The position numbers and the translations under genes were made by a program. Positions 1 to 64,000 of a stretch of DNA of 64,000 nucleotides are shown here, in pieces. Source of the DNA: an uncultured Chryseobacterium sp. (GTDB lineage Bacteria; Bacteroidota; Bacteroidia; Flavobacteriales; Weeksellaceae). The stretch lies in assembly GCA_913775525.1 (NCBI GenBank), contig CAJYLH010000041.1:1-64000 (forward strand), written 5' to 3'. The stretch's first letter is position 1. Every line of letters starts with the position of its first letter. A model generated the notes under the pieces. That model worked only from the letters and a program-made list of their open reading frames with translations. It had not been told where the DNA came from and did no database searches.

Positions 1-517
1 TTTGCTCAGTACTTTGTACAAGGGATGGGATTTTTTTTGGTTTAGCGACACAAATTTCCTAATCCCTTTTTTTATTCCAAAATGTCAACAGCTTTTTATC
101 AAAAGTCAAGACGACTTCTTTATCAAAGCTATTCTCTTCATAATTCTTAAGTGTCAAATAACTTTTATGACTTTTGTGGTTTATTCTCTCGCAGATCAGC
201 AGATCACGCAGATTTTTTTCACGCATTTAAAAACCGTAGGTTTTTAAAACTTCTGTGTTCTTCATGTTTTCAGAGCTATTCTCTTCATGATTCTTAAGTG
301 TCAAATACCTTTACAACTGTTATGGTTTCATATTTACTAAACCTCCCCTACTCTTACCTACTATTTTCAGGCCCGTTAATGCTGCAAATAATCAACTTAC
401 CAACCAGCAGCAGTTAAAAACAACAAATCATTAACATAAACTTAATGTAAATTATTCTATAAATCGCAAATGGGAATGGTTATTGCTTACGCTAGGATAC
501 ATTAAAAATAAAACGTT
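1..517. other. AT-rich stretch without a convincing gene
   Basis: No frame here has a plausible protein. The only long open frame on the plus strand runs from the left edge to about 247, is very rich in Phe and Ile, and lacks any recognisable domain. The stretch contains a 34-bp direct repeat (listed separately) and otherwise looks like AT-rich intergenic DNA leading to the lipoprotein at 518. Confidence 0.6.
127..307. repeat. 34-bp direct repeat, two copies
   Basis: Positions 127-160 and 274-307 carry the same 34 bases with one mismatch (A or G at the 16th base). The unit begins AGCTATTCTCTTCAT and ends TTAAGTGTCAAATA. The copies are 147 bp apart, with unrelated AT-rich DNA between them. 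Its function is unknown. It may be a dispersed intergenic repeat or the trace of a small duplication. Confidence 0.8.
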
Positions 518-754
518 ATGAAAAAAGTTGTTTTAATCCTGAGCATCGGGATCTTTGCAGTAAGCTGCGGAACTAAGGAATCTTCTATGTCTACCAATGC
601 GACAGATTCTACTGCAACAGATACCAGTGCTGCGATGGACAATACCAATGCGTCTACCATGGGTACTGATACGATGACCACTAAGATGTCTAATCCGGAC
701 AGTCTTAAGATGAGAACTGATTCTTCTGCAACCACTACTGCTCCGGCAAGATAG
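518..754 (+). CDS. small Thr/Ser-rich lipoprotein
   Basis: A 78-residue protein starting MKKVVLILSIGIFAVSC. It has a signal peptidase II signal with lipobox AVSC and a predicted lipidated Cys at residue 17. The mature part is low-complexity, rich in Thr, Ser, Asp, Asn and Met, with no recognisable fold. It is probably a surface or periplasmic lipoprotein. The next gene encodes a second short lipoprotein with a similar DS/T-K-M-R tail, so the two may be paralogues. A hairpin terminator follows at 776-806, so the two are separate transcription units. No function can be assigned. Confidence 0.75.
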   Translation: MKKVVLILSIGIFAVSCGTKESSMSTNATDSTATDTSAAMDNTNASTMGTDTMTTKMSNPDSLKMRTDSSATTTAPAR

Positions 755-775
755 TCTGAAGATATCACTGCTGCT

Positions 776-806
776 AAAAATCCTCAGATGTGTTCTGCGG
801 ATTTTT
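776..806 (+). terminator. intrinsic terminator after the first small lipoprotein
   Basis: A 13-base left arm (776-788) and right arm (794-806) pair in 12 of 13 positions around a TGTGT loop. The right arm ends in five T. It lies 22 bp past the lipoprotein stop. Confidence 0.7.
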
Positions 807-874
807 GCATTTGTATGAAGAGTCCTTTTTTTGTTATGGTAATGTTATATTGTGAACACTTAAAAAAATATACT

Positions 875-1087
875 ATGAAAAAATTATGGTTGGGTGCTGC
901 CGTTGCAGCCATGTTCCTGGCAAGCTGTGCCCAGGATAAAGAGAAAAGAGAAGAGTTCAAGGATGAACGGGATAAAAATTTCATGAGAAATAATCTGGGA
1001 GATACTGCCGTAAGCCACTCTGAACCCGGAACGTCCGCAGATACCGCGAAAGTAAAAACGGACAGTACTGCTGCTAAGATGCGATAA
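875..1087 (+). CDS. small lipoprotein
   Basis: A 70-residue protein. I chose the ATG at 875 because it gives a clean lipoprotein signal, MKKLWLGAAVAAMFLASC, with Cys18 as the lipidation site. Upstream in-frame starts would add a 29-residue extension that overlaps the preceding terminator. The mature part is highly charged (KEKREEFKDERDK) and then Ser/Thr/Asp-rich, ending in TAAKMR. It resembles the lipoprotein at 518 in size, composition and tail. It is probably envelope-anchored; the function is unknown. A strong terminator follows at once. Confidence 0.75.
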   Translation: MKKLWLGAAVAAMFLASCAQDKEKREEFKDERDKNFMRNNLGDTAVSHSEPGTSADTAKVKTDSTAAKMR

Positions 1088-1094
1088 TAATCAT

Positions 1095-1125
1095 AAAGAA
1101 GCTGCCTTTTTAAGCAGCTTCTTTT
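1095..1125. terminator. bidirectional terminator between convergent genes
   Basis: An 11-bp perfect stem (1095-1105 with 1114-1124, AAGAAGCTGC type) has an 8-nt loop and is followed by T on the plus strand. It serves the lipoprotein on the left and may also stop the methyltransferase transcript coming from the right. Confidence 0.75.
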
Positions 1126-1144
1126 GTATGTTCAATGCTGGTAT

Positions 1145-1891
1145 TCAGCAGAAATATATCTTTGTTTTATATCTAAAATCTACCAGGCCGGAGGTTTGAT
1201 ACCTATTGAAAATCTGTTCCAGTTCATGCATGATTTTATCATAGAGCGCACCGGATCCCGGCGTATAGGAGGATGAGCGTGCACGGCCTTTGAACCCCTC
1301 CAGATCAAACCACTGCTGATGATCCAATTCCATATACCCTATTTTTTTGGGACTGAAGAATGCCTTTATTTTCTCTTCATCGATATTTTTATGATTAACA
1401 AATTTATATTCGCTGATATTGTCATAAAGGGCTTTTTCATAATCGTTCAGTAAAGGAGAAGATGCATCCCTTTCATTCCATACTAAAATAATGTGGCCTC
1501 CGGGCTTTAAAATGCGCTCAAATTCTATTTTGGTTTTGGGAAGATCGAACCAATGAAACGCCTGTGCAGAGAAAATGACATCAACACTGGAATCTTCCAG
1601 GGTTGTGTTTTCAGAAGTGCCGTTTACGCTGATAAAATTCTCATGATCCTTATACATAACTTCTGCGGCTTTCCTCATTTCATCATTAGGCTCTACAGCA
1701 TAGACGGTATAATGATGTTCTAAAAAAGGTTTTGATGAAAGCCCTGTTCCGGAGCCGATATCGGCAATAATCTTACCGTTATCCAGGTTCAACTGTTCTT
1801 CGAGTTTTTCCAGCATCTGCTCAGGATAATCAGGTCTGAATTTGATGTAGTCCTGAACCTTCAGGCTAAATCTTTGATAATTATTTTCCAT
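1145..1891 (-). CDS. class I SAM-dependent methyltransferase
   Basis: A 248-residue protein of the Methyltransf_11 type. Residues about 42-54 hold the SAM-binding motif I (ADIGSGTGLSS). An acidic residue follows at the end of beta-2 (YAVEPNDEM), then motif IV (DVIFSAQAFHWFD) and a post-motif (ILKPGGHIILVWN). The AFHWF sequence is typical of the small-molecule methyltransferases related to trans-aconitate and ubiquinone/menaquinone methylases. The substrate cannot be read from sequence. The start at MENNYQRF is preferred because the family N-terminus begins there; a start 7 codons upstream is open. It is a stand-alone gene. Confidence 0.85.
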   Translation of the reverse strand: MENNYQRFSLKVQDYIKFRPDYPEQMLEKLEEQLNLDNGKIIADIGSGTGLSSKPFLEHHYTVYAVEPNDEMRKAAEVMYKDHENFISVNGTSENTTLEDSSVDVIFSAQAFHWFDLPKTKIEFERILKPGGHIILVWNERDASSPLLNDYEKALYDNISEYKFVNHKNIDEEKIKAFFSPKKIGYMELDHQQWFDLEGFKGRARSSSYTPGSGALYDKIMHELEQIFNRYQTSGLVDFRYKTKIYFC

Positions 1892-2125
1892 AAGTGTATT
1901 TATCAATGTCAACCATTGTAGATGAAAGCGATAGATCCGGGAGACTTACTCCTGCCAGAACCGGATTGCTTTCCTACCATAAAGATACAAAAATCAGAGA
2001 AGACAATAATTTTTATTCACGGCTGCAAATAAGATCAAATTAAGTAATATCCATAAAAAAAATAATTGTGAATTCACGGCGTAACAATTTTCATCTTCAT
2101 CCGACTTATGTGTCAACTTAATGAT

Positions 2126-2133
2126 TACATTTG
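2126..2133 (+). promoter_or_regulatory. -7 promoter element of the thioredoxin-like gene
   Basis: TACATTTG matches the Bacteroidota -7 consensus TAnnTTTG and lies 19 nt before the preferred ATG at 2153, or 7 nt before the alternative ATG at 2141. No clear TTG -33 box is seen at the usual distance. Confidence 0.45.
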
Positions 2134-2152
2134 TATCGAAATGAAAATACAC

Positions 2153-3322
2153 ATGAAAAAAACAGCTCTATTATCCTCTCTGTTTATCAGCGCATTGGCA
2201 CTGGCTCAGGGGATTAAATTTGAAGACAGTAATTTTGCCAATATCCTGGCTAAAGCCAAAAAAGAAAATAAACTAGTGTTTATCGATGCCTATGCTTCAT
2301 GGTGCGGACCATGTAAACTGATGGCTAAAAATGTTTTCCCGCTTCAGGCTGTAGGAGATTATTATAACGGGCATTTCATCAATGCAAAAATAGATATGGA
2401 AAAGGGTGAAGGGGTGGACCTGGCTAAAAAATACAACGTAAAAGCTTTCCCAACCTATCTTTTCATCAATGGTAACGGTGAAGAGGTACACCGCACTTTA
2501 GGCTATGTGGAAGAAAAAGATTTCATCCAGTTTGCCAAAGATGCGGAAGATCCGAGCAAAAGGCTGACTTCACTGAAGCAGAAATTTGAAAGCGGGGAAA
2601 AGGATCCTGAATTCCTTAAAAACCTGGCCGGCCTTACCATTTATAATGATGCCCCGTTTGCTGCAAGGGTACTGGAGCGTTATTTCAAAGACAAACCAGC
2701 CCTCGATCAGGAAGACGTGCAGATGCTGCTTGCCGGTACCCAGAGTACGGAAAGCCCGCTGTATGCCATTTTCCAGTCAAAAAAGGCGGACATCACCAAA
2801 GTCCTTCCTGCAGAGCGTTACGAGATGATCGATAAGAACATCAGGCTGAATACGATCGTAAAAAAAGCCTATGATGCCAACACCAAGAAATGGAATGATG
2901 CCTATTTCTTAGCAGAAACCCAGAAGTTCCTGACGAAGGATGAAGCTGAGAAGCTGCTGAAAAGAGCCAAATCCAGCAGGGCATTAAAAGACAAAGACAT
3001 GGCAACCTATGAGAAGCTGAGCATGGAACTGTATAAAGACCCTTCCGCAGCCAGTTCTGAAGAGTTGAATGCCCTTGCATGGAACTTCTTTGAAAATGTG
3101 ACCAATAAAGCATCACTGGAAAAGGCTGTTACGTGGGCACAGGAATCGGTGAAAAAGCATGAGAACTCTGCCAACACAGATACACTGGCCAACCTGTACC
3201 ATAAAGTAGGCGATAACAAAAATGCCAAAATATGGGCTGAAAAGTCGATCCAGCTGGCGAAGACCTCCGGTGAAGATTATTCGGATACTGAAAAACTGCT
3301 GAAAAGTATCAGCATCAAGTAA
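2153..3322 (+). CDS. periplasmic thioredoxin-like protein
   Basis: A 389-residue exported protein. A signal peptide (MKKTALLSSLFISALALA) is followed by a thioredoxin fold with the active site WCGPCK (Cys51 and Cys54) and the cis-proline loop KAFPTYLFI. The remaining C-terminal part, about 240 residues, is helical and ends in a TPR-like segment (ESVKKHENSANTDTLANLYH). This is the DUF255/thioredoxin_7 arrangement common in Bacteroidota. It probably acts in disulfide reduction or oxidation in the periplasm; its partner is unknown. An in-frame ATG at 2141 would add MKIH. A 13-bp perfect terminator follows. Confidence 0.85.
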   Translation: MKKTALLSSLFISALALAQGIKFEDSNFANILAKAKKENKLVFIDAYASWCGPCKLMAKNVFPLQAVGDYYNGHFINAKIDMEKGEGVDLAKKYNVKAFPTYLFINGNGEEVHRTLGYVEEKDFIQFAKDAEDPSKRLTSLKQKFESGEKDPEFLKNLAGLTIYNDAPFAARVLERYFKDKPALDQEDVQMLLAGTQSTESPLYAIFQSKKADITKVLPAERYEMIDKNIRLNTIVKKAYDANTKKWNDAYFLAETQKFLTKDEAEKLLKRAKSSRALKDKDMATYEKLSMELYKDPSAASSEELNALAWNFFENVTNKASLEKAVTWAQESVKKHENSANTDTLANLYHKVGDNKNAKIWAEKSIQLAKTSGEDYSDTEKLLKSISIK

Positions 3323-3327
3323 TACAG

Positions 3328-3360
3328 AAGAAGCCGTCTCAAAATGAGACGGCTTCTTTA
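3328..3360. terminator. strong terminator, 13-bp perfect stem
   Basis: AAGAAGCCGTCTC (3328-3340) pairs perfectly with 3346-3358 around an AAAAT loop and is followed by TTTATTA. It ends the thioredoxin-like gene and is placed to isolate it from the convergent small secreted protein. Confidence 0.85.
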
Positions 3361-3446
3361 TTAATTAGAATAATTGATGTAATGTCTATTTCATTCAAAA
3401 GTGTAAATAAATACAGTTTAACATCAATTCTAAATTTAAAGGTTTA

Positions 3447-3737
3447 CTAGAACCCTGTATTGTTAACCCCTGATGCACCAGCGCCACAGTTTTCGTCAAC
3501 CGTAACATTTACTGCCCAAGCTAAATCTTGATTAAAGGCCTGCGTACCTTCAGTAGTTGTTGTGTAATAATAAGCAGTAATTGTCTGACCATTACATGGT
3601 AATGTAAAAGTAACAGTATAAACACCTCCGAATAATGCTCTGTTAGCATTTTCTTTTAGCATAGCTGATTCAACATTTTGATTAGCAAATGACAAAGCAG
3701 AAAAAGCTAAAGCTCCGATAACAAAATTTTTTTTCAT
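3447..3737 (-). CDS. small secreted protein, unknown function
   Basis: A 96-residue protein with a signal peptide (MKKNFVIGALAFSALSFA). The mature protein is about 78 residues, rich in Thr, Asn, Gly and Tyr, with two cysteines (TLPCNGQT and DENCGAGA) that could form one disulfide. No family is recognised. It lies 24 nt downstream of the GLPGLI gene on the same strand, so the two are probably co-transcribed. An in-frame ATG three codons earlier (3746) is also possible. The region is more AT-rich than its neighbours. Confidence 0.65.
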   Translation of the reverse strand: MKKNFVIGALAFSALSFANQNVESAMLKENANRALFGGVYTVTFTLPCNGQTITAYYYTTTTEGTQAFNQDLAWAVNVTVDENCGAGASGVNNTGF

Positions 3738-3761
3738 AAAATCCATTTTTAAAAGTTTATA

Positions 3762-4526
3762 TTAATCTAAAAAAACGTTAAGTTTTTTCACTTCTTCCAG
3801 TCCTCTTTTTTCGATATCTTTATTTACTATATTGTTGAATGGATACTTCAACCATTTATCTCGTGCTTTAAAAAAATCCTTTTTATCATGTAGATCGATA
3901 GTCGAAACTCTTTCCATTTTTTTGATCTCTTCTTCAGATTTTTTAATATTGGCAGCAGAAAATTCTATAGTTTTATTTTTATTGTACACCTCTAGAATAA
4001 GTCCTGGCAATCCTTTAAATCTAAAGGGGCCATCCGAAAAAGGAATTTCTGTAGTATACCAGGCATAAAAAGTATCATGTTCAGTATCAACTTTTGCCAA
4101 TTGACATTTCATTCCTTGAATTTCTTTTGTTTCATTCATTAACTGCCAATTTAAAGAAGGTTCTTTAAAAGTATAAAAGTACATTCCCAAAGGAATGGTA
4201 GCAGTTATACTTTCACCATCTTTCCATACATTATGTCTGACTTTAGGTATTGCTGGTCTATTGGCATTAACATCAATCTTTTTCTGATCTATAGTCTGGG
4301 CGTAATCCTTTAAATACGCATAGTAACTTGCCATTGCTGGATTGAAATAAATCGATTTGTATTTATTGCACCTTAAAATCATATCAGACTCAGTAAAATT
4401 TGCTCTATTTAATGAATCCGGAATTATTTTAAAATAGTAAACAACCTCAAGGCTTGCCTTATCCTTTTGAGCTGAATAAAGCAGGCAACTAAAGACAAAT
4501 ATTAAAAGGACAATTTTACGAATCAT
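3762..4526 (-). CDS. GLPGLI family protein
   Basis: A 254-residue exported protein of the GLPGLI family (TIGR01200 type), a Bacteroidota-specific family of unknown biochemical function. The signature sequence is present exactly (KGLPGLILEV, residues 171-180), and the preceding YAWYTTEIPFSDGPFRF is also typical. A signal peptide spans about residues 1-19 (VFSCLLYSA). Family members often lie near TonB-dependent receptors or small secreted proteins. Here the neighbour is the 96-residue secreted protein downstream. The gene is AT-rich compared with fabH and corA to its right. Confidence 0.9.
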   Translation of the reverse strand: MIRKIVLLIFVFSCLLYSAQKDKASLEVVYYFKIIPDSLNRANFTESDMILRCNKYKSIYFNPAMASYYAYLKDYAQTIDQKKIDVNANRPAIPKVRHNVWKDGESITATIPLGMYFYTFKEPSLNWQLMNETKEIQGMKCQLAKVDTEHDTFYAWYTTEIPFSDGPFRFKGLPGLILEVYNKNKTIEFSAANIKKSEEEIKKMERVSTIDLHDKKDFFKARDKWLKYPFNNIVNKDIEKRGLEEVKKLNVFLD

Positions 4527-4863
4527 AATTTTGAATTATTATAAAATAACAGATAATCTTCACGTTAGAAAGAATGATTTTCCTCTTATTTATACTATAA
4601 ATAATTGATCAGCTATATTTATAAAAAATATGAATATCTATCAAACCAACAATAGTACAAAGCAATAGTAAAATTCTTTTCTGTATGGTTTTGAATCTTG
4701 AAATTAATCATAATTTTTTACACTAAAAGTATTTCGCAAAACTTTTTCCAAAGATGTAAAACATTTCCCTAGCTAACAATTCCAAAATGAATAAAATGCT
4801 ATTCCGTTTGGAATAAAAATATTCTGGTAAAAACATTATATTTACAGTTCAATTTTCATTATT
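4527..4863. other. AT-rich intergenic region with a candidate operator
   Basis: There is no gene. Positions 4801-4814 form the palindrome ATTCCGTTTGGAAT, and an imperfect ATTCCAAA half site lies 14 bp to its left. A TATATTTA sequence at 4837-4844 resembles a -7 element and is 19 nt before the XRE start codon. These would suit an autoregulated XRE gene, but nothing proves it. Confidence 0.4.
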
Positions 4864-5244
4864 ATGAACAGCAGTGTAGGATTTAAAATAAAAAAACTCA
4901 GGTAGCAGAAAGAAATATCCCAGGAAGATCTGGCTTTCCGGCTTGATGTCTCCCAAAGTTACCTCAGTAAAATTGAAAATGGAGCCATTGAAAAATTAGA
5001 CTTTATGTTTATGCAGAAAGTGGCCGACTTTTTCAAAGTAGAACCTCAGTATTTTCTGGAAGGTGATACTATTGTTAATAATAATATAGAAACAAGTAAT
5101 AATTCTTCTGTAGGAAATATTGGTGATACAACAATCAACAGTACTGATCAAAATCTATTGGAGAATGTAATTAATAACCAACATCAGATCAATCAGCTGA
5201 TGGAAATGCAGAATAAGCTGATCGAAAAGCTGCTGAAAAATTAA
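4864..5244 (+). pseudogene. XRE-family regulator interrupted by an in-frame amber codon
   Basis: Reading from the ATG at 4864 gives a normal HTH_3 start (MNSSVGFKIKKLR). The fourteenth codon, at 4903-4905, is TAG, and the same frame then continues with QKEISQEDLAFRLDVSQSYL, the classic XRE helix-turn-helix. The frame stays open to 5244, through an Asn-rich linker and a C-terminal coiled-coil-like segment (NQHQINQLMEMQNKLIEKLL). The intact protein would be 126 codons long. In relatives this codon is normally Glu, Gln or Lys, each one base away from TAG. The gene is either a recent pseudogene, a sequencing error, or rarely read through. The next ATG (5005) lies after the DNA-binding helices. 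Confidence 0.8.
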
Positions 5245-5264
5245 AGCCCTATCAAAGCATAAAA

Positions 5265-5292
5265 AATCCGCGGCCTCTTCAGACCGCGGATT
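5265..5292. terminator. bidirectional terminator between XRE pseudogene and fabH
   Basis: A GC-rich 9-bp stem (AATCCGCGG, 5265-5273, with 5284-5292) is flanked by A on the left, which reads as a T run on the minus strand. This makes it a good end for the fabH transcript. Confidence 0.75.
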
Positions 5293-5312
5293 CTTATTTC
5301 AAAAAGTTTCAT

Positions 5313-6335
5313 TTAATATTCGAAAAGGACGCTTCCCCATGTAAATCCGCTTCCGAAAGCAGAAAGCAGGACAAGGTCTCCCCTTTTGATCTTTCCGTTT
5401 TCGATGGCCTCGCTCAAAGCGATCGGAATAGACGCGGCAGTTGTGTTTCCGTATTTCTGGATGTTGTTGAATACTTTATCATCCGGAAGCCCGAATTTCT
5501 GCTGTACAAACTGGGCAATCCTCAAATTGGCCTGATGCGGGATAAACATATCCAGGTCTTCTATTGTTTTTCCTGCTTTATCAAGCGCTTCCTGCATGGT
5601 CTCCGGAAACCGGGTTACCGCATGTTTGAAGACAAAATTCCCGTTCATGATCGGATAGACTTCTTTGGAGGTCACCTGTTCAGGCTCCCTTCTCATCCTG
5701 TCGCTCCACCCGAATTTGGACCCAGGGAACTGCGTACAGAGTTCGTCTGCATATTTGCCTTCAGAATGCATGTTTGTAGCCAGTATATCACCGGCCTGCT
5801 CATCCTGAGTGGCAGATAGGACGATGGCACCTGCACCGTCTCCGAAGATCACGGATACCCCTCTTCCTTCATTGGAAAAATCCAGCCCGAAAGAATGGAC
5901 TTCCGCGCCTACCACCAGAATATTTTTATATGTTCCGGCTTTAATGAACGCATTAGCCACACTCACCGCATACACAAATCCTGAACACTGGTTCCTTACG
6001 TCCAGCGCTCCTATGGTATCGCACCCCAGCATATCCTGGAGCAGGACGCCACAGCCCGGGAAATAATAATCCGGCGACAGGGTGGCAAAAACAATATAGT
6101 CGATATCTTTAGCCGTGAGTCCGGCATTCTCAATGGCTTTTTCTGAAGCTTTAAAACCTAAATAAGCGGTGGTTTCCTGGGAATCATTCCTGTTTTTACG
6201 GTGCCTCCTTTCTTTAATCCCGGTCCGCTCAGTGATCCATTCGTCATTGGTGGTCATTAATTCCGCTAGATCATCATTCGTAACAACATTATCCGGGACA
6301 TAGAATCCGATTCCCTTTATTGTACTTTTAACCAT
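5313..6335 (-). CDS. fabH: beta-ketoacyl-ACP synthase III
   Basis: A 340-residue thiolase-fold enzyme that condenses acetyl-CoA, or branched acyl-CoA in flavobacteria, with malonyl-ACP to start fatty-acid synthesis. The Cys-His-Asn triad is visible: Cys117 in VRNQCSGFVYA, His267 in FIPHQANLRI and Asn297 in KYGNTTAAS. The C-terminal SAFGSGFTWGSVLF is also typical. The start MVKSTIKGIGFYVPDN fits the family; an ATG 7 codons upstream is less likely. A TATATTTG -7 element lies at 6354-6361, 18 nt upstream. Here fabH is not in a fab/plsX operon; it stands alone, divergent from corA. Confidence 0.93.
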   Translation of the reverse strand: MVKSTIKGIGFYVPDNVVTNDDLAELMTTNDEWITERTGIKERRHRKNRNDSQETTAYLGFKASEKAIENAGLTAKDIDYIVFATLSPDYYFPGCGVLLQDMLGCDTIGALDVRNQCSGFVYAVSVANAFIKAGTYKNILVVGAEVHSFGLDFSNEGRGVSVIFGDGAGAIVLSATQDEQAGDILATNMHSEGKYADELCTQFPGSKFGWSDRMRREPEQVTSKEVYPIMNGNFVFKHAVTRFPETMQEALDKAGKTIEDLDMFIPHQANLRIAQFVQQKFGLPDDKVFNNIQKYGNTTAASIPIALSEAIENGKIKRGDLVLLSAFGSGFTWGSVLFEY

Positions 6336-6353
6336 ATCGTTTTTTAATTTTGG

Positions 6354-6361
6354 CAAATATA
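6354..6361 (-). promoter_or_regulatory. -7 element of fabH
   Basis: On the minus strand this reads TATATTTG, a full match to TAnnTTTG, 18 nt upstream of the chosen fabH start. The nearest TTG lies 24 nt further upstream, slightly beyond the usual spacing. Confidence 0.5.
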
Positions 6362-6408
6362 GAACTTATTGCATACATACTATTTCAAAATAGTAGTATT
6401 TTTACCTT

Positions 6409-7308
6409 ATGCCAATGAATACTTTATACCGTGATCCACAATGCGAATGGATTGATGTGGAAGCCCCTGCCCAGGAAGACTTAGACCTCCTGCACGAAAA
6501 ATATAACATCAATACGCTCCTGCTGGAAGACACAATGGACCCGAACCACCTGCCGAAATATGAGGAGGACGGGGAGGTAAAATTCTTTCTCCTGCGCGAG
6601 AGCACGGAGATGGAACGTAAAAATCTGAATACCATCAGTGACATCAGTACAAAAATCGGGATCTTTATGGTAGGCCATACGCTGATTACGGTTCACAGGA
6701 TGAAAACCAAAAGCATTACCGAAACCCGGCAGCAGCTGGAAAAAAGAAAGGAAGAAACCCGACCGCAGCATATTGCCCTGATGATTGCCCTTATCATTAT
6801 GAAAACTTTTGATGATGAGTCCATCAGCCTGATGGAAACCATGGACAATATTGAAAACGAAATTTTCCTGAAGAACACCAACCATACCAACCAGATCAGG
6901 AGGCTGTATAAGCTGAAGCGTAAATCCGGACTGAACTCCAGGGTACTTACGGTTTCTACGGATGCTGTTGATAAATTCCGGCTGCTCGACCTCCAGGTTT
7001 CGGAAGTAATTGACCTGAAGGATAAGCATAAGGACGTTGTTGCGGATTTTGAACACCTCAACATCCAGATTACCAATCTGATTTCCATGTTCCTGGCGCT
7101 GTCTGACCAGAAAGCCAACCAGGTCATGAAAGTCCTGGCAGTGTATTCGGTTTATTTTTTACCGATCACCTTTATTGCCGGTGTCTACGGGATGAATTTC
7201 GATAATATGCCTGAACTTCACCATCGGTACGGCTATTATTTTACCTTAGGCCTGATGGCGCTGATTGTGATCATCACCTTTATTTATGCCCGAAGGAAGC
7301 AATGGTAA
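6409..7308 (+). CDS. corA: CorA-family magnesium/cobalt transporter
   Basis: A 299-residue CorA/MIT-family divalent cation channel. The large N-terminal cytoplasmic domain (about 1-235) ends in two transmembrane helices. The pore signature YGMNF is present with GMN at 261-263, followed by the short loop NMPELHHRYG and TM2. The cytoplasmic tail ends in basic RRKQW. The protein is slightly shorter than E. coli CorA (316). The start at 6409 lies exactly 4 nt after a -7-like TATTTTTA, which suggests a leaderless message. An ATG two codons later is possible. Confidence 0.88.
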   Translation: MPMNTLYRDPQCEWIDVEAPAQEDLDLLHEKYNINTLLLEDTMDPNHLPKYEEDGEVKFFLLRESTEMERKNLNTISDISTKIGIFMVGHTLITVHRMKTKSITETRQQLEKRKEETRPQHIALMIALIIMKTFDDESISLMETMDNIENEIFLKNTNHTNQIRRLYKLKRKSGLNSRVLTVSTDAVDKFRLLDLQVSEVIDLKDKHKDVVADFEHLNIQITNLISMFLALSDQKANQVMKVLAVYSVYFLPITFIAGVYGMNFDNMPELHHRYGYYFTLGLMALIVIITFIYARRKQW

Positions 7309-7390
7309 TGGAATAGCCCGTTTAATTTTTGATCGCACCCTGGCAGAAATATCCTAATTTTAACTTCTGCAATCCACACATTAAAAAACT

Positions 7391-8977
7391 ATGACAACCG
7401 AAGAACTTCAGACTATCCTCAGCGGAAAGATCCTTTCCGGAGAATCAAAAGAAAAGCTGGCAGCGCTGCATAATGCTATCTCAGGTAAGGAATTCTCCGA
7501 TATCCTGGATGCTGAAGGCCATCAGTATGTCGAGTTTGTACAGGAAGGCGGCGGCGTATGGGGAACAGCGCTGGTGGGTTATCTGTACGGACTGGAAATT
7601 TTCGGCATCCGCTTCCTGAAAGTAGCCGGGACAAGTGCCGGAGCCATCAACACGATGCTTATCGCCGCATGCAGGACCAAAGCGGAAATGAAAAGCGAAA
7701 TCATCAGGGATATCCTGCTCAGCTGGAACTTTGCAGATTTTATGGACGGAAGGCGTTTCATTAAGAGAACGGTCCGTGCTATGCTCAATAACAAACATTT
7801 TCTTACCATTAATGCTATTATCGCTTCAATTATCATGGTGGTACTGGTCAGTATCCCTTTTGCCCTGTCTTCAGAAACGCCTTTAAAGGCCAAGCTGCTG
7901 TTCCTGATCCCGCTGATTCCTGTCCTGATCGTTACCCTGATCATTAAAATGCTGTATAACAGCTTCAGAAAGCATAACAGCGGACTGAATCCCGGAGACG
8001 TTTTCCTGGATACCATACAGGCCACCCTGGATGGATTCGGCGTACAGACCGTTGCTGAACTGAACAGGAAATTCGTTCAGAAAGAATATGACCTTAATGT
8101 CAATTACCGCTACGGAAACGGATATGAATATTACAATATCGCCCTCCAGAGCATTGAAGAAATCAAAAACAATAATCTGGAACATATTGACCAGACGCGG
8201 TACAGGATTTTCTACGAAAGTGCCCTGAACAATGACTACTACAAGAATAATCCTTTCTACCAGCTGAAATCCGAATACATCGTGGTTACCACGGATATCA
8301 ATGCCAAAATAAAGGTAGAGCTTCCTACCATGGCCAACCTGTACTGGTCTGAAGAGGAACTGAAGCATATAAGCCCGGCAGAATTCGTGCGTGCCTCCAT
8401 GTCGGTACCGTTCTTTTTTGAGCCTTTCCAGAAGAGAATCAATAAAGCAGAGGGTTCCGTACAATATGCCTGGAAGTTCTGGATGAATACCAAACCGGAA
8501 GACATTTATCCTGTAGGGGTTTTCATTGATGGAGGCAGCATTTCCAATTTCCCGATCGACCTGTTCCATGCAGAAGAGGTATTTTATCCGAGGATGCCGC
8601 TCTTTGGCGTCCAGCTCACCAGTGACTCCGATATCCTATCAGAAAAAGGAAAAACCAGCGAGCAGATTTTAAAGACCCCTTTTTCCTATGCCGGAAATAT
8701 CATTGACACGCTCAGGGGATTCAATGACAAATCGTTTCTTACCAAGCATACGTTTTATCACCTGTTCAGCATACAGACCGTAAACTGCGGCAAAAGCAGC
8801 TGGCTGAATTTCTTTATGAAGAGGACGGAAAAGGAAGAACTTTTTAACCGCGGTTTCCAGGCAGCGCTGGATTTCCTCAACCAGTTCGACTGGGAAAAAT
8901 ACAAGTGTGAAAGGATGATGCTGACGATGAAGGAAAAAAAGATCCTGAAGGAAGCCGATACGCCTACCGTAGGATAA
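7391..8977 (+). CDS. membrane-associated patatin-like phospholipase
   Basis: A 528-residue patatin-family lipid acyl hydrolase. The glycine-rich oxyanion segment (EGGGVWGTALVGYL, about 52-65) precedes the nucleophile elbow GTSAG (80-84, Ser82). The second half of the Ser-Asp dyad is Asp380 in FIDGGSISNFP. Between them lie two hydrophobic helices (about 141-190) separated by a short loop. They probably anchor the enzyme in the inner membrane and are unusual for compact patatins. The substrate is unknown; phospholipids are the usual guess. It follows corA by 82 bp on the same strand and precedes a small hypothetical gene, so the three might be co-transcribed. Confidence 0.85.
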   Translation: MTTEELQTILSGKILSGESKEKLAALHNAISGKEFSDILDAEGHQYVEFVQEGGGVWGTALVGYLYGLEIFGIRFLKVAGTSAGAINTMLIAACRTKAEMKSEIIRDILLSWNFADFMDGRRFIKRTVRAMLNNKHFLTINAIIASIIMVVLVSIPFALSSETPLKAKLLFLIPLIPVLIVTLIIKMLYNSFRKHNSGLNPGDVFLDTIQATLDGFGVQTVAELNRKFVQKEYDLNVNYRYGNGYEYYNIALQSIEEIKNNNLEHIDQTRYRIFYESALNNDYYKNNPFYQLKSEYIVVTTDINAKIKVELPTMANLYWSEEELKHISPAEFVRASMSVPFFFEPFQKRINKAEGSVQYAWKFWMNTKPEDIYPVGVFIDGGSISNFPIDLFHAEEVFYPRMPLFGVQLTSDSDILSEKGKTSEQILKTPFSYAGNIIDTLRGFNDKSFLTKHTFYHLFSIQTVNCGKSSWLNFFMKRTEKEELFNRGFQAALDFLNQFDWEKYKCERMMLTMKEKKILKEADTPTVG

Positions 8978-9023
8978 TTGCCGATTGGCAAAGAGTTCGT
9001 ATATTGACTATAAATTTCATCTC

Positions 9024-9392
9024 ATGATCAGCAAATCAGATTTAAGAACTCCCCTGTCCATACCTATTAACGAAGCAAGCACCCCGGCAGAGCGCTTCCA
9101 GAACCAGGTCCTGCGGCCCGTCCTGAAACTTCAGAATGACCTCTATATAAGCCTGTTTTCAAACTATGCATCCCGGCAGGCACCTGCATTCAGCTCGCTC
9201 ACTACGGAAAAGAAGCATCTCCTGATTGAACAGAGCCTGCAAAAAGACACTGTGCTGAAAAATACACTGATCGGCATCAGTATCGGCATGTTAACCGGAG
9301 AGGAGCTGGAAACCTATATCTCAGACAGCAAGACTTTCAACAAGAGAATCCTGGCTATGATTACAGAGAGGATCAAGAGCCAGGTGAAATAA
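9024..9392 (+). CDS. conserved-looking hypothetical protein
   Basis: A 122-residue, probably cytoplasmic, helical protein with no signal peptide and no membrane segment. Recognisable stretches are ERFQNQVLRPVLKLQNDLYI and a C-terminal KRILAMITERIKSQ. From memory, similar flavobacterial proteins exist and are sometimes labelled glyoxalase, but I see no VOC-fold metal residues here, so I assign no function. The ATG at 9024 is preferred over a TTG at 8985. It follows the patatin gene by 46 bp. Confidence 0.65.
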   Translation: MISKSDLRTPLSIPINEASTPAERFQNQVLRPVLKLQNDLYISLFSNYASRQAPAFSSLTTEKKHLLIEQSLQKDTVLKNTLIGISIGMLTGEELETYISDSKTFNKRILAMITERIKSQVK

Positions 9393-9424
9393 TGTGAGAC
9401 AGTTATGCCAATTTACTAAATGAA

Positions 9425-9976
9425 TTATACATCCGCCCATTTAGGTTTCTGCTTTAAAACTTCATGGTAGACCGGGCAGCTTTCATCATGGCACCCTTTC
9501 AGGTAGCCTGTGCTCATCAGAAATTCGTTGACAATCTCCCCGCCGGTAAATTTGAAAGTCTTTTTAAACAGCTTCATCCATTCCGGCAATGTTTTCGGGT
9601 GATGGTGATCCAGCCACTGCCCGAAAGAACCGAACTCTTCCTGTAATCCCATAATAGTTTTGGCATTTTCTATAGCCGCATTCACTTTCAGCCTGTTCCT
9701 GATGATTCCGGAATCATTCAAGAGCCGTTCACGGTCATCTTCCGTGTAAGCAGCTACTTTCTGAATATCAAAATTGTGGTATGCTTCCCTGAAACCTTCC
9801 TCTTTCTTTAAGATAGTTTCCCAGCTGAGTCCGGCCTGGTTAATTTCCATAACGAGCCTGCCGAACAGTTCATTATCGTCATGGATCGGGAACCCGTAAT
9901 AATGGTCATGGTATTTTTTATGAAGGGCTTTTCTGCTTTCAGGCTGCATGCTTTCTATGGCTGAACAATAACTCAT
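9425..9976 (-). CDS. tag: DNA-3-methyladenine glycosylase I
   Basis: A 183-residue base-excision repair enzyme that removes 3-methyladenine from alkylated DNA. The N-terminal Cys4 and the C-terminal GCHDESCPVYHE segment supply the zinc-binding Cys/His set typical of Tag. The NELFGRLVMEINQAGLSWETIL segment is the family hallmark, with the catalytic Glu followed by QAGLSW. The length fits the family (about 185-190). It is a single gene. A TATCTTTG -7 element at about 9997-10004 gives a 20-nt leader. Confidence 0.92.
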   Translation of the reverse strand: MSYCSAIESMQPESRKALHKKYHDHYYGFPIHDDNELFGRLVMEINQAGLSWETILKKEEGFREAYHNFDIQKVAAYTEDDRERLLNDSGIIRNRLKVNAAIENAKTIMGLQEEFGSFGQWLDHHHPKTLPEWMKLFKKTFKFTGGEIVNEFLMSTGYLKGCHDESCPVYHEVLKQKPKWADV

Positions 9977-10131
9977 TGTTAAGTATTAATTTGAAACAAA
10001 GATAAGATGTGTTTGTGACAACTGTCAGTCAGCAGGATCATTTAATTGTACTAATGTATACCTTTTTCAGGGTAAACTTGATCCGGATACTTTTTTGGCT
10101 ACTCCATTCAAAAGGGAAAAAAGCATTTACT

Positions 10132-10662
10132 CTATAATTTTTCAATATAGTCCAGATACAGAGGAATACTTGCTTCAACATGTTCTGATGAAGGGTCCTG
10201 TTCCAGACCATAATAGACAAACGGCTCACAGTAATTGGCCTTTACGTAGTCAAAAGTCAGTTCAAACGGCCTTAGAAGCTCTTTCATTGTATATTTGTAC
10301 CTGCCTGAGGCACTGAAATCCTTATGGTTCACCCCGGCAGATATTGCTAAGGCGATCTTCTTTCCTTGCATTTTAAAGCCACTGCTGCTTCCGTAAGCCC
10401 AACCGTACAGAAGTACCTCGTCAAACCATTTTTTCAGTAACGGCGGGCTGCTGAACCAATACAACGGAAACTGAAATATGATTCTATCATAGGCTTCAAT
10501 TAATTTCTGTTCTTTTTCCACATCAAACTTTCCTTCCGGATAGGCTTTGTATAATTCATACACCGTATATCTTTCCGGAAACTGATTCAATACTTCAACC
10601 CATCTTTTATTAATAACAGAAGTCTCCATAGTGGGGTGGATAACCATGATCAATGTTTTCAT
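10132..10662 (-). CDS. NAD(P)H-dependent flavin oxidoreductase, MdaB/KefF type
   Basis: A 176-residue flavodoxin_2-fold enzyme expected to bind FMN or FAD and reduce quinones. The diagnostic FPLYWFSSPPLLKKWFDEVL and the following YGWAYG match the NQO1/MdaB/KefF group, and IIFQFP precedes the isoalloxazine-binding loop. It is divergent from an HxlR-type regulator with an inverted repeat between them. In many bacteria this pairing controls quinone- or electrophile-inducible reductases, so the regulator probably controls this gene. Confidence 0.87.
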   Translation of the reverse strand: MKTLIMVIHPTMETSVINKRWVEVLNQFPERYTVYELYKAYPEGKFDVEKEQKLIEAYDRIIFQFPLYWFSSPPLLKKWFDEVLLYGWAYGSSSGFKMQGKKIALAISAGVNHKDFSASGRYKYTMKELLRPFELTFDYVKANYCEPFVYYGLEQDPSSEHVEASIPLYLDYIEKL

Positions 10663-10696
10663 ATTCTAAATTTCTTTTTCAAAAATAATAGATGTA

Positions 10697-10750
10697 ACTT
10701 ACATTTTCAACATAGGCAACCCATTGTATGGTACTATAAAAAATGTAAGT
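10697..10750. promoter_or_regulatory. inverted repeat in the oxidoreductase/hxlR divergent region
   Basis: ACTTACATTTT at 10697-10707 and its exact reverse complement at 10740-10750 frame the 32 bp between the divergent genes. The right arm touches the hxlR start codon. The arrangement suits an HxlR dimer that represses the reductase and itself. Confidence 0.5.
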
Positions 10751-10751
10751 A

Positions 10752-11123
10752 ATGACTAAAATAAAAGAGACATCAACGAATTTTGCCAATAAGAAAGCCC
10801 TTACAGAAGAGTGTCCTGAATTGTATGCCTCAAAGCTTATAGGCGGGCAGTGGTCGCTGGCGATCTGCAGCTACCTTATCAACGGAAAATTAAGGTTCGG
10901 GGAACTGAGGAAAAGCCTGGGAAATATCACCGAGCGAATGCTTACACTTCAGTTAAGGCGGCTGGAAGAAGATAACATTGTCACACGAACGGTTTATGCG
11001 GAAGTTCCTCCCAGGGTTGAATATGAACTGACGGAAATCGGCTATCAATTAAAACCGGTTATAGAAGAACTGGATAAATGGGGAACATTACATAAGGCCA
11101 GCCTTAAAGACTCTTCCACTTAA
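10752..11123 (+). CDS. HxlR-family transcriptional regulator
   Basis: A 123-residue winged-helix regulator of the HxlR/MarR-like family. The typical Cys near the N-terminus (EECPELYASKLIGGQWS) is followed by the recognition region (LRFGELRKSLGNITERMLTLQLRRLEEDNIV) and the wing (YAEVPPRVEYELTEIG). HxlR proteins usually sense electrophiles or aldehydes through that conserved Cys. It is divergent from a flavin oxidoreductase, its likely target, and has an 11-bp inverted repeat upstream. A terminator follows. Confidence 0.9.
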   Translation: MTKIKETSTNFANKKALTEECPELYASKLIGGQWSLAICSYLINGKLRFGELRKSLGNITERMLTLQLRRLEEDNIVTRTVYAEVPPRVEYELTEIGYQLKPVIEELDKWGTLHKASLKDSST

Positions 11124-11128
11124 ACAAA

Positions 11129-11157
11129 AAAACCTCCGATTGATTTTCGGAGGTTTT
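11129..11157. terminator. bidirectional terminator between hxlR and the efflux operon
   Basis: AAAACCTCCGA (11129-11139) pairs perfectly with 11147-11157 around a 7-nt loop, with T on both outgoing strands. It ends both the hxlR transcript and the convergent efflux operon. Confidence 0.8.
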
Positions 11158-11177
11158 AGTATGGTTTGAAATAAAAA

Positions 11178-12752
11178 TTAATGTACGTTGCTGAGATCTA
11201 TTTTTTCCTTGCTTTTCCGTTCTTTGATGAACAGGATAAACGGAATACATACCAGGAATACAACTCCAAGATAGAGGAATACATCCATATAGGAAAGCAC
11301 GGTCGCCTGTTTCGTCACCGATAAATCAAGAATCTTGTAAGCGGCATTCATAGCGGCATCCGGTGACATCCCTTTTGATATAAAGCTTGCTTTTAATCCG
11401 TTCAGCCGTTGCTGCACATCGAAGCTGTTTTCATCCAGATGGGAAATCAGGTTAACCCTGTGCTTCTGGCTTTCATTGGCTATAAACGTAGTGATCGCGG
11501 CAATACCGAATGAACCTCCTAGCTGCCTCATCATTCCGGTAAAAGCAGCTCCCTGTCCGATTTCCTGGCCTTTCAGCGTACTCAGTGACAGCGAGGTAAT
11601 CGGGATGAACAATAAGCCCAATCCGGCTCCCCGTACAATCAGCATCCAGAAAAAAGCATCCTTTCCGGTATCCGGGGTGAGAATTTTATATCCCCAGAAG
11701 CTGTAAATAAAGAATATGAAAAGCCCCAGTGCCACCAGGATCTGCTGTTTTGCACCTTTCGTAAGCAGCTTTCCGATAATCGGCATCATGAAAGCGGTGG
11801 TGAGCGCTGCCGGGATCATCAGTGCCCCCGACTGTAAGGCTGTCCAGCCCAGAATACTCTGCGTATAGAGCGGAACAATAAACGTGGACCCATACAACCC
11901 GAACCCGAGCACGAAGGACATGACGGTACCGATCCGGAGATTCCCGTTTTTCAGTACCCTCAGCTCCACAATGGGGTATTTGAAGGTAAGTTCCCGCCAC
12001 AGGAATAGAATGAATCCGATGACTGCAGTAGCCGTGAAAGCGATGATCATCCCGCTTTCGAACCAGTCTTCCTCATGGCCTCTTTCCAGGATAAACTGCA
12101 AAGAACCAACGGTAGCTGCCAGCAAAGCAATCCCGATCCAGTCTACATCGGATACTTTCCGTTTTTCAGCATACTTCGGACTCCTTACAAACTGGAGCGT
12201 CATTAAGGTAGCTGCAATCCCGATCGGGATATTAATATAGAAAATATACGGCCAGCTGTAATTATCCACAATATATCCTCCTAACGGCGGACCTAATGTA
12301 GGGCCGATGATGACCCCCAAACCGTAAATGGCCTGGGCCATACTTCTCTTTTCAACCGGATAAGATTCCGTGATGATGGTTTGTGAAGTTACCAGAAGGG
12401 CTCCCCCTCCGATTCCCTGCATCAGCCTGAAAAACACGAGTTCCCAGATGTTGGTGGCATTTCCGCAGAGAAATGAGAAGACAGTAAAGATGATGATGGA
12501 GGCCGCAAAATAATTCCTTCTCCCGAACTGCTGTGACAGCCAGCTGGTCATCGGTACAATGATTACGTTACCAATGGCATAGGCAGTAATCACCCATCCC
12601 ACTTCAGAAAGTGTAGCCCCAAGGTTCCCTTTCATCTCATTCAGCGCCACATTCACGATGGTAGAGTCTACAATTTCAAGCAAAGCGCACAGAATAGCGG
12701 TAATCGTTATGATTACCCTCCGGGCTCCGTATTCTACTAATGAATCCTGCAT
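11178..12752 (-). CDS. DHA2-family MFS drug efflux transporter (EmrB/QacA type)
   Basis: A 524-residue inner-membrane proton/drug antiporter with about 14 transmembrane helices. Family signatures are the TM1 start (LEIVDSTIVNVALNEM, motif D1), motif A (SQQFGRRNYF), and motif C in TM5 (GLGVIIGPTLGPPLGGYI). It is the last gene of a tetR-tolC-emrA-emrB operon and should form a tripartite pump with the HlyD-type adaptor and TolC-type channel upstream. A 152-bp gap with an 11-bp inverted repeat separates it from the adaptor gene. The substrates are unknown. Confidence 0.9.
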   Translation of the reverse strand: MQDSLVEYGARRVIITITAILCALLEIVDSTIVNVALNEMKGNLGATLSEVGWVITAYAIGNVIIVPMTSWLSQQFGRRNYFAASIIIFTVFSFLCGNATNIWELVFFRLMQGIGGGALLVTSQTIITESYPVEKRSMAQAIYGLGVIIGPTLGPPLGGYIVDNYSWPYIFYINIPIGIAATLMTLQFVRSPKYAEKRKVSDVDWIGIALLAATVGSLQFILERGHEEDWFESGMIIAFTATAVIGFILFLWRELTFKYPIVELRVLKNGNLRIGTVMSFVLGFGLYGSTFIVPLYTQSILGWTALQSGALMIPAALTTAFMMPIIGKLLTKGAKQQILVALGLFIFFIYSFWGYKILTPDTGKDAFFWMLIVRGAGLGLLFIPITSLSLSTLKGQEIGQGAAFTGMMRQLGGSFGIAAITTFIANESQKHRVNLISHLDENSFDVQQRLNGLKASFISKGMSPDAAMNAAYKILDLSVTKQATVLSYMDVFLYLGVVFLVCIPFILFIKERKSKEKIDLSNVH

Positions 12753-12785
12753 AATTTATACGATGTATTTTTGTGCGATATTAAA

Positions 12786-12890
12786 TGTAATAAAGTGCTT
12801 CTGTATGTTGCAATGATGATCCTACATTCTTTCAATTCCTCTTCATAAAGCCGAATGAATAGAATCATCAGTCATCAATACTTTATTACA
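12786..12890. repeat. 11-bp inverted repeat inside the efflux operon
   Basis: TGTAATAAAGT at 12786-12796 and its exact reverse complement at 12880-12890 bound most of the 152-bp gap between the adaptor and transporter genes. It could fold a long-range hairpin in the mRNA or be a protein-binding pair. There is no T run, so it is not a standard terminator. Confidence 0.45.
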
Positions 12891-12904
12891 CTCATACATC
12901 CCTA

Positions 12905-14008
12905 CTATTTAAGAGAAACCTCCACTTTCACATTCATCCCGGTTCTCAGCCTTTTCGCGATATTTTTGTCAAGGTTCACAAAGTCAATCTTCACAGGAAG
13001 CCTTTGCACTACTTTTACGAAGTTACCGCTGGCGTTATCGGGAGGAAGGATAGAGAATGTGGCGCCGGTTGCCGGAGAGAACGAGCTAACCACCCCATTG
13101 AATTCCTGATCAGGGAAGGCATCAATCTCCACTTTCACTTTCTGGCCTTCCACCATTTTATCTACCTGGGTTTCTTTAAAGTTGGCCACTACCCATTTCT
13201 GGTCGTTTTTAACCAAAGCAAAGAGCTGCGCCCCGGCCTGTAGGTACTGTCCGGCCTGGATCGGCACTTTTCCTGCGTAACCGTCTTCAGGAGCTACAAT
13301 AACGGTATATGAAAGGTTTAATTTAGCATTTTCCACGTCTACTTCACGCTGCTTAGCCACTGAACCTGCCACGCTGATCTGCTGTGAGCTGGCTGCCGTC
13401 TGGGAAGAAGCGATATTGGTCTGCTGTGCAATCTGGTTCCTCTGGTCAATCAAAACCTGCAGCTGCTTATCGGCAGTCTGTTTTGCGGCTAAAGCCTGCT
13501 CATATTGCTGCTCCGTGATAGAATGGTCTTTTACCAGGTTGGCATATCTCTTCAGATCCTGGGTAGTTTTCCATACATTGACTTTAGCTGCCTCAATCTG
13601 CGCATTGGCTGTCGTTACTGCTGCCTGTGAAGAACCTATGTTCTTGGAGGTTGCGGTAGTGGAAGCTTCGGCATTGGAGATATTGCTTTTTGCAGTGCTC
13701 AGTGCTGCCTGAGCCTGTTCAAGCGCCATTTTCTGGTCCCTGTTATCCAGGACCACTAATGTGTCCCCTTTTTTGACGAACTGGTTATCTTTCACTTTCA
13801 CTTCTGTTACATAACCCGATATTTTAGAGATTACGGGTGCCATATTGGACGTGATCTGTGCATCATCCGTTTCTTCATGAGACTGTCTGTATGTATAGGT
13901 ATTGTACCCGTAGATTCCTCCTCCGATTAAAACAACCGCCAGGATAATAGGGAAAACCAGGCTCTTTTTCTTTTTTGGTTCCGCTGATGGTGTAGTATTA
14001 TTTTCCAT
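12905..14008 (-). CDS. HlyD-family membrane fusion protein (EmrA type)
   Basis: A 367-residue periplasmic adaptor. A short cytoplasmic tail (KKKK) is followed by one N-terminal transmembrane helix (LVFPIILAVVLIGGGIYGY). The split lipoyl/barrel-sandwich hybrid domain comes next (TEVKVKDNQFVKKGDTLVVL, and later APEDGYAGKVPIQAGQYLQAG). Between its halves is a long Ala/Gln-rich coiled-coil hairpin (about 105-215). The C-terminal beta-barrel contains KWVVANFKETQ. It links the MFS pump to the TolC channel. It starts 23 nt after tolC. Confidence 0.92.
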   Translation of the reverse strand: MENNTTPSAEPKKKKSLVFPIILAVVLIGGGIYGYNTYTYRQSHEETDDAQITSNMAPVISKISGYVTEVKVKDNQFVKKGDTLVVLDNRDQKMALEQAQAALSTAKSNISNAEASTTATSKNIGSSQAAVTTANAQIEAAKVNVWKTTQDLKRYANLVKDHSITEQQYEQALAAKQTADKQLQVLIDQRNQIAQQTNIASSQTAASSQQISVAGSVAKQREVDVENAKLNLSYTVIVAPEDGYAGKVPIQAGQYLQAGAQLFALVKNDQKWVVANFKETQVDKMVEGQKVKVEIDAFPDQEFNGVVSSFSPATGATFSILPPDNASGNFVKVVQRLPVKIDFVNLDKNIAKRLRTGMNVKVEVSLK

Positions 14009-14031
14009 TGTTGAGTATCGTTCTTGATTTT

Positions 14032-15342
14032 TTATTTATTTGTTAAAGTTCCTGTTGTCTGTAATAATTTTCTGTAAGCCAGTGCTGCATCTGCTTTCGC
14101 ATTGATTACCCCTACATTGGCAGCGATCTGTGCTGCATCGGCATCCAGCAGTTCCGTCATTGTAGCAAGGCCGTTATCATATTTGTTCTTGGTAATCCTG
14201 TAATTCTCATTGGCCTGCTCTGCAGACTTTTCGAAAACAGCAATCCTCTTTTTGGAATAGTCTGTATTCTGGTACTCCCTGTTGACATCAAGCTTGATGT
14301 TATCATTGAGCAGTTCGTTGGTTGCTGCCAACTGCATTTCCAGGGCTTTAGACTGCTTCAATGAAGAGTTTTCCTTCCAGATATTGGACAGGTTGTATGA
14401 GATCCCGACACCAACGTTCACCGCGTTATAAATGGTTAGAAACTTAGGAATATCTGCGGCCACATAACCTCCGGTAAAAGCAATGGAAGGCAGGTTTTCC
14501 GCCTTAGCGGATTTTGTCCCGAGTGCAGCAGCCTGCCTCTGTTTATCCAGCGCCTGAAGGTCTTTACGGTTTTCCCTGGCGGTACTGATGTAATAATCCA
14601 CAGGTTTCATATCTTCTCCTTCCTCAATATAATTCTGGTCCACCTCTATTTCCGTGGTTTCAGGAATTCCCAGCAACAGGTCCATATTGATATTGGCAAT
14701 ATTATAGTTGTTTTTGGCTTCCAGCAGCTGGAGCTCAATATTGGATGTCTGGAGATTGGCTTTCAAACGGTCATTCCTTGCAATAACACCGTTATTTTCA
14801 AGTTTCAGGAAAGTCTCATCCCTCTGCTGGGAGGCCGTAAGGTTCTCTTCCAGCACCCTGATCGCCTGATTGGCCTTGAAAAGGTTGTTATACGCCTGGG
14901 CCACATTGTAAGCAATAGCGGTTTTATCATTTTCCGTATTGAGTTTGGACGCTTCTACCAGGTATTTTGCAGATTCAATCCCGTACCTGATCCTTCCGCC
15001 GCTGTAGATCGGAATGCTGAGGTTGGCCGATCCGTAGGCTACCTGATGGACTTCAGGACCGCCTCCGGCTACCCCGGGAAGTTTAATATTGATGTTGGGT
15101 TTCAGAGGGAGGTACATGTAACTTCCGGATACTTTCAGTTCCGGTAACTGCCTGTTTTTGGCCTCAAGAAGATCTGCGGTGGCCTCTTCGATTTTTGCGG
15201 CATCGATTTTCAGGCTTTTGCTGTTCTGGATACCCAGCTGTACAGCTTCATCAAGGGTAAGGGTCCTTTTCTCCTGTGCATTTGTGTTTGCGAAGCCCAC
15301 GAACAGGGCCAGTGCAATAACGGAGTTATTTATTTTCTTCAT
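14032..15342 (-). CDS. TolC-family outer-membrane efflux protein
   Basis: A 436-residue OEP-family channel with a signal peptide (VIALALFVGFANTNA) and the usual duplicated helical coiled-coil architecture. Typical segments are LTLDEAVQLGIQNSKSLKID at the mature N-terminus, YNVAQAYNNLFKANQAI in the first repeat and NKYDNGLATMTELLDADA in the second. It provides the outer-membrane exit for the pump encoded downstream. Its start overlaps the tetR stop by 17 nt (15326-15342), implying translational coupling. Confidence 0.92.
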   Translation of the reverse strand: MKKINNSVIALALFVGFANTNAQEKRTLTLDEAVQLGIQNSKSLKIDAAKIEEATADLLEAKNRQLPELKVSGSYMYLPLKPNINIKLPGVAGGGPEVHQVAYGSANLSIPIYSGGRIRYGIESAKYLVEASKLNTENDKTAIAYNVAQAYNNLFKANQAIRVLEENLTASQQRDETFLKLENNGVIARNDRLKANLQTSNIELQLLEAKNNYNIANINMDLLLGIPETTEIEVDQNYIEEGEDMKPVDYYISTARENRKDLQALDKQRQAAALGTKSAKAENLPSIAFTGGYVAADIPKFLTIYNAVNVGVGISYNLSNIWKENSSLKQSKALEMQLAATNELLNDNIKLDVNREYQNTDYSKKRIAVFEKSAEQANENYRITKNKYDNGLATMTELLDADAAQIAANVGVINAKADAALAYRKLLQTTGTLTNK

Positions 15343-15952
15343 AACCTAAAAGGTCTTTTAATATGTATTTAATGTGTGTATTGAGCTCGCTGTAATATTC
15401 TTCATCAAAAACATCTTCATCATCGGTATTGTTTAAAAATTCCTTGTACATTTCCTTGGCATTGGAGGCATAAAACAGGGTTCCGCTTACGGTAGAATGC
15501 AACAGATAAATAGGAGGCCTTTTGGTAAATACCCCACTCTTCAGTCCGGCTTCCAGGATCTGCGAATACAGCCCGATGAATCCCAGTTTCGTCTGTTTCA
15601 GAAATTCTATGATCTGCAGGCTTTTGGTATGGAGCTGTTCCCGCTGCATAATCCTGTAAAAGCATTTGTGTACTTTTACCCTTTCTGTAAACTGATCCAC
15701 CAGCTTCTCTATTTTTACCCATTCATTGATATCGGTCCTGTCCATAATATCCTTCGAAAGGAACTGTCCTTCATTCATCCTGTACTCCACCAGTTTTTCA
15801 TACAGCTTTTCTTTAGAACCGAAATAATAGGAAATCATAGAGATGTTTACATTGGCTGCTTTGGCTATTTCGCGGGTGGATGTTCCTTCAAACCCTTTTT
15901 CCGCAAAAAGGCTTTCAGCAGCAAATAAAATATTCTCTTCTTTTGATATCAT
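15326..15952 (-). CDS. TetR-family repressor of the efflux operon
   Basis: A 208-residue TetR/AcrR regulator. The N-terminal helix-turn-helix reads FAEKGFEGTSTREIAKAANV then NISMISYYFGSKEKLYEKL, a textbook TetR DNA-binding domain. The C-terminal ligand domain (60-208) is unassigned. It is the first gene of the pump operon. A perfect 16-bp palindrome (15999-16014) overlaps the -33 box of its promoter, so it probably represses itself and the pump and releases on drug binding. Confidence 0.92.
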   Translation of the reverse strand: MISKEENILFAAESLFAEKGFEGTSTREIAKAANVNISMISYYFGSKEKLYEKLVEYRMNEGQFLSKDIMDRTDINEWVKIEKLVDQFTERVKVHKCFYRIMQREQLHTKSLQIIEFLKQTKLGFIGLYSQILEAGLKSGVFTKRPPIYLLHSTVSGTLFYASNAKEMYKEFLNNTDDEDVFDEEYYSELNTHIKYILKDLLGYEENK

Positions 15953-15974
15953 GTATACTTCTATTTTCCGGGTG

Positions 15975-16014
15975 CAAAGATAATCAAGATTTAAACAAAA
16001 TCAAACGTTTGATT
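15975..16014 (-). promoter_or_regulatory. promoter and palindromic operator of the tetR-efflux operon
   Basis: On the minus strand, TTTG (16005-16002) and TATCTTTG (15982-15975) are 19 nt apart, an excellent Bacteroidota promoter about 22 nt before the tetR ATG. The perfect palindrome AATCAAACGTTTGATT at 15999-16014 covers the -33 box, which is the expected place for a TetR-type operator. Confidence 0.75.
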
Positions 16015-16246
16015 GATTTTTAATTTATTTTTAATTTTTGCTTCATATAATTCTATATAAACCCAGGCTTACATTCAATTGTAAATGAAATTACACAGCA
16101 GCTATCCGATGCTCATCAATAATCAATCCAAAAAATAATTGTTGAAAACACATAGTAAGAAATGCATATAAAAAACTGACTTAAAAGCAGTTAAACATCA
16201 GCACAACATTCTGTCCTGATGCTAATAATAATTAAAAGGGATGGTT

Positions 16247-17368
16247 TTATGGCGTACTTTTATGAATGTAGCGGGACAGCTTTATTCCCAGGTCCGTCCA
16301 GACAATCTTAGGGTTCCCGTTACGGGTAAGATGCAGGTCTGCTGTATTGATTTCTTCTAAAATACTTTCAATATTCGCTCCGCTGATGAATTTTGAAAAT
16401 CCGGGCCAGTTGAAACCGTTGGCATTGATTTTTTTGTACACCAGGTTTTCCGACTGGTAATTCTGAAGCAGTGCCAGCCTGAAGATTTCCGAACAGTAAT
16501 CGAGGAAATTCTTCTGCTTTTCCCGGTTCCACCCCGCAATATCGCGTGCCCACGCGATAATGCTCCTGAGCTGTTGCGGCTTCTTCTTGACCTGGAATGC
16601 ATCGCGGACCCATTGGACAAACAGCCGTTCGAATTCTTCATTTTTACTTCCTGACCGCAGCAGTTTAAGGGCATCGTTCAGGTTTCCTTGGGCCTCATGG
16701 ATGATTTCCCTTGCCTTTTCTGAATTAATAGCATGATGGCGGATAAGGTACTGTTCAAGATCCTCATCTGTGATCCTGGGTACTTCTACAATCTGTGTCC
16801 GAGAAAGGATGGTCGGGAGGATGTCATTACTGCTTTCTGCGGTAAGGATAATAACGGTTTTGGCAGGCGGTTCCTCAAGAAACTTCAGGAATTTATTGGC
16901 TGCAGCGACATTCATTTTATCTGCCCGCCATACGATCAGGATTTTGGTGCCGCCTTCAAAGCTTTTCAGGGCGAATTTCTGGTTCTGGTCATCCACTTCA
17001 TCAGCTGAAATGAACAGTTGCTTATTTTCCGAATCCAGGAAAGTCGTCCAGTCGTCATAGCTTGAATACGGAGAGCCGATCATCATATCCCTGAAAGACT
17101 CGAATTTATTTTTGCTTAAGGAATTTTTACCATCTGTATATACCGGAAAGCTGAAATGCAGGTCCAGGTGGTTAAGGTGGTCTACTTTTGAAGCAGCATG
17201 CTCATGCTCGCGCTGCAGGATTTCCCTGGCATAGGCCAGCGCCAGCGGAAAGGTACCGTACCCTTCTTTCCCTACAAAAAGCTGGGCATGGCTCACCCTG
17301 TTTTCATCGATACTGTCCCGGAGAAGTTTTTTCAGATTCTCCTGTCCGGCAATGTGCTCCCAATTCAT
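16247..17368 (-). CDS. holB: DNA polymerase III subunit delta'
   Basis: A 373-residue AAA+ clamp-loader subunit. The Walker A region is degenerate (LFVGKEGYGTFPLALAYA), as expected for delta', which does not hydrolyse ATP. Further signatures are the LKFLEEPPAKTVIILTAE segment and the sensor 1 region LPTILSRTQIVEVPRI. The first residues (MNWEHIAGQENLKKLLRDSI) match the family N-terminus. I see no zinc-binding Cys cluster. The ATG lies exactly 4 nt after a TATCTTTG -7 element, suggesting a leaderless transcript. Confidence 0.92.
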   Translation of the reverse strand: MNWEHIAGQENLKKLLRDSIDENRVSHAQLFVGKEGYGTFPLALAYAREILQREHEHAASKVDHLNHLDLHFSFPVYTDGKNSLSKNKFESFRDMMIGSPYSSYDDWTTFLDSENKQLFISADEVDDQNQKFALKSFEGGTKILIVWRADKMNVAAANKFLKFLEEPPAKTVIILTAESSNDILPTILSRTQIVEVPRITDEDLEQYLIRHHAINSEKAREIIHEAQGNLNDALKLLRSGSKNEEFERLFVQWVRDAFQVKKKPQQLRSIIAWARDIAGWNREKQKNFLDYCSEIFRLALLQNYQSENLVYKKINANGFNWPGFSKFISGANIESILEEINTADLHLTRNGNPKIVWTDLGIKLSRYIHKSTP

Positions 17369-17775
17369 GGCCCAAAGATAAAAATTTGCGGTTTATTATG
17401 AGTTAATTTTATTTTATAAGTGAATCCTATCCTGCTTTAAATGATCTGTTGGCATCTTCCCTACTTTAAAAATCCCGTCCGTGATGTTCAAATGAATCTG
17501 AAACTGATAATCTGAACATACGTCTAATTAGTTAGAATCTTTTAAGGCTGAATGGGTTTCCTATACTGATTCATTAATAGCTTCAATACAGTATATCATA
17601 ATCCAAACCTATTTACTACCATCGTAATGAAATGAAATCCCTTCAAATTGCTGACAACAAAGCCGATCGATCACAGGTCATCCCCCGCTTTACCCCCTTA
17701 ACAAACTTTAACCTCAGGAAATTTTTACAATTCATTAATATTTAAGATATTTGCGCATTATTTTAAAAATAAAGA
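17369..17775. other. 407-bp divergent intergenic region
   Basis: No gene is supported. Its left edge carries the TATCTTTG -7 element of holB (17373-17380). Its right end has a near-consensus GATATTTG at 17746-17753, 22 nt before the outer-membrane protein start. The middle is AT-rich with nothing recognisable. Confidence 0.5.
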
Positions 17776-19059
17776 ATGAAAAAAATCTTTGTACTATCAT
17801 TCATATCAGTTGGGTATTTCCTAAATGCACAGAGTATCAGTAATTCACCCTATGCAACATACGGAATCGGAGATGTAAAATATGATAATACGATCGAAAC
17901 GTCCTCTATGGGAGGTATATCTACCGCTTTTATCAGCGATTTCAGCAGCAGCTTCAACTTTGCCAACCCTGCGAATAATGCCAATTTCGACCTTACGAGC
18001 ATCAGGCTGGAAGCAACCAATGAAAACAATTACTTCAAGACCAACTATAATAATACGAAGGCTACCAAACATTCTACGTACCTTTCCAATATTGCCCTGG
18101 CATTCCCTTTATCACCAAAAGTGAAAATGGGACTTTCCTATCAGCCCTACAGTTCCAAAAGCTATGATATCATACATTCCGAAACCCTGGCCAACGGTAA
18201 TATCGTGGCCAACAGGTTCAGAGGGAGCGGAACACTGAATACGGCACAGGCCGCCCTTTCCTATAAGGTAAGCGACCAGTTTTCCGTAGGAGCAAGAGCA
18301 AACCTATATTTCGGAAAGTTAAATGACCTTAATGAGCTGGCCTATTCCAACGCAGAACTGATCAACGGTTATGAGACCAGCAACAGCATTCATAACTTCA
18401 ATTTTACGTTAGGAGCCAATTACCAGCACCTGAATACCCGTACGGACCGCAAGTTTACCATCGGGGCTACCACAACGTTCGGGAACACCAGCAATATGAC
18501 GACGGATTATGTCAATAGTACTTATTTCTATTCTGATGCCGCAGCAACTACAAAAAGCAACGAAAGCATCATTGAACAGAAAAGTACCAGCTCTAAAAAC
18601 CTATTGCCACTTCAGGCATCCCTGGGTGTAGGATACGGTGAAGAAAACAGATGGTTCCTTTCCGTTCAGGGAGACTATAAAAAAGGGGAAAGCATTGCCT
18701 ATTTCGGAAGCAGCCTGGATTTACAGGATTCTTACCGGATTTCTGCCGGAGGATGGTACCTGCCGAATTACAACAACTTCAGGAGTTATTTCTCCAGGGT
18801 GGTATACCGTTACGGAGCTTTCTACGAAAAAGGGAACCTGCAGATTGCGGGAACCAATATCAATAAGTTCGGACTTACCGGAGGGGTTCTTCTTCCGTTC
18901 AAAAACAGCAGCATCACCCGTATGAGCGGACTGGAGCTCGGGCTGGAAGTAGGAAAAAGAGGAACGCTTAAAAACAACCTGATCAACCAGAATTACATCA
19001 ACATCAAAGTAGGCTTTAATTTTGCCGACAAATGGTTCAGAAAAACACTGTTCAATTAA
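17776..19059 (+). CDS. putative outer-membrane beta-barrel protein
   Basis: A 427-residue exported protein with a signal peptide (IFVLSFISVGYFLNAQ). The first mature part, SPYATYGIGDVKYDNT followed by SSMGGISTAF, recalls FadL/OmpP1-like or PorV-like barrels of Bacteroidota. The rest is alternating amphipathic beta strands ending in a short C-terminal strand with a terminal Phe-Asn (KTLFN). No catalytic motif is seen. It sits directly upstream of lptC (1 nt apart). A barrel next to lptC is, from memory, common in flavobacteria, but no LPS role is proven. Confidence 0.75.
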   Translation: MKKIFVLSFISVGYFLNAQSISNSPYATYGIGDVKYDNTIETSSMGGISTAFISDFSSSFNFANPANNANFDLTSIRLEATNENNYFKTNYNNTKATKHSTYLSNIALAFPLSPKVKMGLSYQPYSSKSYDIIHSETLANGNIVANRFRGSGTLNTAQAALSYKVSDQFSVGARANLYFGKLNDLNELAYSNAELINGYETSNSIHNFNFTLGANYQHLNTRTDRKFTIGATTTFGNTSNMTTDYVNSTYFYSDAAATTKSNESIIEQKSTSSKNLLPLQASLGVGYGEENRWFLSVQGDYKKGESIAYFGSSLDLQDSYRISAGGWYLPNYNNFRSYFSRVVYRYGAFYEKGNLQIAGTNINKFGLTGGVLLPFKNSSITRMSGLELGLEVGKRGTLKNNLINQNYINIKVGFNFADKWFRKTLFN

Positions 19060-19060
19060 G

Positions 19061-19654
19061 ATGGAATTCCTGAGAAAAATATTCATTAAAAAAAATATAG
19101 CATACCTTTTCAGTTGTGCTATATTTTTTATAACCATGTCCTGTGAGGAAGACCTTACCAAATCCAAAGATAACCAGAGCAGGAACTTCCCATCAGAAAT
19201 CATCCACAATGCCCACATCACCAAGAGGGACTCAGGATTTGTCACGATGAAAGCCATTGCTCCCATCATAGAAAAATATGAGCTGATAGACAGTCCGTAT
19301 ATCGTGGCTAAAAAAGGGATTGACATAGAGTTTTTCGATAAAAAGAAACCAAAAGTCCCGGGGAAGATCACCGCCAAATATGCCCGCATCTTTGAATACA
19401 AAAAATTCTATGAAGCCAAAGGCAATGTAAGGATCACCACCAACGAAGGCCAGCGTTTTGCCATGCAGAGCGTATACTGGGACCAGAAAAAAAACCGGAT
19501 CTACACCCATGACACGGTATTCGTAACCATGGAAGACGGTTCTACGCTGGTAGGTGCCAAAGGCATGACCGCTAAAGACGATTTCTCCGAGTATACTTTC
19601 TTTGATAATACCGGGGATTTCAGCTCAAAACAACTTTCCGAAAGTAAAAGATAA
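19061..19654 (+). CDS. lptC: LPS export protein LptC
   Basis: A 197-residue LptC/YrbK-like protein expected to take lipopolysaccharide from the LptBFG ABC transporter into the periplasmic bridge. A hydrophobic N-terminus ends in a lipobox-like FITMSC (Cys28), so this version may be a lipoprotein rather than a plain bitopic protein. The OstA-like jellyroll is seen in ITAKYARIFEYKKFYEAKGN and LVGAKGMTAKDDFSEYTF. It starts 1 nt after the barrel gene stop, and 7 nt separate it from anmK, so the three genes form an operon. Confidence 0.85.
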   Translation: MEFLRKIFIKKNIAYLFSCAIFFITMSCEEDLTKSKDNQSRNFPSEIIHNAHITKRDSGFVTMKAIAPIIEKYELIDSPYIVAKKGIDIEFFDKKKPKVPGKITAKYARIFEYKKFYEAKGNVRITTNEGQRFAMQSVYWDQKKNRIYTHDTVFVTMEDGSTLVGAKGMTAKDDFSEYTFFDNTGDFSSKQLSESKR

Positions 19655-19661
19655 TTCTGGT

Positions 19662-20708
19662 ATGACATTTTACGCAATCGGGCTCATGTCCGGAACAAGT
19701 TTGGACGGACTGGATCTCTGTTTTGCTGAATTTGAAAAAACAGGAGCCATCTGGAAGTTCAGGATTCTTCAGGCTGAAACACTTCCCTACTCCGAGGATT
19801 GGGAAAACAGGCTTAGGAATTCAATCCTGCTTCCTGCGCAAGAACTTCTGGAACTGCATTCGGAATACGGCTATTACCTCGGAAAACAGGTTAATGAATT
19901 CATTCACAGGCATCAGCTTGAAAATATCAGCCTGATTGCATCCCACGGCCACACGGTTTTCCATCAGCCGGAGAAAAAATTCACATTACAGATCGGTGAC
20001 GGCAGGGCTATTAAACTGGAAACCGGATTACCGGTCATCTATGATTTCAGAAGCCAGGATGTCCTGATGGGTGGTAACGGAGCACCGCTGGTTCCAATTG
20101 GTGACAAACTGCTTTTTTCCGGATACGGCGCCTGCCTGAATCTTGGCGGATTTTCCAACATATCCTTATCATCGGAAGGAAAGAGAATTGCTTTTGATAT
20201 CGCTCCGGTGAATATTGTTTTAAATCATCTCGCGCAGCAGCTTCACAAAAGTTTTGACGAAAATGGGGCCTTAGCAGAAAAGGGACATATCGATGAAAGC
20301 TTTCTTGACCGGCTTAACGCATTAGACTTCTATCATCTTTCCCACCCGAAATCATTAGGCGTGGAATGGTGCCTTCAGCATATATTTCCCGTCCTTGAAA
20401 ATATGGAAATCACAGATGCCCTGGCTACTTTTACAGAACATGCGGCCCAGCAGATTTCGACTGTCCTCAATACCTATCCTATAAAAGACATCCTGATTAC
20501 CGGCGGTGGCGCATACAATACTTTTCTGATTGAAAAAATAAAGGCAAAGACAAAAGCTGCCATCATCCTCCCCGAACCAAAGATCATCGATTACAAAGAA
20601 GCGCTGATATTCGCTTTCATGGGGGTTTTAAGAATGAATAACGAGGTTAATGTGCTGTCTTCTGCAACGGGAAGCTGTGCTGATCATTGTTCAGGCATAA
20701 TGGCTTAA
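19662..20708 (+). CDS. anmK: anhydro-N-acetylmuramic acid kinase
   Basis: A 348-residue enzyme of peptidoglycan recycling that phosphorylates and opens 1,6-anhydro-MurNAc. The N-terminal GLMSGTSLDG (7-16) is the family phosphate-binding signature. ASHGHTVFHQP, the LNLGGFSNIS segment and LITGGGAYN also match. The ATG at 19662 fits; an earlier in-frame start would overlap lptC. It is the last gene of the barrel-lptC-anmK run. Confidence 0.93.
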   Translation: MTFYAIGLMSGTSLDGLDLCFAEFEKTGAIWKFRILQAETLPYSEDWENRLRNSILLPAQELLELHSEYGYYLGKQVNEFIHRHQLENISLIASHGHTVFHQPEKKFTLQIGDGRAIKLETGLPVIYDFRSQDVLMGGNGAPLVPIGDKLLFSGYGACLNLGGFSNISLSSEGKRIAFDIAPVNIVLNHLAQQLHKSFDENGALAEKGHIDESFLDRLNALDFYHLSHPKSLGVEWCLQHIFPVLENMEITDALATFTEHAAQQISTVLNTYPIKDILITGGGAYNTFLIEKIKAKTKAAIILPEPKIIDYKEALIFAFMGVLRMNNEVNVLSSATGSCADHCSGIMA

Positions 20709-20894
20709 CAGGAAATTTTCCAGTCAGGTATTTCATTTTCTAACCCTACCTTCTGCTATTTTTATTGTTAAAAAAAATCCCTTTGCCGGCTGTCTCTATG
20801 CATGATCAAACTCCGATCTTGTTTTGCATGCAGGACAGACCTTGAAAATTTGTATTTTTACCGTAATCATAAAACCGTAGTAACCGGTAAAAGA

Positions 20895-21764
20895 ATGGCA
20901 TCAATTCCCCAAATCAAAACCTATCATTTTCTGCCCTGCAAATATGGTTCAGAGCTGTTACTGGATATCGGGCGTATTGAAACACTGAGAAATTATGTAC
21001 TGGACACCACCCTGCATCAGCTCAGTTTTTACGAAATTATTTTCATCCGGGAGGGATCGGGAATATTTGTGCTGGATGAAAATAAAATATCAATATTTCC
21101 GCAAACCGTTATTTTTACCAGTCCGGGCCAGATTCGCCGCTGGGAAATTGAGGAAGAAGTCAGAGGCTATACGCTGTTCTTTGAGAAAGATTTTCTCCAC
21201 CTGTTTTTTTCGGATGAGTTGTTTCTGTATCGATTTCAATACTTTCACCAATATTTGCATCCGTCAGAAATGCAGATCAGTGAAATATCCTTCGGGAAAT
21301 GTTTAGAGCTTCTGCAAGAAACGGAACTTGAATTTGAACATATCCAGAATGACAGCAATCACCTCATCCGGTCGCTTTTATACCAGTTGCTCATCCTGCT
21401 CAACCGCTATTATGCAGATGCTTACCATGTTCAGCAGGATACCTTTATCCATCCGGATTTCTACAGATTCCGGTCTTTGCTGGAAAAAAGATTCTTAGAA
21501 GAACAGACTGTTGAAGCCTATACTAAAATGCTGAATGTCAGCCCCGGATTCCTGAATAAGATATGCAGGCAATTCAGTGGTTTATCAGCACAACAGATGA
21601 TTCATAACAAACTGATTTCGGAAATAAAGAAACAGCTTTATCAGAATAAATCAGCCAAAGAAATTGGATACGAATTCGGATTTTCAGATCCTTCCAATTT
21701 TAACCGCTTCTTTAAAAAACACACCCATATGACTCCCCGGCAATACCAAAAGGGCTTAAAATGA
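20895..21764 (+). CDS. AraC-family transcriptional regulator
   Basis: A 289-residue regulator. The N-terminal cupin-like ligand domain (about 20-110, including HQLSFYEIIFIREGSG) precedes a C-terminal double helix-turn-helix. The last 100 residues contain YTKMLNVSPGFLNKICRQFS and the signature KEIGYEFGFSDPSNFNRFFK ending MTPRQYQKG. The ATG at 20895 (MASIPQIKTYHF) is preferred over one 31 codons upstream. It lies 68 bp before a secreted beta-helix protein on the same strand, a plausible target. A TATTTTTA motif lies close upstream. Confidence 0.88.
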   Translation: MASIPQIKTYHFLPCKYGSELLLDIGRIETLRNYVLDTTLHQLSFYEIIFIREGSGIFVLDENKISIFPQTVIFTSPGQIRRWEIEEEVRGYTLFFEKDFLHLFFSDELFLYRFQYFHQYLHPSEMQISEISFGKCLELLQETELEFEHIQNDSNHLIRSLLYQLLILLNRYYADAYHVQQDTFIHPDFYRFRSLLEKRFLEEQTVEAYTKMLNVSPGFLNKICRQFSGLSAQQMIHNKLISEIKKQLYQNKSAKEIGYEFGFSDPSNFNRFFKKHTHMTPRQYQKGLK

Positions 21765-21832
21765 CCTTTCTAAATATGAAATGACCTTTTCGTAGGGTAT
21801 CCATATTCCTAATTTTACAGAAAAAAAGGAAT

Positions 21833-22885
21833 ATGATACGATCTACAGCACCCTTTCTTTTATTCTTTATCATGAACCTGGCTTGGATCAGGGCAGAACA
21901 ATTATATGTTAATCCCCGGACCGGCAATGATGTCAATTCCGGAATGAAAACACAGCCGTTAAAGACACTTTCCGAGGCTGCGAGACGTGTCAACCTCAAT
22001 ACAGCAAAGGAAGGAACAACAATCATCCTGTCAGAAGGCACTTACCTGTTAACCAGCACAGTCCTGTTTACTAATGATAAATACAGCGTTACCAACCGCC
22101 TGGTCATTCGCGCGGAAGTGATGCCCGATGATGCGGGATGGACGCCCCAAAATATGCCGGTTATCATAACGGCTGTACCTCCTGAGTCAGGTGTAGGCGG
22201 AGAAGAGGCTAAAGGCATACAGCCCGAGGTAAGCCATGTGACCGTTGAAGGCCTGAGGTTTACGGGCAGCCCGGATTATACTTATATCGACCACAATAAT
22301 TTACGTCGTTCTTATCCTATCTGGCGCAACGGGAAAAGTCTGGATGACCTGCTGGTAACCCAGTGCCTGTTTGCAGGAAATATAGATGTGTTGCCATTGC
22401 ACGTGGGTGTTATAGCCAATGGTTATGGGCTGGTTATCGATCATTGTGTCTTTTTCAACTGTAAAATCCCCGTTGTTTTCTGGAAAAATGAAGGAAAGAC
22501 CGGCAGCCGGAGTGCTATGAAGCATTCTCTGGTATACGGAGGATATTTCTGTGGAGTATGGACCACACAGGGAACCAATGGAGATGATTTCGATTTTCAT
22601 CACAATATCATTGCTAACACAAGTACGGTATGGATAAGGGAAAAAGGAAGCACGCGCCGGTATACAGCTTCAGACTGTATATTCACCAACTACAATAAAC
22701 TGGCTGGATATGGAAGCGGCCCTTTGAGCGACAGTGATACTACTTCTACAGATTTTCTTAACATGAAAAATGTAGAAACCACCGGAACCGTAACCATCGA
22801 AAAAGATCAGAGTAAGCGGAATTACCTTCAGTTAGCAGAAGGATCGGCAGGTTCGGGCCTGAACGCAGGGCTTTTTAAAAAATGA
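21833..22885 (+). CDS. secreted right-handed beta-helix protein
   Basis: A 350-residue exported protein. The signal peptide (FLLFFIMNLAWIRA) is followed by LYVNPRTGNDVNSGMKTQPL, which is the DUF1565/pectate-lyase-like entry motif, and KTLSEAARRVN. Repeated short strands with VEGLRFTG, VTQCLFAG and IDHCVFFNCK suggest a parallel beta-helix with stacked Asn/Cys rungs. It may bind or cleave a polysaccharide, but no catalytic residues are certain. It has no T9SS tail and no lipobox. It follows an AraC regulator on the same strand. Confidence 0.72.
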   Translation: MIRSTAPFLLFFIMNLAWIRAEQLYVNPRTGNDVNSGMKTQPLKTLSEAARRVNLNTAKEGTTIILSEGTYLLTSTVLFTNDKYSVTNRLVIRAEVMPDDAGWTPQNMPVIITAVPPESGVGGEEAKGIQPEVSHVTVEGLRFTGSPDYTYIDHNNLRRSYPIWRNGKSLDDLLVTQCLFAGNIDVLPLHVGVIANGYGLVIDHCVFFNCKIPVVFWKNEGKTGSRSAMKHSLVYGGYFCGVWTTQGTNGDDFDFHHNIIANTSTVWIREKGSTRRYTASDCIFTNYNKLAGYGSGPLSDSDTTSTDFLNMKNVETTGTVTIEKDQSKRNYLQLAEGSAGSGLNAGLFKK

Positions 22886-22920
22886 GATCAGGAGGTAAAT
22901 ATATTCTGATCCTCCTGTCC

Positions 22921-22965
22921 TATAAATAATAAAAACCTTCATCATGAAGGTTTTTATTATTTATA
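22921..22965. terminator. 22-bp perfect inverted repeat, convergent terminator
   Basis: Positions 22921-22942 and 22944-22965 are exact reverse complements with a single central C, so the outer pairs form the stem and the inner bases the loop. The core AAAAACCTTCA/TGAAGGTTTTT gives a T run on both strands. The right arm overlaps the stop codon of the SRPBCC gene. Confidence 0.8.
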
Positions 22966-23346
22966 GGCTTCGATTTTATCGGTCAGCGTATTGATAAAAT
23001 TCTGTAGCGGCTTTTCCACCATCATCTTGATGAACGGGTTGAATTTCCCTTCAAAGAGCATCTGTACCTCAGTCTGGTTTTCGCTCAAAGGCTTTAACGT
23101 CGCCGTGAGTGCAAAGTCCAGGCTTGAACTGGCAGATTTCAGCACCGCTTTTTCATCGGTTACTTCATCGATCTTCAGTGCAATTTCAGGCATGCCCTGT
23201 AAGCCGAACTTAAAGCCGTCTTCCCAGGTTTCAAATTTCTGAAGGCCATCCGGCATAAAGTTTTTATAATTTTCAGGTGATTTCAGTAATTCGGTTAATT
23301 CTTTAGATGATTTATTGACAATTATTTTTCGTCCTTCTAAATTCAT
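22957..23346 (-). CDS. SRPBCC (START-like) family protein
   Basis: A 129-residue protein of the polyketide cyclase/START superfamily. Features are an N-terminal strand (IIVNKSSKELTELL), the PENYKNFMPDGLQKFE helix-loop, a middle beta-sheet, and a long C-terminal helix (FIKMMVEKPLQNFINTLTDKIEAY) that covers the ligand cavity. The ligand is unknown. It is divergent from a Nudix hydrolase gene, with 35 bp between the starts. Confidence 0.8.
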   Translation of the reverse strand: MNLEGRKIIVNKSSKELTELLKSPENYKNFMPDGLQKFETWEDGFKFGLQGMPEIALKIDEVTDEKAVLKSASSSLDFALTATLKPLSENQTEVQMLFEGKFNPFIKMMVEKPLQNFINTLTDKIEAYK

Positions 23347-23381
23347 TTTTTATTTTTGTATTTAATTCTTAATTCTTACAA

Positions 23382-23987
23382 ATGTATAAAGTTTTTGTGA
23401 ACGAAAAAAAATTATTACTGTCTAAGCAGCCTGAAGACATGGAAAAGAAGCTTAGCTATGAGAGTTTCACAACTTTAGAAATGGCGCTGGACCTTCTGGA
23501 GAACACTTCGGTAAAAGAGCTGAATGTATACGGTGAATCTATCGATGAAATCTGGGACGAGTTCCGCAAATTGTTCAGAATTATAGAAGCTGCCGGTGGT
23601 GTCGTGAATAACCCGGACGGCGAAATCCTCTTTATCAAAAGGCTGGGAAGATGGGACCTTCCCAAAGGCAAAATGGAAAAAGGTGAATCCCGGGAAGAAT
23701 CTGCCGTGCGTGAAATTGAAGAGGAAACGGGATTACGCAATGTCAACCTTATCCGGTTCATCAATACTACCTACCATGTCTATGTGGAAAGAAACGGTGA
23801 AAAAATCCTTAAGTGCACCCATTGGTTTGAAATGAGCTTCAGCGGTGAAGATACGTCCACGCCTCAAATTGAGGAAGGCATTACGGAAGTAGCCTGGAAA
23901 AACGCCCAACAGATTGAAAACGAGGTTTTCCCGAGCACCTTTCAGAATATCAAACTGATTATAGAAGAATTCCGGAACCTGGATTAA
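23382..23987 (+). CDS. Nudix hydrolase
   Basis: A 201-residue protein with a complete Nudix box: G96-x5-E102-x7-R110-E111-I-x-E114-E115-x-G117-L118. About 65 N-terminal residues (with KKLSYESFTTLEMALDLLE) precede the Nudix domain and are not part of it. The likely substrate is a nucleoside diphosphate derivative, for example a damaged nucleotide or a dinucleoside polyphosphate, but it cannot be read. Its 3' end overlaps murF on the opposite strand by 4 nt. A TATTTTTG -7 element lies at 23351-23358. Confidence 0.9.
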   Translation: MYKVFVNEKKLLLSKQPEDMEKKLSYESFTTLEMALDLLENTSVKELNVYGESIDEIWDEFRKLFRIIEAAGGVVNNPDGEILFIKRLGRWDLPKGKMEKGESREESAVREIEEETGLRNVNLIRFINTTYHVYVERNGEKILKCTHWFEMSFSGEDTSTPQIEEGITEVAWKNAQQIENEVFPSTFQNIKLIIEEFRNLD

Positions 23988-25255
23988 ATGAGGTCTGCCG
24001 CCTTCTCAAGGGCAATTCCGCGGGAGGCTTTCAGCAGGATGTTCTGAGACCGTACAGGATGCTCTTTTAAATAGTCCATCAGTTCCGCCGTGTTTTCAAA
24101 AGCTCCGGGATTCTGATTAACGGTTCTGAAGTTTTTACCTACGGTAATGACCTGGTCAAAACCAAGCTGACGCGCCAGCTTAAGGATGCTGCGGTGTTCT
24201 TCTTCGCTCTCTGCTCCCAGTTCCAGCATGTCGCCGATGATGATCGTCTTGCTGCCCTTAAAGGTAATAAAGTTCTGTAATGATGCTGACATGGAACTTG
24301 GATTGGCATTATAGGTATCTAGGACCAATGTTTTATCTGCCCTTTTAACGATTTGAGAACGCATATTGGTAGGCGTATAGCTTTCCACAGCTTCTTTAAT
24401 GCTTTCAAAAGGAATTCCGAAATGCAATCCGAGGGCAGCAGCAGCACATAAGTTGGTAAAATTATACATACCGGTAAGTTTGGAAACGGCCCGGATGCCG
24501 TGATATTGAAGACCGACGAACTGTTCCTGGGTAATCAGATCAAATCTATAGTCCGAACCCTCGGCACCAAATGTGATCCTGTGGGCATGACCTTCCGTTT
24601 TTTCTTTTTGAATGGCATCATCCTCATTCACAAGGATGGTCTTATGATGGCTCTTAAGATAATCATACAACTCAGATTTACCCTTGATTACGCCTTCAAT
24701 TCCCCCGAAACCTTCCAGATGGGCTTTACCGAAATTGGTAATATACCCGAAATCCGGCTGTGCGATGCTGCACAGGAGTTCTATTTCCTTCTGGTGGTTG
24801 GCTCCCATTTCAATAACGGCCATTTCATGTTCCGGCTTTATGGAAAGCAGGGTTAAGGGAACACCGATATGGTTGTTCAGGTTTCCGGATGTATACTGTA
24901 CGTTGAATTTCTGTGAAAGTACGGCATGGATCAGCTCCTTGGTCGTTGTTTTTCCGTTGCTGCCTGTAAGCCCGATGACCGGAATATCCAGCTGATGCCT
25001 GTGGTAAACGGCAAGCGCCTGTAAAAATTCCAGTGTAGACGGAACATAATATATATTCCGTTGAATGTTTTCGAACTGCTGCTGTTCCACAATAACCGCT
25101 ATGGCCCCGGAATCAACAGCTTTTTCTGCATGTTCAGCCGCATTGAAGTTTTCGCCTGAAAAAGCAAAAAAAATGTCGCCCTGCTCTATTTTCCTGCTGT
25201 CTATGGTTATCATTCCGGACTGTAGAAATAACGGATAAAACTGTTCTGCATTCAT
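23984..25255 (-). CDS. murF: UDP-N-acetylmuramoyl-tripeptide-D-alanyl-D-alanine ligase
   Basis: A 423-residue Mur ligase that adds D-Ala-D-Ala to the UDP-MurNAc tripeptide in peptidoglycan synthesis. The ATP-binding P-loop TGSNGKTT is at 97-104. ALVLDTYNANPSSM and GDMLELGAESEEEH in the C-terminal domain are MurF-specific. It lies downstream of gldJ on the same strand, but a strong terminator separates them. This gldJ-murF neighbourhood is, from memory, conserved in flavobacteria. Confidence 0.94.
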   Translation of the reverse strand: MNAEQFYPLFLQSGMITIDSRKIEQGDIFFAFSGENFNAAEHAEKAVDSGAIAVIVEQQQFENIQRNIYYVPSTLEFLQALAVYHRHQLDIPVIGLTGSNGKTTTKELIHAVLSQKFNVQYTSGNLNNHIGVPLTLLSIKPEHEMAVIEMGANHQKEIELLCSIAQPDFGYITNFGKAHLEGFGGIEGVIKGKSELYDYLKSHHKTILVNEDDAIQKEKTEGHAHRITFGAEGSDYRFDLITQEQFVGLQYHGIRAVSKLTGMYNFTNLCAAAALGLHFGIPFESIKEAVESYTPTNMRSQIVKRADKTLVLDTYNANPSSMSASLQNFITFKGSKTIIIGDMLELGAESEEEHRSILKLARQLGFDQVITVGKNFRTVNQNPGAFENTAELMDYLKEHPVRSQNILLKASRGIALEKAADLI

Positions 25256-25267
25256 GGGTCAAAAATA

Positions 25268-25297
25268 AAAAACCTTCCGGAAATCCGGAAGGTTTTT
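25268..25297 (-). terminator. terminator after gldJ
   Basis: AAAAACCTTCCGG (25268-25280) pairs perfectly with 25285-25297 around AAAT. On the minus strand the stem is followed by a long T run. It lies between the gldJ stop and the murF start and should reduce read-through into murF. Confidence 0.85.
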
Positions 25298-25316
25298 CAT
25301 AAGTATTTTGATAATA

Positions 25317-26912
25317 TTATCTTCTCGTTCTATTCTTGTCATTCGTCATTGCATCCTGAGCGACACGGAAACCGATCCAGCCATACGCTTTGTTCTGGTC
25401 TTTGTATCTTCTCTGACCCGGATCCAGCCAGTACGCTGTATCCTGCCAAGAACCTCCTTTGATCACTCTGATATCGTTAGACATAGCTGAAGTTCTGTTT
25501 TTAGTATCTTTCTGTAACACTACTTTTCCGCTTCCATCTACGATGAACCTTCTCTGCGGAGCATTGTACATGTCAAAAGAGGCAGAGGAATCAGACGCTC
25601 TGTAGTACTCAAGAGAAGACTGTCTGTCTCCGTCTCTGTAGTTTCTGAAGTCAGCGATAGTTTCTCTTTCAAACTGTCCAGGCAGGTTTCTGTAAACCAG
25701 TCTTCCGTCATCAAGCGTGTCATATTTGATGCTGCTTTCGTCTACCATCTTGTAAGTACCGTCACCGTTTCTTACGATAGCCTGAGGCATATTTCCTCTG
25801 TAGTAGTTGAAGTCGCTGAAATCTTCATCGATGATTGGTCTGTATACATCGGCAGTCCATTCAGAAACGTTTCCGTACATCCCATAGATTCCCAGATCAT
25901 TGGAAGGATATTTTCTTACGTCTGAAGTTCTTGCAGACCCGTCATTCTTCCATCCTGCGATACCGGAATAGTCACCGGTTCCCATTTTGAAGTTTTCAAG
26001 GAACATGCCTTTGTTTCTTCCTTTGGTCCCTCTTAGCTGATCGATTTCAGGCTTTTTACCTAAGTATTGGTTGTATTCTCTGTTTTTAGCCATACCTAAA
26101 GCTGCATATTCCCATTCAACTTCAGTAGGAAGTCTGAATTTGGTTACCATAGCAGCACTAGGTGCTCTGTTTGCAGCAAGGAGCCTTTGGTTGGTCGTTT
26201 TCATACCGGTCCTCTGCTGCAGTCTTTTTTCATTGATGTATCCCTGAATTTCAGGGTCATTCGACTTGAATTTATCCATATTGAAAGCCGTACCTCCCTG
26301 GTTGTTGGATTCGTTCATGTACAGGTCTTTTGCAATGATACCCGCCTGCATAAGCGCTTTTTCATTGGCTCTGTCTGTAAGCCATTCACAGTATCTGTTA
26401 GCCTGCGTCCATGAAACCCCCACTACCGGATAGTAATCAAATTCCGGAGAACGGAAGTAGGTTTCGTTGTAATCATTTCTGGATAGTTTGTTGTCCCACA
26501 ATAAAGTATCGGGTAAGGCACCGTTGTAGATTTCTTTAAAGCTTGGGTCACTTGGTGGGAATACATACTTCAACCATGTAAGGTATTCGCGGTATTCGTA
26601 GTTAGTAATTTCAGTTTCTCCGATAAAGAATGAACTTACCTGCATTCTGCGCGGTGAGTTATTCCAATCGTGCATAACATCATCTTTCACTAATCCCATT
26701 GTAAAAGTTCCACCTTCTACATATACCATTCCCGGCCACCCCTTCTGCTTTTGTTGCTTTCCTGCAAAAAACCAACCTTGTTTTTCGTTTGGTTTCCAAC
26801 CTGTTTTGCTGACAAACTTCTTAGTACCGCCGCCATTATTAGATCCTCCGCAACTGGTTAATGCAAGTGTAGAACTTAATGCAATTAATGAAAACAACTT
26901 TAGTTTTTTCAT
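25317..26912 (-). CDS. gldJ: gliding motility lipoprotein GldJ
   Basis: A 531-residue lipoprotein with lipobox LTSC (Cys21), belonging to the FGE-sulfatase-like branch that includes GldJ and GldK. The FGE fold is evident in GMVYVEGGTFTMGLVKDD, PVVGVSWTQANRYCEWL, FRLPTEVEWEYAAL and the C-terminal VIKGGSWQDTAYW ending GFRVAQD. GldJ is an outer-membrane-associated part of the type IX secretion and gliding machinery. The upstream in-frame start at 27002 is rejected because it would precede the lipobox by 30 residues. It is divergent from porU. Confidence 0.93.
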   Translation of the reverse strand: MKKLKLFSLIALSSTLALTSCGGSNNGGGTKKFVSKTGWKPNEKQGWFFAGKQQKQKGWPGMVYVEGGTFTMGLVKDDVMHDWNNSPRRMQVSSFFIGETEITNYEYREYLTWLKYVFPPSDPSFKEIYNGALPDTLLWDNKLSRNDYNETYFRSPEFDYYPVVGVSWTQANRYCEWLTDRANEKALMQAGIIAKDLYMNESNNQGGTAFNMDKFKSNDPEIQGYINEKRLQQRTGMKTTNQRLLAANRAPSAAMVTKFRLPTEVEWEYAALGMAKNREYNQYLGKKPEIDQLRGTKGRNKGMFLENFKMGTGDYSGIAGWKNDGSARTSDVRKYPSNDLGIYGMYGNVSEWTADVYRPIIDEDFSDFNYYRGNMPQAIVRNGDGTYKMVDESSIKYDTLDDGRLVYRNLPGQFERETIADFRNYRDGDRQSSLEYYRASDSSASFDMYNAPQRRFIVDGSGKVVLQKDTKNRTSAMSNDIRVIKGGSWQDTAYWLDPGQRRYKDQNKAYGWIGFRVAQDAMTNDKNRTRR

Positions 26913-27076
26913 AGTCGATATAAATATTTTCAAAGTACAAAGAAAAAATAAATTATTCAATAAATCAAATAAAGATTTGATTTTTTTGAAAAACGTTGAC
27001 AAATTAATTTTATTGTCTTATAATTTAATTCTAATATTTTCGTTTATTTTGTAATTTAGCAATTTCAATAACGAAC

Positions 27077-30000
27077 ATGAAACTGAAAATTACGTTTTTC
27101 CTTCTAATAACTTCCGTATCAACGCTTTGGGCCCAAAAAACATCCATAGAATGGGACGGCTCAAAAATTCAGGACTTCGGCGACACAAAAATCAATCTTC
27201 CTCATTTCAAAAACGAAGGTTTTTCTTACAGCCAAAATAACATTTTTATCGTAACAAAACAAAAGGTTGGAGAAAAGCAGCTGAAAATTTCAAACCCATC
27301 TTGGGAGAGCGTTTCCGCTAAAGACGTCTTTGAAATCCAGAAGGAGCTCTTGCCTGATCATGATATTGCCGATGTAGCCTATTATTACCTGGACGGGGAA
27401 CGGTATGCCAGCATCAGCGTCTCTCTATTTAAAAATGTAAAAGGAAGGATCCAGAGACTTTCCTCATTTGATATTTCAGAATCGGCCCAGTCTATTCCTT
27501 CAGGCAATACGGCGAAAGTGGGGACCACCAACAATCCTTTGTCTTCCGGAAATTTCTACAAAATCAAGGTTGATAAATCAGGAATTTTTAAAATCACTTC
27601 CCAGTTCCTGAGTGCCAATGGGATCAATCCTTCGTCAGTCAATCCTAAAAATTTCAGGATTTATGGTAACGGAGGGGTCATGCTGCCTGAATACAACCAG
27701 GATGTCAAATACAGTGCATTGCAGGAAAATGCCATCCAGGTAGTGGGAGAAGATGATGGCGTATGGAATGATAATGACTATGCCCTGTTCTACGCCCAGG
27801 GACCGGACGGCTATAACCTCTATAATTCTTCCAACGGAAACGGTATCAAGAGGCATGATACGCGTAATGACGATGCCGAGCACGTAAAAAACATCTATGA
27901 AGATTACGCTTATTATTATATTAATTTTGATAAGGGTGCCGGAAAAAGAGTGCAGGTTGCAGATGCCAACCTCCCTACTACTCCGCTGATCACCCGGTAC
28001 GACAATTACCAGTTCATCGATAATGATAAGAAGAATCTGATGAAGGTAGGCCGGTTATGGGTGGATGAAACGCCTTTTACAACAGCTAAAACAGTTACCT
28101 TTACTACCGGTTCTGCCATCCAGGGCGGTGACCTTATCCGTTACCGGGCCCGGGTGGTTGGCTACAAAGCCCAGCAGAACAGCATTGAATTTACCATTAA
28201 CAATCAGAATACAACGACTATTGCTGTTCCGGCTAACGGTACCAATGTCAATTATGATTTCTTTCCGGTACGGTATACCGGGACCATTTCCAGCTTAAGC
28301 GGAAACCAGATTACATTTAACCTGAACCCGAATATCAGCGTTAATCCGAACGGTAACTTTTATGTAGATTACCTCGAAGTACAATATAAGGATAACCTCA
28401 GCTTCAACGGTTCGCAGATGAGTTTCAGGGATTTTTCCCTGGCAAGCGGGTCCAATACCTTATATGGGTTCAGTATTGCCAATGCCTCAGCTGTTGAACA
28501 GGTATGGGATGTCACCGACATCACCAATGCGACCCGGAAGGTAAACAAAGCAGGGAATAATGCATCGTTCAGCTTCGGATATGCAGCAACCAACCAGAAT
28601 TTCAATAATGAATTTGTGGCTTTTAAATCCGACGCTGCCTACAGCCCGCAGTTTGTAGGGAAAATCAACAACCAGAACCTATCTGCCTTACAGAATGTGG
28701 ACTACCTTATTATTACCGTTCCTGAAATGATGGGGCAGGCCCAAAGGATGGCCAATTATCATCAGACAAAAAACAACTACAATGTTCAGATTGTTGATAC
28801 GGATAAAATTTACAACGAATTCGGAAGCGGAAGCAGGGACCTGACAGCCATCAGGGATTTTGTAACCAGGCTGAATACCCCGGTGGGAACCCTGAAGTAC
28901 GTCCTTATTTTAGGTGATACGTCCTATGACTACAAAAACAGGATCTCCGGGAATACCAATGTGGTATCAAGCTACGAAAGTGAGGAATCGGGGGATTTTG
29001 TAAGCTCTTTTGTTACGGACGACTATATTGTAATGACGCAGCCGCAGACTTCTGTGTACATCGTCAACAACCTTCCGGACCTTCCAATAGGCAGGATTCC
29101 CGCAGCCAATGTGACGGAAGCCGGGAATATGGTAGATAAGACCCTGGCTTATTACAACTCCCTTTCCGGACAGTCTACTCCTTTCGGGGAATGGAGGATG
29201 AAGCTTGACTTTGTAGCGGATGATGATAAAGATGGCGGAGTTCCTTTCCATACGGTAATGAACAATTCGCTGGTCAATATTTTTGAACAGCCTACGAATA
29301 CCAATCTTAAGGAATATAATGTCAGAAAATTGTATCTCGATGCTTTCCAGGCACAGAGTACGGCTGGAGGACAGCGCTTTCCGCAGGTCAACCAGGCAAT
29401 ATCCAATGATATCGGAAACAGCCTGTACCTGTTCTACTTCGGGCACGGAGGGATCAACGGATGGGCACAGGAAAGGGTTTTAACGCTGGATGAAATCCAG
29501 AATGCCAATAATTTCACCAATGTATACAGCAGGTTTCCTTTTGTATCTACGATTACGTGCGAGTTCACACTTTGGGATGATCCGGAAACTGCTTCTGCGG
29601 GGGAACAGTTCATCAAGCTGAAGCAGGGAGGCCCAGCCATGATGATCACCTCCAGCCGGGCGATTGCCGTGGGATACGGAATTGATTTCACCAACCTATA
29701 TACCCAGAATATATTTAAACTGACGAATGATGATTTCGATACGTTAGGCTATGCTCACCTGAATGCCAAAAAACAGAGGGGAAGCGATGGAAACCACCTG
29801 AAAGTAAACCTTCTGGGCGACCCTGCCATGAAGCTCAGCCGACCTAAGAGACTTCTGGTCATTGATAACATAGAAACCCCTGTTCCGGGACTGATCCGTG
29901 GTCTGGATTTTGTAAAGGTCAAAGGCCACATCAACAATACCAACGGAACCATCAACACCGGCTTCAACGGCCGTGTGGTCATCAACATCTTCGATAAAAG

Positions 30001-30976
30001 GCTGAACAAGACGACGCTGAATAATGACGGAGACCTTACTCCGGTCCTTCAGTATACCGAGGAAGGAAGTGCAATTGTAAAAGCTTCCGGTACGGCAGTA
30101 AACGGAGTGTTTACCATAGAGTTTTATGTACCGAAAGACATCAATTATGCTGTAGGCCAGGGAAGGATCCTGGGATATGCAGACAACAAATCTTCTGATG
30201 TATTCAATAATATGTCTGTACAGGTAGGAGACATCAACCCTAACGGAATTAATGATAACCAGCCGCCTAAGGTAAAACTGTATATGAACAACACGAATTT
30301 CGCAGACGGCGGAATTACCGATCAGAACCCTACCCTGCTGGCGTGTATCACAGATGACACCGGGATCAACTCTACAGGTTCCGGAGTGGGACATGATATT
30401 ACCGTTTACCTTGACGGGCAGATTATCAACACGATTGTCCTGAATGATTTCTACACCTCAGGGGAAGGAAACGGATGCCTGAGCCCGATCCTGGCAGACT
30501 ACCAGAAAGGGAATGTAACCTACCCTTTCAGGAATTTAGCCTTAGGCCAGCACCAGCTTACCTTTAAAGTTTGGGACATCAACAATAATTCGAGCTCTGC
30601 TACGTTAAATTTTGAAGTTAAGGATGAAGCGGACCAGCACCTGGTTATCAACCGCCCGCTGAACTGGCCGAATCCTTTTACCAATAAGACCTATGTCCAG
30701 TTTGAGCATAACTGTGATGACATCCTGGATGTGAATGTCCAGATTTATACCATTACCGGGAAACTGGTGAAGACCATATCCCAGACTGTAATGGCAGAAC
30801 CCTTCCTGCAGGGCTTCAGAACGCCGAGACAGGCCATTGAGTGGGACGGTAGAGATGATTTTGGATCAACAGTAGCAAAAGGTACGTATATTTTTAAGAT
30901 ATTTGCAAAAAGTCAGAATCAGGAAAAATGCAAAGGAAGTGCTACAGCTGTAGAAAAAATGGTACTTTTGAAATAA
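27077..30976 (+). CDS. porU: type IX secretion system sortase PorU
   Basis: A 1299-residue cell-surface protease/transpeptidase that removes C-terminal sorting domains from T9SS cargo and attaches the cargo to the surface. It has a signal peptide (FFLLITSVSTLWA), a gingipain-like C25 catalytic domain with His790 (FYFGHGGINGW) and Cys828 (TITCEFTLWDD), and a long beta-rich C-terminal part ending in EWDGRDDFGSTVAKGTYIFK. The length fits flavobacterial PorU. It precedes porV by 60 bp. It acts on cargo such as the proteins at 37.4 and 63.2 kb. Confidence 0.94.
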   Translation: MKLKITFFLLITSVSTLWAQKTSIEWDGSKIQDFGDTKINLPHFKNEGFSYSQNNIFIVTKQKVGEKQLKISNPSWESVSAKDVFEIQKELLPDHDIADVAYYYLDGERYASISVSLFKNVKGRIQRLSSFDISESAQSIPSGNTAKVGTTNNPLSSGNFYKIKVDKSGIFKITSQFLSANGINPSSVNPKNFRIYGNGGVMLPEYNQDVKYSALQENAIQVVGEDDGVWNDNDYALFYAQGPDGYNLYNSSNGNGIKRHDTRNDDAEHVKNIYEDYAYYYINFDKGAGKRVQVADANLPTTPLITRYDNYQFIDNDKKNLMKVGRLWVDETPFTTAKTVTFTTGSAIQGGDLIRYRARVVGYKAQQNSIEFTINNQNTTTIAVPANGTNVNYDFFPVRYTGTISSLSGNQITFNLNPNISVNPNGNFYVDYLEVQYKDNLSFNGSQMSFRDFSLASGSNTLYGFSIANASAVEQVWDVTDITNATRKVNKAGNNASFSFGYAATNQNFNNEFVAFKSDAAYSPQFVGKINNQNLSALQNVDYLIITVPEMMGQAQRMANYHQTKNNYNVQIVDTDKIYNEFGSGSRDLTAIRDFVTRLNTPVGTLKYVLILGDTSYDYKNRISGNTNVVSSYESEESGDFVSSFVTDDYIVMTQPQTSVYIVNNLPDLPIGRIPAANVTEAGNMVDKTLAYYNSLSGQSTPFGEWRMKLDFVADDDKDGGVPFHTVMNNSLVNIFEQPTNTNLKEYNVRKLYLDAFQAQSTAGGQRFPQVNQAISNDIGNSLYLFYFGHGGINGWAQERVLTLDEIQNANNFTNVYSRFPFVSTITCEFTLWDDPETASAGEQFIKLKQGGPAMMITSSRAIAVGYGIDFTNLYTQNIFKLTNDDFDTLGYAHLNAKKQRGSDGNHLKVNLLGDPAMKLSRPKRLLVIDNIETPVPGLIRGLDFVKVKGHINNTNGTINTGFNGRVVINIFDKRLNKTTLNNDGDLTPVLQYTEEGSAIVKASGTAVNGVFTIEFYVPKDINYAVGQGRILGYADNKSSDVFNNMSVQVGDINPNGINDNQPPKVKLYMNNTNFADGGITDQNPTLLACITDDTGINSTGSGVGHDITVYLDGQIINTIVLNDFYTSGEGNGCLSPILADYQKGNVTYPFRNLALGQHQLTFKVWDINNNSSSATLNFEVKDEADQHLVINRPLNWPNPFTNKTYVQFEHNCDDILDVNVQIYTITGKLVKTISQTVMAEPFLQGFRTPRQAIEWDGRDDFGSTVAKGTYIFKIFAKSQNQEKCKGSATAVEKMVLLK

Positions 30977-31036
30977 TTTAAAATAATAATAGTTAAGAAT
31001 AATTATAAAAGACTGATAATATATAAAAGACAACAT

Positions 31037-32200
31037 ATGAATTTAACTACTAAACTGCTTTTAGGATTTGGGTTAGGTGCTGGTTTTTTAAGCTATGCCC
31101 AGGACTTAAGTCAAGTAAGACCGGTACTCACCGGGGCTCCATTTTTAAGAATTGCACCGGATGCACGATCAGGAGGTATGGGAGACCAGGGTGTCGTAAC
31201 CTCTCCGGATGCATTTTCCCAGTTCTGGAATGCGGCCAAATACCCTTTTAGCAGAACGAGTTCTTCTGTTGGTGTAAGCTATACGCCGTACATGAGTAAA
31301 CTTACTAATGATGTATTCTTATTGTACGGTGCATTTCACAAATTCCTGGGGCAGGAAGAAAGATCGACCATTTCCGCAAGTATCTATTACTTTAATATGG
31401 GAGAAGTGGATCTTACCCAGCTGGTAGGTAACGACGTAACTTCCATGGGAACTTCAAAACCGAACGAATTTTCCATCGATATTGCATACGGCCTGAAACT
31501 TTCCGATTCTTACTCCATGGCGGTTACCGGTAGGTATATCCGTTCCGACTTAGCCGGTGGATTCAACACAGATACTACGCTCAAGCCTGCCAATTCGTTT
31601 GCAGTAGACGTTTCAGGATACTATACTTCACCGAGGTTCTCCAGCTTTGGCGGATATGACGGTAAGGTTAATGCAGGTTTTGCCATCCAGAACCTGGGTC
31701 CGAAACTGGATTATACCGGAAATGAAGAATCCAGATCCTATCTTCCTACCATGGCCAGACTGGGTGTAGGGTATGATATGTATCTTGATGATGTGAACCG
31801 TGTTGGATTAAGCGTTGAAGGTTCAAAAATCCTGGTTCCCGGATCAGAATATGTGGGCATCGACCCGAATACAAGACAACCGATGTATGCCATTCCCAAT
31901 GTAGGTCCTATTGCAGGGATCGGTAAGTCGTTCAAGAACGAAAACAGCATCATGTACAGCGGTGCGCTGGAATATTCTTATGACAATGCGTTCTCCGTAA
32001 GAGGTGGTTATTTCCACGAAAGCGAGCAGCAGGGAGCAAGACAGTTTGCCACTGCGGGTATCGGGCTGAAGTACCGCTCTTTCGGGCTTGATGTGTCTTA
32101 CCTGATCAACATGTCCAAGATCAATACAGCTTTGGATAATACCTTACGTTTCGGTCTTACCTGGAATATCGGAGACGAAACATCCAATGTAGATTATTAA
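31037..32200 (+). CDS. porV: type IX secretion outer-membrane protein PorV (LptO)
   Basis: A 387-residue FadL-like beta-barrel that shuttles T9SS cargo to the PorU attachment complex. A signal peptide (AGFLSYA) is followed by the family-specific PFLRIAPDARSGGMGDQGVV and SQFWNAAKY. Later segments are SLTWNIG-like barrel strands such as RFGLTWNIGDE near the C-terminus. Its position directly after porU supports the call. A terminator follows at 32223. Confidence 0.94.
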   Translation: MNLTTKLLLGFGLGAGFLSYAQDLSQVRPVLTGAPFLRIAPDARSGGMGDQGVVTSPDAFSQFWNAAKYPFSRTSSSVGVSYTPYMSKLTNDVFLLYGAFHKFLGQEERSTISASIYYFNMGEVDLTQLVGNDVTSMGTSKPNEFSIDIAYGLKLSDSYSMAVTGRYIRSDLAGGFNTDTTLKPANSFAVDVSGYYTSPRFSSFGGYDGKVNAGFAIQNLGPKLDYTGNEESRSYLPTMARLGVGYDMYLDDVNRVGLSVEGSKILVPGSEYVGIDPNTRQPMYAIPNVGPIAGIGKSFKNENSIMYSGALEYSYDNAFSVRGGYFHESEQQGARQFATAGIGLKYRSFGLDVSYLINMSKINTALDNTLRFGLTWNIGDETSNVDY

Positions 32201-32222
32201 TCCGGATATTTTATATATATAT

Positions 32223-32247
32223 AAAGCCTCATTATTTGAGGCTTTTC
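32223..32247 (+). terminator. terminator after porV
   Basis: AAAGCCTCA (32223-32231) pairs with TGAGGCTTT (32237-32245) and is followed by more T. It lies 23 bp past the porV stop and ends the porU-porV unit. Confidence 0.8.
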
Positions 32248-32386
32248 TGTTTTTGCCCGATGCCGAACCAGGCTGAAATGAGAGGCCTAAAATGAATCTG
32301 AAGGATTAATCAAGGAAATATGGCTGCGTTCTTGTAAGATGAAAAGATAAAGTCTTATTTTTATAAGAAGAATTCTCTACAATAAG

Positions 32387-32394
32387 TATTTTTG
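32387..32394 (+). promoter_or_regulatory. -7 element 4 nt before the FUSC start codon
   Basis: TATTTTTG is a full TAnnTTTG match and ends 4 nt before the ATG at 32399, predicting a leaderless transcript. No TTG box is clear upstream. Confidence 0.45.
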
Positions 32395-32398
32395 CACG

Positions 32399-34660
32399 AT
32401 GAACTATTCAGCGGAACTCAAAAAATTCATTACCGGCCAGTCTGTATACTCAGCCATCAGGATCACCCTGGCTACGGTCCTTCCATCGCTGTTTCTCGTT
32501 CATTTCGGGGTATTGAAAGAGTACTACCTTTTTCCCCTGGGAACCATCTTCGTGGCGCTTACGGATCAGCCCGGGCCTTTTATCCGGAGAAGGAATGCCC
32601 TCAGCTTTGCGGTAGTCTGCTTCATGATTGTTGCCCTGATTGCCAGCCTGGTCATGAACTTTAAAATCCTGGTCCTGCTGGAGATCATCGTTTTCGGGAT
32701 GTTTTTCTCCCTGATCGGGATCTACGGTCAGCGGCTTGCCGCCGTAGGCTCATTGTCTCTGGTCGTCATGGCGATTTTCATAGACGGTCATCTCACAGGC
32801 GGCAATCTCATAAGAAGCCTGCTGATCTTTGCTGCGGGATGCATCTGGTTCCTGATCATCTTCCTGATTGTAACCACCATCCAGCCCTATAAACTGGCCA
32901 GCCAGATGATTGGGGAAAATTACCTTCAGCTGAGTGAGTTTCTCAGGATAAAAGCAGGATACTACCAGAAACATCCGGACTTTGACAAACTGAGCTCCCA
33001 GGTTATTGCGAAGCAGATTGAGATCAAAAATTTACAGGAAGATACGCGGGAAACCGTGTTTAAGACCAGGACCATCGTTAATGAATCCACAACAACGAGC
33101 CGCCTCCTGATGCTGATGTTCCTCAGCTCCATGGACCTGCATGAAAAGCTGATGACTTCCGAAAGCAACTATCAAAAGCTTCAGCAGAGTTTTGAAGACA
33201 GCATGATCCTGGTGAACATCCACGACTATCTTATTCTTCTCTCCGACGAAATCACCAATATAGGGCTCTCACTGCAGATCGGGACTAGGGCCAGGCCGGT
33301 GCAGAACCTCGAAGTAGAACTTCATCAGCTCAACTCCAATTATTTTGAGCTTAGGAATAAACAGATGAATCCTGCAACGCTGGAGAATTTCATGATCCTC
33401 AGGCAGATTCTGATGCGCATTAATGAAATTACAAAAGACATCAATGACATCTATAAAATCTTTTCCCAGGATATAAAATTGGCCAAAAGCCTTTCAACAG
33501 GCCTTGACATCAAAAATTTCCTTCCCAATGAAGAAAAGATCAACTTCAAAGTACTCCGGAACAATATTTCATTATCCTCTTCCCATTTCCGCCATGCGGT
33601 ACGGGTAACAACTGCGCTGCTGATCGGCTACCTGTTCTCCCTCTTTCAGTTTATTGGAATAGGTCATACGTACTGGATCCTGATTACGACCGTCGCCATC
33701 ATGAAGCCCGCCTACTCTATTACCAAGAAGAGGAATCTGCTCCGCCTCTATGGTACCCTAGCCGGAGCAGTACTTGCCTACGGCATTTTATATTTCGTGA
33801 ATTCCGGCCCTGTACTGTTCGCGATGCTGATGATTAGCATGATCCTTTGCTTCAGCCTGCTCAAAATACAGTATTTCTGGGCAGTTCTGTTCATGACGAT
33901 GTATGTTTTTCTCGGCTTCAATTTTTTAAGTCCGGGGCATATCAATATCATCTTCAGGGACCGGATTGTGGATACGGCCATCGGAGGGATCATTGCATTT
34001 CTGGTTTCATACAGTGTACTTCCGGTCTGGGAACACACCCAAAACCTGGACCTGATGAAAAAATGCATCGAAAGCAACCTGATCTATTTCCAGAGCGTGA
34101 TGTCTAAATTTCTCACCGACGGATTCAACATGCAGGATTATAAGGTAAAACGTAAAAATGCCATCATTTCATTGGCTAACCTTTCCGATAATTTCCAGCG
34201 GATGATTTCCGAGCCTAAAAACCAGCGTAAGAAACTGGAAGTAGTACATCAGTTTGTTGCCACATCGCACCTGATCACCGCTTATATTGCCTCGCTGTCA
34301 CAATATTCCAAGAATAAGGAGAAGTACCCTGAAATAGATGCGGAAAGCTGGAGCCGTAAGATTGAAGCTGAAATGAATCAGATTTTCACCCTGCTGAACG
34401 GCGAAGACATCGATAAAGCCCTTCAGATGGAAAGCCGCCTGACGCCCGATGATGAAATTGAAGAACTTCTTTTACAGCGTAAAAATGAAATCCTGGAGCG
34501 CGAAATCTTTGACCGCAGGGATCCCGATAAAGTATCCCATCTTACGGAACTGAAAAATATCCATGATATCCTGGAACTGATTTACGACGTTGCCCGGGAA
34601 CAGCGGAAAGTAATTGAAAAGTACCGGAATGAATCCCACGCTACTCCTCCACAATCGTAA
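32399..34660 (+). CDS. FUSC-family inner-membrane transporter (YccS/YhfK-like)
   Basis: A 753-residue protein with two membrane blocks (about 18-160 and 395-550), each of several short hydrophobic helices, separated and followed by helical cytoplasmic regions. The second block begins with SHFRHAVRVTTALLIGYLF and continues YWILITTVAIMKPAYS, the FUSC_2/ArAE signature. YccS-type proteins are thought to be aromatic-acid or related exporters, but the function is poorly known. The 3' end overlaps the phosphopantetheinyl transferase gene by 20 nt, tail to tail. Confidence 0.88.
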   Translation: MNYSAELKKFITGQSVYSAIRITLATVLPSLFLVHFGVLKEYYLFPLGTIFVALTDQPGPFIRRRNALSFAVVCFMIVALIASLVMNFKILVLLEIIVFGMFFSLIGIYGQRLAAVGSLSLVVMAIFIDGHLTGGNLIRSLLIFAAGCIWFLIIFLIVTTIQPYKLASQMIGENYLQLSEFLRIKAGYYQKHPDFDKLSSQVIAKQIEIKNLQEDTRETVFKTRTIVNESTTTSRLLMLMFLSSMDLHEKLMTSESNYQKLQQSFEDSMILVNIHDYLILLSDEITNIGLSLQIGTRARPVQNLEVELHQLNSNYFELRNKQMNPATLENFMILRQILMRINEITKDINDIYKIFSQDIKLAKSLSTGLDIKNFLPNEEKINFKVLRNNISLSSSHFRHAVRVTTALLIGYLFSLFQFIGIGHTYWILITTVAIMKPAYSITKKRNLLRLYGTLAGAVLAYGILYFVNSGPVLFAMLMISMILCFSLLKIQYFWAVLFMTMYVFLGFNFLSPGHINIIFRDRIVDTAIGGIIAFLVSYSVLPVWEHTQNLDLMKKCIESNLIYFQSVMSKFLTDGFNMQDYKVKRKNAIISLANLSDNFQRMISEPKNQRKKLEVVHQFVATSHLITAYIASLSQYSKNKEKYPEIDAESWSRKIEAEMNQIFTLLNGEDIDKALQMESRLTPDDEIEELLLQRKNEILEREIFDRRDPDKVSHLTELKNIHDILELIYDVAREQRKVIEKYRNESHATPPQS

Positions 34661-35255
34661 AGCAGTAATCATCAAAAAACTCAACACGGGCTTTAAATTC
34701 ATCTGAGAAAATTTCATCATAAACCCTGCACCGGATCTGATGCAAGTGCTTCAGCTGGAACGGCCGCACCTCATAATTTTTTTTCAGAGACCAGTATTTG
34801 GAATGGTGGATCTTGTACATGCTTTCCTTAACGCTCCAGATAATGGTATAATAGGTTCCTGCCTGATCAGCAGGAATAAAGCCGCGCTCGTTTTCATAGG
34901 TGAACTTATCCACGACCCTGAGTATTTTGGAGGTAAACCGTTCCAGATCGATCCCGATCTTGTTTTTGGAAATCGCAATAGCTGCAAAAGGAAAGGAATG
35001 GGTAATGGAAATTTCCGCATCTTTAGGAGCAAGGAAAGGTTCCCGCTCCCGGTACAGGATTTTGGCTCCCGGTTTTAATCCTTGAAGTAGCTTCCGCACC
35101 ATGAGGACCTCCAGAAGTTTTTTAGGGTGGTAATCTTTTACCTTTTCAGCATTTTCGGGTTCCAGCAGTTCGTCCGGATCCAGGTTTTCGGCATCATCAT
35201 ACTTCCACACCAGGATCGTAGCATTGTCATCTGAAAAATCTCGGTAGAGCGGCAT
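34641..35255 (-). CDS. 4'-phosphopantetheinyl transferase superfamily protein
   Basis: A 204-residue Sfp/AcpT-like enzyme that attaches phosphopantetheine to a carrier protein. The magnesium-binding GIDLE motif (IGIDLERF) and the W-S-V-K-E-S-M-Y-K motif (equivalent to WxxKEA) are both present, and ISITHSFPFAAIAIS is the substrate-binding strand. The start MPLYRDFSDD is preferred because the longer frame would run into ahcY. The target is probably the fatty-acid ACP; no NRPS/PKS genes are in view. It is divergent from ahcY. Confidence 0.87.
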   Translation of the reverse strand: MPLYRDFSDDNATILVWKYDDAENLDPDELLEPENAEKVKDYHPKKLLEVLMVRKLLQGLKPGAKILYREREPFLAPKDAEISITHSFPFAAIAISKNKIGIDLERFTSKILRVVDKFTYENERGFIPADQAGTYYTIIWSVKESMYKIHHSKYWSLKKNYEVRPFQLKHLHQIRCRVYDEIFSDEFKARVEFFDDYCFTIVEE

Positions 35256-35259
35256 ATTT

Positions 35260-35290
35260 TTGGTCAACAGGATTTTAGTTCGTAAATTTG
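35260..35290 (+). promoter_or_regulatory. ahcY promoter
   Basis: TTG at 35260-35262 and TAAATTTG at 35283-35290 are separated by 20 bp. This is a complete Bacteroidota promoter. The start codon follows 19 nt downstream, so the leader is short and has no room for a riboswitch. Confidence 0.75.
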
Positions 35291-35309
35291 CGAAAAATAT
35301 TTCATATAG

Positions 35310-36623
35310 ATGGAAACAACAACGCAATACGTTCCTTATAAAGTAAAGGATATTTCCCTGGCAGATTGGGGAAGAAAGGAAATCACTCTTGCTGAGGCTG
35401 AAATGCCTGGTTTGATGGCAATCCGTGAAGAATACGGAGCTCAGCAGCCACTTAAAGGAGCAAGAATCGCAGGATGTCTTCACATGACCATTCAGACTGC
35501 CGTGCTTATTGAAACACTGGTGGCATTAGGAGCTGAAGTAACCTGGTCTTCATGTAATATTTTCTCTACCCAGGACCATGCTGCCGCTGCCATCGCCGCT
35601 GCGGGAATCCCTGTGTATGCATGGAAAGGAATGAATGCAGAGGAATTTGACTGGTGTATTGAGCAGACGTTATTCTTCGGAGAAGACAGGAAGCCATTGA
35701 ACATGATCCTGGATGACGGAGGAGACCTTACCAATATGGTATTTGACCAGTACCCTGAATTAACCAAAGAGATCAAAGGACTTTCTGAAGAAACGACAAC
35801 AGGGGTTCACAGATTATATGAAAGAATGCAGAACGGTACGCTGGTCATGCCCGCGATTAATGTGAATGATTCTGTAACCAAGTCTAAATTCGACAACAAA
35901 TACGGATGCAGGGAATCTGCAGTAGATGCCATCAGAAGAGCTACGGATGTAATGCTTGCCGGTAAAAGAGTGGTGGTTTGCGGATACGGAGATGTTGGTA
36001 AAGGAACAGCAGCTTCTTTCAGAGGTGCCGGTTCTATCGTTACCGTAACGGAAATCGACCCGATCTGTGCACTACAGGCTGCGATGGAAGGATACGAAGT
36101 GAAAAAACTGGATACCGTAGTTGATAACGCAGATATCATCATTACCACTACCGGTAACTTCAACATCGTTCAGGGATCGCACTTCAAAAAGATGAAGGAT
36201 AAAACCATCGTTTGTAACATCGGACACTTCGATAACGAAATTGATATGGCATGGCTGAATGAAAACTACGGTTCTACCAAATATGAAGTAAAACCACAGG
36301 TTGATGTATACAATGTAGACGGAAATGAAATCATCATCCTTGCAGAAGGTAGACTGGTGAACTTAGGATGTGCGACAGGACACCCGAGCTTTGTAATGTC
36401 CAACTCTTTCTCTAACCAGACTTTGGCGCAGATCGAACTCTGGGCTAATTCCAGCCAATACGAGAATAAAGTATATACATTACCGAAGCATCTGGATGAA
36501 AAGGTAGCCGCCCTTCATCTTAAGAAATTAGGGGTAGAGCTTGAAACGCTTACTGATGAGCAGGCAAAATACATCGGGGTAACGGTAGACGGGCCGTTCA
36601 AACCTGAGTATTACAGATACTAA
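35310..36623 (+). CDS. ahcY: adenosylhomocysteinase
   Basis: A 437-residue NAD-dependent enzyme that splits S-adenosylhomocysteine into adenosine and homocysteine, which relieves product inhibition of methyltransferases. The NAD-binding motif is [16 protein letters not shown] (about 216-231). Substrate-site sequences include [23 protein letters not shown] and [11 protein letters not shown]. The C-terminus FKPEYYRY is diagnostic. It has a strong promoter and its own terminator. Confidence 0.96.
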
Positions 36624-36649
36624 TCAATATAGAGTTGATATACGACATG

Positions 36650-36674
36650 AGCCCTTCCTTACGGAGGGGCTTTT
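36650..36674 (+). terminator. ahcY terminator
   Basis: AGCCCTTCC pairs with GGAGGGGCT (one G-U type position), with a TTAC-containing loop, and is followed by TTTT. It lies 27 bp past the ahcY stop. Confidence 0.75.
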
Positions 36675-36783
36675 GTATTCACGGGTATAATTGGTGCCGA
36701 TTTCATCTTCCTGTAAAAAAAGCATCATCCCATACAATAAAATTCCATCATTTGAGTTATGGCCGGCAATCGGATAAAAATGA

Positions 36784-36791
36784 TATATTTG
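36784..36791 (+). promoter_or_regulatory. -7 element of the YiaA-like gene
   Basis: TATATTTG is a full match to TAnnTTTG and lies 20 nt upstream of the ATG at 36812. The nearest TTTG is too far upstream for a standard -33 box. Confidence 0.45.
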
Positions 36792-36811
36792 ATCCTTTGA
36801 ATAATTAACAC

Positions 36812-37204
36812 ATGAAAAAACAAAGAGTATCAAACGCGTTTGTCGCAGCGTCCTGGGTTGCCCTGGGAGCCGGAATGATCGGCTTTATTGTTGGCCTGGC
36901 CAGAGCGGAGATGGAACTGAATGAAAAAGGATATTATTTCACAATCCTTCTGTATGGCCTGTTTGCGGTCGTTTCCCTGCAGAAAGCAGTGCGTGACCGG
37001 CTGGAAAATATTCCGGTAACCGATATCTATTATGGAATATGCTGGTTCGCCACCCTTTCCTCCATCGTACTTCTGGCGATAGGCCTCTGGAATGCCACAA
37101 TCCTGCTGAGTGAAAAAGGTTTTTATGCCTTTGCTTTCCTCCTCGCTCTTTTTGGAGCTATTGCCGTCCAGAAAAATACCCGCGACAATATGCTTCAGGA
37201 ATAA
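36812..37204 (+). CDS. YiaA/YiaB-type inner-membrane protein
   Basis: A 130-residue protein made of two copies of the YiaA/B two-helix unit, giving four transmembrane helices. Each repeat ends in the same pattern: KGYYFTILLYGLFAVVSLQK-A-V-R-D in the first and KGFYAFAFLLALFGAIAVQK-N-T-R-D in the second. The family is of unknown function and often responds to stress. It is a single gene with its own terminator. Confidence 0.88.
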   Translation: MKKQRVSNAFVAASWVALGAGMIGFIVGLARAEMELNEKGYYFTILLYGLFAVVSLQKAVRDRLENIPVTDIYYGICWFATLSSIVLLAIGLWNATILLSEKGFYAFAFLLALFGAIAVQKNTRDNMLQE

Positions 37205-37211
37205 TATTCAG

Positions 37212-37236
37212 GCTCACCCATAAGGTGGGCTTTTTT
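37212..37236 (+). terminator. terminator after the YiaA-like gene
   Basis: GCTCACC (37212-37218) pairs with GGTGGGC (37224-37230) with one G-U pair, and is followed by six T. Confidence 0.75.
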
Positions 37237-37367
37237 GATCTGATTTCCTGAACAGGACTCTTTAAAGTAAAGTTTAAAAAAATATTCTATTTTATTCCCA
37301 TAAAATAGAATAAAATCATTTTTACTCTTTTAAAAGACTATCTTTACACACCTGCTAAAATAATTCT

Positions 37368-38693
37368 ATGAAAAAATTCTTACTTTTTACTTTTTTAATC
37401 CTTTTCTGCACCGGCATCAGTGCCCAGAATGAATTTATTACCGTCTGGAAACCGGGGACCTCCAACCTCATTCATTTTCCGGGAAAAGGGACCAACTACA
37501 CCGTTTACTGGGAAGAAATAGGGTATCCTCAGCATAGCGGAACACTGGATAACATAACTTCAGTCAATGAAGTGGTGATTGATTTCGGGAATGCCTACAA
37601 TCCCACTCCTTCTTCAGCGGCATACCGGGTGAAAGTCAGCAAAGGAAACGGGAACTTCAGCCAGATCAGGTTCTTTGATAATTCAGTGGTCCCGATTTAT
37701 TCCTGCCCCGATATGGCTAAGATCTTTGAAGTGGCGCAGTGGGGAACTACCCAATGGCAGACTTTCGAAAATGCATTTACCCTTTGCTCCAACCTGGATG
37801 TAACAGCAACCGATGCTCCCGACCTCAGCCTGGTCACCAGTACCAAAGAAATGTTTTACATCTGTTCTTCCCTGGTAGGGAATGCAAGCTTTAACAACTG
37901 GAATACGAGCACGCTGACCGATATAAACTCCATGTTTTCTGCTGCAGATGTATTCAATGCACCGATAGGTAGCTGGGATGTTTCCAATGTGACCGATTTC
38001 AGATATGTTTTTGATATGGCCCTTAAGTTCAACCAGCCATTGAGAGAATGGGATACTTCAGGTGCAGTAACCATGGAGCATATGTTTCACGGTGCAGCTA
38101 TGTTCAACCAGAATATCGGCGAATGGGATACGTCCGGGGTAACCAATATGGATATGATGTTTGCTCTGGCAACGGCATTTAACCAGGATCTCGGTTCATG
38201 GAATCTCTCCTCCCTTATTTCCGCTGTTGATATGCTCAATTTTTCCGGACTGAACTGCCAGAATTACGACAGTACCCTGGTGGGATGGAACAACAATTCA
38301 CAAACACCTCAGAATATCAATCTCGGCAATGCAATGCCGCTGTTCTATAAACACCCTCTTGCCATTGCCGCAAGAACCAGCCTGATCAGCCAGAAGAACT
38401 GGTCTGTTACCGGAGACGGCTATGATCCGTCCTGTAATTCAGTATTGAGTGCTTCCGAAGCAGGAGCACCGGAACCGGCAGGCATTTATCCTAACCCTGC
38501 TTCTGAAACGATTTATCTTAAAAATATAAAAGGAGGTAAAAACTATTCCATCACTGACTTCAGTGGAAGGGTATTAAATACCGGTGCCGTTGCAAAAGGC
38601 TATATCGATATCCGCCATCTGGTGCCGGGAAATTATCTTCTGAAAATCACAGGGGATGGTACAGCCCGAGTTTTTAAATTCATTAAAAAATAA
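37368..38693 (+). CDS. BspA-like (DUF285) surface protein with T9SS sorting domain
   Basis: A 441-residue secreted protein. The signal peptide (FTFLILFCTGISAQ) is followed by DUF285 repeats of about 25 residues, such as NMDMMFALATAFNQDLGSWN and FNAPIGSWDVSNVTDF. The last 70 residues form a type A T9SS sorting domain (GIYPNPASETIYLKN, ending VFKFIKK). It should be exported by T9SS and processed by PorU. BspA-like repeats are linked to adhesion in other bacteria, but no ligand is known here. Confidence 0.88.
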   Translation: MKKFLLFTFLILFCTGISAQNEFITVWKPGTSNLIHFPGKGTNYTVYWEEIGYPQHSGTLDNITSVNEVVIDFGNAYNPTPSSAAYRVKVSKGNGNFSQIRFFDNSVVPIYSCPDMAKIFEVAQWGTTQWQTFENAFTLCSNLDVTATDAPDLSLVTSTKEMFYICSSLVGNASFNNWNTSTLTDINSMFSAADVFNAPIGSWDVSNVTDFRYVFDMALKFNQPLREWDTSGAVTMEHMFHGAAMFNQNIGEWDTSGVTNMDMMFALATAFNQDLGSWNLSSLISAVDMLNFSGLNCQNYDSTLVGWNNNSQTPQNINLGNAMPLFYKHPLAIAARTSLISQKNWSVTGDGYDPSCNSVLSASEAGAPEPAGIYPNPASETIYLKNIKGGKNYSITDFSGRVLNTGAVAKGYIDIRHLVPGNYLLKITGDGTARVFKFIKK

Positions 38694-38743
38694 TTAATCA
38701 TCAGAGATCGTAGACCTTTCCTGCTGCATATTAAACACCGGAG

Positions 38744-38780
38744 ATAATTTCGGCCCCGCCTTTGGCGGGGCCGAAATTAT
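38744..38780. terminator. 17-bp perfect bidirectional terminator
   Basis: ATAATTTCGGCCCCGCC (38744-38760) pairs perfectly with 38764-38780 around a TTT loop. It is the strongest hairpin in the window and separates the convergent DUF285 and purE genes. Confidence 0.88.
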
Positions 38781-38793
38781 TACTATTCTATCT

Positions 38794-39297
38794 TTACTGA
38801 TCGTACCGGTTAGGGTGCTTTGCTTTGATGTCATCCACAGTTCCCAGCACCTTATCTTTCAAAGAATCCTGGTAATGCTGTAGTTTAGCCGCAACTTCCG
38901 GATCACCGCTGCCTAATATCTTAGCAGCCAGTATACCGGCATTCAGGGCACCGTTCAAAGCAACCGTAGCCACTGGAATCCCACCCGGCATCTGCAGGAT
39001 GGAGAGCACGGAATCCCATCCGTCAATGGAATTGCTGGATAAGATAGGAACTCCGATTACAGGAAGCGTGGTGCAACTGGCCACCATTCCGGGAAGGTGT
39101 GCCGCTCCTCCGGCTCCGGCTACAATAACTTTCAGCCCCCTTTCCTGAGCCGTTTTTGCATAATCAAACATACGTTCAGGAGTCCTGTGTGCGGAAACCA
39201 CTGTAAGTTCATACGGTATATCCAGGCTTTTAAGGAAACCTGCGGCCTGTTCCATGATCGGTAAGTCGCTCTGACTTCCCATAATAATTCCTACCAT
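38794..39297 (-). CDS. purE: N5-carboxyaminoimidazole ribonucleotide mutase
   Basis: A 167-residue class I PurE of purine biosynthesis that converts N5-CAIR, the PurK product, to CAIR. Signatures are GSQSDLPIMEQAA (7-19), VSAHRTPERMFDYA, VIVAGAGGAAHLPGMVA and PVIGVPI. The matching purK gene is on the same strand at 43.2-44.3 kb, but three plus-strand genes lie between them. A TATCTTTG -7 element (39319-39326, minus) gives a 21-nt leader. Confidence 0.95.
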   Translation of the reverse strand: MVGIIMGSQSDLPIMEQAAGFLKSLDIPYELTVVSAHRTPERMFDYAKTAQERGLKVIVAGAGGAAHLPGMVASCTTLPVIGVPILSSNSIDGWDSVLSILQMPGGIPVATVALNGALNAGILAAKILGSGDPEVAAKLQHYQDSLKDKVLGTVDDIKAKHPNRYDQ

Positions 39298-39448
39298 CTT
39301 TACATTATATTAGATGGTCAAAGATAAAAATTATAGGCCGGACCTGCAAAAGGCTTAAAACTTATTCCTGAGGCCCCTTTTGGTTTAAAAATTGAATCAT
39401 TCCGTTACATCACACCAATTCCACACTGTTTTGAAAGATTACAAACTC

Positions 39449-40348
39449 ATGATTGCCGTCCTCATCGTTGCCATTGTCTGGGGAACTACATTTCTGTCGA
39501 TACGGGTAGCCGTAGAAACCATTCCGGCCTGGTTTGTTGCCGGGATCCGTCAGTTTCTGGCCGCGGTCATCATCTTTTTTATCCTTTTATACAGGAAACA
39601 GTTTCAATGGATCGGATGGAAAAACCTGGCTTATCAGATTATTTTTTCCCTGCTGATGCTGGTCGTAGCCAATGGAATGACCACCGTAGCGGAAGAAACC
39701 GTGACCAGCAGCGTAACATCGCTCATCAGTGCCTGCTCTCCCATTATTGTATTCCTGGGAAGCGCGGCTTTCGGTTTACAGAAAATTACCCTGAAATCGC
39801 TCGTTGGCGTGTTGATGAGTTTCAGCGGGATTGTCTTTATCTTCTGGCATGGCGTGCGTGACCTCGCTAATCCGGCTTATGCCAAAGGAATCATCTTTCT
39901 TTTTATTGCAATTGCCGGCTGGGCATCCGGAACCATCTTTACCAAAAAACTCAACATACAGACGGAAAACATTTTCCTCAACCTGTTTTACCAGTTCTCT
40001 TTTGCCGGAGTACTCCAGATTATTTTTGCTTTTATGTTTTCGGAAGATTATAATTTCGGAAACTGGAGCTTCAAAAGCGTGGCGGCAATGGTCTATCTTG
40101 CTGTATTTGGCTCGGTAGCGGCTTTCTTCGCTTTTCATTATGCCCTGACTAAAATTTCCGCCGTGCAGGTTTCCATACTGGCGTATATTAATACGGTGAT
40201 TTCAATATTCTTAAGCTGGCTGATACTGGATGAAAAAATCACCTGGAAATTTATTGTCGCTGCGGTCCTGATTATCCTGGGCGTCTTCATCATCAATTAT
40301 AAACGTTCCATGTTTCAGCAGCGGAAGATCAGATTAACACGGTCATAA
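39449..40348 (+). CDS. EamA/DMT-superfamily transporter
   Basis: A 299-residue inner-membrane protein with about ten transmembrane helices in two EamA repeats. The first starts IVAIVWGTTFLSIRVAVE. The second follows FLFIAIAGWASGTIFTKKL and ends WLILDEKITWKFIVAAVLII, the usual C-terminal pattern. It probably exports a small metabolite or amino acid; the substrate is unknown. The start is uncertain: the ATG at 39449 opens directly in TM1, and in-frame TTG codons at 39431 and 39392 would add 6 or 19 residues. Confidence 0.87.
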   Translation: MIAVLIVAIVWGTTFLSIRVAVETIPAWFVAGIRQFLAAVIIFFILLYRKQFQWIGWKNLAYQIIFSLLMLVVANGMTTVAEETVTSSVTSLISACSPIIVFLGSAAFGLQKITLKSLVGVLMSFSGIVFIFWHGVRDLANPAYAKGIIFLFIAIAGWASGTIFTKKLNIQTENIFLNLFYQFSFAGVLQIIFAFMFSEDYNFGNWSFKSVAAMVYLAVFGSVAAFFAFHYALTKISAVQVSILAYINTVISIFLSWLILDEKITWKFIVAAVLIILGVFIINYKRSMFQQRKIRLTRS

Positions 40349-40398
40349 TTTTCATTTTTATTAATTTTTACCTATCTTCATGCATCAACCTATTTTTT

Positions 40399-40965
40399 AT
40401 GAAAAAAAACACAATATTTATTTTATTAACAGCTGCACTCCTGATCATCAGCTGCGGTGACAAGGAAAAAGAAGCCAGTCTGGCAGCAAGAGAACAGCAA
40501 TTGCTGGAAAAAGAGAAACTGTTTGCCCAGAAAGAGTCGGAATACCAGTCGCTCCTCAAAATGAGGGACAGCATTTTTGCTAAAAAAGATTCTGTGACCA
40601 TCGCCTCATGGCCAACTGAAATTGCCGGTTTATGGACCGGAAAAGTCATCTGCACAGAATCCAACTGCAGTGACTATGTTATCGGAGACCAGCGTACGGA
40701 TACGTGGGAATTCGACAGCGATTCTACCCAGCTGGTGACAAAAATCATCAACAACAATAACCTGGTACGGATCTACTCCGGAAAAATGGACAACAATGAA
40801 ATAAAACTCAACTTTAAAACAGATTCAACCTCAAAGAAAATGGTGGATATGAATGTGATCCTGAATGACATTTCTGGCAATAAGATCAAAGGAACACGAA
40901 CGATTGCGGTAGACAATAACTGCATGGCTAAATTTTCCGTTGAACTGGTACGCGCTGCAAAATAA
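40399..40965 (+). CDS. lipoprotein of unknown function
   Basis: A 188-residue lipoprotein with lipobox IISC (Cys19). A short charged coiled-coil-like stretch (EASLAAREQQLLEKEKLFAQ) is followed by a beta-rich domain with three Cys (VICTESNCSD and DNNCMAKF). It lies 6 bp before the cation/proton antiporter gene and is probably co-transcribed with it. No family is recognised. It may be an envelope sensor or ligand-binding protein, but this is only a guess from location. Confidence 0.75.
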   Translation: MKKNTIFILLTAALLIISCGDKEKEASLAAREQQLLEKEKLFAQKESEYQSLLKMRDSIFAKKDSVTIASWPTEIAGLWTGKVICTESNCSDYVIGDQRTDTWEFDSDSTQLVTKIINNNNLVRIYSGKMDNNEIKLNFKTDSTSKKMVDMNVILNDISGNKIKGTRTIAVDNNCMAKFSVELVRAAK

Positions 40966-40971
40966 ACACCT

Positions 40972-43095
40972 ATGATTTTACTGAACATACATAACCTGAG
41001 TTTTCCCATAGAAGACCCGGTCCTGAAATTCCTGCTGGTCTTAATTATTATCCTCGCCGCTCCACTGCTGCTGAATAAAATCAAAGTTCCCCACCTGCTG
41101 GGATTAATTATTGCCGGAGCCGTGATAGGCCCTAACGGTTTTAATATCCTTTCCAGGGACAGCAGCATTGTGGTTACAGGAACTACCGGATTGCTCTATA
41201 TCATGTTCCTTGCCGGGCTTGAGATCGACATGGGGGATTTTAAAAGGAACAAATGGAAAAGCCTGACCTTCGGCATCTATACGTTTACGGTTCCTTTTGT
41301 ACTCGGTTATTTAGGGGCTTATTACCTTCTTGGATTTTCTACTCTGACCTCCGTCCTGTTTGCCAGTCTCTTTTCTTCCCATACGTTGATTGCATACCCT
41401 CTGGTAAGCAAACTCGGGATTTCCAAAAACCTGGCGGTGAATATTACGGTTGGCGGTACGATGATCACTGATATTCTTGCGCTATTGGTACTTGCTGTGA
41501 TCGTAGGAATGTCACAGGGAGAAGTAGGAACGGAGTTCTGGGTAAAGCTTTCGGTCTCTTTCATTGTTTTCGGGCTGATTGTACTTTTCATCTTTCCTAT
41601 CATCGGAAGATGGTTCTTTAAGAAAGTAAACGATAAGATCTCCCAGTATATCTTTGTGCTGGTTATGATTTACCTTGCTGCCCTGCTGGCTGAGCTCGCA
41701 GGTGTGGAGGCCATCATCGGAGCTTTCTTTGCAGGCCTTGCCCTGAACAGGCTGATTCCTCATACGTCTTCCCTGATGAACCGCGTGGAATTTGTAGGAA
41801 ATGCGATCTTTATCCCGTTCTTCCTGATCAGCGTGGGAATGCTGATTGATTTCAAAGTATTTTTCAAAAGCTGGGAAACGCTTGAAGTAGCTGCCATCAT
41901 GCTGATTGCTTCTATCGGCGGGAAGTACCTTTCGGCAGTGGCCACACAGAAGACATTCAGGCTCTCCAAAGAAGAGGGCAAACTGATCTTCGGTTTAAGT
42001 TCTGCCTCAGCCGCCGCAACACTGGCTTCTGTAATGGTAGGATACAATATCATCCTGTCTGAAACCGAAACCGGCGAACCGGTAAGGTTGCTGAATGAGC
42101 ACGTCCTGAACGGAAGCATCCTGCTGATCCTGGTGTCATGTACCATTTCTTCTTTCATCTCCATGGCCAGTGCCCAGAAAATTGCGGAAAGTGATAATGA
42201 AGATACCGTATCCGGTAACAGTCATGAAGAGGAAAATATTTTGCTGGCCGTTAATCATCCGGAAACGGTGGAAAGAATGGTTAACCTCGGAATGCTGATC
42301 AAGGCACACTCCAATACCGACCATGTTTTTGCCCTGAATGTGATCAACGAAGATAAAAACGAATCTTCCGTAAAAAATGCAGAAAAAATCCTGCATCAAG
42401 CTACGGATACTGCGGCAGCGGCAGATGTAAAGCTACAGGCGTTGAAGAGGTATGACAATGACGTTATCAATGGTATTAATAATGTGATTAAAGAACAGAA
42501 TATTACCGACCTGATCATCGGCCTTGAAGATGTCAAAGGCTTCTCGCCATCTTTTGTCTATAATCTTTATAACGGCTATCTTCAGAATGATGATGTGAAT
42601 GTGCTGGTGTATCATGCCGCACAGCCATTATCCACCGTTAAGAAATATGCCGTGATGATCCCGGAAAACGGACATCTGGAACCCGGGTTCTTCCATGCGT
42701 TGCTCAGGGTCTGGAATATCGCCCGTAACTCGGGAGCTACCATGACTTTTTATGCCCCGGAAGTAATCCTGGAAATCCTTCAGAAAATCATTAAAAAAGC
42801 GAATATTGAAGCTGAATTTATCATTATGAATACATGGCACGATGCCGAACAGACTGCAGCTGGGCTTAAGGAAGACGAAGCGCTGATTATCCTGATGGCA
42901 AAAAGAGGCATGGCATCTTATATTCCACGGATGAGGTTCATCCCTGAGCTGCTGAACAAGTACCTAAAGAATAATAATTACCTGCTGATCTATCCTTTTT
43001 CTGAATACAGCCAGGATAACGCCGAAAAACGTTCGGTAGGCAACCACGGAGATTTTATGGAAATCGGGAACGTTATTAAAAAGATATTCAAATAG
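40972..43095 (+). CDS. CPA2-family cation/proton antiporter with C-terminal USP-like domains
   Basis: A 707-residue protein. Residues 1-395 form a Na+/H+ exchanger domain of the KefB/NhaS type with about 12 helices (HLLGLIIAGAVIGPNGFNIL, LLYIMFLAGLEIDM, SSHTLIAYPLV, AFFAGLALNRLIP). The C-terminal 300 residues hold two universal-stress-like cytoplasmic domains (LLAVNHPETVERMVNLGML and KKYAVMIPENGHLEPGFF), an arrangement common in Bacteroidota. It is likely a K+ or Na+/H+ antiporter regulated through the cytoplasmic part. Confidence 0.9.
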   Translation: MILLNIHNLSFPIEDPVLKFLLVLIIILAAPLLLNKIKVPHLLGLIIAGAVIGPNGFNILSRDSSIVVTGTTGLLYIMFLAGLEIDMGDFKRNKWKSLTFGIYTFTVPFVLGYLGAYYLLGFSTLTSVLFASLFSSHTLIAYPLVSKLGISKNLAVNITVGGTMITDILALLVLAVIVGMSQGEVGTEFWVKLSVSFIVFGLIVLFIFPIIGRWFFKKVNDKISQYIFVLVMIYLAALLAELAGVEAIIGAFFAGLALNRLIPHTSSLMNRVEFVGNAIFIPFFLISVGMLIDFKVFFKSWETLEVAAIMLIASIGGKYLSAVATQKTFRLSKEEGKLIFGLSSASAAATLASVMVGYNIILSETETGEPVRLLNEHVLNGSILLILVSCTISSFISMASAQKIAESDNEDTVSGNSHEEENILLAVNHPETVERMVNLGMLIKAHSNTDHVFALNVINEDKNESSVKNAEKILHQATDTAAAADVKLQALKRYDNDVINGINNVIKEQNITDLIIGLEDVKGFSPSFVYNLYNGYLQNDDVNVLVYHAAQPLSTVKKYAVMIPENGHLEPGFFHALLRVWNIARNSGATMTFYAPEVILEILQKIIKKANIEAEFIIMNTWHDAEQTAAGLKEDEALIILMAKRGMASYIPRMRFIPELLNKYLKNNNYLLIYPFSEYSQDNAEKRSVGNHGDFMEIGNVIKKIFK

Positions 43096-43128
43096 ACTGA
43101 TCGATAATCTATTATATCACTTCAGCTA

Positions 43129-43162
43129 AAACAAAGGCTGCCTGTTTAGGTAGCCTTTGTTT
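43129..43162. terminator. bidirectional terminator between antiporter and purK
   Basis: AAACAAAGGCTGCCT (43129-43143) pairs with 43148-43162 over 15 positions including one G-U, with a GTTT loop. It lies between convergent genes. Confidence 0.85.
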
Positions 43163-43169
43163 ATTATTG

Positions 43170-44282
43170 TTATCCGGCAATGACCTGCACCATTTCTTTT
43201 ACCCTGATAAGCTTTTCCATCAGTTCTTCCCTGGAATCTGCGAGTACATTGATGTGCCCCATCTTTCTTCCGGGCTTGGTTTCCGTTTTACCATACAGGT
43301 GTACATAGGTTTTTGGCAGTTTCAGTACTTCTTCCATTCCCTGGTATCGTACTTTTCCTGTGTGACCTTCAGCACCTACCAGATTAAGCATGCCGCTGTA
43401 AGTGATGGTATCCGTATCGGCCAGAGGCAGGTTTTTCACCACCCGGTACATCTGTTCAAACTGGGAATTCGCATTTCCTTCCTGGCTCTGGTGCCCTGAA
43501 TTATGCAGCCTTGGCGCCGTTTCGTTCACCCATACTTTTCCTTCTTTGTCCAGGAATAATTCAATGGCAAATAATCCCGGTGAGTTGACGGCATCCAGGA
43601 ATTTCCCAGTGATATGGTCAATCTGCGTGGTAATGTTCTCACTGAGGTGCACAGGACAGATATTGAAATCCAGAAGGTTGAGCTTCGGGTCAGCCACCAT
43701 TTCAGTAACCGGGAAAGTTTTGGTTTCCCCTTTTTCATTTCTGGCGACGATCACGGAAAGCTCCTTATCGATATCCACTAAAGTTTCCAGGACAGACGGT
43801 TCTTTCCAGAGTTTCTGCAGGTCCTCTTCAGTCCGGATCACCTGTACCCCTTTTCCGTCGTATCCTCCGGTATTCATTTTCTGTACAAAAGGCAGTGGCA
43901 TAGTCATCTCTTCATTCCAGTCGCGCACCACCTGGAATTCCGGACTCGGGATACCATGGGCCTTATAAAATTCCTTCTGAAGGATTTTCTGCTGGATGAT
44001 GGTGATGATCCGGGAATTCGGAACCACTTTTACGCCCTGCCCTTCCAGTGCAGCCAGCGCTTCAGCATTCACATGTTCTATTTCAATGGTGATCACCTCT
44101 TTATCTTTTCCGAAATCCATTACCGCCTGGTAATCATTGAAATTCCCCTGTGTAAAATGGGAAATCGTGTGGCACGGCGCATCCGGTGCAGGATCTAAGG
44201 TATAAAACTGATCGTCATATTTCAAAGCCTCCTGGATAAGCATTCTTCCGAGCTGCCCGCCGCCTAAAATTCCTATTTTCAT
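43170..44282 (-). CDS. purK: N5-carboxyaminoimidazole ribonucleotide synthase
   Basis: A 370-residue ATP-grasp enzyme that carboxylates AIR with bicarbonate. It starts MKIGILGGGQLGRMLIQEAL, the family hallmark, and contains VQKMNTGGYDGKGV and WVNETAPRLHNSGHQS, the ATP-grasp metal-binding segment. It works just before PurE. The two genes are on the same strand here but 3.9 kb apart. Confidence 0.95.
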   Translation of the reverse strand: MKIGILGGGQLGRMLIQEALKYDDQFYTLDPAPDAPCHTISHFTQGNFNDYQAVMDFGKDKEVITIEIEHVNAEALAALEGQGVKVVPNSRIITIIQQKILQKEFYKAHGIPSPEFQVVRDWNEEMTMPLPFVQKMNTGGYDGKGVQVIRTEEDLQKLWKEPSVLETLVDIDKELSVIVARNEKGETKTFPVTEMVADPKLNLLDFNICPVHLSENITTQIDHITGKFLDAVNSPGLFAIELFLDKEGKVWVNETAPRLHNSGHQSQEGNANSQFEQMYRVVKNLPLADTDTITYSGMLNLVGAEGHTGKVRYQGMEEVLKLPKTYVHLYGKTETKPGRKMGHINVLADSREELMEKLIRVKEMVQVIAG

Positions 44283-44340
44283 TGTTCTGTATCTGTTGTA
44301 TTTGTATTGATTTTACTAGTAAAGGATGAAATGCATTACC

Positions 44341-44892
44341 CTATTGCAGCTTTTCTATTCTGAGGTAACCCAGGTGCATTACATTGGTCTGGTCCTGCTC
44401 TTCAGATTTTTCCAGCACAATGGAATACCGTTTTTTCATCGTGTCCGGCAGGATGTCATTAAGCCTGAAGATGTCATCAATATCCACTCCGTGCTTTTCA
44501 TCGATGTGGCTTTCGGCTCCCTTAAAGCCCATGGTCTGGTAAAATTCTGTCTTCTTTACGCGTTTTACAACTTCCCCCATGGATTTTCCGACCATAAGAT
44601 GCTGCTCGTGAAATTCCTCAAAATATCCCGGCTTATATCCGCCAAGGTTAATGAAGTACAGCTGATCATCTGAATCTTTTTCTGTCCGTTCCGTAATTTT
44701 CAATTCGTACCCGTCTGCAAACCTTACTTCCTGATAGGCATCGATATGGATTTTCCCATCGGCCTCCTTCCAGAATTTTTTCATCTCCGGAACCAGGTCT
44801 TTCAGGTTTTCTGCAATCCCGAAGAATACATCGTGCTGTTCAATATTTCTGCCTTTAGGGGTGGCTCCCAGAATGATATAGAATAATTTCAT
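44341..44892 (-). CDS. DUF1543 domain-containing protein
   Basis: A 183-residue soluble protein with the DUF1543 signature at its N-terminus (FYIILGATPKGRNIEQHDVF, then FGIAENLKDL) and a second half with INLGGYKPGYFEEFHEQHLM. DUF1543 is of unknown function. The start at MKLFYIIL fits; a longer frame begins 10 codons earlier. A TATTTTTG -7 element lies about 16 nt upstream. It is divergent from the TSUP permease. Confidence 0.85.
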   Translation of the reverse strand: MKLFYIILGATPKGRNIEQHDVFFGIAENLKDLVPEMKKFWKEADGKIHIDAYQEVRFADGYELKITERTEKDSDDQLYFINLGGYKPGYFEEFHEQHLMVGKSMGEVVKRVKKTEFYQTMGFKGAESHIDEKHGVDIDDIFRLNDILPDTMKKRYSIVLEKSEEQDQTNVMHLGYLRIEKLQ

Positions 44893-44941
44893 GTCCCTGT
44901 CGTTTATGCAAAAATACGTCAAATTTATCTTTTTTAAACGT

Positions 44942-44972
44942 TTGGCAGACTACCACAATAGTTTTATATTTG
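44942..44972 (+). promoter_or_regulatory. TSUP permease promoter, likely leaderless
   Basis: TTG (44942-44944) and TATATTTG (44965-44972) are 20 bp apart, matching the Bacteroidota consensus at both boxes. The ATG of the permease follows after only 4 nt, so the transcript should start at or near the start codon. Confidence 0.75.
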
Positions 44973-44976
44973 CAGC

Positions 44977-45807
44977 ATGTCAGAAATCATCATTCTCTTC
45001 CTGGGAGCTATTTCGGCAGGGTTGCTGGGCTCGCTTACAGGACTGGGCGGAGGTGTCATCATTATTCCTCTTCTTACGCTGGGCTTCGGCGTACCCATGC
45101 ATTATGCTATCGGAGCGTCTCTTATTTCAGTTATCGGAACTTCCTCAGGTGCCGCAGTGGCTTTTGTAAAGGAAGGATTCACCAATATGAGGATCGGGAT
45201 GTTCCTGGAAATCGCCACTACTTCAGGAGCTATTGTGGGAGCACTGATTTCGGGAATGCTGAATCCGAATACCATCGGGATTATTTTTGCCAGCATCCTT
45301 CTTCTGACCGTTATTTTAAATCTTAAAGGAAAGCCGGACCATCAGGAACCTATTATTCAGGGGAGCCTGGAGGAAAAGCTGAAATTATACGGAACGTTTC
45401 CGGATAAAGGCATCATCAAAAGTTATTCTGCGAGGAATACCGTAGGCGGATTCCTTATGATGATGTTTGCAGGAGCAATGTCCGGATTGCTGGGAATCGG
45501 GTCCGGCGCTCTTAAAGTACTGGCTATGGACAATATGATGAAGCTTCCTTTTAAAGTTTCCACCACCACCAGCAACTTTATGATTGGCGTGACGGCTGTA
45601 GCCAGTGCCATGATTTATTTCCAGCGCGGTGAGATTGTTCCGGTTATCGTGGCTCCTGTACTGATTGGCGTGGTAGTAGGCAGCTTCATAGGATCAAAGA
45701 CCCTGATGGTTTCCAAAACAAAAAAACTGAAAACTTTTTTTGCCATTGTTATCACCATCCTGTCTGTATATATGATGTATAACGGTATTAATAAGAGCTT
45801 CCGATGA
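44977..45807 (+). CDS. TSUP-family (TauE/SafE) permease
   Basis: A 276-residue inner-membrane protein with about eight helices. Two family motifs are present: SLTGLGGGVIIIPLLTLGFG in the first half and GLLGIGSGALKVLAMDNMMK in the second, with SKTKKLKTFFAIVI near the end. TSUP proteins move sulfonates, sulfite or other small anions. The next gene, a DUF1634 protein, overlaps by 4 nt (ATGA), and this pair occurs widely. Confidence 0.92.
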   Translation: MSEIIILFLGAISAGLLGSLTGLGGGVIIIPLLTLGFGVPMHYAIGASLISVIGTSSGAAVAFVKEGFTNMRIGMFLEIATTSGAIVGALISGMLNPNTIGIIFASILLLTVILNLKGKPDHQEPIIQGSLEEKLKLYGTFPDKGIIKSYSARNTVGGFLMMMFAGAMSGLLGIGSGALKVLAMDNMMKLPFKVSTTTSNFMIGVTAVASAMIYFQRGEIVPVIVAPVLIGVVVGSFIGSKTLMVSKTKKLKTFFAIVITILSVYMMYNGINKSFR

Positions 45808-46187
45808 GAAAAGATTTTACTGACATAGACCTGAACCGCTCCGTAGGCAATCTGCTGAGGCTGGGAGTCATTTTATCCGTGATCACATCACTGGTGGGGT
45901 TTATCAAGCTTTTTACGGAAGGCTTCAAGATGCCTAAAAAATATACATCGCTTCAGATGGGTTCTTCATCTGAAAAAATCTGGGGAGAATTCTGGCATTC
46001 ATTAGGTAAAGGTGAGGGAATGGCCATCATCCAGCTGGGCATCCTGCTGCTGATCCTGACGCCTCTGATGAGGATTGTTTTTGCCTGGATCGGGTACCTG
46101 AAAGAAAAAGACTACGTGTATGTCTTTATTTCCTCTGTAGTCCTTGCTATTATGGCCATCAGTTTTTTCACCGGATACGCCAGCTAA
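45804..46187 (+). CDS. DUF1634 membrane protein
   Basis: A 127-residue protein with three transmembrane helices (LLRLGVILSVITSLVGFI; IIQLGILLLILTPLMRIVFA; VFISSVVLAIMAISFFTGY). DUF1634 members are usually encoded right after a TauE/SafE permease, as here. The start codon overlaps the permease stop as ATGA. It is presumably a permease partner or regulator; the biochemical role is not known. Confidence 0.9.
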   Translation: MRKDFTDIDLNRSVGNLLRLGVILSVITSLVGFIKLFTEGFKMPKKYTSLQMGSSSEKIWGEFWHSLGKGEGMAIIQLGILLLILTPLMRIVFAWIGYLKEKDYVYVFISSVVLAIMAISFFTGYAS

Positions 46188-46193
46188 AATCAT

Positions 46194-46577
46194 TTATCGT
46201 TCATAAAACTCCAGGGGCAGCTGATCCGGATCCTGAATAAAGAAAAATGCTTTTCCCGTAAATTCATCAATACGGATGTCTTCGCAGTCTATTCCTTTTT
46301 CTATAAGTTCCGCACGGGTAATACTGATATTTTCCACAGAAAAAGCAAGATGCCTCAAACCGCAGGACTCCGGTCTCGAAGGCCTTTCAGGAGGATTTGG
46401 AAAAGAGAAAAGTTCAATCACATACTGGTCTCCTATGGCAAGATCAAGTTTATAAGACTGTCGTTCTTCCCGGTACACTTCACGAATGATCTTCAGTCCC
46501 AGAATTTCGGTGTAAAACTTCTTAGAGACGGCATAATCTGAACAGATGATGGCAATATGATGGATTTTTAAAATCAC
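46194..46577 (-). CDS. VOC-family protein (glyoxalase-like, YaeR type)
   Basis: A 127-residue single-domain vicinal oxygen chelate protein. Typical features are the first strand ILKIHHIAIICSDYAVSKKF with a metal His, then YTEILGL, the central LRHLAFSVENI with the second His, and the terminal DPDQLPLEFYE with the metal Glu. This resembles the YaeR/GloA2 subgroup. It starts with GTG at 46577; no better ATG is in frame. The substrate is unknown. Confidence 0.87.
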   Translation of the reverse strand: MILKIHHIAIICSDYAVSKKFYTEILGLKIIREVYREERQSYKLDLAIGDQYVIELFSFPNPPERPSRPESCGLRHLAFSVENISITRAELIEKGIDCEDIRIDEFTGKAFFFIQDPDQLPLEFYER

Positions 46578-46706
46578 AGCAAATAATGTTTAAAGAATAA
46601 AAGTAGCGAAAACCCGATTCAGATTCAAAAATCTACAGCAGTTTTTCAAAATATTTTTTTTGAAAAATTATAAAAATAAGCTATTTTTATACACATATTT
46701 AAACAT

Positions 46707-47789
46707 ATGTGGAACGTCTACGCAGGATTAACGATACTGCTTCTTATTTTAACCTTACTCCCTAAAATACAGAGCTCCCACTGGATCTTCCGGGTTCCGG
46801 AATTCGGGAAAATACAGATCACATTTTTTACAGTCATCACTTTCGGGCTGGGATTCCTGGTCTATCCGGCACCTCTGTTCTGGTACTTTCAGGGATTGCT
46901 GATCCTGATGTTCATTCATCACGGCGTAATTCTGATCAAATACACACCGCTTTACCGGGTCAAAAGGTCCGGCAAAGGAAAACATTCTTCAAAGGACATT
47001 CATTTCATTTCTGCCAATGTTTATCAGTTCAATACCGAGTACAACCGTTTTATCCGGCTGATTGAAAAATGCAGACCTGAAATCTTTCTCACCATGGAAA
47101 GCAACGGCGACTGGGAAAAGGCATTGCGCGTCCTGGAGCAGGATTATCCGTTCCAGCATAAGGTAACCCTCGAAAACACCTATGGCATGCACTTCTATTC
47201 CAAGATTAAAATCAGCAATGCGAAAACCCATTATTTTGTTGCCGATGATATTCCTACCATCGAAGCACACCTGGAAACGGAAGACGGATTTTCATTTGTA
47301 TTCTTCGGGATCCATCCGCCGCCACCTAGTCCTACGGAAGAAGAAACGTCTAAAGAAAGGGATGGCGACCTGTTGAGTACCGCTAAACGGGTTCAGGAAA
47401 TCCATAAGCCGACTATTGTAGTTGGTGACTTCAATAATGTGGCCTGGTCCAAATCATCTATCCTGTTCAGGAAAACCAGTGAACTGATCGATCCCCGGAT
47501 CGGCCGGGCCTTCGTATCTACTTTCCATGCGAAATACAAGCTCCTGAGATTCCCGATCGACCTGATGTTCCACAGCGAGGATATTTTCATCCGCAAGCTA
47601 ACCACCATGGAGAATTTCGGGTCAGACCATCTTCCGGTATATTGTGAATTCTTTATCGACCATCACAATGACGAGCAGGAGGAACAGATTGAAGAAGCGA
47701 CCGCCGAAGAAAAAGCTGAGGCTGAAGAAATGATTGAAGAAGGCAAAAAGGAGGACGGCAACCGGGATGCCGTTGTTACCGAAGATTAA
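46707..47789 (+). CDS. membrane-anchored endonuclease/exonuclease/phosphatase family protein
   Basis: A 360-residue protein with about three N-terminal membrane helices (1-85) followed by an EEP-fold domain (about 90-315). Active-site segments are HFISANVYQFN, FFGIHPPPPSP, VVGDFNNVAWSKSS and the terminal GSDHLPVYCEF, giving the DNase I-like Asp/Asn/His set. The last 45 residues are an unusual low-complexity Glu/Lys/Ala tail. It could be a phosphodiesterase or phosphatase facing one side of the inner membrane; the substrate is not known. Confidence 0.85.
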   Translation: MWNVYAGLTILLLILTLLPKIQSSHWIFRVPEFGKIQITFFTVITFGLGFLVYPAPLFWYFQGLLILMFIHHGVILIKYTPLYRVKRSGKGKHSSKDIHFISANVYQFNTEYNRFIRLIEKCRPEIFLTMESNGDWEKALRVLEQDYPFQHKVTLENTYGMHFYSKIKISNAKTHYFVADDIPTIEAHLETEDGFSFVFFGIHPPPPSPTEEETSKERDGDLLSTAKRVQEIHKPTIVVGDFNNVAWSKSSILFRKTSELIDPRIGRAFVSTFHAKYKLLRFPIDLMFHSEDIFIRKLTTMENFGSDHLPVYCEFFIDHHNDEQEEQIEEATAEEKAEAEEMIEEGKKEDGNRDAVVTED

Positions 47790-47798
47790 ACAAAAAGC

Positions 47799-47830
47799 AA
47801 AGCAGGCCTGCAAACGGACCTGCTTTTTTA
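47799..47830. terminator. terminator between the EEP protein and mvaD
   Basis: AAAGCAGG (47799-47806) pairs with CCTGCTTT (47819-47826) around a 12-nt loop and is followed by T. It lies between convergent genes. Confidence 0.7.
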
Positions 47831-47849
47831 TTTTTTTCTTATCGCCGGA

Positions 47850-48911
47850 CTAGAATTTCATCACATCCTTGACTACCCCGTTTTTCTGTGTATGAGGCAA
47901 CAATTCAGCTTCTATAAATGCTTTTATCCTGTCTTCCGAGCCATTGTTGGGAAATAACAGGTGAACATTGGCACCGGCATCAAGGGTAAAGAACAGCGGC
48001 AGGCTGGTCTCCCTCCTTAACTCCCAGATTTTGTTGATGACTTCAAGCGTACCCGTTTTCATCAGGATGAATGCAGGTTCGCTCATCATCATCATGGCAT
48101 GGAGCGTTAGTGCCTCATGTTCCACCAGGATGATAAAACGTTCCATATTTCCTGTTTTCAGGATTTCTTTCATCGGGATAAAATTTTCCCGTGCCTCCTG
48201 AAACCTCCTTTCCGCATACGGGTTTGTATTCATTAACCCGTGCCCAACTGTTGAGGATACGCTCTTCTGACCTTCATGGATCAGCAGTACCCAGTCATTG
48301 AAATCCCTGAAAATGTCATGGATTTCCGTTTCCGGATAAGGAACGGCAAAGAGATCTGAGCTTCCTTCCACCTCATCTGAATTCCCCCATACAATCAGGC
48401 CGTTGTATAAGCTCCTGCATGCGCTTCCGCTGCCCAACCGGGCCAGGAATGAAGCTTTTCTTAACGATGCATCTTCTGAAATATCTCCTGAAAACATTTC
48501 ATCAAGTTTCATCAGGCATTTCGCAATAGCCCCGAACCCTGAAGCGGAACTCGCAATTCCTGAGCTGTGCGGAAAAGTATTCTCTGTCCGGATGGTATAT
48601 TTTCCTTCCAGGATCCAAGGCAGATAAGGTTGTATATTTTTGAAATATTTTTCTATTTTTTCGGCAAATTTCACTTCTTCAGCACCGGCAAGGTAAGTCT
48701 GAACCGAGAACGGTTCTCCTGCCGAAAATTCAATTTCCGTATTGGTCCTGCAATGGTTCAGTGTATAACTGATGCTGGGATTGGCAGGAATCTGATGTTC
48801 ATATTTACCCCAATATTTGATCAGAGCGATATTGGACGGACAGCTGCCTGAAACCGTTTTAGAAGAGACAGTGAAGTCCTGCTTTCCCAGAAATTCTTGT
48901 GTGGTGGTCAT
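47850..48911 (-). CDS. mvaD: diphosphomevalonate decarboxylase
   Basis: A 353-residue GHMP-family enzyme that makes isopentenyl diphosphate from mevalonate diphosphate. Signatures are SNIALIKYWGKYEHQIPANP and SISYTLNHC near the N-terminus, the GHMP ATP loop FPHSSGIASSASGFGAIA, and ALTLHAMMMMSEPAF. It shows that isoprenoids are made by the mevalonate route. It is third in a minus-strand SDR-acyl-CoA ligase-mvaD run. The start is MTTTQEFLG; an ATG 7 codons earlier is possible. Confidence 0.94.
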   Translation of the reverse strand: MTTTQEFLGKQDFTVSSKTVSGSCPSNIALIKYWGKYEHQIPANPSISYTLNHCRTNTEIEFSAGEPFSVQTYLAGAEEVKFAEKIEKYFKNIQPYLPWILEGKYTIRTENTFPHSSGIASSASGFGAIAKCLMKLDEMFSGDISEDASLRKASFLARLGSGSACRSLYNGLIVWGNSDEVEGSSDLFAVPYPETEIHDIFRDFNDWVLLIHEGQKSVSSTVGHGLMNTNPYAERRFQEARENFIPMKEILKTGNMERFIILVEHEALTLHAMMMMSEPAFILMKTGTLEVINKIWELRRETSLPLFFTLDAGANVHLLFPNNGSEDRIKAFIEAELLPHTQKNGVVKDVMKF

Positions 48912-48946
48912 ATTTTGAGGATAGTTTATCATTGGGCGTTCTGTGT

Positions 48947-50719
48947 TTATGAGTACATATCTTCAATGATATCCCTGTATTTATTCAGAACTACGTTTCT
49001 TTTTACTTTTAAGGTTGGGGTTACTTCTCCGGTGTTGATCTCGAATTCGGCAGGCATCAGTGTAAACTTCTTGACCTTTTCAAAATCAGCCAGGTTATGT
49101 TGCAGCTGTTTTGTTTTTTCTTTGTAGAAGCTGATGACCGTTTCATTTTTCACGATCTCTTTCCAGCTGGTAAACGCAATATTATTGTCCCGGATAAAGT
49201 CTTTTAGGAATTCGAAATCAGGAACAATTAAGGCAGAGACAAACTGGCGGCCTTCTGCAATAAGGATGATCTGCTGAATGAAATTGTTATTGGTCAGCAG
49301 GTTTTCAATCTGCTGCGGCGCAACATACTTCCCGTTGGAGGTTTTCATCAGGTCTTTGATGCGATCGGTGATGATCAGGTTACCATGGTCATCCCACTTC
49401 CCGGCATCGCCGGTTTTGAACCATCCGTCTTCCGTAAATGCATTCCGGGTTTCTTCAGGCCTTTGGTAATAGCCTTTCATAATCCCGTTTCCTTTCGCCT
49501 GGATTTCATCATTCTCCCCGAAACGGATCTCTACTCCCGGCAATGGCTTTCCGCTTGTCCCATGCTCGAAATGGGTCAAGGGAAAGAGCGTTAATGTAGC
49601 CGTAGTCTCTGTAAGTCCGTACCCAACGGTTATATGGATACCGGCAGATTCAAAAAACCTGGTGACTTCAGGAGAAAGGGAGGCTCCTCCGCATGGCAGA
49701 AACCATAACCGGCCGCCCATTTTTTCCTTAATGGTATTGAAGACCAGCGTATCGGCCAGTGCCTGCTTTATCTTAAGGCCTAGAGGCAGTGGTTTGCTGT
49801 TCCTCCTGAGTTCTGATGCTTCCCATCCGGTAGCCAGTGCCCAATTGAAAATTTTCTTTTTCAGCGGACTGCTTTTTTCCGCTTTGTCGAGTACTGCTGC
49901 GTAGATTTTCTGGAAAAACCTTGGTACCGAGCACATCATGGTCGGCTTTACCTCTTCCAGCGCTTTGGCAATGTTCTTGGGATCTTCCAGAAAGTAAACC
50001 CTTGCTCCGCCGTACAGGCACAGCAAGGTCCAGCTTCTTTCGAAAACATGACTCAAGGGTAAAAAGGCCAGGGAAAGTTCTTCTTCAAAATTTTTGAACG
50101 TAAAGAATTCAAAATGGGCATCCAGGGCTTTTTTAAAATTTCCGTGGGTCAGCATCACGCCTTTCGGAGTTCCGGTGGTACCGGAAGTATAAATAAGGGT
50201 CGCAACATCGTCCTCTTCCTTTTTGCAGATCTCTGCTTTAGGAGAAGCCTTTGAAATGAAATCTTCCAGGTAATAGCTGTTCAGTTCTTTTTTGATCCAG
50301 ACCGCTTTTTTGGAGACGATAATCGTCTTAAGCTCATTATCATCTTTCTGAAGGAGTTCCAGACAGGCGTCATATTGCGCCTGATTTCCTACCAGTATCA
50401 TTTTAGCTCCGGAATCCTGTATGATATATTCTGCCTGTCCGGCATTGTTGGTGGAATACACCGGTACGGAAATGGCTCCGATGACCATGGAAGCGAGGTC
50501 GAAAATCATCCACTCTGCAGAATTGTCAGAATAAATGGCAATTTTATCATCTTCCTGAATTCCTGCGTTCTTTAAAGCGTTGGCCGTTTTAAAAATAACT
50601 TCGGAAAACTTCTTCCAGCTCAGCTCTTTCCAGGGCTCTTCTTTCTTTTTAAACCCGATGGCTGATTTTACGGGATGTTTTTTTACATTATGGGCAATGA
50701 TAGCCTCTGCAAGATTCAT
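48947..50719 (-). CDS. long-chain fatty acid-CoA ligase (AMP-forming)
   Basis: A 590-residue adenylate-forming enzyme of the FAA1/FadD type that activates fatty acids to acyl-CoA. The P-loop is LIYTSGTTGTPKGVMLTHGN, then YGLTETTATLTLF, the WFKTGDAGKWDDHGN motif and the C-terminal KTSNGKYVAPQQIENLL. It starts 8 nt after the SDR gene stop. In this operon it is followed by mvaD, so expression of lipid and isoprenoid genes may be linked. Confidence 0.92.
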   Translation of the reverse strand: MNLAEAIIAHNVKKHPVKSAIGFKKKEEPWKELSWKKFSEVIFKTANALKNAGIQEDDKIAIYSDNSAEWMIFDLASMVIGAISVPVYSTNNAGQAEYIIQDSGAKMILVGNQAQYDACLELLQKDDNELKTIIVSKKAVWIKKELNSYYLEDFISKASPKAEICKKEEDDVATLIYTSGTTGTPKGVMLTHGNFKKALDAHFEFFTFKNFEEELSLAFLPLSHVFERSWTLLCLYGGARVYFLEDPKNIAKALEEVKPTMMCSVPRFFQKIYAAVLDKAEKSSPLKKKIFNWALATGWEASELRRNSKPLPLGLKIKQALADTLVFNTIKEKMGGRLWFLPCGGASLSPEVTRFFESAGIHITVGYGLTETTATLTLFPLTHFEHGTSGKPLPGVEIRFGENDEIQAKGNGIMKGYYQRPEETRNAFTEDGWFKTGDAGKWDDHGNLIITDRIKDLMKTSNGKYVAPQQIENLLTNNNFIQQIILIAEGRQFVSALIVPDFEFLKDFIRDNNIAFTSWKEIVKNETVISFYKEKTKQLQHNLADFEKVKKFTLMPAEFEINTGEVTPTLKVKRNVVLNKYRDIIEDMYS

Positions 50720-50727
50720 GGATGGGA

Positions 50728-51735
50728 TCAGCTTTTTTTATCGTTAATATAATTATTCAAATGGAATTCCAGGCTTTCGTTAACGGGGATAAAACGGAAA
50801 TTCAGCCTGTCTTCTATTTTCCGGCCGGATATGGTATTGAATGAGGTTACCGCAGCAATATTGGATTTCGTCACCATGCGTAAAGGCGGAATAAGCCATC
50901 CTAACAGAACGTTGAAAACCCGTCCTATACCAAGCTGGCTTTTCTTAAGCACAACCGGTTCTTTCAGCCCCAGCTTTTTCCTGATGGCCTTTCCTATCTC
51001 TTCATAGGTCTTCATTCCGGAAACTGCGATGAATCGCTCCCCGAATATATTTTTGTCCATCAGTTCAGCGGCTATTTCAGCGACATCACGTACGTCTACA
51101 TACGCAGATCCGCCCGGGAAGGTAAACCGGTTATTTTCAAACACCGAAAAAATCTGTCCGCTGCTCTGGCTCCAGCCTCCGCTGCCGATGATCATTCCGG
51201 GATTTATAATTGCCGCATTAAGTCCTTCTGCAGAAGCCCTCCACACCTCCATTTCTGCCATGTGCTTGGAAATGGCATAAGCAGAATGTTCTTCTTTGGA
51301 ATTGAAATCCGAATCTTCATCCAGTTCACCCTGCTCATTGAAGTTATCCAGAACCGCTACGGTACTGATGTACAGAAATTTCTTTACGGATGACTGCTCG
51401 CAGGCATACAGGATATTTGTCGTACCTTTGGTATTGGTATGGTACATTTCCTTTTCATCTTTCGGATTGAAGCCTACTTTTGCGGCACAGTGGTATACTT
51501 CGTCAACATTTTCCAAGGCATTCTGAAGTGACGTGAGATCATCAAAGTCAACCTCTACCCATTCAATAGCATTAAATACGGCATCAGGATCCTCCGTGTA
51601 AAAACGATAGGAATCTCTTACTTCCTGAAGGTTGCTCCCGGAACGTTTTGCTGCACGGACTTTCTTCCCTCTCTTAAGCAGCTCCAGAGCCACTACCCTT
51701 CCCAGAATCCCAGTTGCTCCCGTTACCAAAACCAT
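50728..51735 (-). CDS. NAD-dependent epimerase/dehydratase family (extended SDR)
   Basis: A 335-residue Rossmann-fold protein. The NAD(P)-binding motif is right at the N-terminus (MVLVTGATGILGRVVALELL). YHCAAKVGFNPKDEKEMYHTN and the catalytic YAISKHMAEMEVW (Tyr-x3-Lys) follow. It resembles the dihydroflavonol reductase/3-beta-HSD group. The substrate is unknown. I start it at 51735 because the motif normally begins there; ATGs at 51780 and 51813 would add 15 or 26 residues. It is first in the operon with an acyl-CoA ligase. Confidence 0.85.
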   Translation of the reverse strand: MVLVTGATGILGRVVALELLKRGKKVRAAKRSGSNLQEVRDSYRFYTEDPDAVFNAIEWVEVDFDDLTSLQNALENVDEVYHCAAKVGFNPKDEKEMYHTNTKGTTNILYACEQSSVKKFLYISTVAVLDNFNEQGELDEDSDFNSKEEHSAYAISKHMAEMEVWRASAEGLNAAIINPGMIIGSGGWSQSSGQIFSVFENNRFTFPGGSAYVDVRDVAEIAAELMDKNIFGERFIAVSGMKTYEEIGKAIRKKLGLKEPVVLKKSQLGIGRVFNVLLGWLIPPLRMVTKSNIAAVTSFNTISGRKIEDRLNFRFIPVNESLEFHLNNYINDKKS

Positions 51736-51908
51736 GTCTTGTCCTTTTGTGTAGTTAGATTTATTTTCCTGTTGCTGCATATCCTGTATATGCCTTTTAT
51801 GAGTTTTTACCACTGATACAATAGCCGTTCTGCAAAGTTGCGACTTTTAAAGCAAAATGCAATTGAATTTCAGCAATAATACGATTTACAACTCTCATAT
51901 CAAACAAA

Positions 51909-51928
51909 AACCTTTCCGAAGAAAGGTT
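51909..51928 (-). terminator. terminator of the graspetide operon
   Basis: An 8-bp stem AACCTTTC/GAAAGGTT closes on a four-base loop that reads TTCG on the minus strand, a very stable tetraloop. It is followed by TTTTTG. It lies 24 bp after the last ligase gene and ends the cluster. Confidence 0.82.
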
Positions 51929-51951
51929 ATATCATAGAAGAGATCCGTAAG

Positions 51952-52959
51952 TTAAGCTAAGACACTGTTATTGCGCCTCGGAGCCTTATCGCAGAGAAGA
52001 TCGGCGATGCTTTTGGAGATCAGGTTTCCATCGGTAAGATTATCCAGCCAGAAAAATTCCCCGGCTGCATTGATTTCTATAAAATAATACTCGTCTTCAG
52101 GGGTAAGAATGATATCAATAGCTCCGTAATCCACATGGTACACATCCAGAAGTTCGAGCAGCTTCCGCTCAATTTCCCGTGGAAGCTGTGTTTCCACCCA
52201 CTGGTCGATGAGATTAAGCCCGTCTTTTCTCCAGTCGACTTTAGCGGCCTCAGATTTTTGGGAATCTATTTCAAAGGCATAGATATCCTGCCCTACCACA
52301 GTTACGCGGAGCTCTTTTTTCTTCTCCAGGCGGGTCTGGAACTGCATGGGGCAGTACTGCAGCGAATCGAGCTCTTCAAGTTTATCTTTATCGATCACGT
52401 TGGTAAACACCACATTTTCAACTCCGTCCTCATAAATAGCAAATCCCGTCTGCATCTTCCCGATGACATTTTTATGTTTAAGGATAAACTGCCTGGCCTG
52501 CTCCGGATTGTTCGTCATGCAGGTTTCTGGAATTTTAAGCCCTATCTTCTCTGCGATTTTCAGCTGTTCTTCCTTGCTGTCCAGCCTTCTGTACACACTT
52601 GGCTTACCCAGCGAGTACGCATCTATGGATTCCAGGAAGCCAAAAAGAGTATTGCGGATTTCACCCATGGCTGCGCCATAAAATTTGGCGTCCATCTCCT
52701 CTTTCAGGCCGTTACCGATATTATAGGCTCTTCTGTACCACACGGCAGCAATATCATCCAGGCGGTACTTTGCTTCAGCAGTTTCAAGGATGCTGATCCA
52801 GCTTCCGTCTTCAAAAGCGGTAGTCAGCCTGTTTTGCATCGGATAAAGGTCTACATCAAAACGGATGACCTCAAAGCCGTTATGTTCTATATATTCTGTT
52901 ACTTTTTCTATGGAAAAATTATCTCCCGTATGGGTAATGATTAAAATTTTGTTATTCAT
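51952..52959 (-). CDS. MdnC/MvdD-type ATP-grasp graspetide ligase
   Basis: A 335-residue ATP-grasp enzyme that, by family, forms omega-ester (lactone) bonds between Thr/Ser and Asp/Glu side chains of a microviridin-type precursor. It matches the remembered MdnC pattern in order: ILIITHTGDNFSIEKVTEYI, DIAAVWYRRA, TLFGFLESID, TNNPEQARQFI, FAIYEDG with VVFTN, CPMQFQ, KELRVTVVG, YGAIDIILTP, and EINAAGEFFWL with metal-binding Glu295/Asn297. The start at 52959 overlaps the upstream ligase stop by 8 nt (ATGAATAA), implying translational coupling. A longer frame to 53088 only reads out of phase through the upstream gene. Confidence 0.9.
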   Translation of the reverse strand: MNNKILIITHTGDNFSIEKVTEYIEHNGFEVIRFDVDLYPMQNRLTTAFEDGSWISILETAEAKYRLDDIAAVWYRRAYNIGNGLKEEMDAKFYGAAMGEIRNTLFGFLESIDAYSLGKPSVYRRLDSKEEQLKIAEKIGLKIPETCMTNNPEQARQFILKHKNVIGKMQTGFAIYEDGVENVVFTNVIDKDKLEELDSLQYCPMQFQTRLEKKKELRVTVVGQDIYAFEIDSQKSEAAKVDWRKDGLNLIDQWVETQLPREIERKLLELLDVYHVDYGAIDIILTPEDEYYFIEINAAGEFFWLDNLTDGNLISKSIADLLCDKAPRRNNSVLA

Positions 52960-53908
52960 GGATGTTGATTCTTTTGATAAGGTAATCGGCAATGGTTTCC
53001 GCAATAGGGAAATTAAGTTCTTTCTGCAGCATTCCCCATTCTCCCTGAGGGTTGACCTCCAGGAAATAATAATTCCCGTCTTTTCCACGGATCATATCTA
53101 TTGCTCCTAGGCAAAGCCCCATTTCGCGCATCATGGCAGAAAGGTTCCGGCATATATCTTCTGGCAGTTCATAAGCCGACCAGGAATAATGGCTGTTGGC
53201 AATGCGCCAGTCAGCATTTTCACTGTTGTTGATTTTACCGGTGAAAAATGCTCCGTCCACATAAATAATCCTCAGCTCATATGATTTTTCTATGTAGGGC
53301 TGAAAGATCATTGGGCAATACGCAATGTCTCCAATACTTTCAAGACTATCTTCTTCAATAATCATCGTAGAAAGCATATGTTCTCCGGCCATGGATTTTG
53401 ACATCACACCATGCAGTTTGGCCACTGCCTTTCCATTACAATACTGGTAAAAAAATGATTTTATCTTCTCAGCGTCATTGGAAAAAAGGGTTTCCGGGAC
53501 GCACAGATGATTCTTTCGGGCTGTCCTAAGCTGGTGTATCTTATTGCCGTCAATTTTCTTTTCAGCCTCATAAGGATTGATCCAGGGAAGATGTTCCAGT
53601 GTAGTAATCAAATTGTATCTCAGGCAGCTGTATTCATTGATAAAGATCCGATGATAGTCTTCGTCCATGTCTTCAGGCACTGTTATGCTCCAGGCTTTCC
53701 GGTTCCACACTCCCTTGATGTCGGAAGAGGAAACCATATTGCCGTGTTCATCAGTTAATTCAAATGAATCCTGGTCAATGCTGATTTTCTGAAGATGGTT
53801 GATATGATCGGAATTAAGCCTGAAAAAAGGGATATCTTTAGACTTCAGGTATGCAGAGAAAAGATCGACGTTGTAATAGTCGCCGGAGTGGGTAATGCAG
53901 AGGATCAT
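52952..53908 (-). CDS. MdnB/MvdC-type ATP-grasp graspetide ligase
   Basis: A 318-residue ATP-grasp enzyme of the MdnB type, expected to close the omega-amide bond between the core Lys and an acidic side chain after the esters are made. Recognisable segments are ILCITHSGDYYNVDLF, IKGVWNRKAW, KIHQLRTARKNHLCVPETLF, CPMIFQPYIEKSYELRIIYV, LGAIDMIRGKDGNYYF and EVNPQGEWGML (metal-binding Glu284/Asn286). The GEWGML ending separates it from the MdnC type (GEFFWL). It starts 13 nt after the T run of the precursor terminator and overlaps the next ligase gene by 8 nt. Confidence 0.9.
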   Translation of the reverse strand: MILCITHSGDYYNVDLFSAYLKSKDIPFFRLNSDHINHLQKISIDQDSFELTDEHGNMVSSSDIKGVWNRKAWSITVPEDMDEDYHRIFINEYSCLRYNLITTLEHLPWINPYEAEKKIDGNKIHQLRTARKNHLCVPETLFSNDAEKIKSFFYQYCNGKAVAKLHGVMSKSMAGEHMLSTMIIEEDSLESIGDIAYCPMIFQPYIEKSYELRIIYVDGAFFTGKINNSENADWRIANSHYSWSAYELPEDICRNLSAMMREMGLCLGAIDMIRGKDGNYYFLEVNPQGEWGMLQKELNFPIAETIADYLIKRINIHE

Positions 53909-53920
53909 GTTGCCGTTGTT

Positions 53921-53956
53921 ATTAAAAAAAGGAAACTTAATGGATAAGTTTCCTTT
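53921..53956 (-). terminator. terminator between precursor and ligase genes
   Basis: A perfect 12-bp stem (AAAGGAAACTTA, 53928-53939, with 53945-53956) has a 5-nt loop. On the minus strand it is followed by seven T and then, 13 nt on, by the MdnB-type start codon. It should stop most precursor transcripts and let only a fraction read into the ligase genes. Confidence 0.85.
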
Positions 53957-53996
53957 GATCTGGTTTATTCAGATGATCAATAAATGATCTTCTTAA

Positions 53997-54215
53997 TTAT
54001 ACATAAAGTGCATCATCATCACCGTCTGAAGGGTACTTCATGGTGTGAGCCATGTCATCTTTAGGTGACGTTACTCCGTCTACAGAAGGTTTTGTTACGA
54101 CATCCCTTTCCGGAATGCTGACGTCTGTTCCTCCTTTTACCGTTTCAGGATCTTTGATCTGCTTCTCAAGAAATGAGGCAAAAAACGGCTTTTTCTTTGA
54201 ATTTTTGTTTTTCAT
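53997..54215 (-). CDS. microviridin-type graspetide precursor 1
   Basis: A 72-residue precursor. The leader holds the ligase-binding helix KKPFFASFLEKQIKDPETVK (8-27) and a Gly-Gly at 28-29. After a 28-residue linker comes the core TMKYPSDGDDD (58-68). By homology, esters should link Thr58-Asp64 and Ser63-Asp66, and an amide Lys60-Asp67. ALYV follows. The linker contains VTKPSVDGVTSPKDD, of which VTSPxxD is shared with precursor 2 and might be another modification site. It is nearest to the ligases and is followed by a terminator. Confidence 0.92.
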   Translation of the reverse strand: MKNKNSKKKPFFASFLEKQIKDPETVKGGTDVSIPERDVVTKPSVDGVTSPKDDMAHTMKYPSDGDDDALYV

Positions 54216-54270
54216 AATGTTTTGATTTGATGGGTTTGAATTGATTGATTTAATTTGATAGATAGTTTTC

Positions 54271-54483
54271 TTAAAGGTCTATCTCTCCTGATTCATCGCT
54301 GTCCGAAGGATATTTCATCGATACAGTATCATTTCCCGGGCTGGTAACATCGTCGTTCTGGACGCCCGTTACTTGATCTTTCAATACTCCGGTCCCGGAG
54401 CCTCCCTTAATGGTTTCAGGGTCTTTTACCTGCTTTTCAAGAAACGAGGCAAAAAATGGTTTTTTTAGTTTTTTTCCTTTCAT
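54271..54483 (-). CDS. microviridin-type graspetide precursor 2
   Basis: A 70-residue precursor, paralogous to the one at 53997. The leader KKPFFASFLEKQVKDPETIK (7-26) and Gly-Gly (27-28) are nearly identical. The core is SMKYPSDSDES (55-65), with Ser instead of Thr at the first ester position and Glu64 as probable lactam partner of Lys57. A VTSPGND segment (46-52) precedes the core. The start at 54483 aligns with precursor 1; an ATG 6 codons earlier is open. It is the first gene of the cluster. Confidence 0.92.
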   Translation of the reverse strand: MKGKKLKKPFFASFLEKQVKDPETIKGGSGTGVLKDQVTGVQNDDVTSPGNDTVSMKYPSDSDESGEIDL

Positions 54484-54510
54484 GATATTACATTTTATCA
54501 TTTGAAGGAC

Positions 54511-54546
54511 CTAATATACAAAATTTTCAATATCGCACGAAGCAAA
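54511..54546 (-). promoter_or_regulatory. possible promoter of the graspetide operon
   Basis: On the minus strand, TATATTAG (54518-54511) is one base off TAnnTTTG and lies 27 nt before the precursor 2 ATG. TTTG (54546-54543) lies 24 bp further upstream, slightly longer than the usual spacing. Confidence 0.4.
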
Positions 54547-54596
54547 CCTTTATTTTAATATAATTTTAACTAAATTTAATAAAAACAAGAATAAAT

Positions 54597-55376
54597 TTAA
54601 TTTAGATCCAAAAATTCTTTCACTGCCATACCAAAATCTGCCGGATTATCGGCCTGTACCCAGTGAGCCGCATTTTTAATGGTTATCACCTTAGCTTTAG
54701 GAAATTGCTGCCTGATGGCAAACTCATCCTGCGGTAGGATATAATTGGATTTCTCACCGGCAATAAACAGGGTCTCTCCGTTGAAAACGCCAAACTTTAT
54801 GGCATTGGAAACAAAATCATTGTATTTTTCTGACAGTGTTTTAAGGTTGAACCTCCAGTTCAGTTTCTTGTCTTCATTCCAGTACAGGTTTTTTGTCAGG
54901 AACTGTATGGTTGATTTTTCAGGAATATACCGGCTCAGGACCTCCTCAACTTCCGTTCTGGATGTTACCGTATTGAAATCAACACTTTCCAGTGCCTTAA
55001 TGATTCCCTGATGATGCGGCGGGTAGGCTTTAGGAGCAATATCCACTACAATCAGCTTTTCAACCATCTCGGGATAGCGGATGGCAAACTGCATTACAGC
55101 CTTTCCGCCCAGTGAATGCCCTAAAACATGCGCCTTATCTATTCCGTAATGATTCATGTAGGCTATAATATCGCCGGCAAGATCATCATGGGACATATTT
55201 TCAGAATGAAAGCTTCGCCCATGATTTCTGAGGTCAATCAGATGGACAGGCAGCAGTTCTCCCATTTCTTTTCCGAAACTCCCCCAATTATCCAGCATGC
55301 CGAAAAGCCCGTGGAATACAAGAAGAGGAGTTGAAGTTAATTGTTCACCGAATATTTTTGAATGTAGAATTTCCAT
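54597..55376 (-). CDS. alpha/beta-hydrolase (YbfF-type esterase)
   Basis: A 259-residue alpha/beta-hydrolase fold protein. The oxyanion region is LVFHGLFGMLDNWGSFGKEM, the nucleophile elbow is VLGHSLGGKAVMQF (GHSLGG, Ser), and the catalytic His is in NAAHWVQADNP. The LRNHGRSFHSENMSHDDLA segment is typical of the YbfF/BioH-like group. The natural substrate is unknown. It has no signal peptide. It is separated from the graspetide genes by 113 bp and is probably a separate unit. Confidence 0.9.
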   Translation of the reverse strand: MEILHSKIFGEQLTSTPLLVFHGLFGMLDNWGSFGKEMGELLPVHLIDLRNHGRSFHSENMSHDDLAGDIIAYMNHYGIDKAHVLGHSLGGKAVMQFAIRYPEMVEKLIVVDIAPKAYPPHHQGIIKALESVDFNTVTSRTEVEEVLSRYIPEKSTIQFLTKNLYWNEDKKLNWRFNLKTLSEKYNDFVSNAIKFGVFNGETLFIAGEKSNYILPQDEFAIRQQFPKAKVITIKNAAHWVQADNPADFGMAVKEFLDLN

Positions 55377-55401
55377 GATGTGCTGTCAAGATGTTAAGTT
55401 T

Positions 55402-55469
55402 AGATGTCAGATATAAGATTTTAGATGTTAGGTATTAGAGTTCTGTCTGATGTCTGATATCTGACATCT
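55402..55469. repeat. intergenic inverted repeat and AGATGTTAGATGT-like tract
   Basis: AGATGTCAGATAT (55402-55414) and its exact reverse complement (55457-55469) enclose further variants such as TTAGATGTTAGG and TCTGATGTCTGATATC. The whole 55385-55495 gap is built of these degenerate words. It resembles the dispersed intergenic repeats seen in Chryseobacterium genomes. It is not CRISPR: there are no uniform repeats or spacers. Confidence 0.65.
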
Positions 55470-55498
55470 TATATAAAACATCCGACATTTACTCTTCT

Positions 55499-56218
55499 CT
55501 ACCACCTGGCAAGCCTTTTCAGGTAAGACTGCACCGTATTTTCCATTCCCATATATAACGCTTCCGAAATCAGCGCATGTCCTATGGATACTTCCAGCAG
55601 GTTCGGGATGTGGTCTGAGAAATACTTAAGATTGTCCAGGCTTAGGTCATGTCCGGCATTGATGCCCAATCCATATTCTGAAGCGGCCACTGCCGTATCA
55701 TAATACGGTCGTATTGCCTGCTCTTTATTGATTGAATAATCCCTTGCGTAGGCTTCCGTATACAGTTCAATCCTGTCAGTCCCGGTTTTGGCGGCATATT
55801 CTACCATTTCCGGGTTCGGATCCAGGAAAATAGATGTTCTGATGCCTGCATTTTTAAATTCCGCAATGATTTCGGTAAGGAAGTCCAGATGCTTTTTGGT
55901 ATCCCATCCGGCATTGGAAGTAATCGCATCATCCGCATCAGGCACCAGAGTAACCTGTTCAGGCTTTACTTCCAGAACCATATCAATAAACGGGCGGTGA
56001 GGATTGCCTTCAATATTGAATTCCGTAGTTACCAAAGGTTTCAGGTCATAAACATCCTTCCTGGTAATATGCCTTTCATCCGGTCTTGGATGAATGGTGA
56101 TTCCATGGGCCCCGAATTCCTGTATTTTCACGGCAGCTTCTGTCACACTGGGAGTATCTCCCCCTCTTGCATTTCTTATGGTTGCAATTTTATTGATGTT
56201 TACGCTTAACTTTGTCAT
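55499..56218 (-). CDS. pdxJ: pyridoxine 5'-phosphate synthase
   Basis: A 239-residue TIM-barrel enzyme that makes pyridoxine 5'-phosphate from deoxyxylulose 5-phosphate and 3-amino-2-oxopropyl phosphate. It starts TKLSVNINKIATIRNARGGD and contains HGITIHPRPDERHI, VTLVPDADDAITSNAG and INAGHDLSLDNLKYF, all PdxJ-specific. The start at 56218 is 4 nt after TATTTTTG on the minus strand. The T-rich tail of the upstream terminator merges with that promoter element. Confidence 0.95.
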   Translation of the reverse strand: MTKLSVNINKIATIRNARGGDTPSVTEAAVKIQEFGAHGITIHPRPDERHITRKDVYDLKPLVTTEFNIEGNPHRPFIDMVLEVKPEQVTLVPDADDAITSNAGWDTKKHLDFLTEIIAEFKNAGIRTSIFLDPNPEMVEYAAKTGTDRIELYTEAYARDYSINKEQAIRPYYDTAVAASEYGLGINAGHDLSLDNLKYFSDHIPNLLEVSIGHALISEALYMGMENTVQSYLKRLARW

Positions 56219-56230
56219 GGTACAAAAATA

Positions 56231-56254
56231 AAAAAAACCCGACTGAAAGCGGGT
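56231..56254 (-). terminator. terminator after the small membrane protein, fused to the pdxJ promoter
   Basis: On the minus strand, a short GC stem (ACCCG/CGGGT, 8-nt loop) is followed by seven or more T, and the T run continues directly into TATTTTTG, the -7 element of pdxJ (56223-56230). Confidence 0.6.
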
Positions 56255-56269
56255 ATTTTTGGAAAACAT

Positions 56270-56500
56270 TTAGCTGCCTTGTGTCATCAGCCTAATTACG
56301 GTGAGTACAATATTCACACCCAGACCTATCAAAGCGAAGGTACATGCTGATTTGGCCGCTACAGGCTCCTTATCTTTTTTAACAAAATAGATAATGGCTC
56401 CCGCCAAAGGAATACAAAATGATAAAACTTTTAATCCTACATGCAGATCCTCATTCGACTGATTGTTGTTGTTAGGATAATTCTGATTGAAATCGTTCAT
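56270..56500 (-). CDS. small membrane protein, unknown function
   Basis: A 76-residue protein. The Asn-rich soluble N-terminus (NDFNQNYPNNNNQSNEDLHV) is followed by two transmembrane helices (VLSFCIPLAGAIIYFV and ACTFALIGLGVNIVLTVIRL) linked by a charged KKDKEPVAAKSA loop. This layout resembles short Bacteroidota proteins with a CD225-like hairpin, but I cannot name a family. It is 9 nt downstream of the DUF2085 gene and probably co-transcribed. Confidence 0.72.
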   Translation of the reverse strand: MNDFNQNYPNNNNQSNEDLHVGLKVLSFCIPLAGAIIYFVKKDKEPVAAKSACTFALIGLGVNIVLTVIRLMTQGS

Positions 56501-56509
56501 AGTATTATT

Positions 56510-56845
56510 TTAAGAGATTAATGTTTCGATAAATTTGTATGCGTGATAAGTGATGCGTTCACTGAAGCCGCTCATGCCGATCCCAGCCAAAATCCCGGTG
56601 GTACAACGCAGGAAGTTGGTACTTTCCCGGTTTAGGTACGCCTGGGTAAGCCCGTCTATCATAGTAGGGAGAATAAGAGCAACACTTAAAATAATCCCTA
56701 TCTGGTAAAACCAGAGCATAGGAATCATTAAAAAATATCCCAAATAAATACCCGTACATCTAGCACATACGGGAAACTGCTTTTTCCGAAAAAAAAAGGA
56801 TCTTGAAGGCATTCTGTGGCAGTCTACCAGTTGAATTTTTGTCAT
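56510..56845 (-). CDS. DUF2085 membrane protein
   Basis: A 111-residue protein with the DUF2085 signature CHRMPSRSFFFRKKQFPVCA followed by RCTGIYLGYF. The arrangement of one Cys-His and a CARC pair suggests a metal-binding or redox role at the membrane face. Two or three hydrophobic helices follow. The function is unknown. It lies between the MscS channel gene (27 nt upstream) and a small membrane protein, all on the minus strand. Confidence 0.85.
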   Translation of the reverse strand: MTKIQLVDCHRMPSRSFFFRKKQFPVCARCTGIYLGYFLMIPMLWFYQIGIILSVALILPTMIDGLTQAYLNRESTNFLRCTTGILAGIGMSGFSERITYHAYKFIETLIS

Positions 56846-56872
56846 AAAAGCTAAAATAAGAATTTTTTTTCT

Positions 56873-58135
56873 TTAAACCTTCACCTGCATAACTTCCAGA
56901 TCAAATTCTTTGGAAGCAACCAGGAGATGGTCAAAAATATCAGACTGGATCTGTTCAAATTGTATCCATTCCGTATCTGTTGTAAAGGAATAGACTTCCA
57001 GCGGCAATCCCTGTGGGGTTATGTTGAGCTGGCGGACGATCATGGGCCCCTCTTTGTCCAGCGAAGGGATTCTTTCTATATACTTCTGTGCATAATACCT
57101 GAACACACCAATGTTGGTCAGCTGCCTGCCATTGATGATTTCTTCCGGATGCGCCATATTCTCTTTTTCCTTCTTAAGCTCTAAATCGCTTTTGGTAAGG
57201 TAATCCGAAATGAGGTTGATGGATTTCAAACGTTCGATATCTTCATCTGTAAGGAATTTAAAAGAATTGATATTAAAATAAATGGATTTTTTAATTCTCC
57301 GGGCATTGTTTTCAGAAATATACTGGAGGTTTTTGATCTCGGTCGTCAGCAAGTCATATGTAGGGATGGTGGAAAAGGTCTTGTCAAAATTATTGATCCT
57401 GGTCGTTAAAAGGCTGATTTCAGCGATGTTTCCCTCCACATTATATTTAGGAATGCTTACCCAGTCTCCTACTTTGAGATTTTTAGAAGTTGCCACGTGA
57501 ATGCCCGTTACAAATCCGAGGATGGTATCCCGGAATACCAGAACCAGGACCGCTGTAATAGCCCCGAGACTTCCCACAATAGTAGTCCCTTTAATACCGA
57601 AGATGACACAGATCCCCACTACAGAGAAGATGAAAATCCCAAGTATCTTCACGGTTTCGGAAATGGCATTCAGCGCCATTATTTTGTAAAAATCCTGTTT
57701 GATAATGAAATATCCCCTGAATGCGGTAAGTGACCGGTACAGCATTCCGGCAAGCGTCAGTACGAAACCGAGATTTATTGACCTGATGATAAAAATGTTG
57801 GTATTAGGGATGGACCTCGGCGGGAAAATTGACGGGTTGATGCTGGCTACCACAAATAAAGCAGTGAGGTGGGCAACAGAGTTGGTGATCTTAGAATCAT
57901 AAATGGACTTGATGATCGGATATTTCTGTTCATTATGAAAAAAACGGAAAATAATATTGATCACCGGTTTACAAATGAAGTCTATAATGAAAAATACCGC
58001 CAGCAACAGCGCTAATTTTGTAATCATATGAAAAAACCAGTCGAGGCCTAAAGGCGATATACGGCTGATATAGTCGTACAGCTGATAACTTATGTCCTGG
58101 AAAAAATCTTTGGTATCCTGTATTTCATCTTTCAT
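56873..58135 (-). CDS. MscS-family mechanosensitive ion channel
   Basis: A 420-residue inner-membrane channel with about five N-terminal helices and the MscS pore/beta domain. The conserved segment is GTTIVGSLGAITAVLVLVFR followed by DTILGFVTGIHVATSKNLKVGDWVSIPK and the EISLLTTRI/FDKTFSTIPTYDLL strands. The C-terminal domain is larger than in E. coli MscS and like YbdG. It probably protects against osmotic shock. The start is at 58135 (MKDEIQDTKDFF). Confidence 0.9.
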   Translation of the reverse strand: MKDEIQDTKDFFQDISYQLYDYISRISPLGLDWFFHMITKLALLLAVFFIIDFICKPVINIIFRFFHNEQKYPIIKSIYDSKITNSVAHLTALFVVASINPSIFPPRSIPNTNIFIIRSINLGFVLTLAGMLYRSLTAFRGYFIIKQDFYKIMALNAISETVKILGIFIFSVVGICVIFGIKGTTIVGSLGAITAVLVLVFRDTILGFVTGIHVATSKNLKVGDWVSIPKYNVEGNIAEISLLTTRINNFDKTFSTIPTYDLLTTEIKNLQYISENNARRIKKSIYFNINSFKFLTDEDIERLKSINLISDYLTKSDLELKKEKENMAHPEEIINGRQLTNIGVFRYYAQKYIERIPSLDKEGPMIVRQLNITPQGLPLEVYSFTTDTEWIQFEQIQSDIFDHLLVASKEFDLEVMQVKV

Positions 58136-58348
58136 CACAGTAAATTTACAAATCTTAAACAACTGAATACCGCAGCAAAATTCTTTCCAAATATTTATGA
58201 AATCGCTTATCTAACATGAATTTTAACGGAATTATATTATTTCACAAATCATCAGGCCTCGTTATGCATCTGTTTTGGAATTATTTTGGTAGTGAGATTG
58301 TCTAAGATATATTTTATTTTCCCGATCTGAATAAGACATACTGATATT

Positions 58349-58840
58349 ATGGATACTATACTTATTGATATTCTCTGCCTGGTCCTTTTATTTTTAGGAA
58401 TGCTAGGAACATTTCTTCCGGTGCTGCCCGGCTTGCTTTTGAGCATCTGCGGCCTGCTGATCTATAAATTCGGGACCGATGCCGATCTTCCGATGCTCTA
58501 TATTTGGGTTTTCGGGGCGCTGACTGCCATTTCAGTGGTGCTTAACTATGTGATCCCGGCCAAAACCACTCAGAAATATGGCGGAACCCGATGGGGAAGC
58601 ATCGGATCTGTTATCGGGACTATTGTAGGGATGTTCTTACCGATTCCGCTGGGTTTCCTGATCGGGATGTTCGCCGGAGTATTTATCGGTGAGCTTCTTC
58701 ATGACAGCAGGGACATGAATAAAGCCCTGAAATCCACCAAAGGTGCTTTTATAGGATTCATTTACGGTACAGGTTTCAGCCTGGTGGTAGGTGTGGCAAT
58801 GTTTTTGGTGGTTATCCTGGATATGTTAAACATAATCTGA
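58349..58840 (+). CDS. DUF456 membrane protein
   Basis: A 163-residue glycine-rich membrane protein of the DUF456 family. The N-terminal LGTFLPVLPGLLLSICGLLI and the central VIPAKTTQKYGGTRWGSIGS with GMFLPIPLGFLIGMFAGVFI are family hallmarks. The function is unknown. Its stop overlaps the next start by 1 nt (TGATG), so the following lipoprotein is translationally coupled. Confidence 0.88.
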   Translation: MDTILIDILCLVLLFLGMLGTFLPVLPGLLLSICGLLIYKFGTDADLPMLYIWVFGALTAISVVLNYVIPAKTTQKYGGTRWGSIGSVIGTIVGMFLPIPLGFLIGMFAGVFIGELLHDSRDMNKALKSTKGAFIGFIYGTGFSLVVGVAMFLVVILDMLNII

Positions 58841-59343
58841 TGAGTATGATTCCTAAAACCATTTTATTCAGTATCGGTCTAATGTCCTTACTGAACTGTA
58901 ATACACGGAAAGAAGCCAACGTAAAAAATGCTTCTTCAATTAATACCCCACAAACAGCTATGAACAGTAGTTCTGCAAAAGATAATGCCCTGATCAATCT
59001 TTCGGAAGGTGAAAATAAATTCCTGAAAGCATATGACATGAATGTCACATTCAGAGGAGTTTCTGAGGACAGCCGCTGTCCGGAGGGCGTGAATTGCATC
59101 TGGGCCGGCGTTGCTGTAGCCCAGGTAGAAGTCATGGGTACCGCTACCCGCCCGGTTATCCTTAACCTGGCCAGTACGGAAAACCCGGGAAGGAACTACC
59201 ACCAGTCTGCCGACTTTAACGGATACACGATTACGTTAAAAACAATCGCACCCTACCCTGCCTCAGCAGAAGGAACGAGTGCTTTAAAAGGAAAATATAC
59301 CATCGGTATTTCTATTCAGAAGTCCGATGCTACCACGAAATAG
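58840..59343 (+). CDS. lipoprotein of unknown function
   Basis: A 167-residue lipoprotein with lipobox SLLNC (Cys20). A low-complexity linker (about 21-52) is followed by a compact domain with a conserved-looking SEDSRCPEGVNCIWAGVAVA segment, a CPxxxxC-W motif seen in several uncharacterised Bacteroidota lipoproteins, and beta strands to the end. It is coupled to the DUF456 gene. Its 3' end overlaps ung on the other strand by 14 nt. Confidence 0.8.
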   Translation: MSMIPKTILFSIGLMSLLNCNTRKEANVKNASSINTPQTAMNSSSAKDNALINLSEGENKFLKAYDMNVTFRGVSEDSRCPEGVNCIWAGVAVAQVEVMGTATRPVILNLASTENPGRNYHQSADFNGYTITLKTIAPYPASAEGTSALKGKYTIGISIQKSDATTK

Positions 59344-59971
59344 GTTTCTTGCCTTTGGAGATAAGGTATTCGTTGATTTTCGAGAAAGGTTTGCTTCCGA
59401 AAAATCCCCTGTGTACGGAAAACGGAGACGGATGCGCAGATTTCAGGATAAAATGCTTAGCCGGATCAATCAGTTCGGCTTTTTTCTGTGCAAAAGCACC
59501 CCATAAAACAAATACGACATTTTCTTTTTTGTCTGAAATTTCCTTAATGATGAAGTCGGTGAACTTCTCCCATCCCAGATCTTTATGGGAATTGGGTGAA
59601 TGGGCACGCACAGTTAATGTAGCATTCAACATCAATACCCCTTGTTTTCCCCAGTCATCGAGCTCTTTGGAAGTCCTGACAACACCGAGATCATCCTTTA
59701 ATTCTATAAAAATATTTTTCAGTGAAGGCGGTGCCGCAACCTGTTCAGAAACAGAAAAGCATAATCCGTTGGCCTGATAATCATTATGGTAGGGATCCTG
59801 CCCTAAAATCACCACTTCAATATCATCAAAAGGAGTAATTTCAAGTGCCCTGAAAATCTGGCTTTTTGGCGGGAACACTTTTGTAGTTGCATATTCCTGC
59901 TTTACTTTTTCCCAAAGATTGGTAAAGTAAGGCGTATTTTTTATCGGAGCTAAAACTTCTGTCCAGGTCAT
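59330..59971 (-). CDS. ung: uracil-DNA glycosylase
   Basis: A 213-residue family 1 UDG that removes uracil from DNA. The catalytic water-activating loop GQDPYHNDYQANGLCFSV is intact (Asp in GQDPYH) and the minor-groove loop HPSPFSVHRGFFG carries the catalytic His. The Leu-loop and the N-terminal WTEVLAPIK also fit. It is a single gene ending tail-to-tail with the lipoprotein. Confidence 0.96.
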   Translation of the reverse strand: MTWTEVLAPIKNTPYFTNLWEKVKQEYATTKVFPPKSQIFRALEITPFDDIEVVILGQDPYHNDYQANGLCFSVSEQVAAPPSLKNIFIELKDDLGVVRTSKELDDWGKQGVLMLNATLTVRAHSPNSHKDLGWEKFTDFIIKEISDKKENVVFVLWGAFAQKKAELIDPAKHFILKSAHPSPFSVHRGFFGSKPFSKINEYLISKGKKPISW

Positions 59972-60310
59972 TATTTTAATTTGAAAATGATTTAATTTGT
60001 AAATGATTTTTAGTAATCTTTTTTTATTAATTTAAAATATTCATCAAAGAAAACTGCTGTTTCATCCTGAGGAATATCATAAGGTTCGCTGAAGGTAATA
60101 TCAATTTTCTTGCCTTTATAAGCAGAGGTATTCGATATGTAAATATGTGCCATTAACACTCAAGAATAAGCTGCTCAAGAAAATCTACCATTCTTTTCCA
60201 CAATCAAAGCTTTCTCTTTTGCAGATCTTATTCTGTTCAGCATAATGGAAGTGTTTCCAAGAGCACGGATTCATGGGATTTCAATGGATACGTAAACAAA
60301 TATACTGAAT
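59972..60310. other. 339-bp region with a short reading frame, otherwise no gene
   Basis: The only candidate is the 47-codon frame at 60010-60153 on the minus strand, listed separately. A further minus-strand stretch at about 60180-60250 reads MLNRIRSAKEKALIVEKNGR before a stop, in another frame from the 47-codon ORF. It may be a remnant of a decayed gene. Confidence 0.45.
60010..60153 (-). CDS. short ORF or gene remnant, unknown
   Basis: A 47-residue frame (MAHIYISNTSAYKGKKIDIT, then SEPYDIPQDETAVFFDEYF) with protein-like composition and no low complexity. A stop lies three codons upstream, so it is not the end of a longer intact frame. It could be a genuine small protein, or the C-terminal fragment of a decayed gene whose N-terminal part is the coding-like text at 60180-60250 in another frame. 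No family is recognised. Confidence 0.35.
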   Translation of the reverse strand: MAHIYISNTSAYKGKKIDITFSEPYDIPQDETAVFFDEYFKLIKKDY

Positions 60311-60829
60311 TTAAAAATGAGCCTGCATGTTCTTAAGGCTGAAAACCAGATGTTCGGGAAATCCCTCTTCTTTTTTATTTTGTTTCAGAGCAAAGTGATG
60401 TTTCAGCAGCAAAGCTTTTGAAGGCTCATTCAGCGTATGGGTAACAGCCAGAATTTCATGCAGCTTCAGATCATCAAATCCATACGGTAAAACTATATCC
60501 AGTACTTCTGACATGATCCCTTTCCTGTGGTATGCCGGCAGCAGCTCGTATCCTATCTCGGCGGTTTTTCGGTCTTCGGAAAAATTCAGGAAACAAAGGG
60601 TACCGATTAAGCCGGGCTGATCTTTGTATGAAATCCCGAAATACATCGTCTGTCCGTTTTTGGTCCTTTCTCTAATAGTTAAAATAAACTGCAGTGCCTC
60701 GTAATTGGTTGTAGGCGGATTCCGGGTCAGGAATCGGTTGATGGCAGCATTGCTGCGGATCTTCAGGATATCTTCGGTATGGCTTTCGTTGATCTCTTTC
60801 AACACTAAACGTTCGGTTTGGAGGTTCAT
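60311..60829 (-). CDS. GNAT-family N-acetyltransferase (RimJ/RimL type)
   Basis: A 172-residue acetyltransferase_3 domain protein. It starts NLQTERLVLKEINESHTEDI, the usual RimJ/L N-terminus. The acetyl-CoA-binding loop is AEIGYELLPAYHRKGIMSEV, followed by the final strands (HEILAVTHTLNEPSKALLLK). The substrate is unknown; ribosomal-protein or small-molecule amines are typical. It is 5.8 kb from the graspetide genes, so I do not treat it as an MdnD partner. Confidence 0.88.
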   Translation of the reverse strand: MNLQTERLVLKEINESHTEDILKIRSNAAINRFLTRNPPTTNYEALQFILTIRERTKNGQTMYFGISYKDQPGLIGTLCFLNFSEDRKTAEIGYELLPAYHRKGIMSEVLDIVLPYGFDDLKLHEILAVTHTLNEPSKALLLKHHFALKQNKKEEGFPEHLVFSLKNMQAHF

Positions 60830-60925
60830 CGTATTAAATATGGCGCAGAGTGAAACTAATTATTTTCAGGGGTTTCAAAATATTCAAATTAAGGCATTTT
60901 CAAATTAACATTCATATTTTCTCAC

Positions 60926-60933
60926 TAAATTTG
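60926..60933 (+). promoter_or_regulatory. -7 element 4 nt before the mutS2 GTG start
   Basis: TAAATTTG is a full TAnnTTTG match and ends 4 nt before the GTG at 60938. No TTG box is visible at -33. Confidence 0.45.
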
Positions 60934-60937
60934 TACT

Positions 60938-63085
60938 GTGTATATAAATAAAGAAGATTTAAACGAATTAGAGTTTCCGCAATTGCTCGCGGAAATAGCT
61001 CCATTTGCCTATTCTCCCAAAACAAGAGAAAAAATTCTTCAGCTCCTGCCGATGACGATTGACGAGGCAGAAATTTCCCTGAAAAAAACATCAGAATACC
61101 TGTCGAGTTTTGAAAGCTCAAATGCAGTTCCGTTTGATGAGTATGAGGATATTGAAAATGAGCTGAAACTGATGCTGATTGAAAATTACCGCCTTGAAAA
61201 CAGTGCATTCATCAAGATAAAAACCTTAACGGAACAGATCGGGAAACTCCAGAAGTTTTTTCCTACCATGCCGGAGACCTTTCCAACCTTAATGAAAGAT
61301 GCCGGTGTGCTGGAATTTAAAAAAGAGATCATAGATAAGGTAGATAAGGTCTTTAACCGTTTCGGCGAAGTAAAAAGTGAAGCTTCACCGATCCTGAAAG
61401 AACTGAGAACTGAAATCCAGCATGCTAAAAAAGCGATTCAGGAAAACTTTAACCGCGCATTATTCAATTACGGCCAGAGTGATTTCCTGGATGATATCCG
61501 CGAAACCATTATAGAAGACCAGAGGGTTCTGGCTGTAAAATCAGGATTTAAGAAGCGGGTTCCGGGCAGGGTCCTCGGGCTTTCCAAAACAGGATCGATT
61601 ACGTATATCCAGCCGGACAGTGTGGTAAAGCATTATTTTAAGCTGAAGGAAAACCAGGAAGAAGAGAAAAAGGAGATTGATAAGATCCTCAGGAAACTGA
61701 CGGCAGAACTTTCAGAGTTCCAGCCTCAGCTCTGGAGGTACCAGATGTATATTTTCGACCTGGATCTGACCCGGGCAAAAGCTAAATTTGCAGAACTGAT
61801 CAACGGAGTTTTACCGAAAATCAACCGTCATAAAACCTTGCGGTTACGGGAAGCCTTCCACCCTTTGCTATTCCTGAGAAACAAAGCGGAAAACAAAAAG
61901 ATTTTCCCGCAGACCCTGACCCTGACAGATCACAACAGAATCATCTGTATCTCCGGACCGAATGCAGGAGGAAAATCCATCACCCTGAAAACGGTAGGAC
62001 TGCTTCAGCTGATGATCCAGAGCGGAATCCTGGTTCCCGTACATCCGAAATCAGAAATGTTTTTCTTTGAAAAGATCATGACTGATATCGGGGATAACCA
62101 GTCGATTGAAAACCACCTGTCCACCTATTCTTCAAGACTGAAAAAAATGGGCGGCATCATCCGGGAAGCAGATGCCAATACCCTTTTGCTGATTGATGAG
62201 TTCGGTACCGGTTCAGACCCTGAATTGGGCGGTGCACTGGCAGAAAGCTTCCTTGAGTTTTTCTATGATAAAAAGAGTTTTGCCATCATCACCACGCACT
62301 ATACCAATATCAAACTGGTGGTGGAACAGCTTCCGAATGCAGAAAATGCAGCCATGCTTTTCAATGAAGAAACCCTGGAACCGATGTATAAGCTTGAAGT
62401 AGGACAGGCCGGAAGCTCCTTTACTTTTGAGGTTGCTGAAAAGAATAAAATCCCAAGGTTCATCATTCATTCTGCCAAGAAAAAGGTTGAGCACGATATT
62501 GTGAACCTGGATAAGACCATCGTTAAGCTCCAGCAGGAAAAATTTGAAGTTGAAAAACTGAAATCCGACCTGGCGGAACGAAAGGAATCGGTAGAAGATA
62601 AACGGGACAACCTGCAAAAGCTGAATGATCAGCTGCAGCAGAAACTGTTCAACTTCCAGAAGCTTTATGAAGAGGAACACCGCAAGCTTCAATTCGGGAA
62701 TAAGATTGAAACGTTTATCGACAGCTATGTCAAAGGAAAATCCAGGAAAGATGTTGTTAAGGATTTCGTAAAAATCCTGGAGCAGGAGAAATTCAGGAAA
62801 GTGGGTGCCGATAAGGATGAATCCAAACGCCTGCAGGTGGTAAAACGTAAAATCACCCAGCAGCTGAAAAAAGAGGATGTACAGGAACGGATTGCCGAAA
62901 CCAACGAAAAGCTGGAGGAAAAAATCAAGACCGAACGGGCTTTATGGATGAAAGAAGGCCAGCGGGTACGGATTAAAGGCAGTACCAGTGTAGGAACCAT
63001 CGAAAAAGTTTCCAAAAATAAAGTGATTGTTAATTACGGGACTTTTAAGACGACGATTAATGCGGATGAACTGGAGCGTATATGA
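60938..63085 (+). CDS. mutS2: MutS2-family DNA-binding ATPase lacking the Smr domain
   Basis: A 715-residue protein of the MutS2 branch. A lever/clamp region (about 1-310) precedes the ABC-type ATPase with Walker A GPNAGGKS (340-347), the D-loop region and Walker B LLLIDEFGTGSDPE (about 416-429). A long coiled coil (about 515-620) follows, and a small barrel-like end (EGQRVRIKGSTSVGTIEKVS, ending INADELERI). Typical MutS2 has a C-terminal Smr nuclease domain of about 80 residues, and it is missing here. Roles may include recombination control or ribosome rescue, as known for MutS2. The start codon is GTG. Confidence 0.9.
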   Translation: MYINKEDLNELEFPQLLAEIAPFAYSPKTREKILQLLPMTIDEAEISLKKTSEYLSSFESSNAVPFDEYEDIENELKLMLIENYRLENSAFIKIKTLTEQIGKLQKFFPTMPETFPTLMKDAGVLEFKKEIIDKVDKVFNRFGEVKSEASPILKELRTEIQHAKKAIQENFNRALFNYGQSDFLDDIRETIIEDQRVLAVKSGFKKRVPGRVLGLSKTGSITYIQPDSVVKHYFKLKENQEEEKKEIDKILRKLTAELSEFQPQLWRYQMYIFDLDLTRAKAKFAELINGVLPKINRHKTLRLREAFHPLLFLRNKAENKKIFPQTLTLTDHNRIICISGPNAGGKSITLKTVGLLQLMIQSGILVPVHPKSEMFFFEKIMTDIGDNQSIENHLSTYSSRLKKMGGIIREADANTLLLIDEFGTGSDPELGGALAESFLEFFYDKKSFAIITTHYTNIKLVVEQLPNAENAAMLFNEETLEPMYKLEVGQAGSSFTFEVAEKNKIPRFIIHSAKKKVEHDIVNLDKTIVKLQQEKFEVEKLKSDLAERKESVEDKRDNLQKLNDQLQQKLFNFQKLYEEEHRKLQFGNKIETFIDSYVKGKSRKDVVKDFVKILEQEKFRKVGADKDESKRLQVVKRKITQQLKKEDVQERIAETNEKLEEKIKTERALWMKEGQRVRIKGSTSVGTIEKVSKNKVIVNYGTFKTTINADELERI

Positions 63086-63178
63086 TCCTTTTGAATTTGA
63101 AAATCCGGTAATTTGAAAGTGATATGATTAATCCGTAAGATATCAAAAATGATACTTTCTTATGGTGATGTATAATAA

Positions 63179-63208
63179 AAAAGAGTGCTCATTGCCGAGC
63201 ACTCTTTT
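63179..63208. terminator. bidirectional terminator between mutS2 and the T9SS protein
   Basis: AAAAGAGTGCTC (63179-63190) pairs perfectly with 63197-63208 around ATTGCC, with T on the plus strand and A on the left flank (T on the minus strand). It ends both convergent genes. Confidence 0.8.
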
Positions 63209-63211
63209 GTT

Positions 63212-64000
63212 TTATTTTTTGATCAGCTTAAGGCGTGTGACCTTATCATGATGTTTAACCTGTATAAAATAGATGCCTTTTACCAGGTGTCGCACATCTA
63301 TTTTCTGCTCTGAAATTTTTCCTGTACTGATCTTTTGCCCTGCTGCATTATAAATTTCAAATTCATTTCCGGAAATGTCTGAGATATGTATGATATCCGA
63401 GGCAGGATTAGGGTAAATACTGGCATGGCTCACTGTACCGGTTTCGGAGGCGGAAAGACTAGCATCCTCTGATATATACACTCCATAATCTTCCACTTCC
63501 CCATAAGTGAATGTTCCGCAAACGGGACTTGTATAGGTTTCGCTTATTATAACCCTCATGGCAACACCGCAGCCTGATCCTGTCTGGAATGCGGTTGAGG
63601 GAACAGCAAATGACGAACTGACGGCAGATGAACCGGATGAATTGGAGACTAATATCATTTCTGAATCCTGAAACGTTCCATCAGCATTAAAATCGATCCA
63701 CGCTCTTACCGATGCCGTGCCCGGAGTTGCCTGCCACGTCTTGGAGACTGAGATGATATTATTGGTACTTCCCAGAAACAGCTGAACTTTTCGGGACGGG
63801 TCCGGACGGTAGTCTGTATACGTTGAAGCCCCGGAATTGCTTACCATAGGAGTAAGACCTGTCCCTGAAGGAGTTACCGTAACATTGGAAATATGCATGA
63901 CTTCTGCACCTGCGGAAGCAGCTGCACAATAATTCAGCGCGGTAGTAAAAGTGATCATAGAGGATGGTAATCCTGTTAAACCATTGCATATCTTAGCAAC
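63212..64000 (-). CDS. GEVED-domain protein with T9SS sorting tail, 5' truncated by the window
   Basis: The frame is open through the right edge (263 codons visible), so the N-terminus is outside the window; the in-frame Met at 63958 is not the true start. Visible parts are a GEVED domain (LNYCAAASAGAEVMHISNVT to FTYGEVEDYGVYI) and a type A T9SS sorting domain (ASIYPNPASDIIHIS, then KGIYFIQVKHHDKVTRLKLI). GEVED domains usually accompany secreted proteases or adhesins; the catalytic part, if any, is upstream. Export by T9SS and cleavage by PorU are expected. Confidence 0.88.
   Translation of the reverse strand, partial: VAKICNGLTGLPSSMITFTTALNYCAAASAGAEVMHISNVTVTPSGTGLTPMVSNSGASTYTDYRPDPSRKVQLFLGSTNNIISVSKTWQATPGTASVRAWIDFNADGTFQDSEMILVSNSSGSSAVSSSFAVPSTAFQTGSGCGVAMRVIISETYTSPVCGTFTYGEVEDYGVYISEDASLSASETGTVSHASIYPNPASDIIHISDISGNEFEIYNAAGQKISTGKISEQKIDVRHLVKGIYFIQVKHHDKVTRLKLIKK

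Follow-up and report, generated by a model that had tools for sequence, protein, structure and literature searches.

Published chryseoviridin (cdn) loci are flanked by genes for an alpha/beta hydrolase and an epimerase, and their precursors carry the motif TxxxxDxxxTxKxPSDxD[DE] as well as additional linkages in their variable part (PMC8939145, section 8); in the account given there, three linkages are counted in the C-terminal motif, the last TxxxxD unit included. According to the passages of PMC13039773 on precursor classes, a class I microviridin precursor joins a leader to a single short core and in most cases lacks a GG motif, and the class III precursors of Bacteroidetes (chitinoviridins) have a long core, a C terminus resembling microviridin, and a GG motif. 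We analyzed a window of 64,000 nucleotides from an uncultured Chryseobacterium sp. (the whole stretch of DNA under study), which contained the following genes.

51952-54483, minus strand: four-gene cdn operon, from the ATG of P1 through the stop codon of cdnC
54271-54483, minus strand: P1, cdnA-type precursor, 70 aa
53997-54215, minus strand: P2, cdnA-type precursor, 72 aa, ortholog of the last precursor in other cdn loci
52952-53908, minus strand: CdnB, MdnB/MvdC-type ATP-grasp ligase with GEWGML, 318 aa
51952-52959, minus strand: CdnC, MdnC/MvdD-type ATP-grasp ligase with AVWYRR and GEFFWL, 335 aa
54597-55376: alpha/beta hydrolase, flanking gene
50728-51813: epimerase, flanking gene

The preliminary description had named two tandem precursors with a PFFASFLEKQ leader and two ATP-grasp ligases on one strand, and all four genes were indeed on the minus strand, with open reading frames throughout. 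P1 and P2 were separated by 55 bp and P2 and the first ligase gene by 88 bp, and cdnB and cdnC overlapped by 8 bp. The best family match of CdnB was TIGR04185 (MvdC; 1.2e-119) and that of CdnC was TIGR04184 (MvdD; 5.4e-142), with scores of 399.2 and 472.6 bits that were slightly below the equivalog cut-offs of 425 and 475, respectively. The best solved relative of CdnB by sequence was AMdnB (PDB 7m4s; 8.7e-59), and CdnC showed 79% identity (262/332) with the CdnC of C. gregarium, which is identical to PDB 7mgv in all 332 aligned residues. The earlier mention of chryseoviridins in this genus turned out to name the system itself. Of 36 same-genus genomes, 32 had a CdnC ortholog, which a contig end truncated in one case; in the other four genomes the hydrolase and epimerase matches were 238-466 bp apart. 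Because of the identity with C. gregarium CdnC, the position between the hydrolase and epimerase genes as in described cdn loci, and the same-genus orthologs, the stretch 51952-54483 is, judged by its sequence, a chryseoviridin operon and a member of the known microviridin-like graspetide class. CdnB is predicted to form the omega-amide at Lys, and CdnC the omega-esters of the simple rings and the core alike.

Both precursors exceeded the cut-offs of NCBIfam NF033738 (microviridin/marinostatin precursor; 1.8e-17 for P1 and 5.2e-21 for P2) and Pfam Inhibitor_I10 (PF12559; 5.4e-6 and 7.4e-9, respectively), and they were the only NF033738 matches in the genome at E values up to 0.001. Together with the TIGR04185 and TIGR04184 matches, this agreed with the earlier assignment to microviridin-type graspetides with both ligase types. 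A PDB search with P2 gave no match of note. The following elements were located in the two precursors; the rings are predicted.

54430-54459, minus strand: P1 leader motif PFFASFLEKQ, followed by a KGG cleavage motif at residues 26-28
54328-54393, minus strand: P1 upstream ring units T31-D36 (TGVLKD), T39-D44 (TGVQND) and T47-D52 (TSPGND)
54292-54321, minus strand: P1 microviridin-like core SMKYPSDSDE, a family match, with S55-D61, S60-D63 and K57-E64
54159-54188, minus strand: P2 leader motif PFFASFLEKQ, followed by a KGG cleavage motif at residues 27-29
54054-54119, minus strand: P2 upstream ring units S33-D38 (SIPERD), T41-D46 (TKPSVD) and T49-D54 (TSPKDD)
54015-54044, minus strand: P2 microviridin-like core TMKYPSDGDD, with T58-D64, S63-D66 and K60-D67

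The leader motif, identical between P1 and P2, was exact in 155 of 209 distinct precursors and varied in the remainder, and in the 69 last precursors compared, P, F, F, A, L, E, and Q of the leader and both Gly residues were invariant. The leader and core of the microviridin group were thus present, the former as a PFFASFL variant and the latter in P1 with Ser replacing the first Thr of the core; the second C. gregarium precursor (locus L120) has the same core start. The peptide beyond the GG motif was 42 or 43 residues long. The residue numbers in the preliminary description were correct, but its naming ran against transcription, the first gene (54483-54271) being called "precursor 2" and the second (54215-53997) "precursor 1". 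Among 80 named loci, the six closest relatives of P2 were 80-82% identical and, like P2, each came second in a pair of precursors; those of P1 were 64-70% identical. In terms of sequence, the suggestion of possibly new products therefore holds.

In the Chryseobacterium set, the final D/E was kept in all 183 Lys cores, and Ala occupied the last-acid position in all six Arg cores; among 44 cores from outside the genus, one (L140) retained Lys with Ala as the last acid. Because the Arg cores had lost the last acid and the Lys cores keep it, the putative lysine amide of the core gains support from natural co-variation, evidence that can now be offered for this bond, although the co-variation may reflect one single evolutionary event. 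The predicted action of CdnB on Lys is based on homology and this one co-variation.

Three elements with a possible role in transcription were located around the genes.

54511-54518, minus strand: promoter-like element TATATTAG (TAnnTTAG), 35 bp ahead of the P1 start codon
53928-53956, minus strand: intrinsic-terminator-like hairpin in the P2/cdnB gap, with a 12 bp stem and a U-run, a probable attenuator
51909-51928, minus strand: intrinsic terminator ending the operon, with an 8 bp stem, a UUCG loop and a U-run; the z-score of -1.9, for the folded stretch as a whole, is modest

In a set consisting of the window and loci L062-L129, 41 of 69 loci had TAnnTTAG in the 120 bp ahead of the first extracted precursor (shuffle mean 4.1, maximum 10), a post hoc count since the pattern was picked after the sequences had been viewed. 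Its distance to the ATG was mostly 35-37, with a few matches at other positions, and none of the 93 stretches preceding later precursors contained it. The standard Bacteroidetes promoter consists of TTTG or TTG followed by TAnnTTTG; this consensus was ahead of the first precursor in 0 of 69 loci, and sigma-70-like sites there numbered 7, with 6.7 expected by chance. Hairpins upstream of the first precursor were seen in 43 of 81 loci, but some of them may terminate the hydrolase gene that lies before it, and this count was set aside. Downstream of CdnC, a hairpin with a stem of at least 7 was found in 75 of 81 loci by a loose search that had no shuffle control. An Rfam search of 50500-55500 returned nothing relevant, its one miRNA match being far under the gathering score.

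The preliminary description had proposed a three-ring product, as would a plain microviridin whose core alone is cyclised and whose residues from GG to the core serve as a spacer. The core is the best-conserved part of the last precursors apart from the leader (T58, K60, P62, S63, D64, and D66 of P2 in 69/69; position 67 being D in 62 and E in 7), and tricyclic inhibitors gave the NCBIfam precursor model its name; both points fit such a product. However, T was followed by D at an offset of five 486 times in 152 related precursors, against 94.6 ± 7.7 in shuffled sequences. The donor-to-donor spacing was 8 or 9 residues in 597 of 624 cases. In the 69 P2 orthologs, the donors of the three units were T/S in 63, 64, and 68 and the acceptors D in 61, 63, and 68, whereas the residues inside the units varied more; the published motif, as given in PMC8939145, likewise has additional linkages in its variable part. 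The three-ring reading was rejected on these ring-unit statistics, and we consider it improbable. The tricyclic C-terminal core of the earlier proposal stood, on family and conservation, but was incomplete: since three further [TS]-x4-D units, far above chance, precede the core in each precursor (with a Ser donor in unit 1 of P2), about six rings per peptide and a loss of 108 Da are predicted from the sequences rather than three and 54 Da. For the peptides cut after GG, up to six losses of 18.011 Da would take P1 from 4355.971 to as low as 4247.908 and P2 from 4665.174 to as low as 4557.110. If the Lys amide does not form, the linkage count as presented in PMC8939145 would give five rings, not six. 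The corrected prediction of six (minus 108 Da) decides whether a mass-spectrometry search would find the product.

A terminator-like hairpin separated precursors from ligases in 81 of 81 loci (80 scored together, with L127 added from its sequence), whereas only 2 of 98 precursor/precursor gaps contained one. Its stem pattern occurred at a single place in the 4.1 Mb genome, and a search of 20 same-genus genomes with cdn found the exact stem once, beside cdnB, in 19 of them. We considered whether the element at 53956-53928 is instead an mRNA processing or stabilising element, for example a 3'-end stabiliser, or a protein-binding site. In its favor, the sequence of the inner nine stem pairs, and not just their pairing, is kept within Chryseobacterium, beyond what termination alone needs; the parsing pattern demanded most letters of these pairs, but nevertheless missed only 2 of 69 loci. 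Against it, the hairpin was followed by at least five T in eight bases in all 80 loci scored, the 12 loci from other genera carried different stems at the same place, and the loop was constant neither in length nor in sequence, 29 versions occurring among 67 loci, a variability that speaks against a fixed two-site DNA operator. We regard this alternative as rather unlikely, and the hairpin probably sets an excess of precursor. The nearly invariant Chryseobacterium stem suggests a further role besides termination, and the combined proposal of six-ring strings (three ester rings and a tricyclic cap) with a dedicated ratio-fixing hairpin that has such a second role is advanced tentatively, at somewhat less than even confidence. 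A degenerate or silent locus, with gene remnants and no product in this strain, would fit an operon with no exporter or peptidase gene within it and a cassette missing from 4 of 36 same-genus genomes. We hold it to be very improbable against the four open frames, the intact ring residues and leader, the shared promoter-like element and the terminator, and pN/pS values against four relatives well below 1 (cdnC 0.11-0.15, cdnB 0.22-0.23, P2 0.18-0.29).

In the operation that we infer for this operon, whose order would be promoter, P1, P2, hairpin, cdnB, cdnC, and terminator, the hairpin past P2 would end most transcripts, and the substrate peptides would therefore be made in excess over the enzymes. 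PFFASFLEKQ would present each precursor to both ligases; CdnC would form omega-esters, namely three six-residue Thr/Ser-to-Asp rings and two overlapping core esters per precursor, and CdnB would close the Lys-to-Asp/Glu amide of the core. The ringed peptide would be cut after KGG, exported by a C39-type ABC transporter encoded elsewhere, and serve as a secreted serine-protease inhibitor. The genome had one C39 match, on another contig (C2, 19001-19366), and this transporter is probably the best candidate exporter; a C39 transporter directly past cdnC was found in 5 of the 80 named loci (tblastn, one query), and two cdn-less genomes (G001 and G018) had one C39 match as well. We consider this reading as a whole, a cdn operon with leader-guided six-ring peptides, probable C39 export, and a probably attenuating hairpin, to be highly probable.

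The cdn system itself is already known; the conserved precursor/ligase hairpin is new here. A shallow search of open-licence literature found no report of such a hairpin, and PMC8939145 uses neither promoter nor terminator nor intergenic, and its passages with hairpin or transcri describe no such element. The hairpin is testable and could find further use in heterologous expression of such clusters. The chryseoviridin system of C. gregarium DSM 19109 (CdnA, CdnB, CdnC) has the gene set, flanks, and leader motif in common with this locus, and [TS]-x4-D units precede its microviridin-like core as here. It has four precursors compared with two here, with 4, 3, 4, and 3 upstream units compared with three each, and its third precursor gene, by gene order rather than by a label presumably the characterised CdnA3, has a long proline-rich tail that P1 and P2 lack. 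The cyanobacterial microviridins (MdnA/B/C, MvdE/C/D) have in common the leader motif, the TxKYPSD core, and the paired ligases; in contrast, this locus has extra ring units before the core, a GG motif, Ser in place of Arg at position 5 of PFFARFL, and no acetyltransferase among its four operon genes. The marinostatin core, with Met preceding its basic residue and with two ester bonds, is comparable to SMKYPSDSDE and its predicted esters and carries Arg where the Lys here would form the amide, and NF033738, which matches P1 and P2, is named for both microviridin and marinostatin. As in microviridins and marinostatin, Met next to Lys would point to a preference for proteases of the subtilisin/elastase type. 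With a GG motif and three extra ring units, P1 and P2 fall outside class I as summarized in PMC13039773, and they resemble, by description only, the chitinoviridins outlined there in their long core, microviridin-like C terminus, and GG motif.

The preliminary description of two precursors and two ATP-grasp ligases on the minus strand agreed with our reading of the window, and its residue numbers were correct; only its numbering of the precursors ran opposite to the order of transcription, in which P1 precedes P2. The chryseoviridin-type (cdn) operon and its surroundings contained the following features:

54597–55376, alpha/beta hydrolase flank (family match)
54483–54271, minus strand, precursor P1 (window sequence)
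54215–53997, minus strand, precursor P2 (window sequence)
53956–53928, minus strand, hairpin with U-run between P2 and cdnB (terminator-like site scan)
53908–52952, minus strand, MvdC-type ATP-grasp ligase gene cdnB (best match TIGR04185)
52959–51952, minus strand, MvdD-type ATP-grasp ligase gene cdnC (best match TIGR04184)
51928–51909, minus strand, second terminator, at the operon end (terminator-like site scan)
50728–51813, epimerase flank (family match)

Both precursors scored above the cut-offs of NF033738 (NCBIfam, microviridin/marinostatin family) and Pfam Inhibitor_I10. Each ligase fell just under the curated equivalog cut-off of its best match (TIGR04185, MvdC; TIGR04184, MvdD), and the two ligase genes overlapped by 8 bp.

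The three rings per precursor proposed in the preliminary description form the C-terminal half of the present prediction, which reaches six by the addition of upstream units. The compared loci numbered 81 (the window and 80 named loci), and precursors were extracted by a script seeking the leader motif, which precursors with an altered leader escape. For the ring units, 152 distinct precursors from the window and loci L062–L129 were used after removal of 10 exact duplicates. In the segment between the GG motif and the microviridin-like core, an Asp five residues after a Thr (offset five) occurred 486 times, compared with 94.6 ± 7.7 after shuffling; the next commonest offset within 1–12 was four (104 vs 97.1), and offset 12 was slightly raised (93 vs 68.9 ± 7.6). 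Precursors had two (n = 15), three (n = 70), or four (n = 67) non-overlapping [TS]-x4-[DE] units, and donors were spaced by 8 (441) or 9 residues (156) among 624 spacings, a larger set that included genomes of unnamed species and excluded L130–L141. The unit donors were T31, T39, and T47 in P1, and S33, T41, and T49 in P2. Among 69 last-position precursors, the orthologs of P2, the donors of the first to third units were Thr or Ser in 63, 64, and 68, the acceptors were Asp in 61, 63, and 68, and core residues T58, K60, S63, D64, and D66 were invariant. Since position 54 was Asp in 68 of these and position 53 in 34, the third-unit acceptor in P2 is likely D54 rather than D53. From the unit spacing and the conserved donors and acceptors, six rings per precursor is our best prediction. 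In a 2021 JACS paper on CdnC, simple and bicyclic ester rings were reportedly both installed by this ligase on CdnA3. In PMC8939145, the motif TxxxxDxxxTxKxPSDxD[DE], last simple unit included, is counted as three linkages; this reckoning would give five rings in all if the Lys amide is not formed.

Precursors of six Flavobacterium, Taibaiella, and Sinomicrobium loci (L130–L133, L137, and L139) contained more than one K-x-PSD-type core (two or three), and in several of them a TxxxxD-like unit separated the cores, whereas Chryseobacterium precursors had simple units only, ahead of one core. The simple rings may derive from cores by reduction, or the relation may run the other way. In C. defluvii (L064), an apparent partial further precursor with a leader and GG motif and without the KYPSD core lay within 120 bp upstream of the first extracted precursor; it is missing from the extraction count and looks like a truncated or decayed copy.

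Lys was present in 183 of 189 Chryseobacterium-type cores, all 183 of which had Asp or Glu at the last acidic position, and the six cores with Arg all had Ala there. This co-variation is consistent with CdnB forming an amide between Lys and the acid; a single change may lie behind all six Arg/Ala cores. Flavobacterium, Taibaiella, and Sinomicrobium cores had Lys in 44/44 and Ala at the last acidic position in one, L140, which is a counter-example to the co-variation.

The scan that found the P2/cdnB hairpin gave 6 terminator-like sites overall, compared with 3.0 expected. A gap scan (stem of at least 7, at most one mismatch, at least five T within eight bases) detected a hairpin in the precursor/ligase gap of 80 of 81 loci, and that of L127 was read from its sequence; the hairpin of L139 was weak (7 pairs). 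Under a stricter scan for a nine-pair stem in gaps of length 31–199, with L127 and L108 left out, the hairpin occurred in 78 of 79 precursor/ligase gaps (shuffle mean 5.65, maximum 8, 20 shuffles) and in 2 of 98 precursor/precursor gaps. The stem was parsed in 67 of 69 loci, L127 included, the remaining two (L125 and L126) having a variant stem. In these 67 Chryseobacterium loci, the inner nine pairs were almost invariant, most of their letters being demanded by the parsing pattern itself; pair 10 was A-T in 41 and G-C in 23, pair 11 was A-T in 43, G-T in 20, and G-C in 4. The loops came in 29 distinct forms. At 53931–53953 of the window, the genus-wide sequence was kept in the inner nine pairs despite loop variation. 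A plain terminator would not need such sequence conservation. In other genera, the hairpin was present in 12/12 loci, with stems that by look were unlike the Chryseobacterium stem. The exact stem pattern occurred in 19 of 36 searched genomes, at one place each, always adjoining cdnB by coordinates; these were 19 of the 20 cdn-bearing same-genus genomes (G005 had no exact match), and the pattern was found in neither of the 2 cdn-free same-genus genomes nor any of the 14 genomes of other genera. The gap RNA folded at −21.8 kcal/mol (z −5.6). We read the hairpin as a putative attenuator, which would hold ligase transcripts below precursor transcripts; internal terminators setting stoichiometry have a clostridial precedent in PMC9045158. 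A TAnnTTAG element lay 35 bp ahead of P1; it was shared by 41/69 loci and occurred in 0/93 stretches ahead of later precursors, a post hoc count of a pattern picked after viewing the sequences.

The GG motif was present in all 152 extracted precursors, and the window operon had neither a peptidase nor a transporter gene. In one Chryseobacterium species group (L121 and L123–L126), unlike in the window, a C39-peptidase ABC transporter starts directly after cdnC (position 6015 or 6016). These five loci come from tblastn of locus flanks with one transporter query, which more distant transporters could escape. The window's genome had one C39 match, on contig C2; the protein encoded there had 46% identity to the query transporter over 721 aligned residues, and its gene adjoins VKOR/thioredoxin and HlyD-type genes. 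It is the best candidate exporter, although probably not one dedicated to cdn, since a single C39 match also occurs in each of the cdn-free genomes G001 and G018.

Compared with four relatives (L062, L064, L068, and L120), at pS near saturation, pN/pS was 0.11–0.15 for cdnC, 0.22–0.23 for cdnB, and 0.18–0.29 for P2, low values indicating that these genes are kept. Besides the cdn ligases, the window's genome encodes four ATP-grasp maturases of grasp-with-spasm peptides (L155–L158), three above the family cut-off:

C36:27400–28296
C44:116569–117462
C40:95321–96265
C9:25647–26549

The best solved relative of the MvdD-type ligase was PDB 7mgv, "CdnC", to which the protein of Chryseobacterium gregarium DSM 19109 (L120) was identical across 332 residues; the window protein shared 79% identity (262/332) with the latter and is, judged by sequence, a CdnC. 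A CdnC ortholog occurred in 32 of 36 same-genus genomes, the window's own counted; one of these orthologs is interrupted by the end of its contig. Four genomes (G001, G018, G028, and G031) had none, and their hydrolase and epimerase matches were 238–466 bp apart, indicating that the operon comes and goes as a cassette at a single site. Chryseoviridin loci of Chryseobacterium species, as described in PMC8939145, contain CdnB, CdnC, and often tandem precursors, flanked by alpha/beta hydrolase and epimerase genes, and the window operon has the same flanks. It is a genuine new member of this published system, to which our analysis adds an increase in predicted rings from three to six, the co-variation of Lys with the last acid, and the conservation of a hairpin between precursor and ligase genes.
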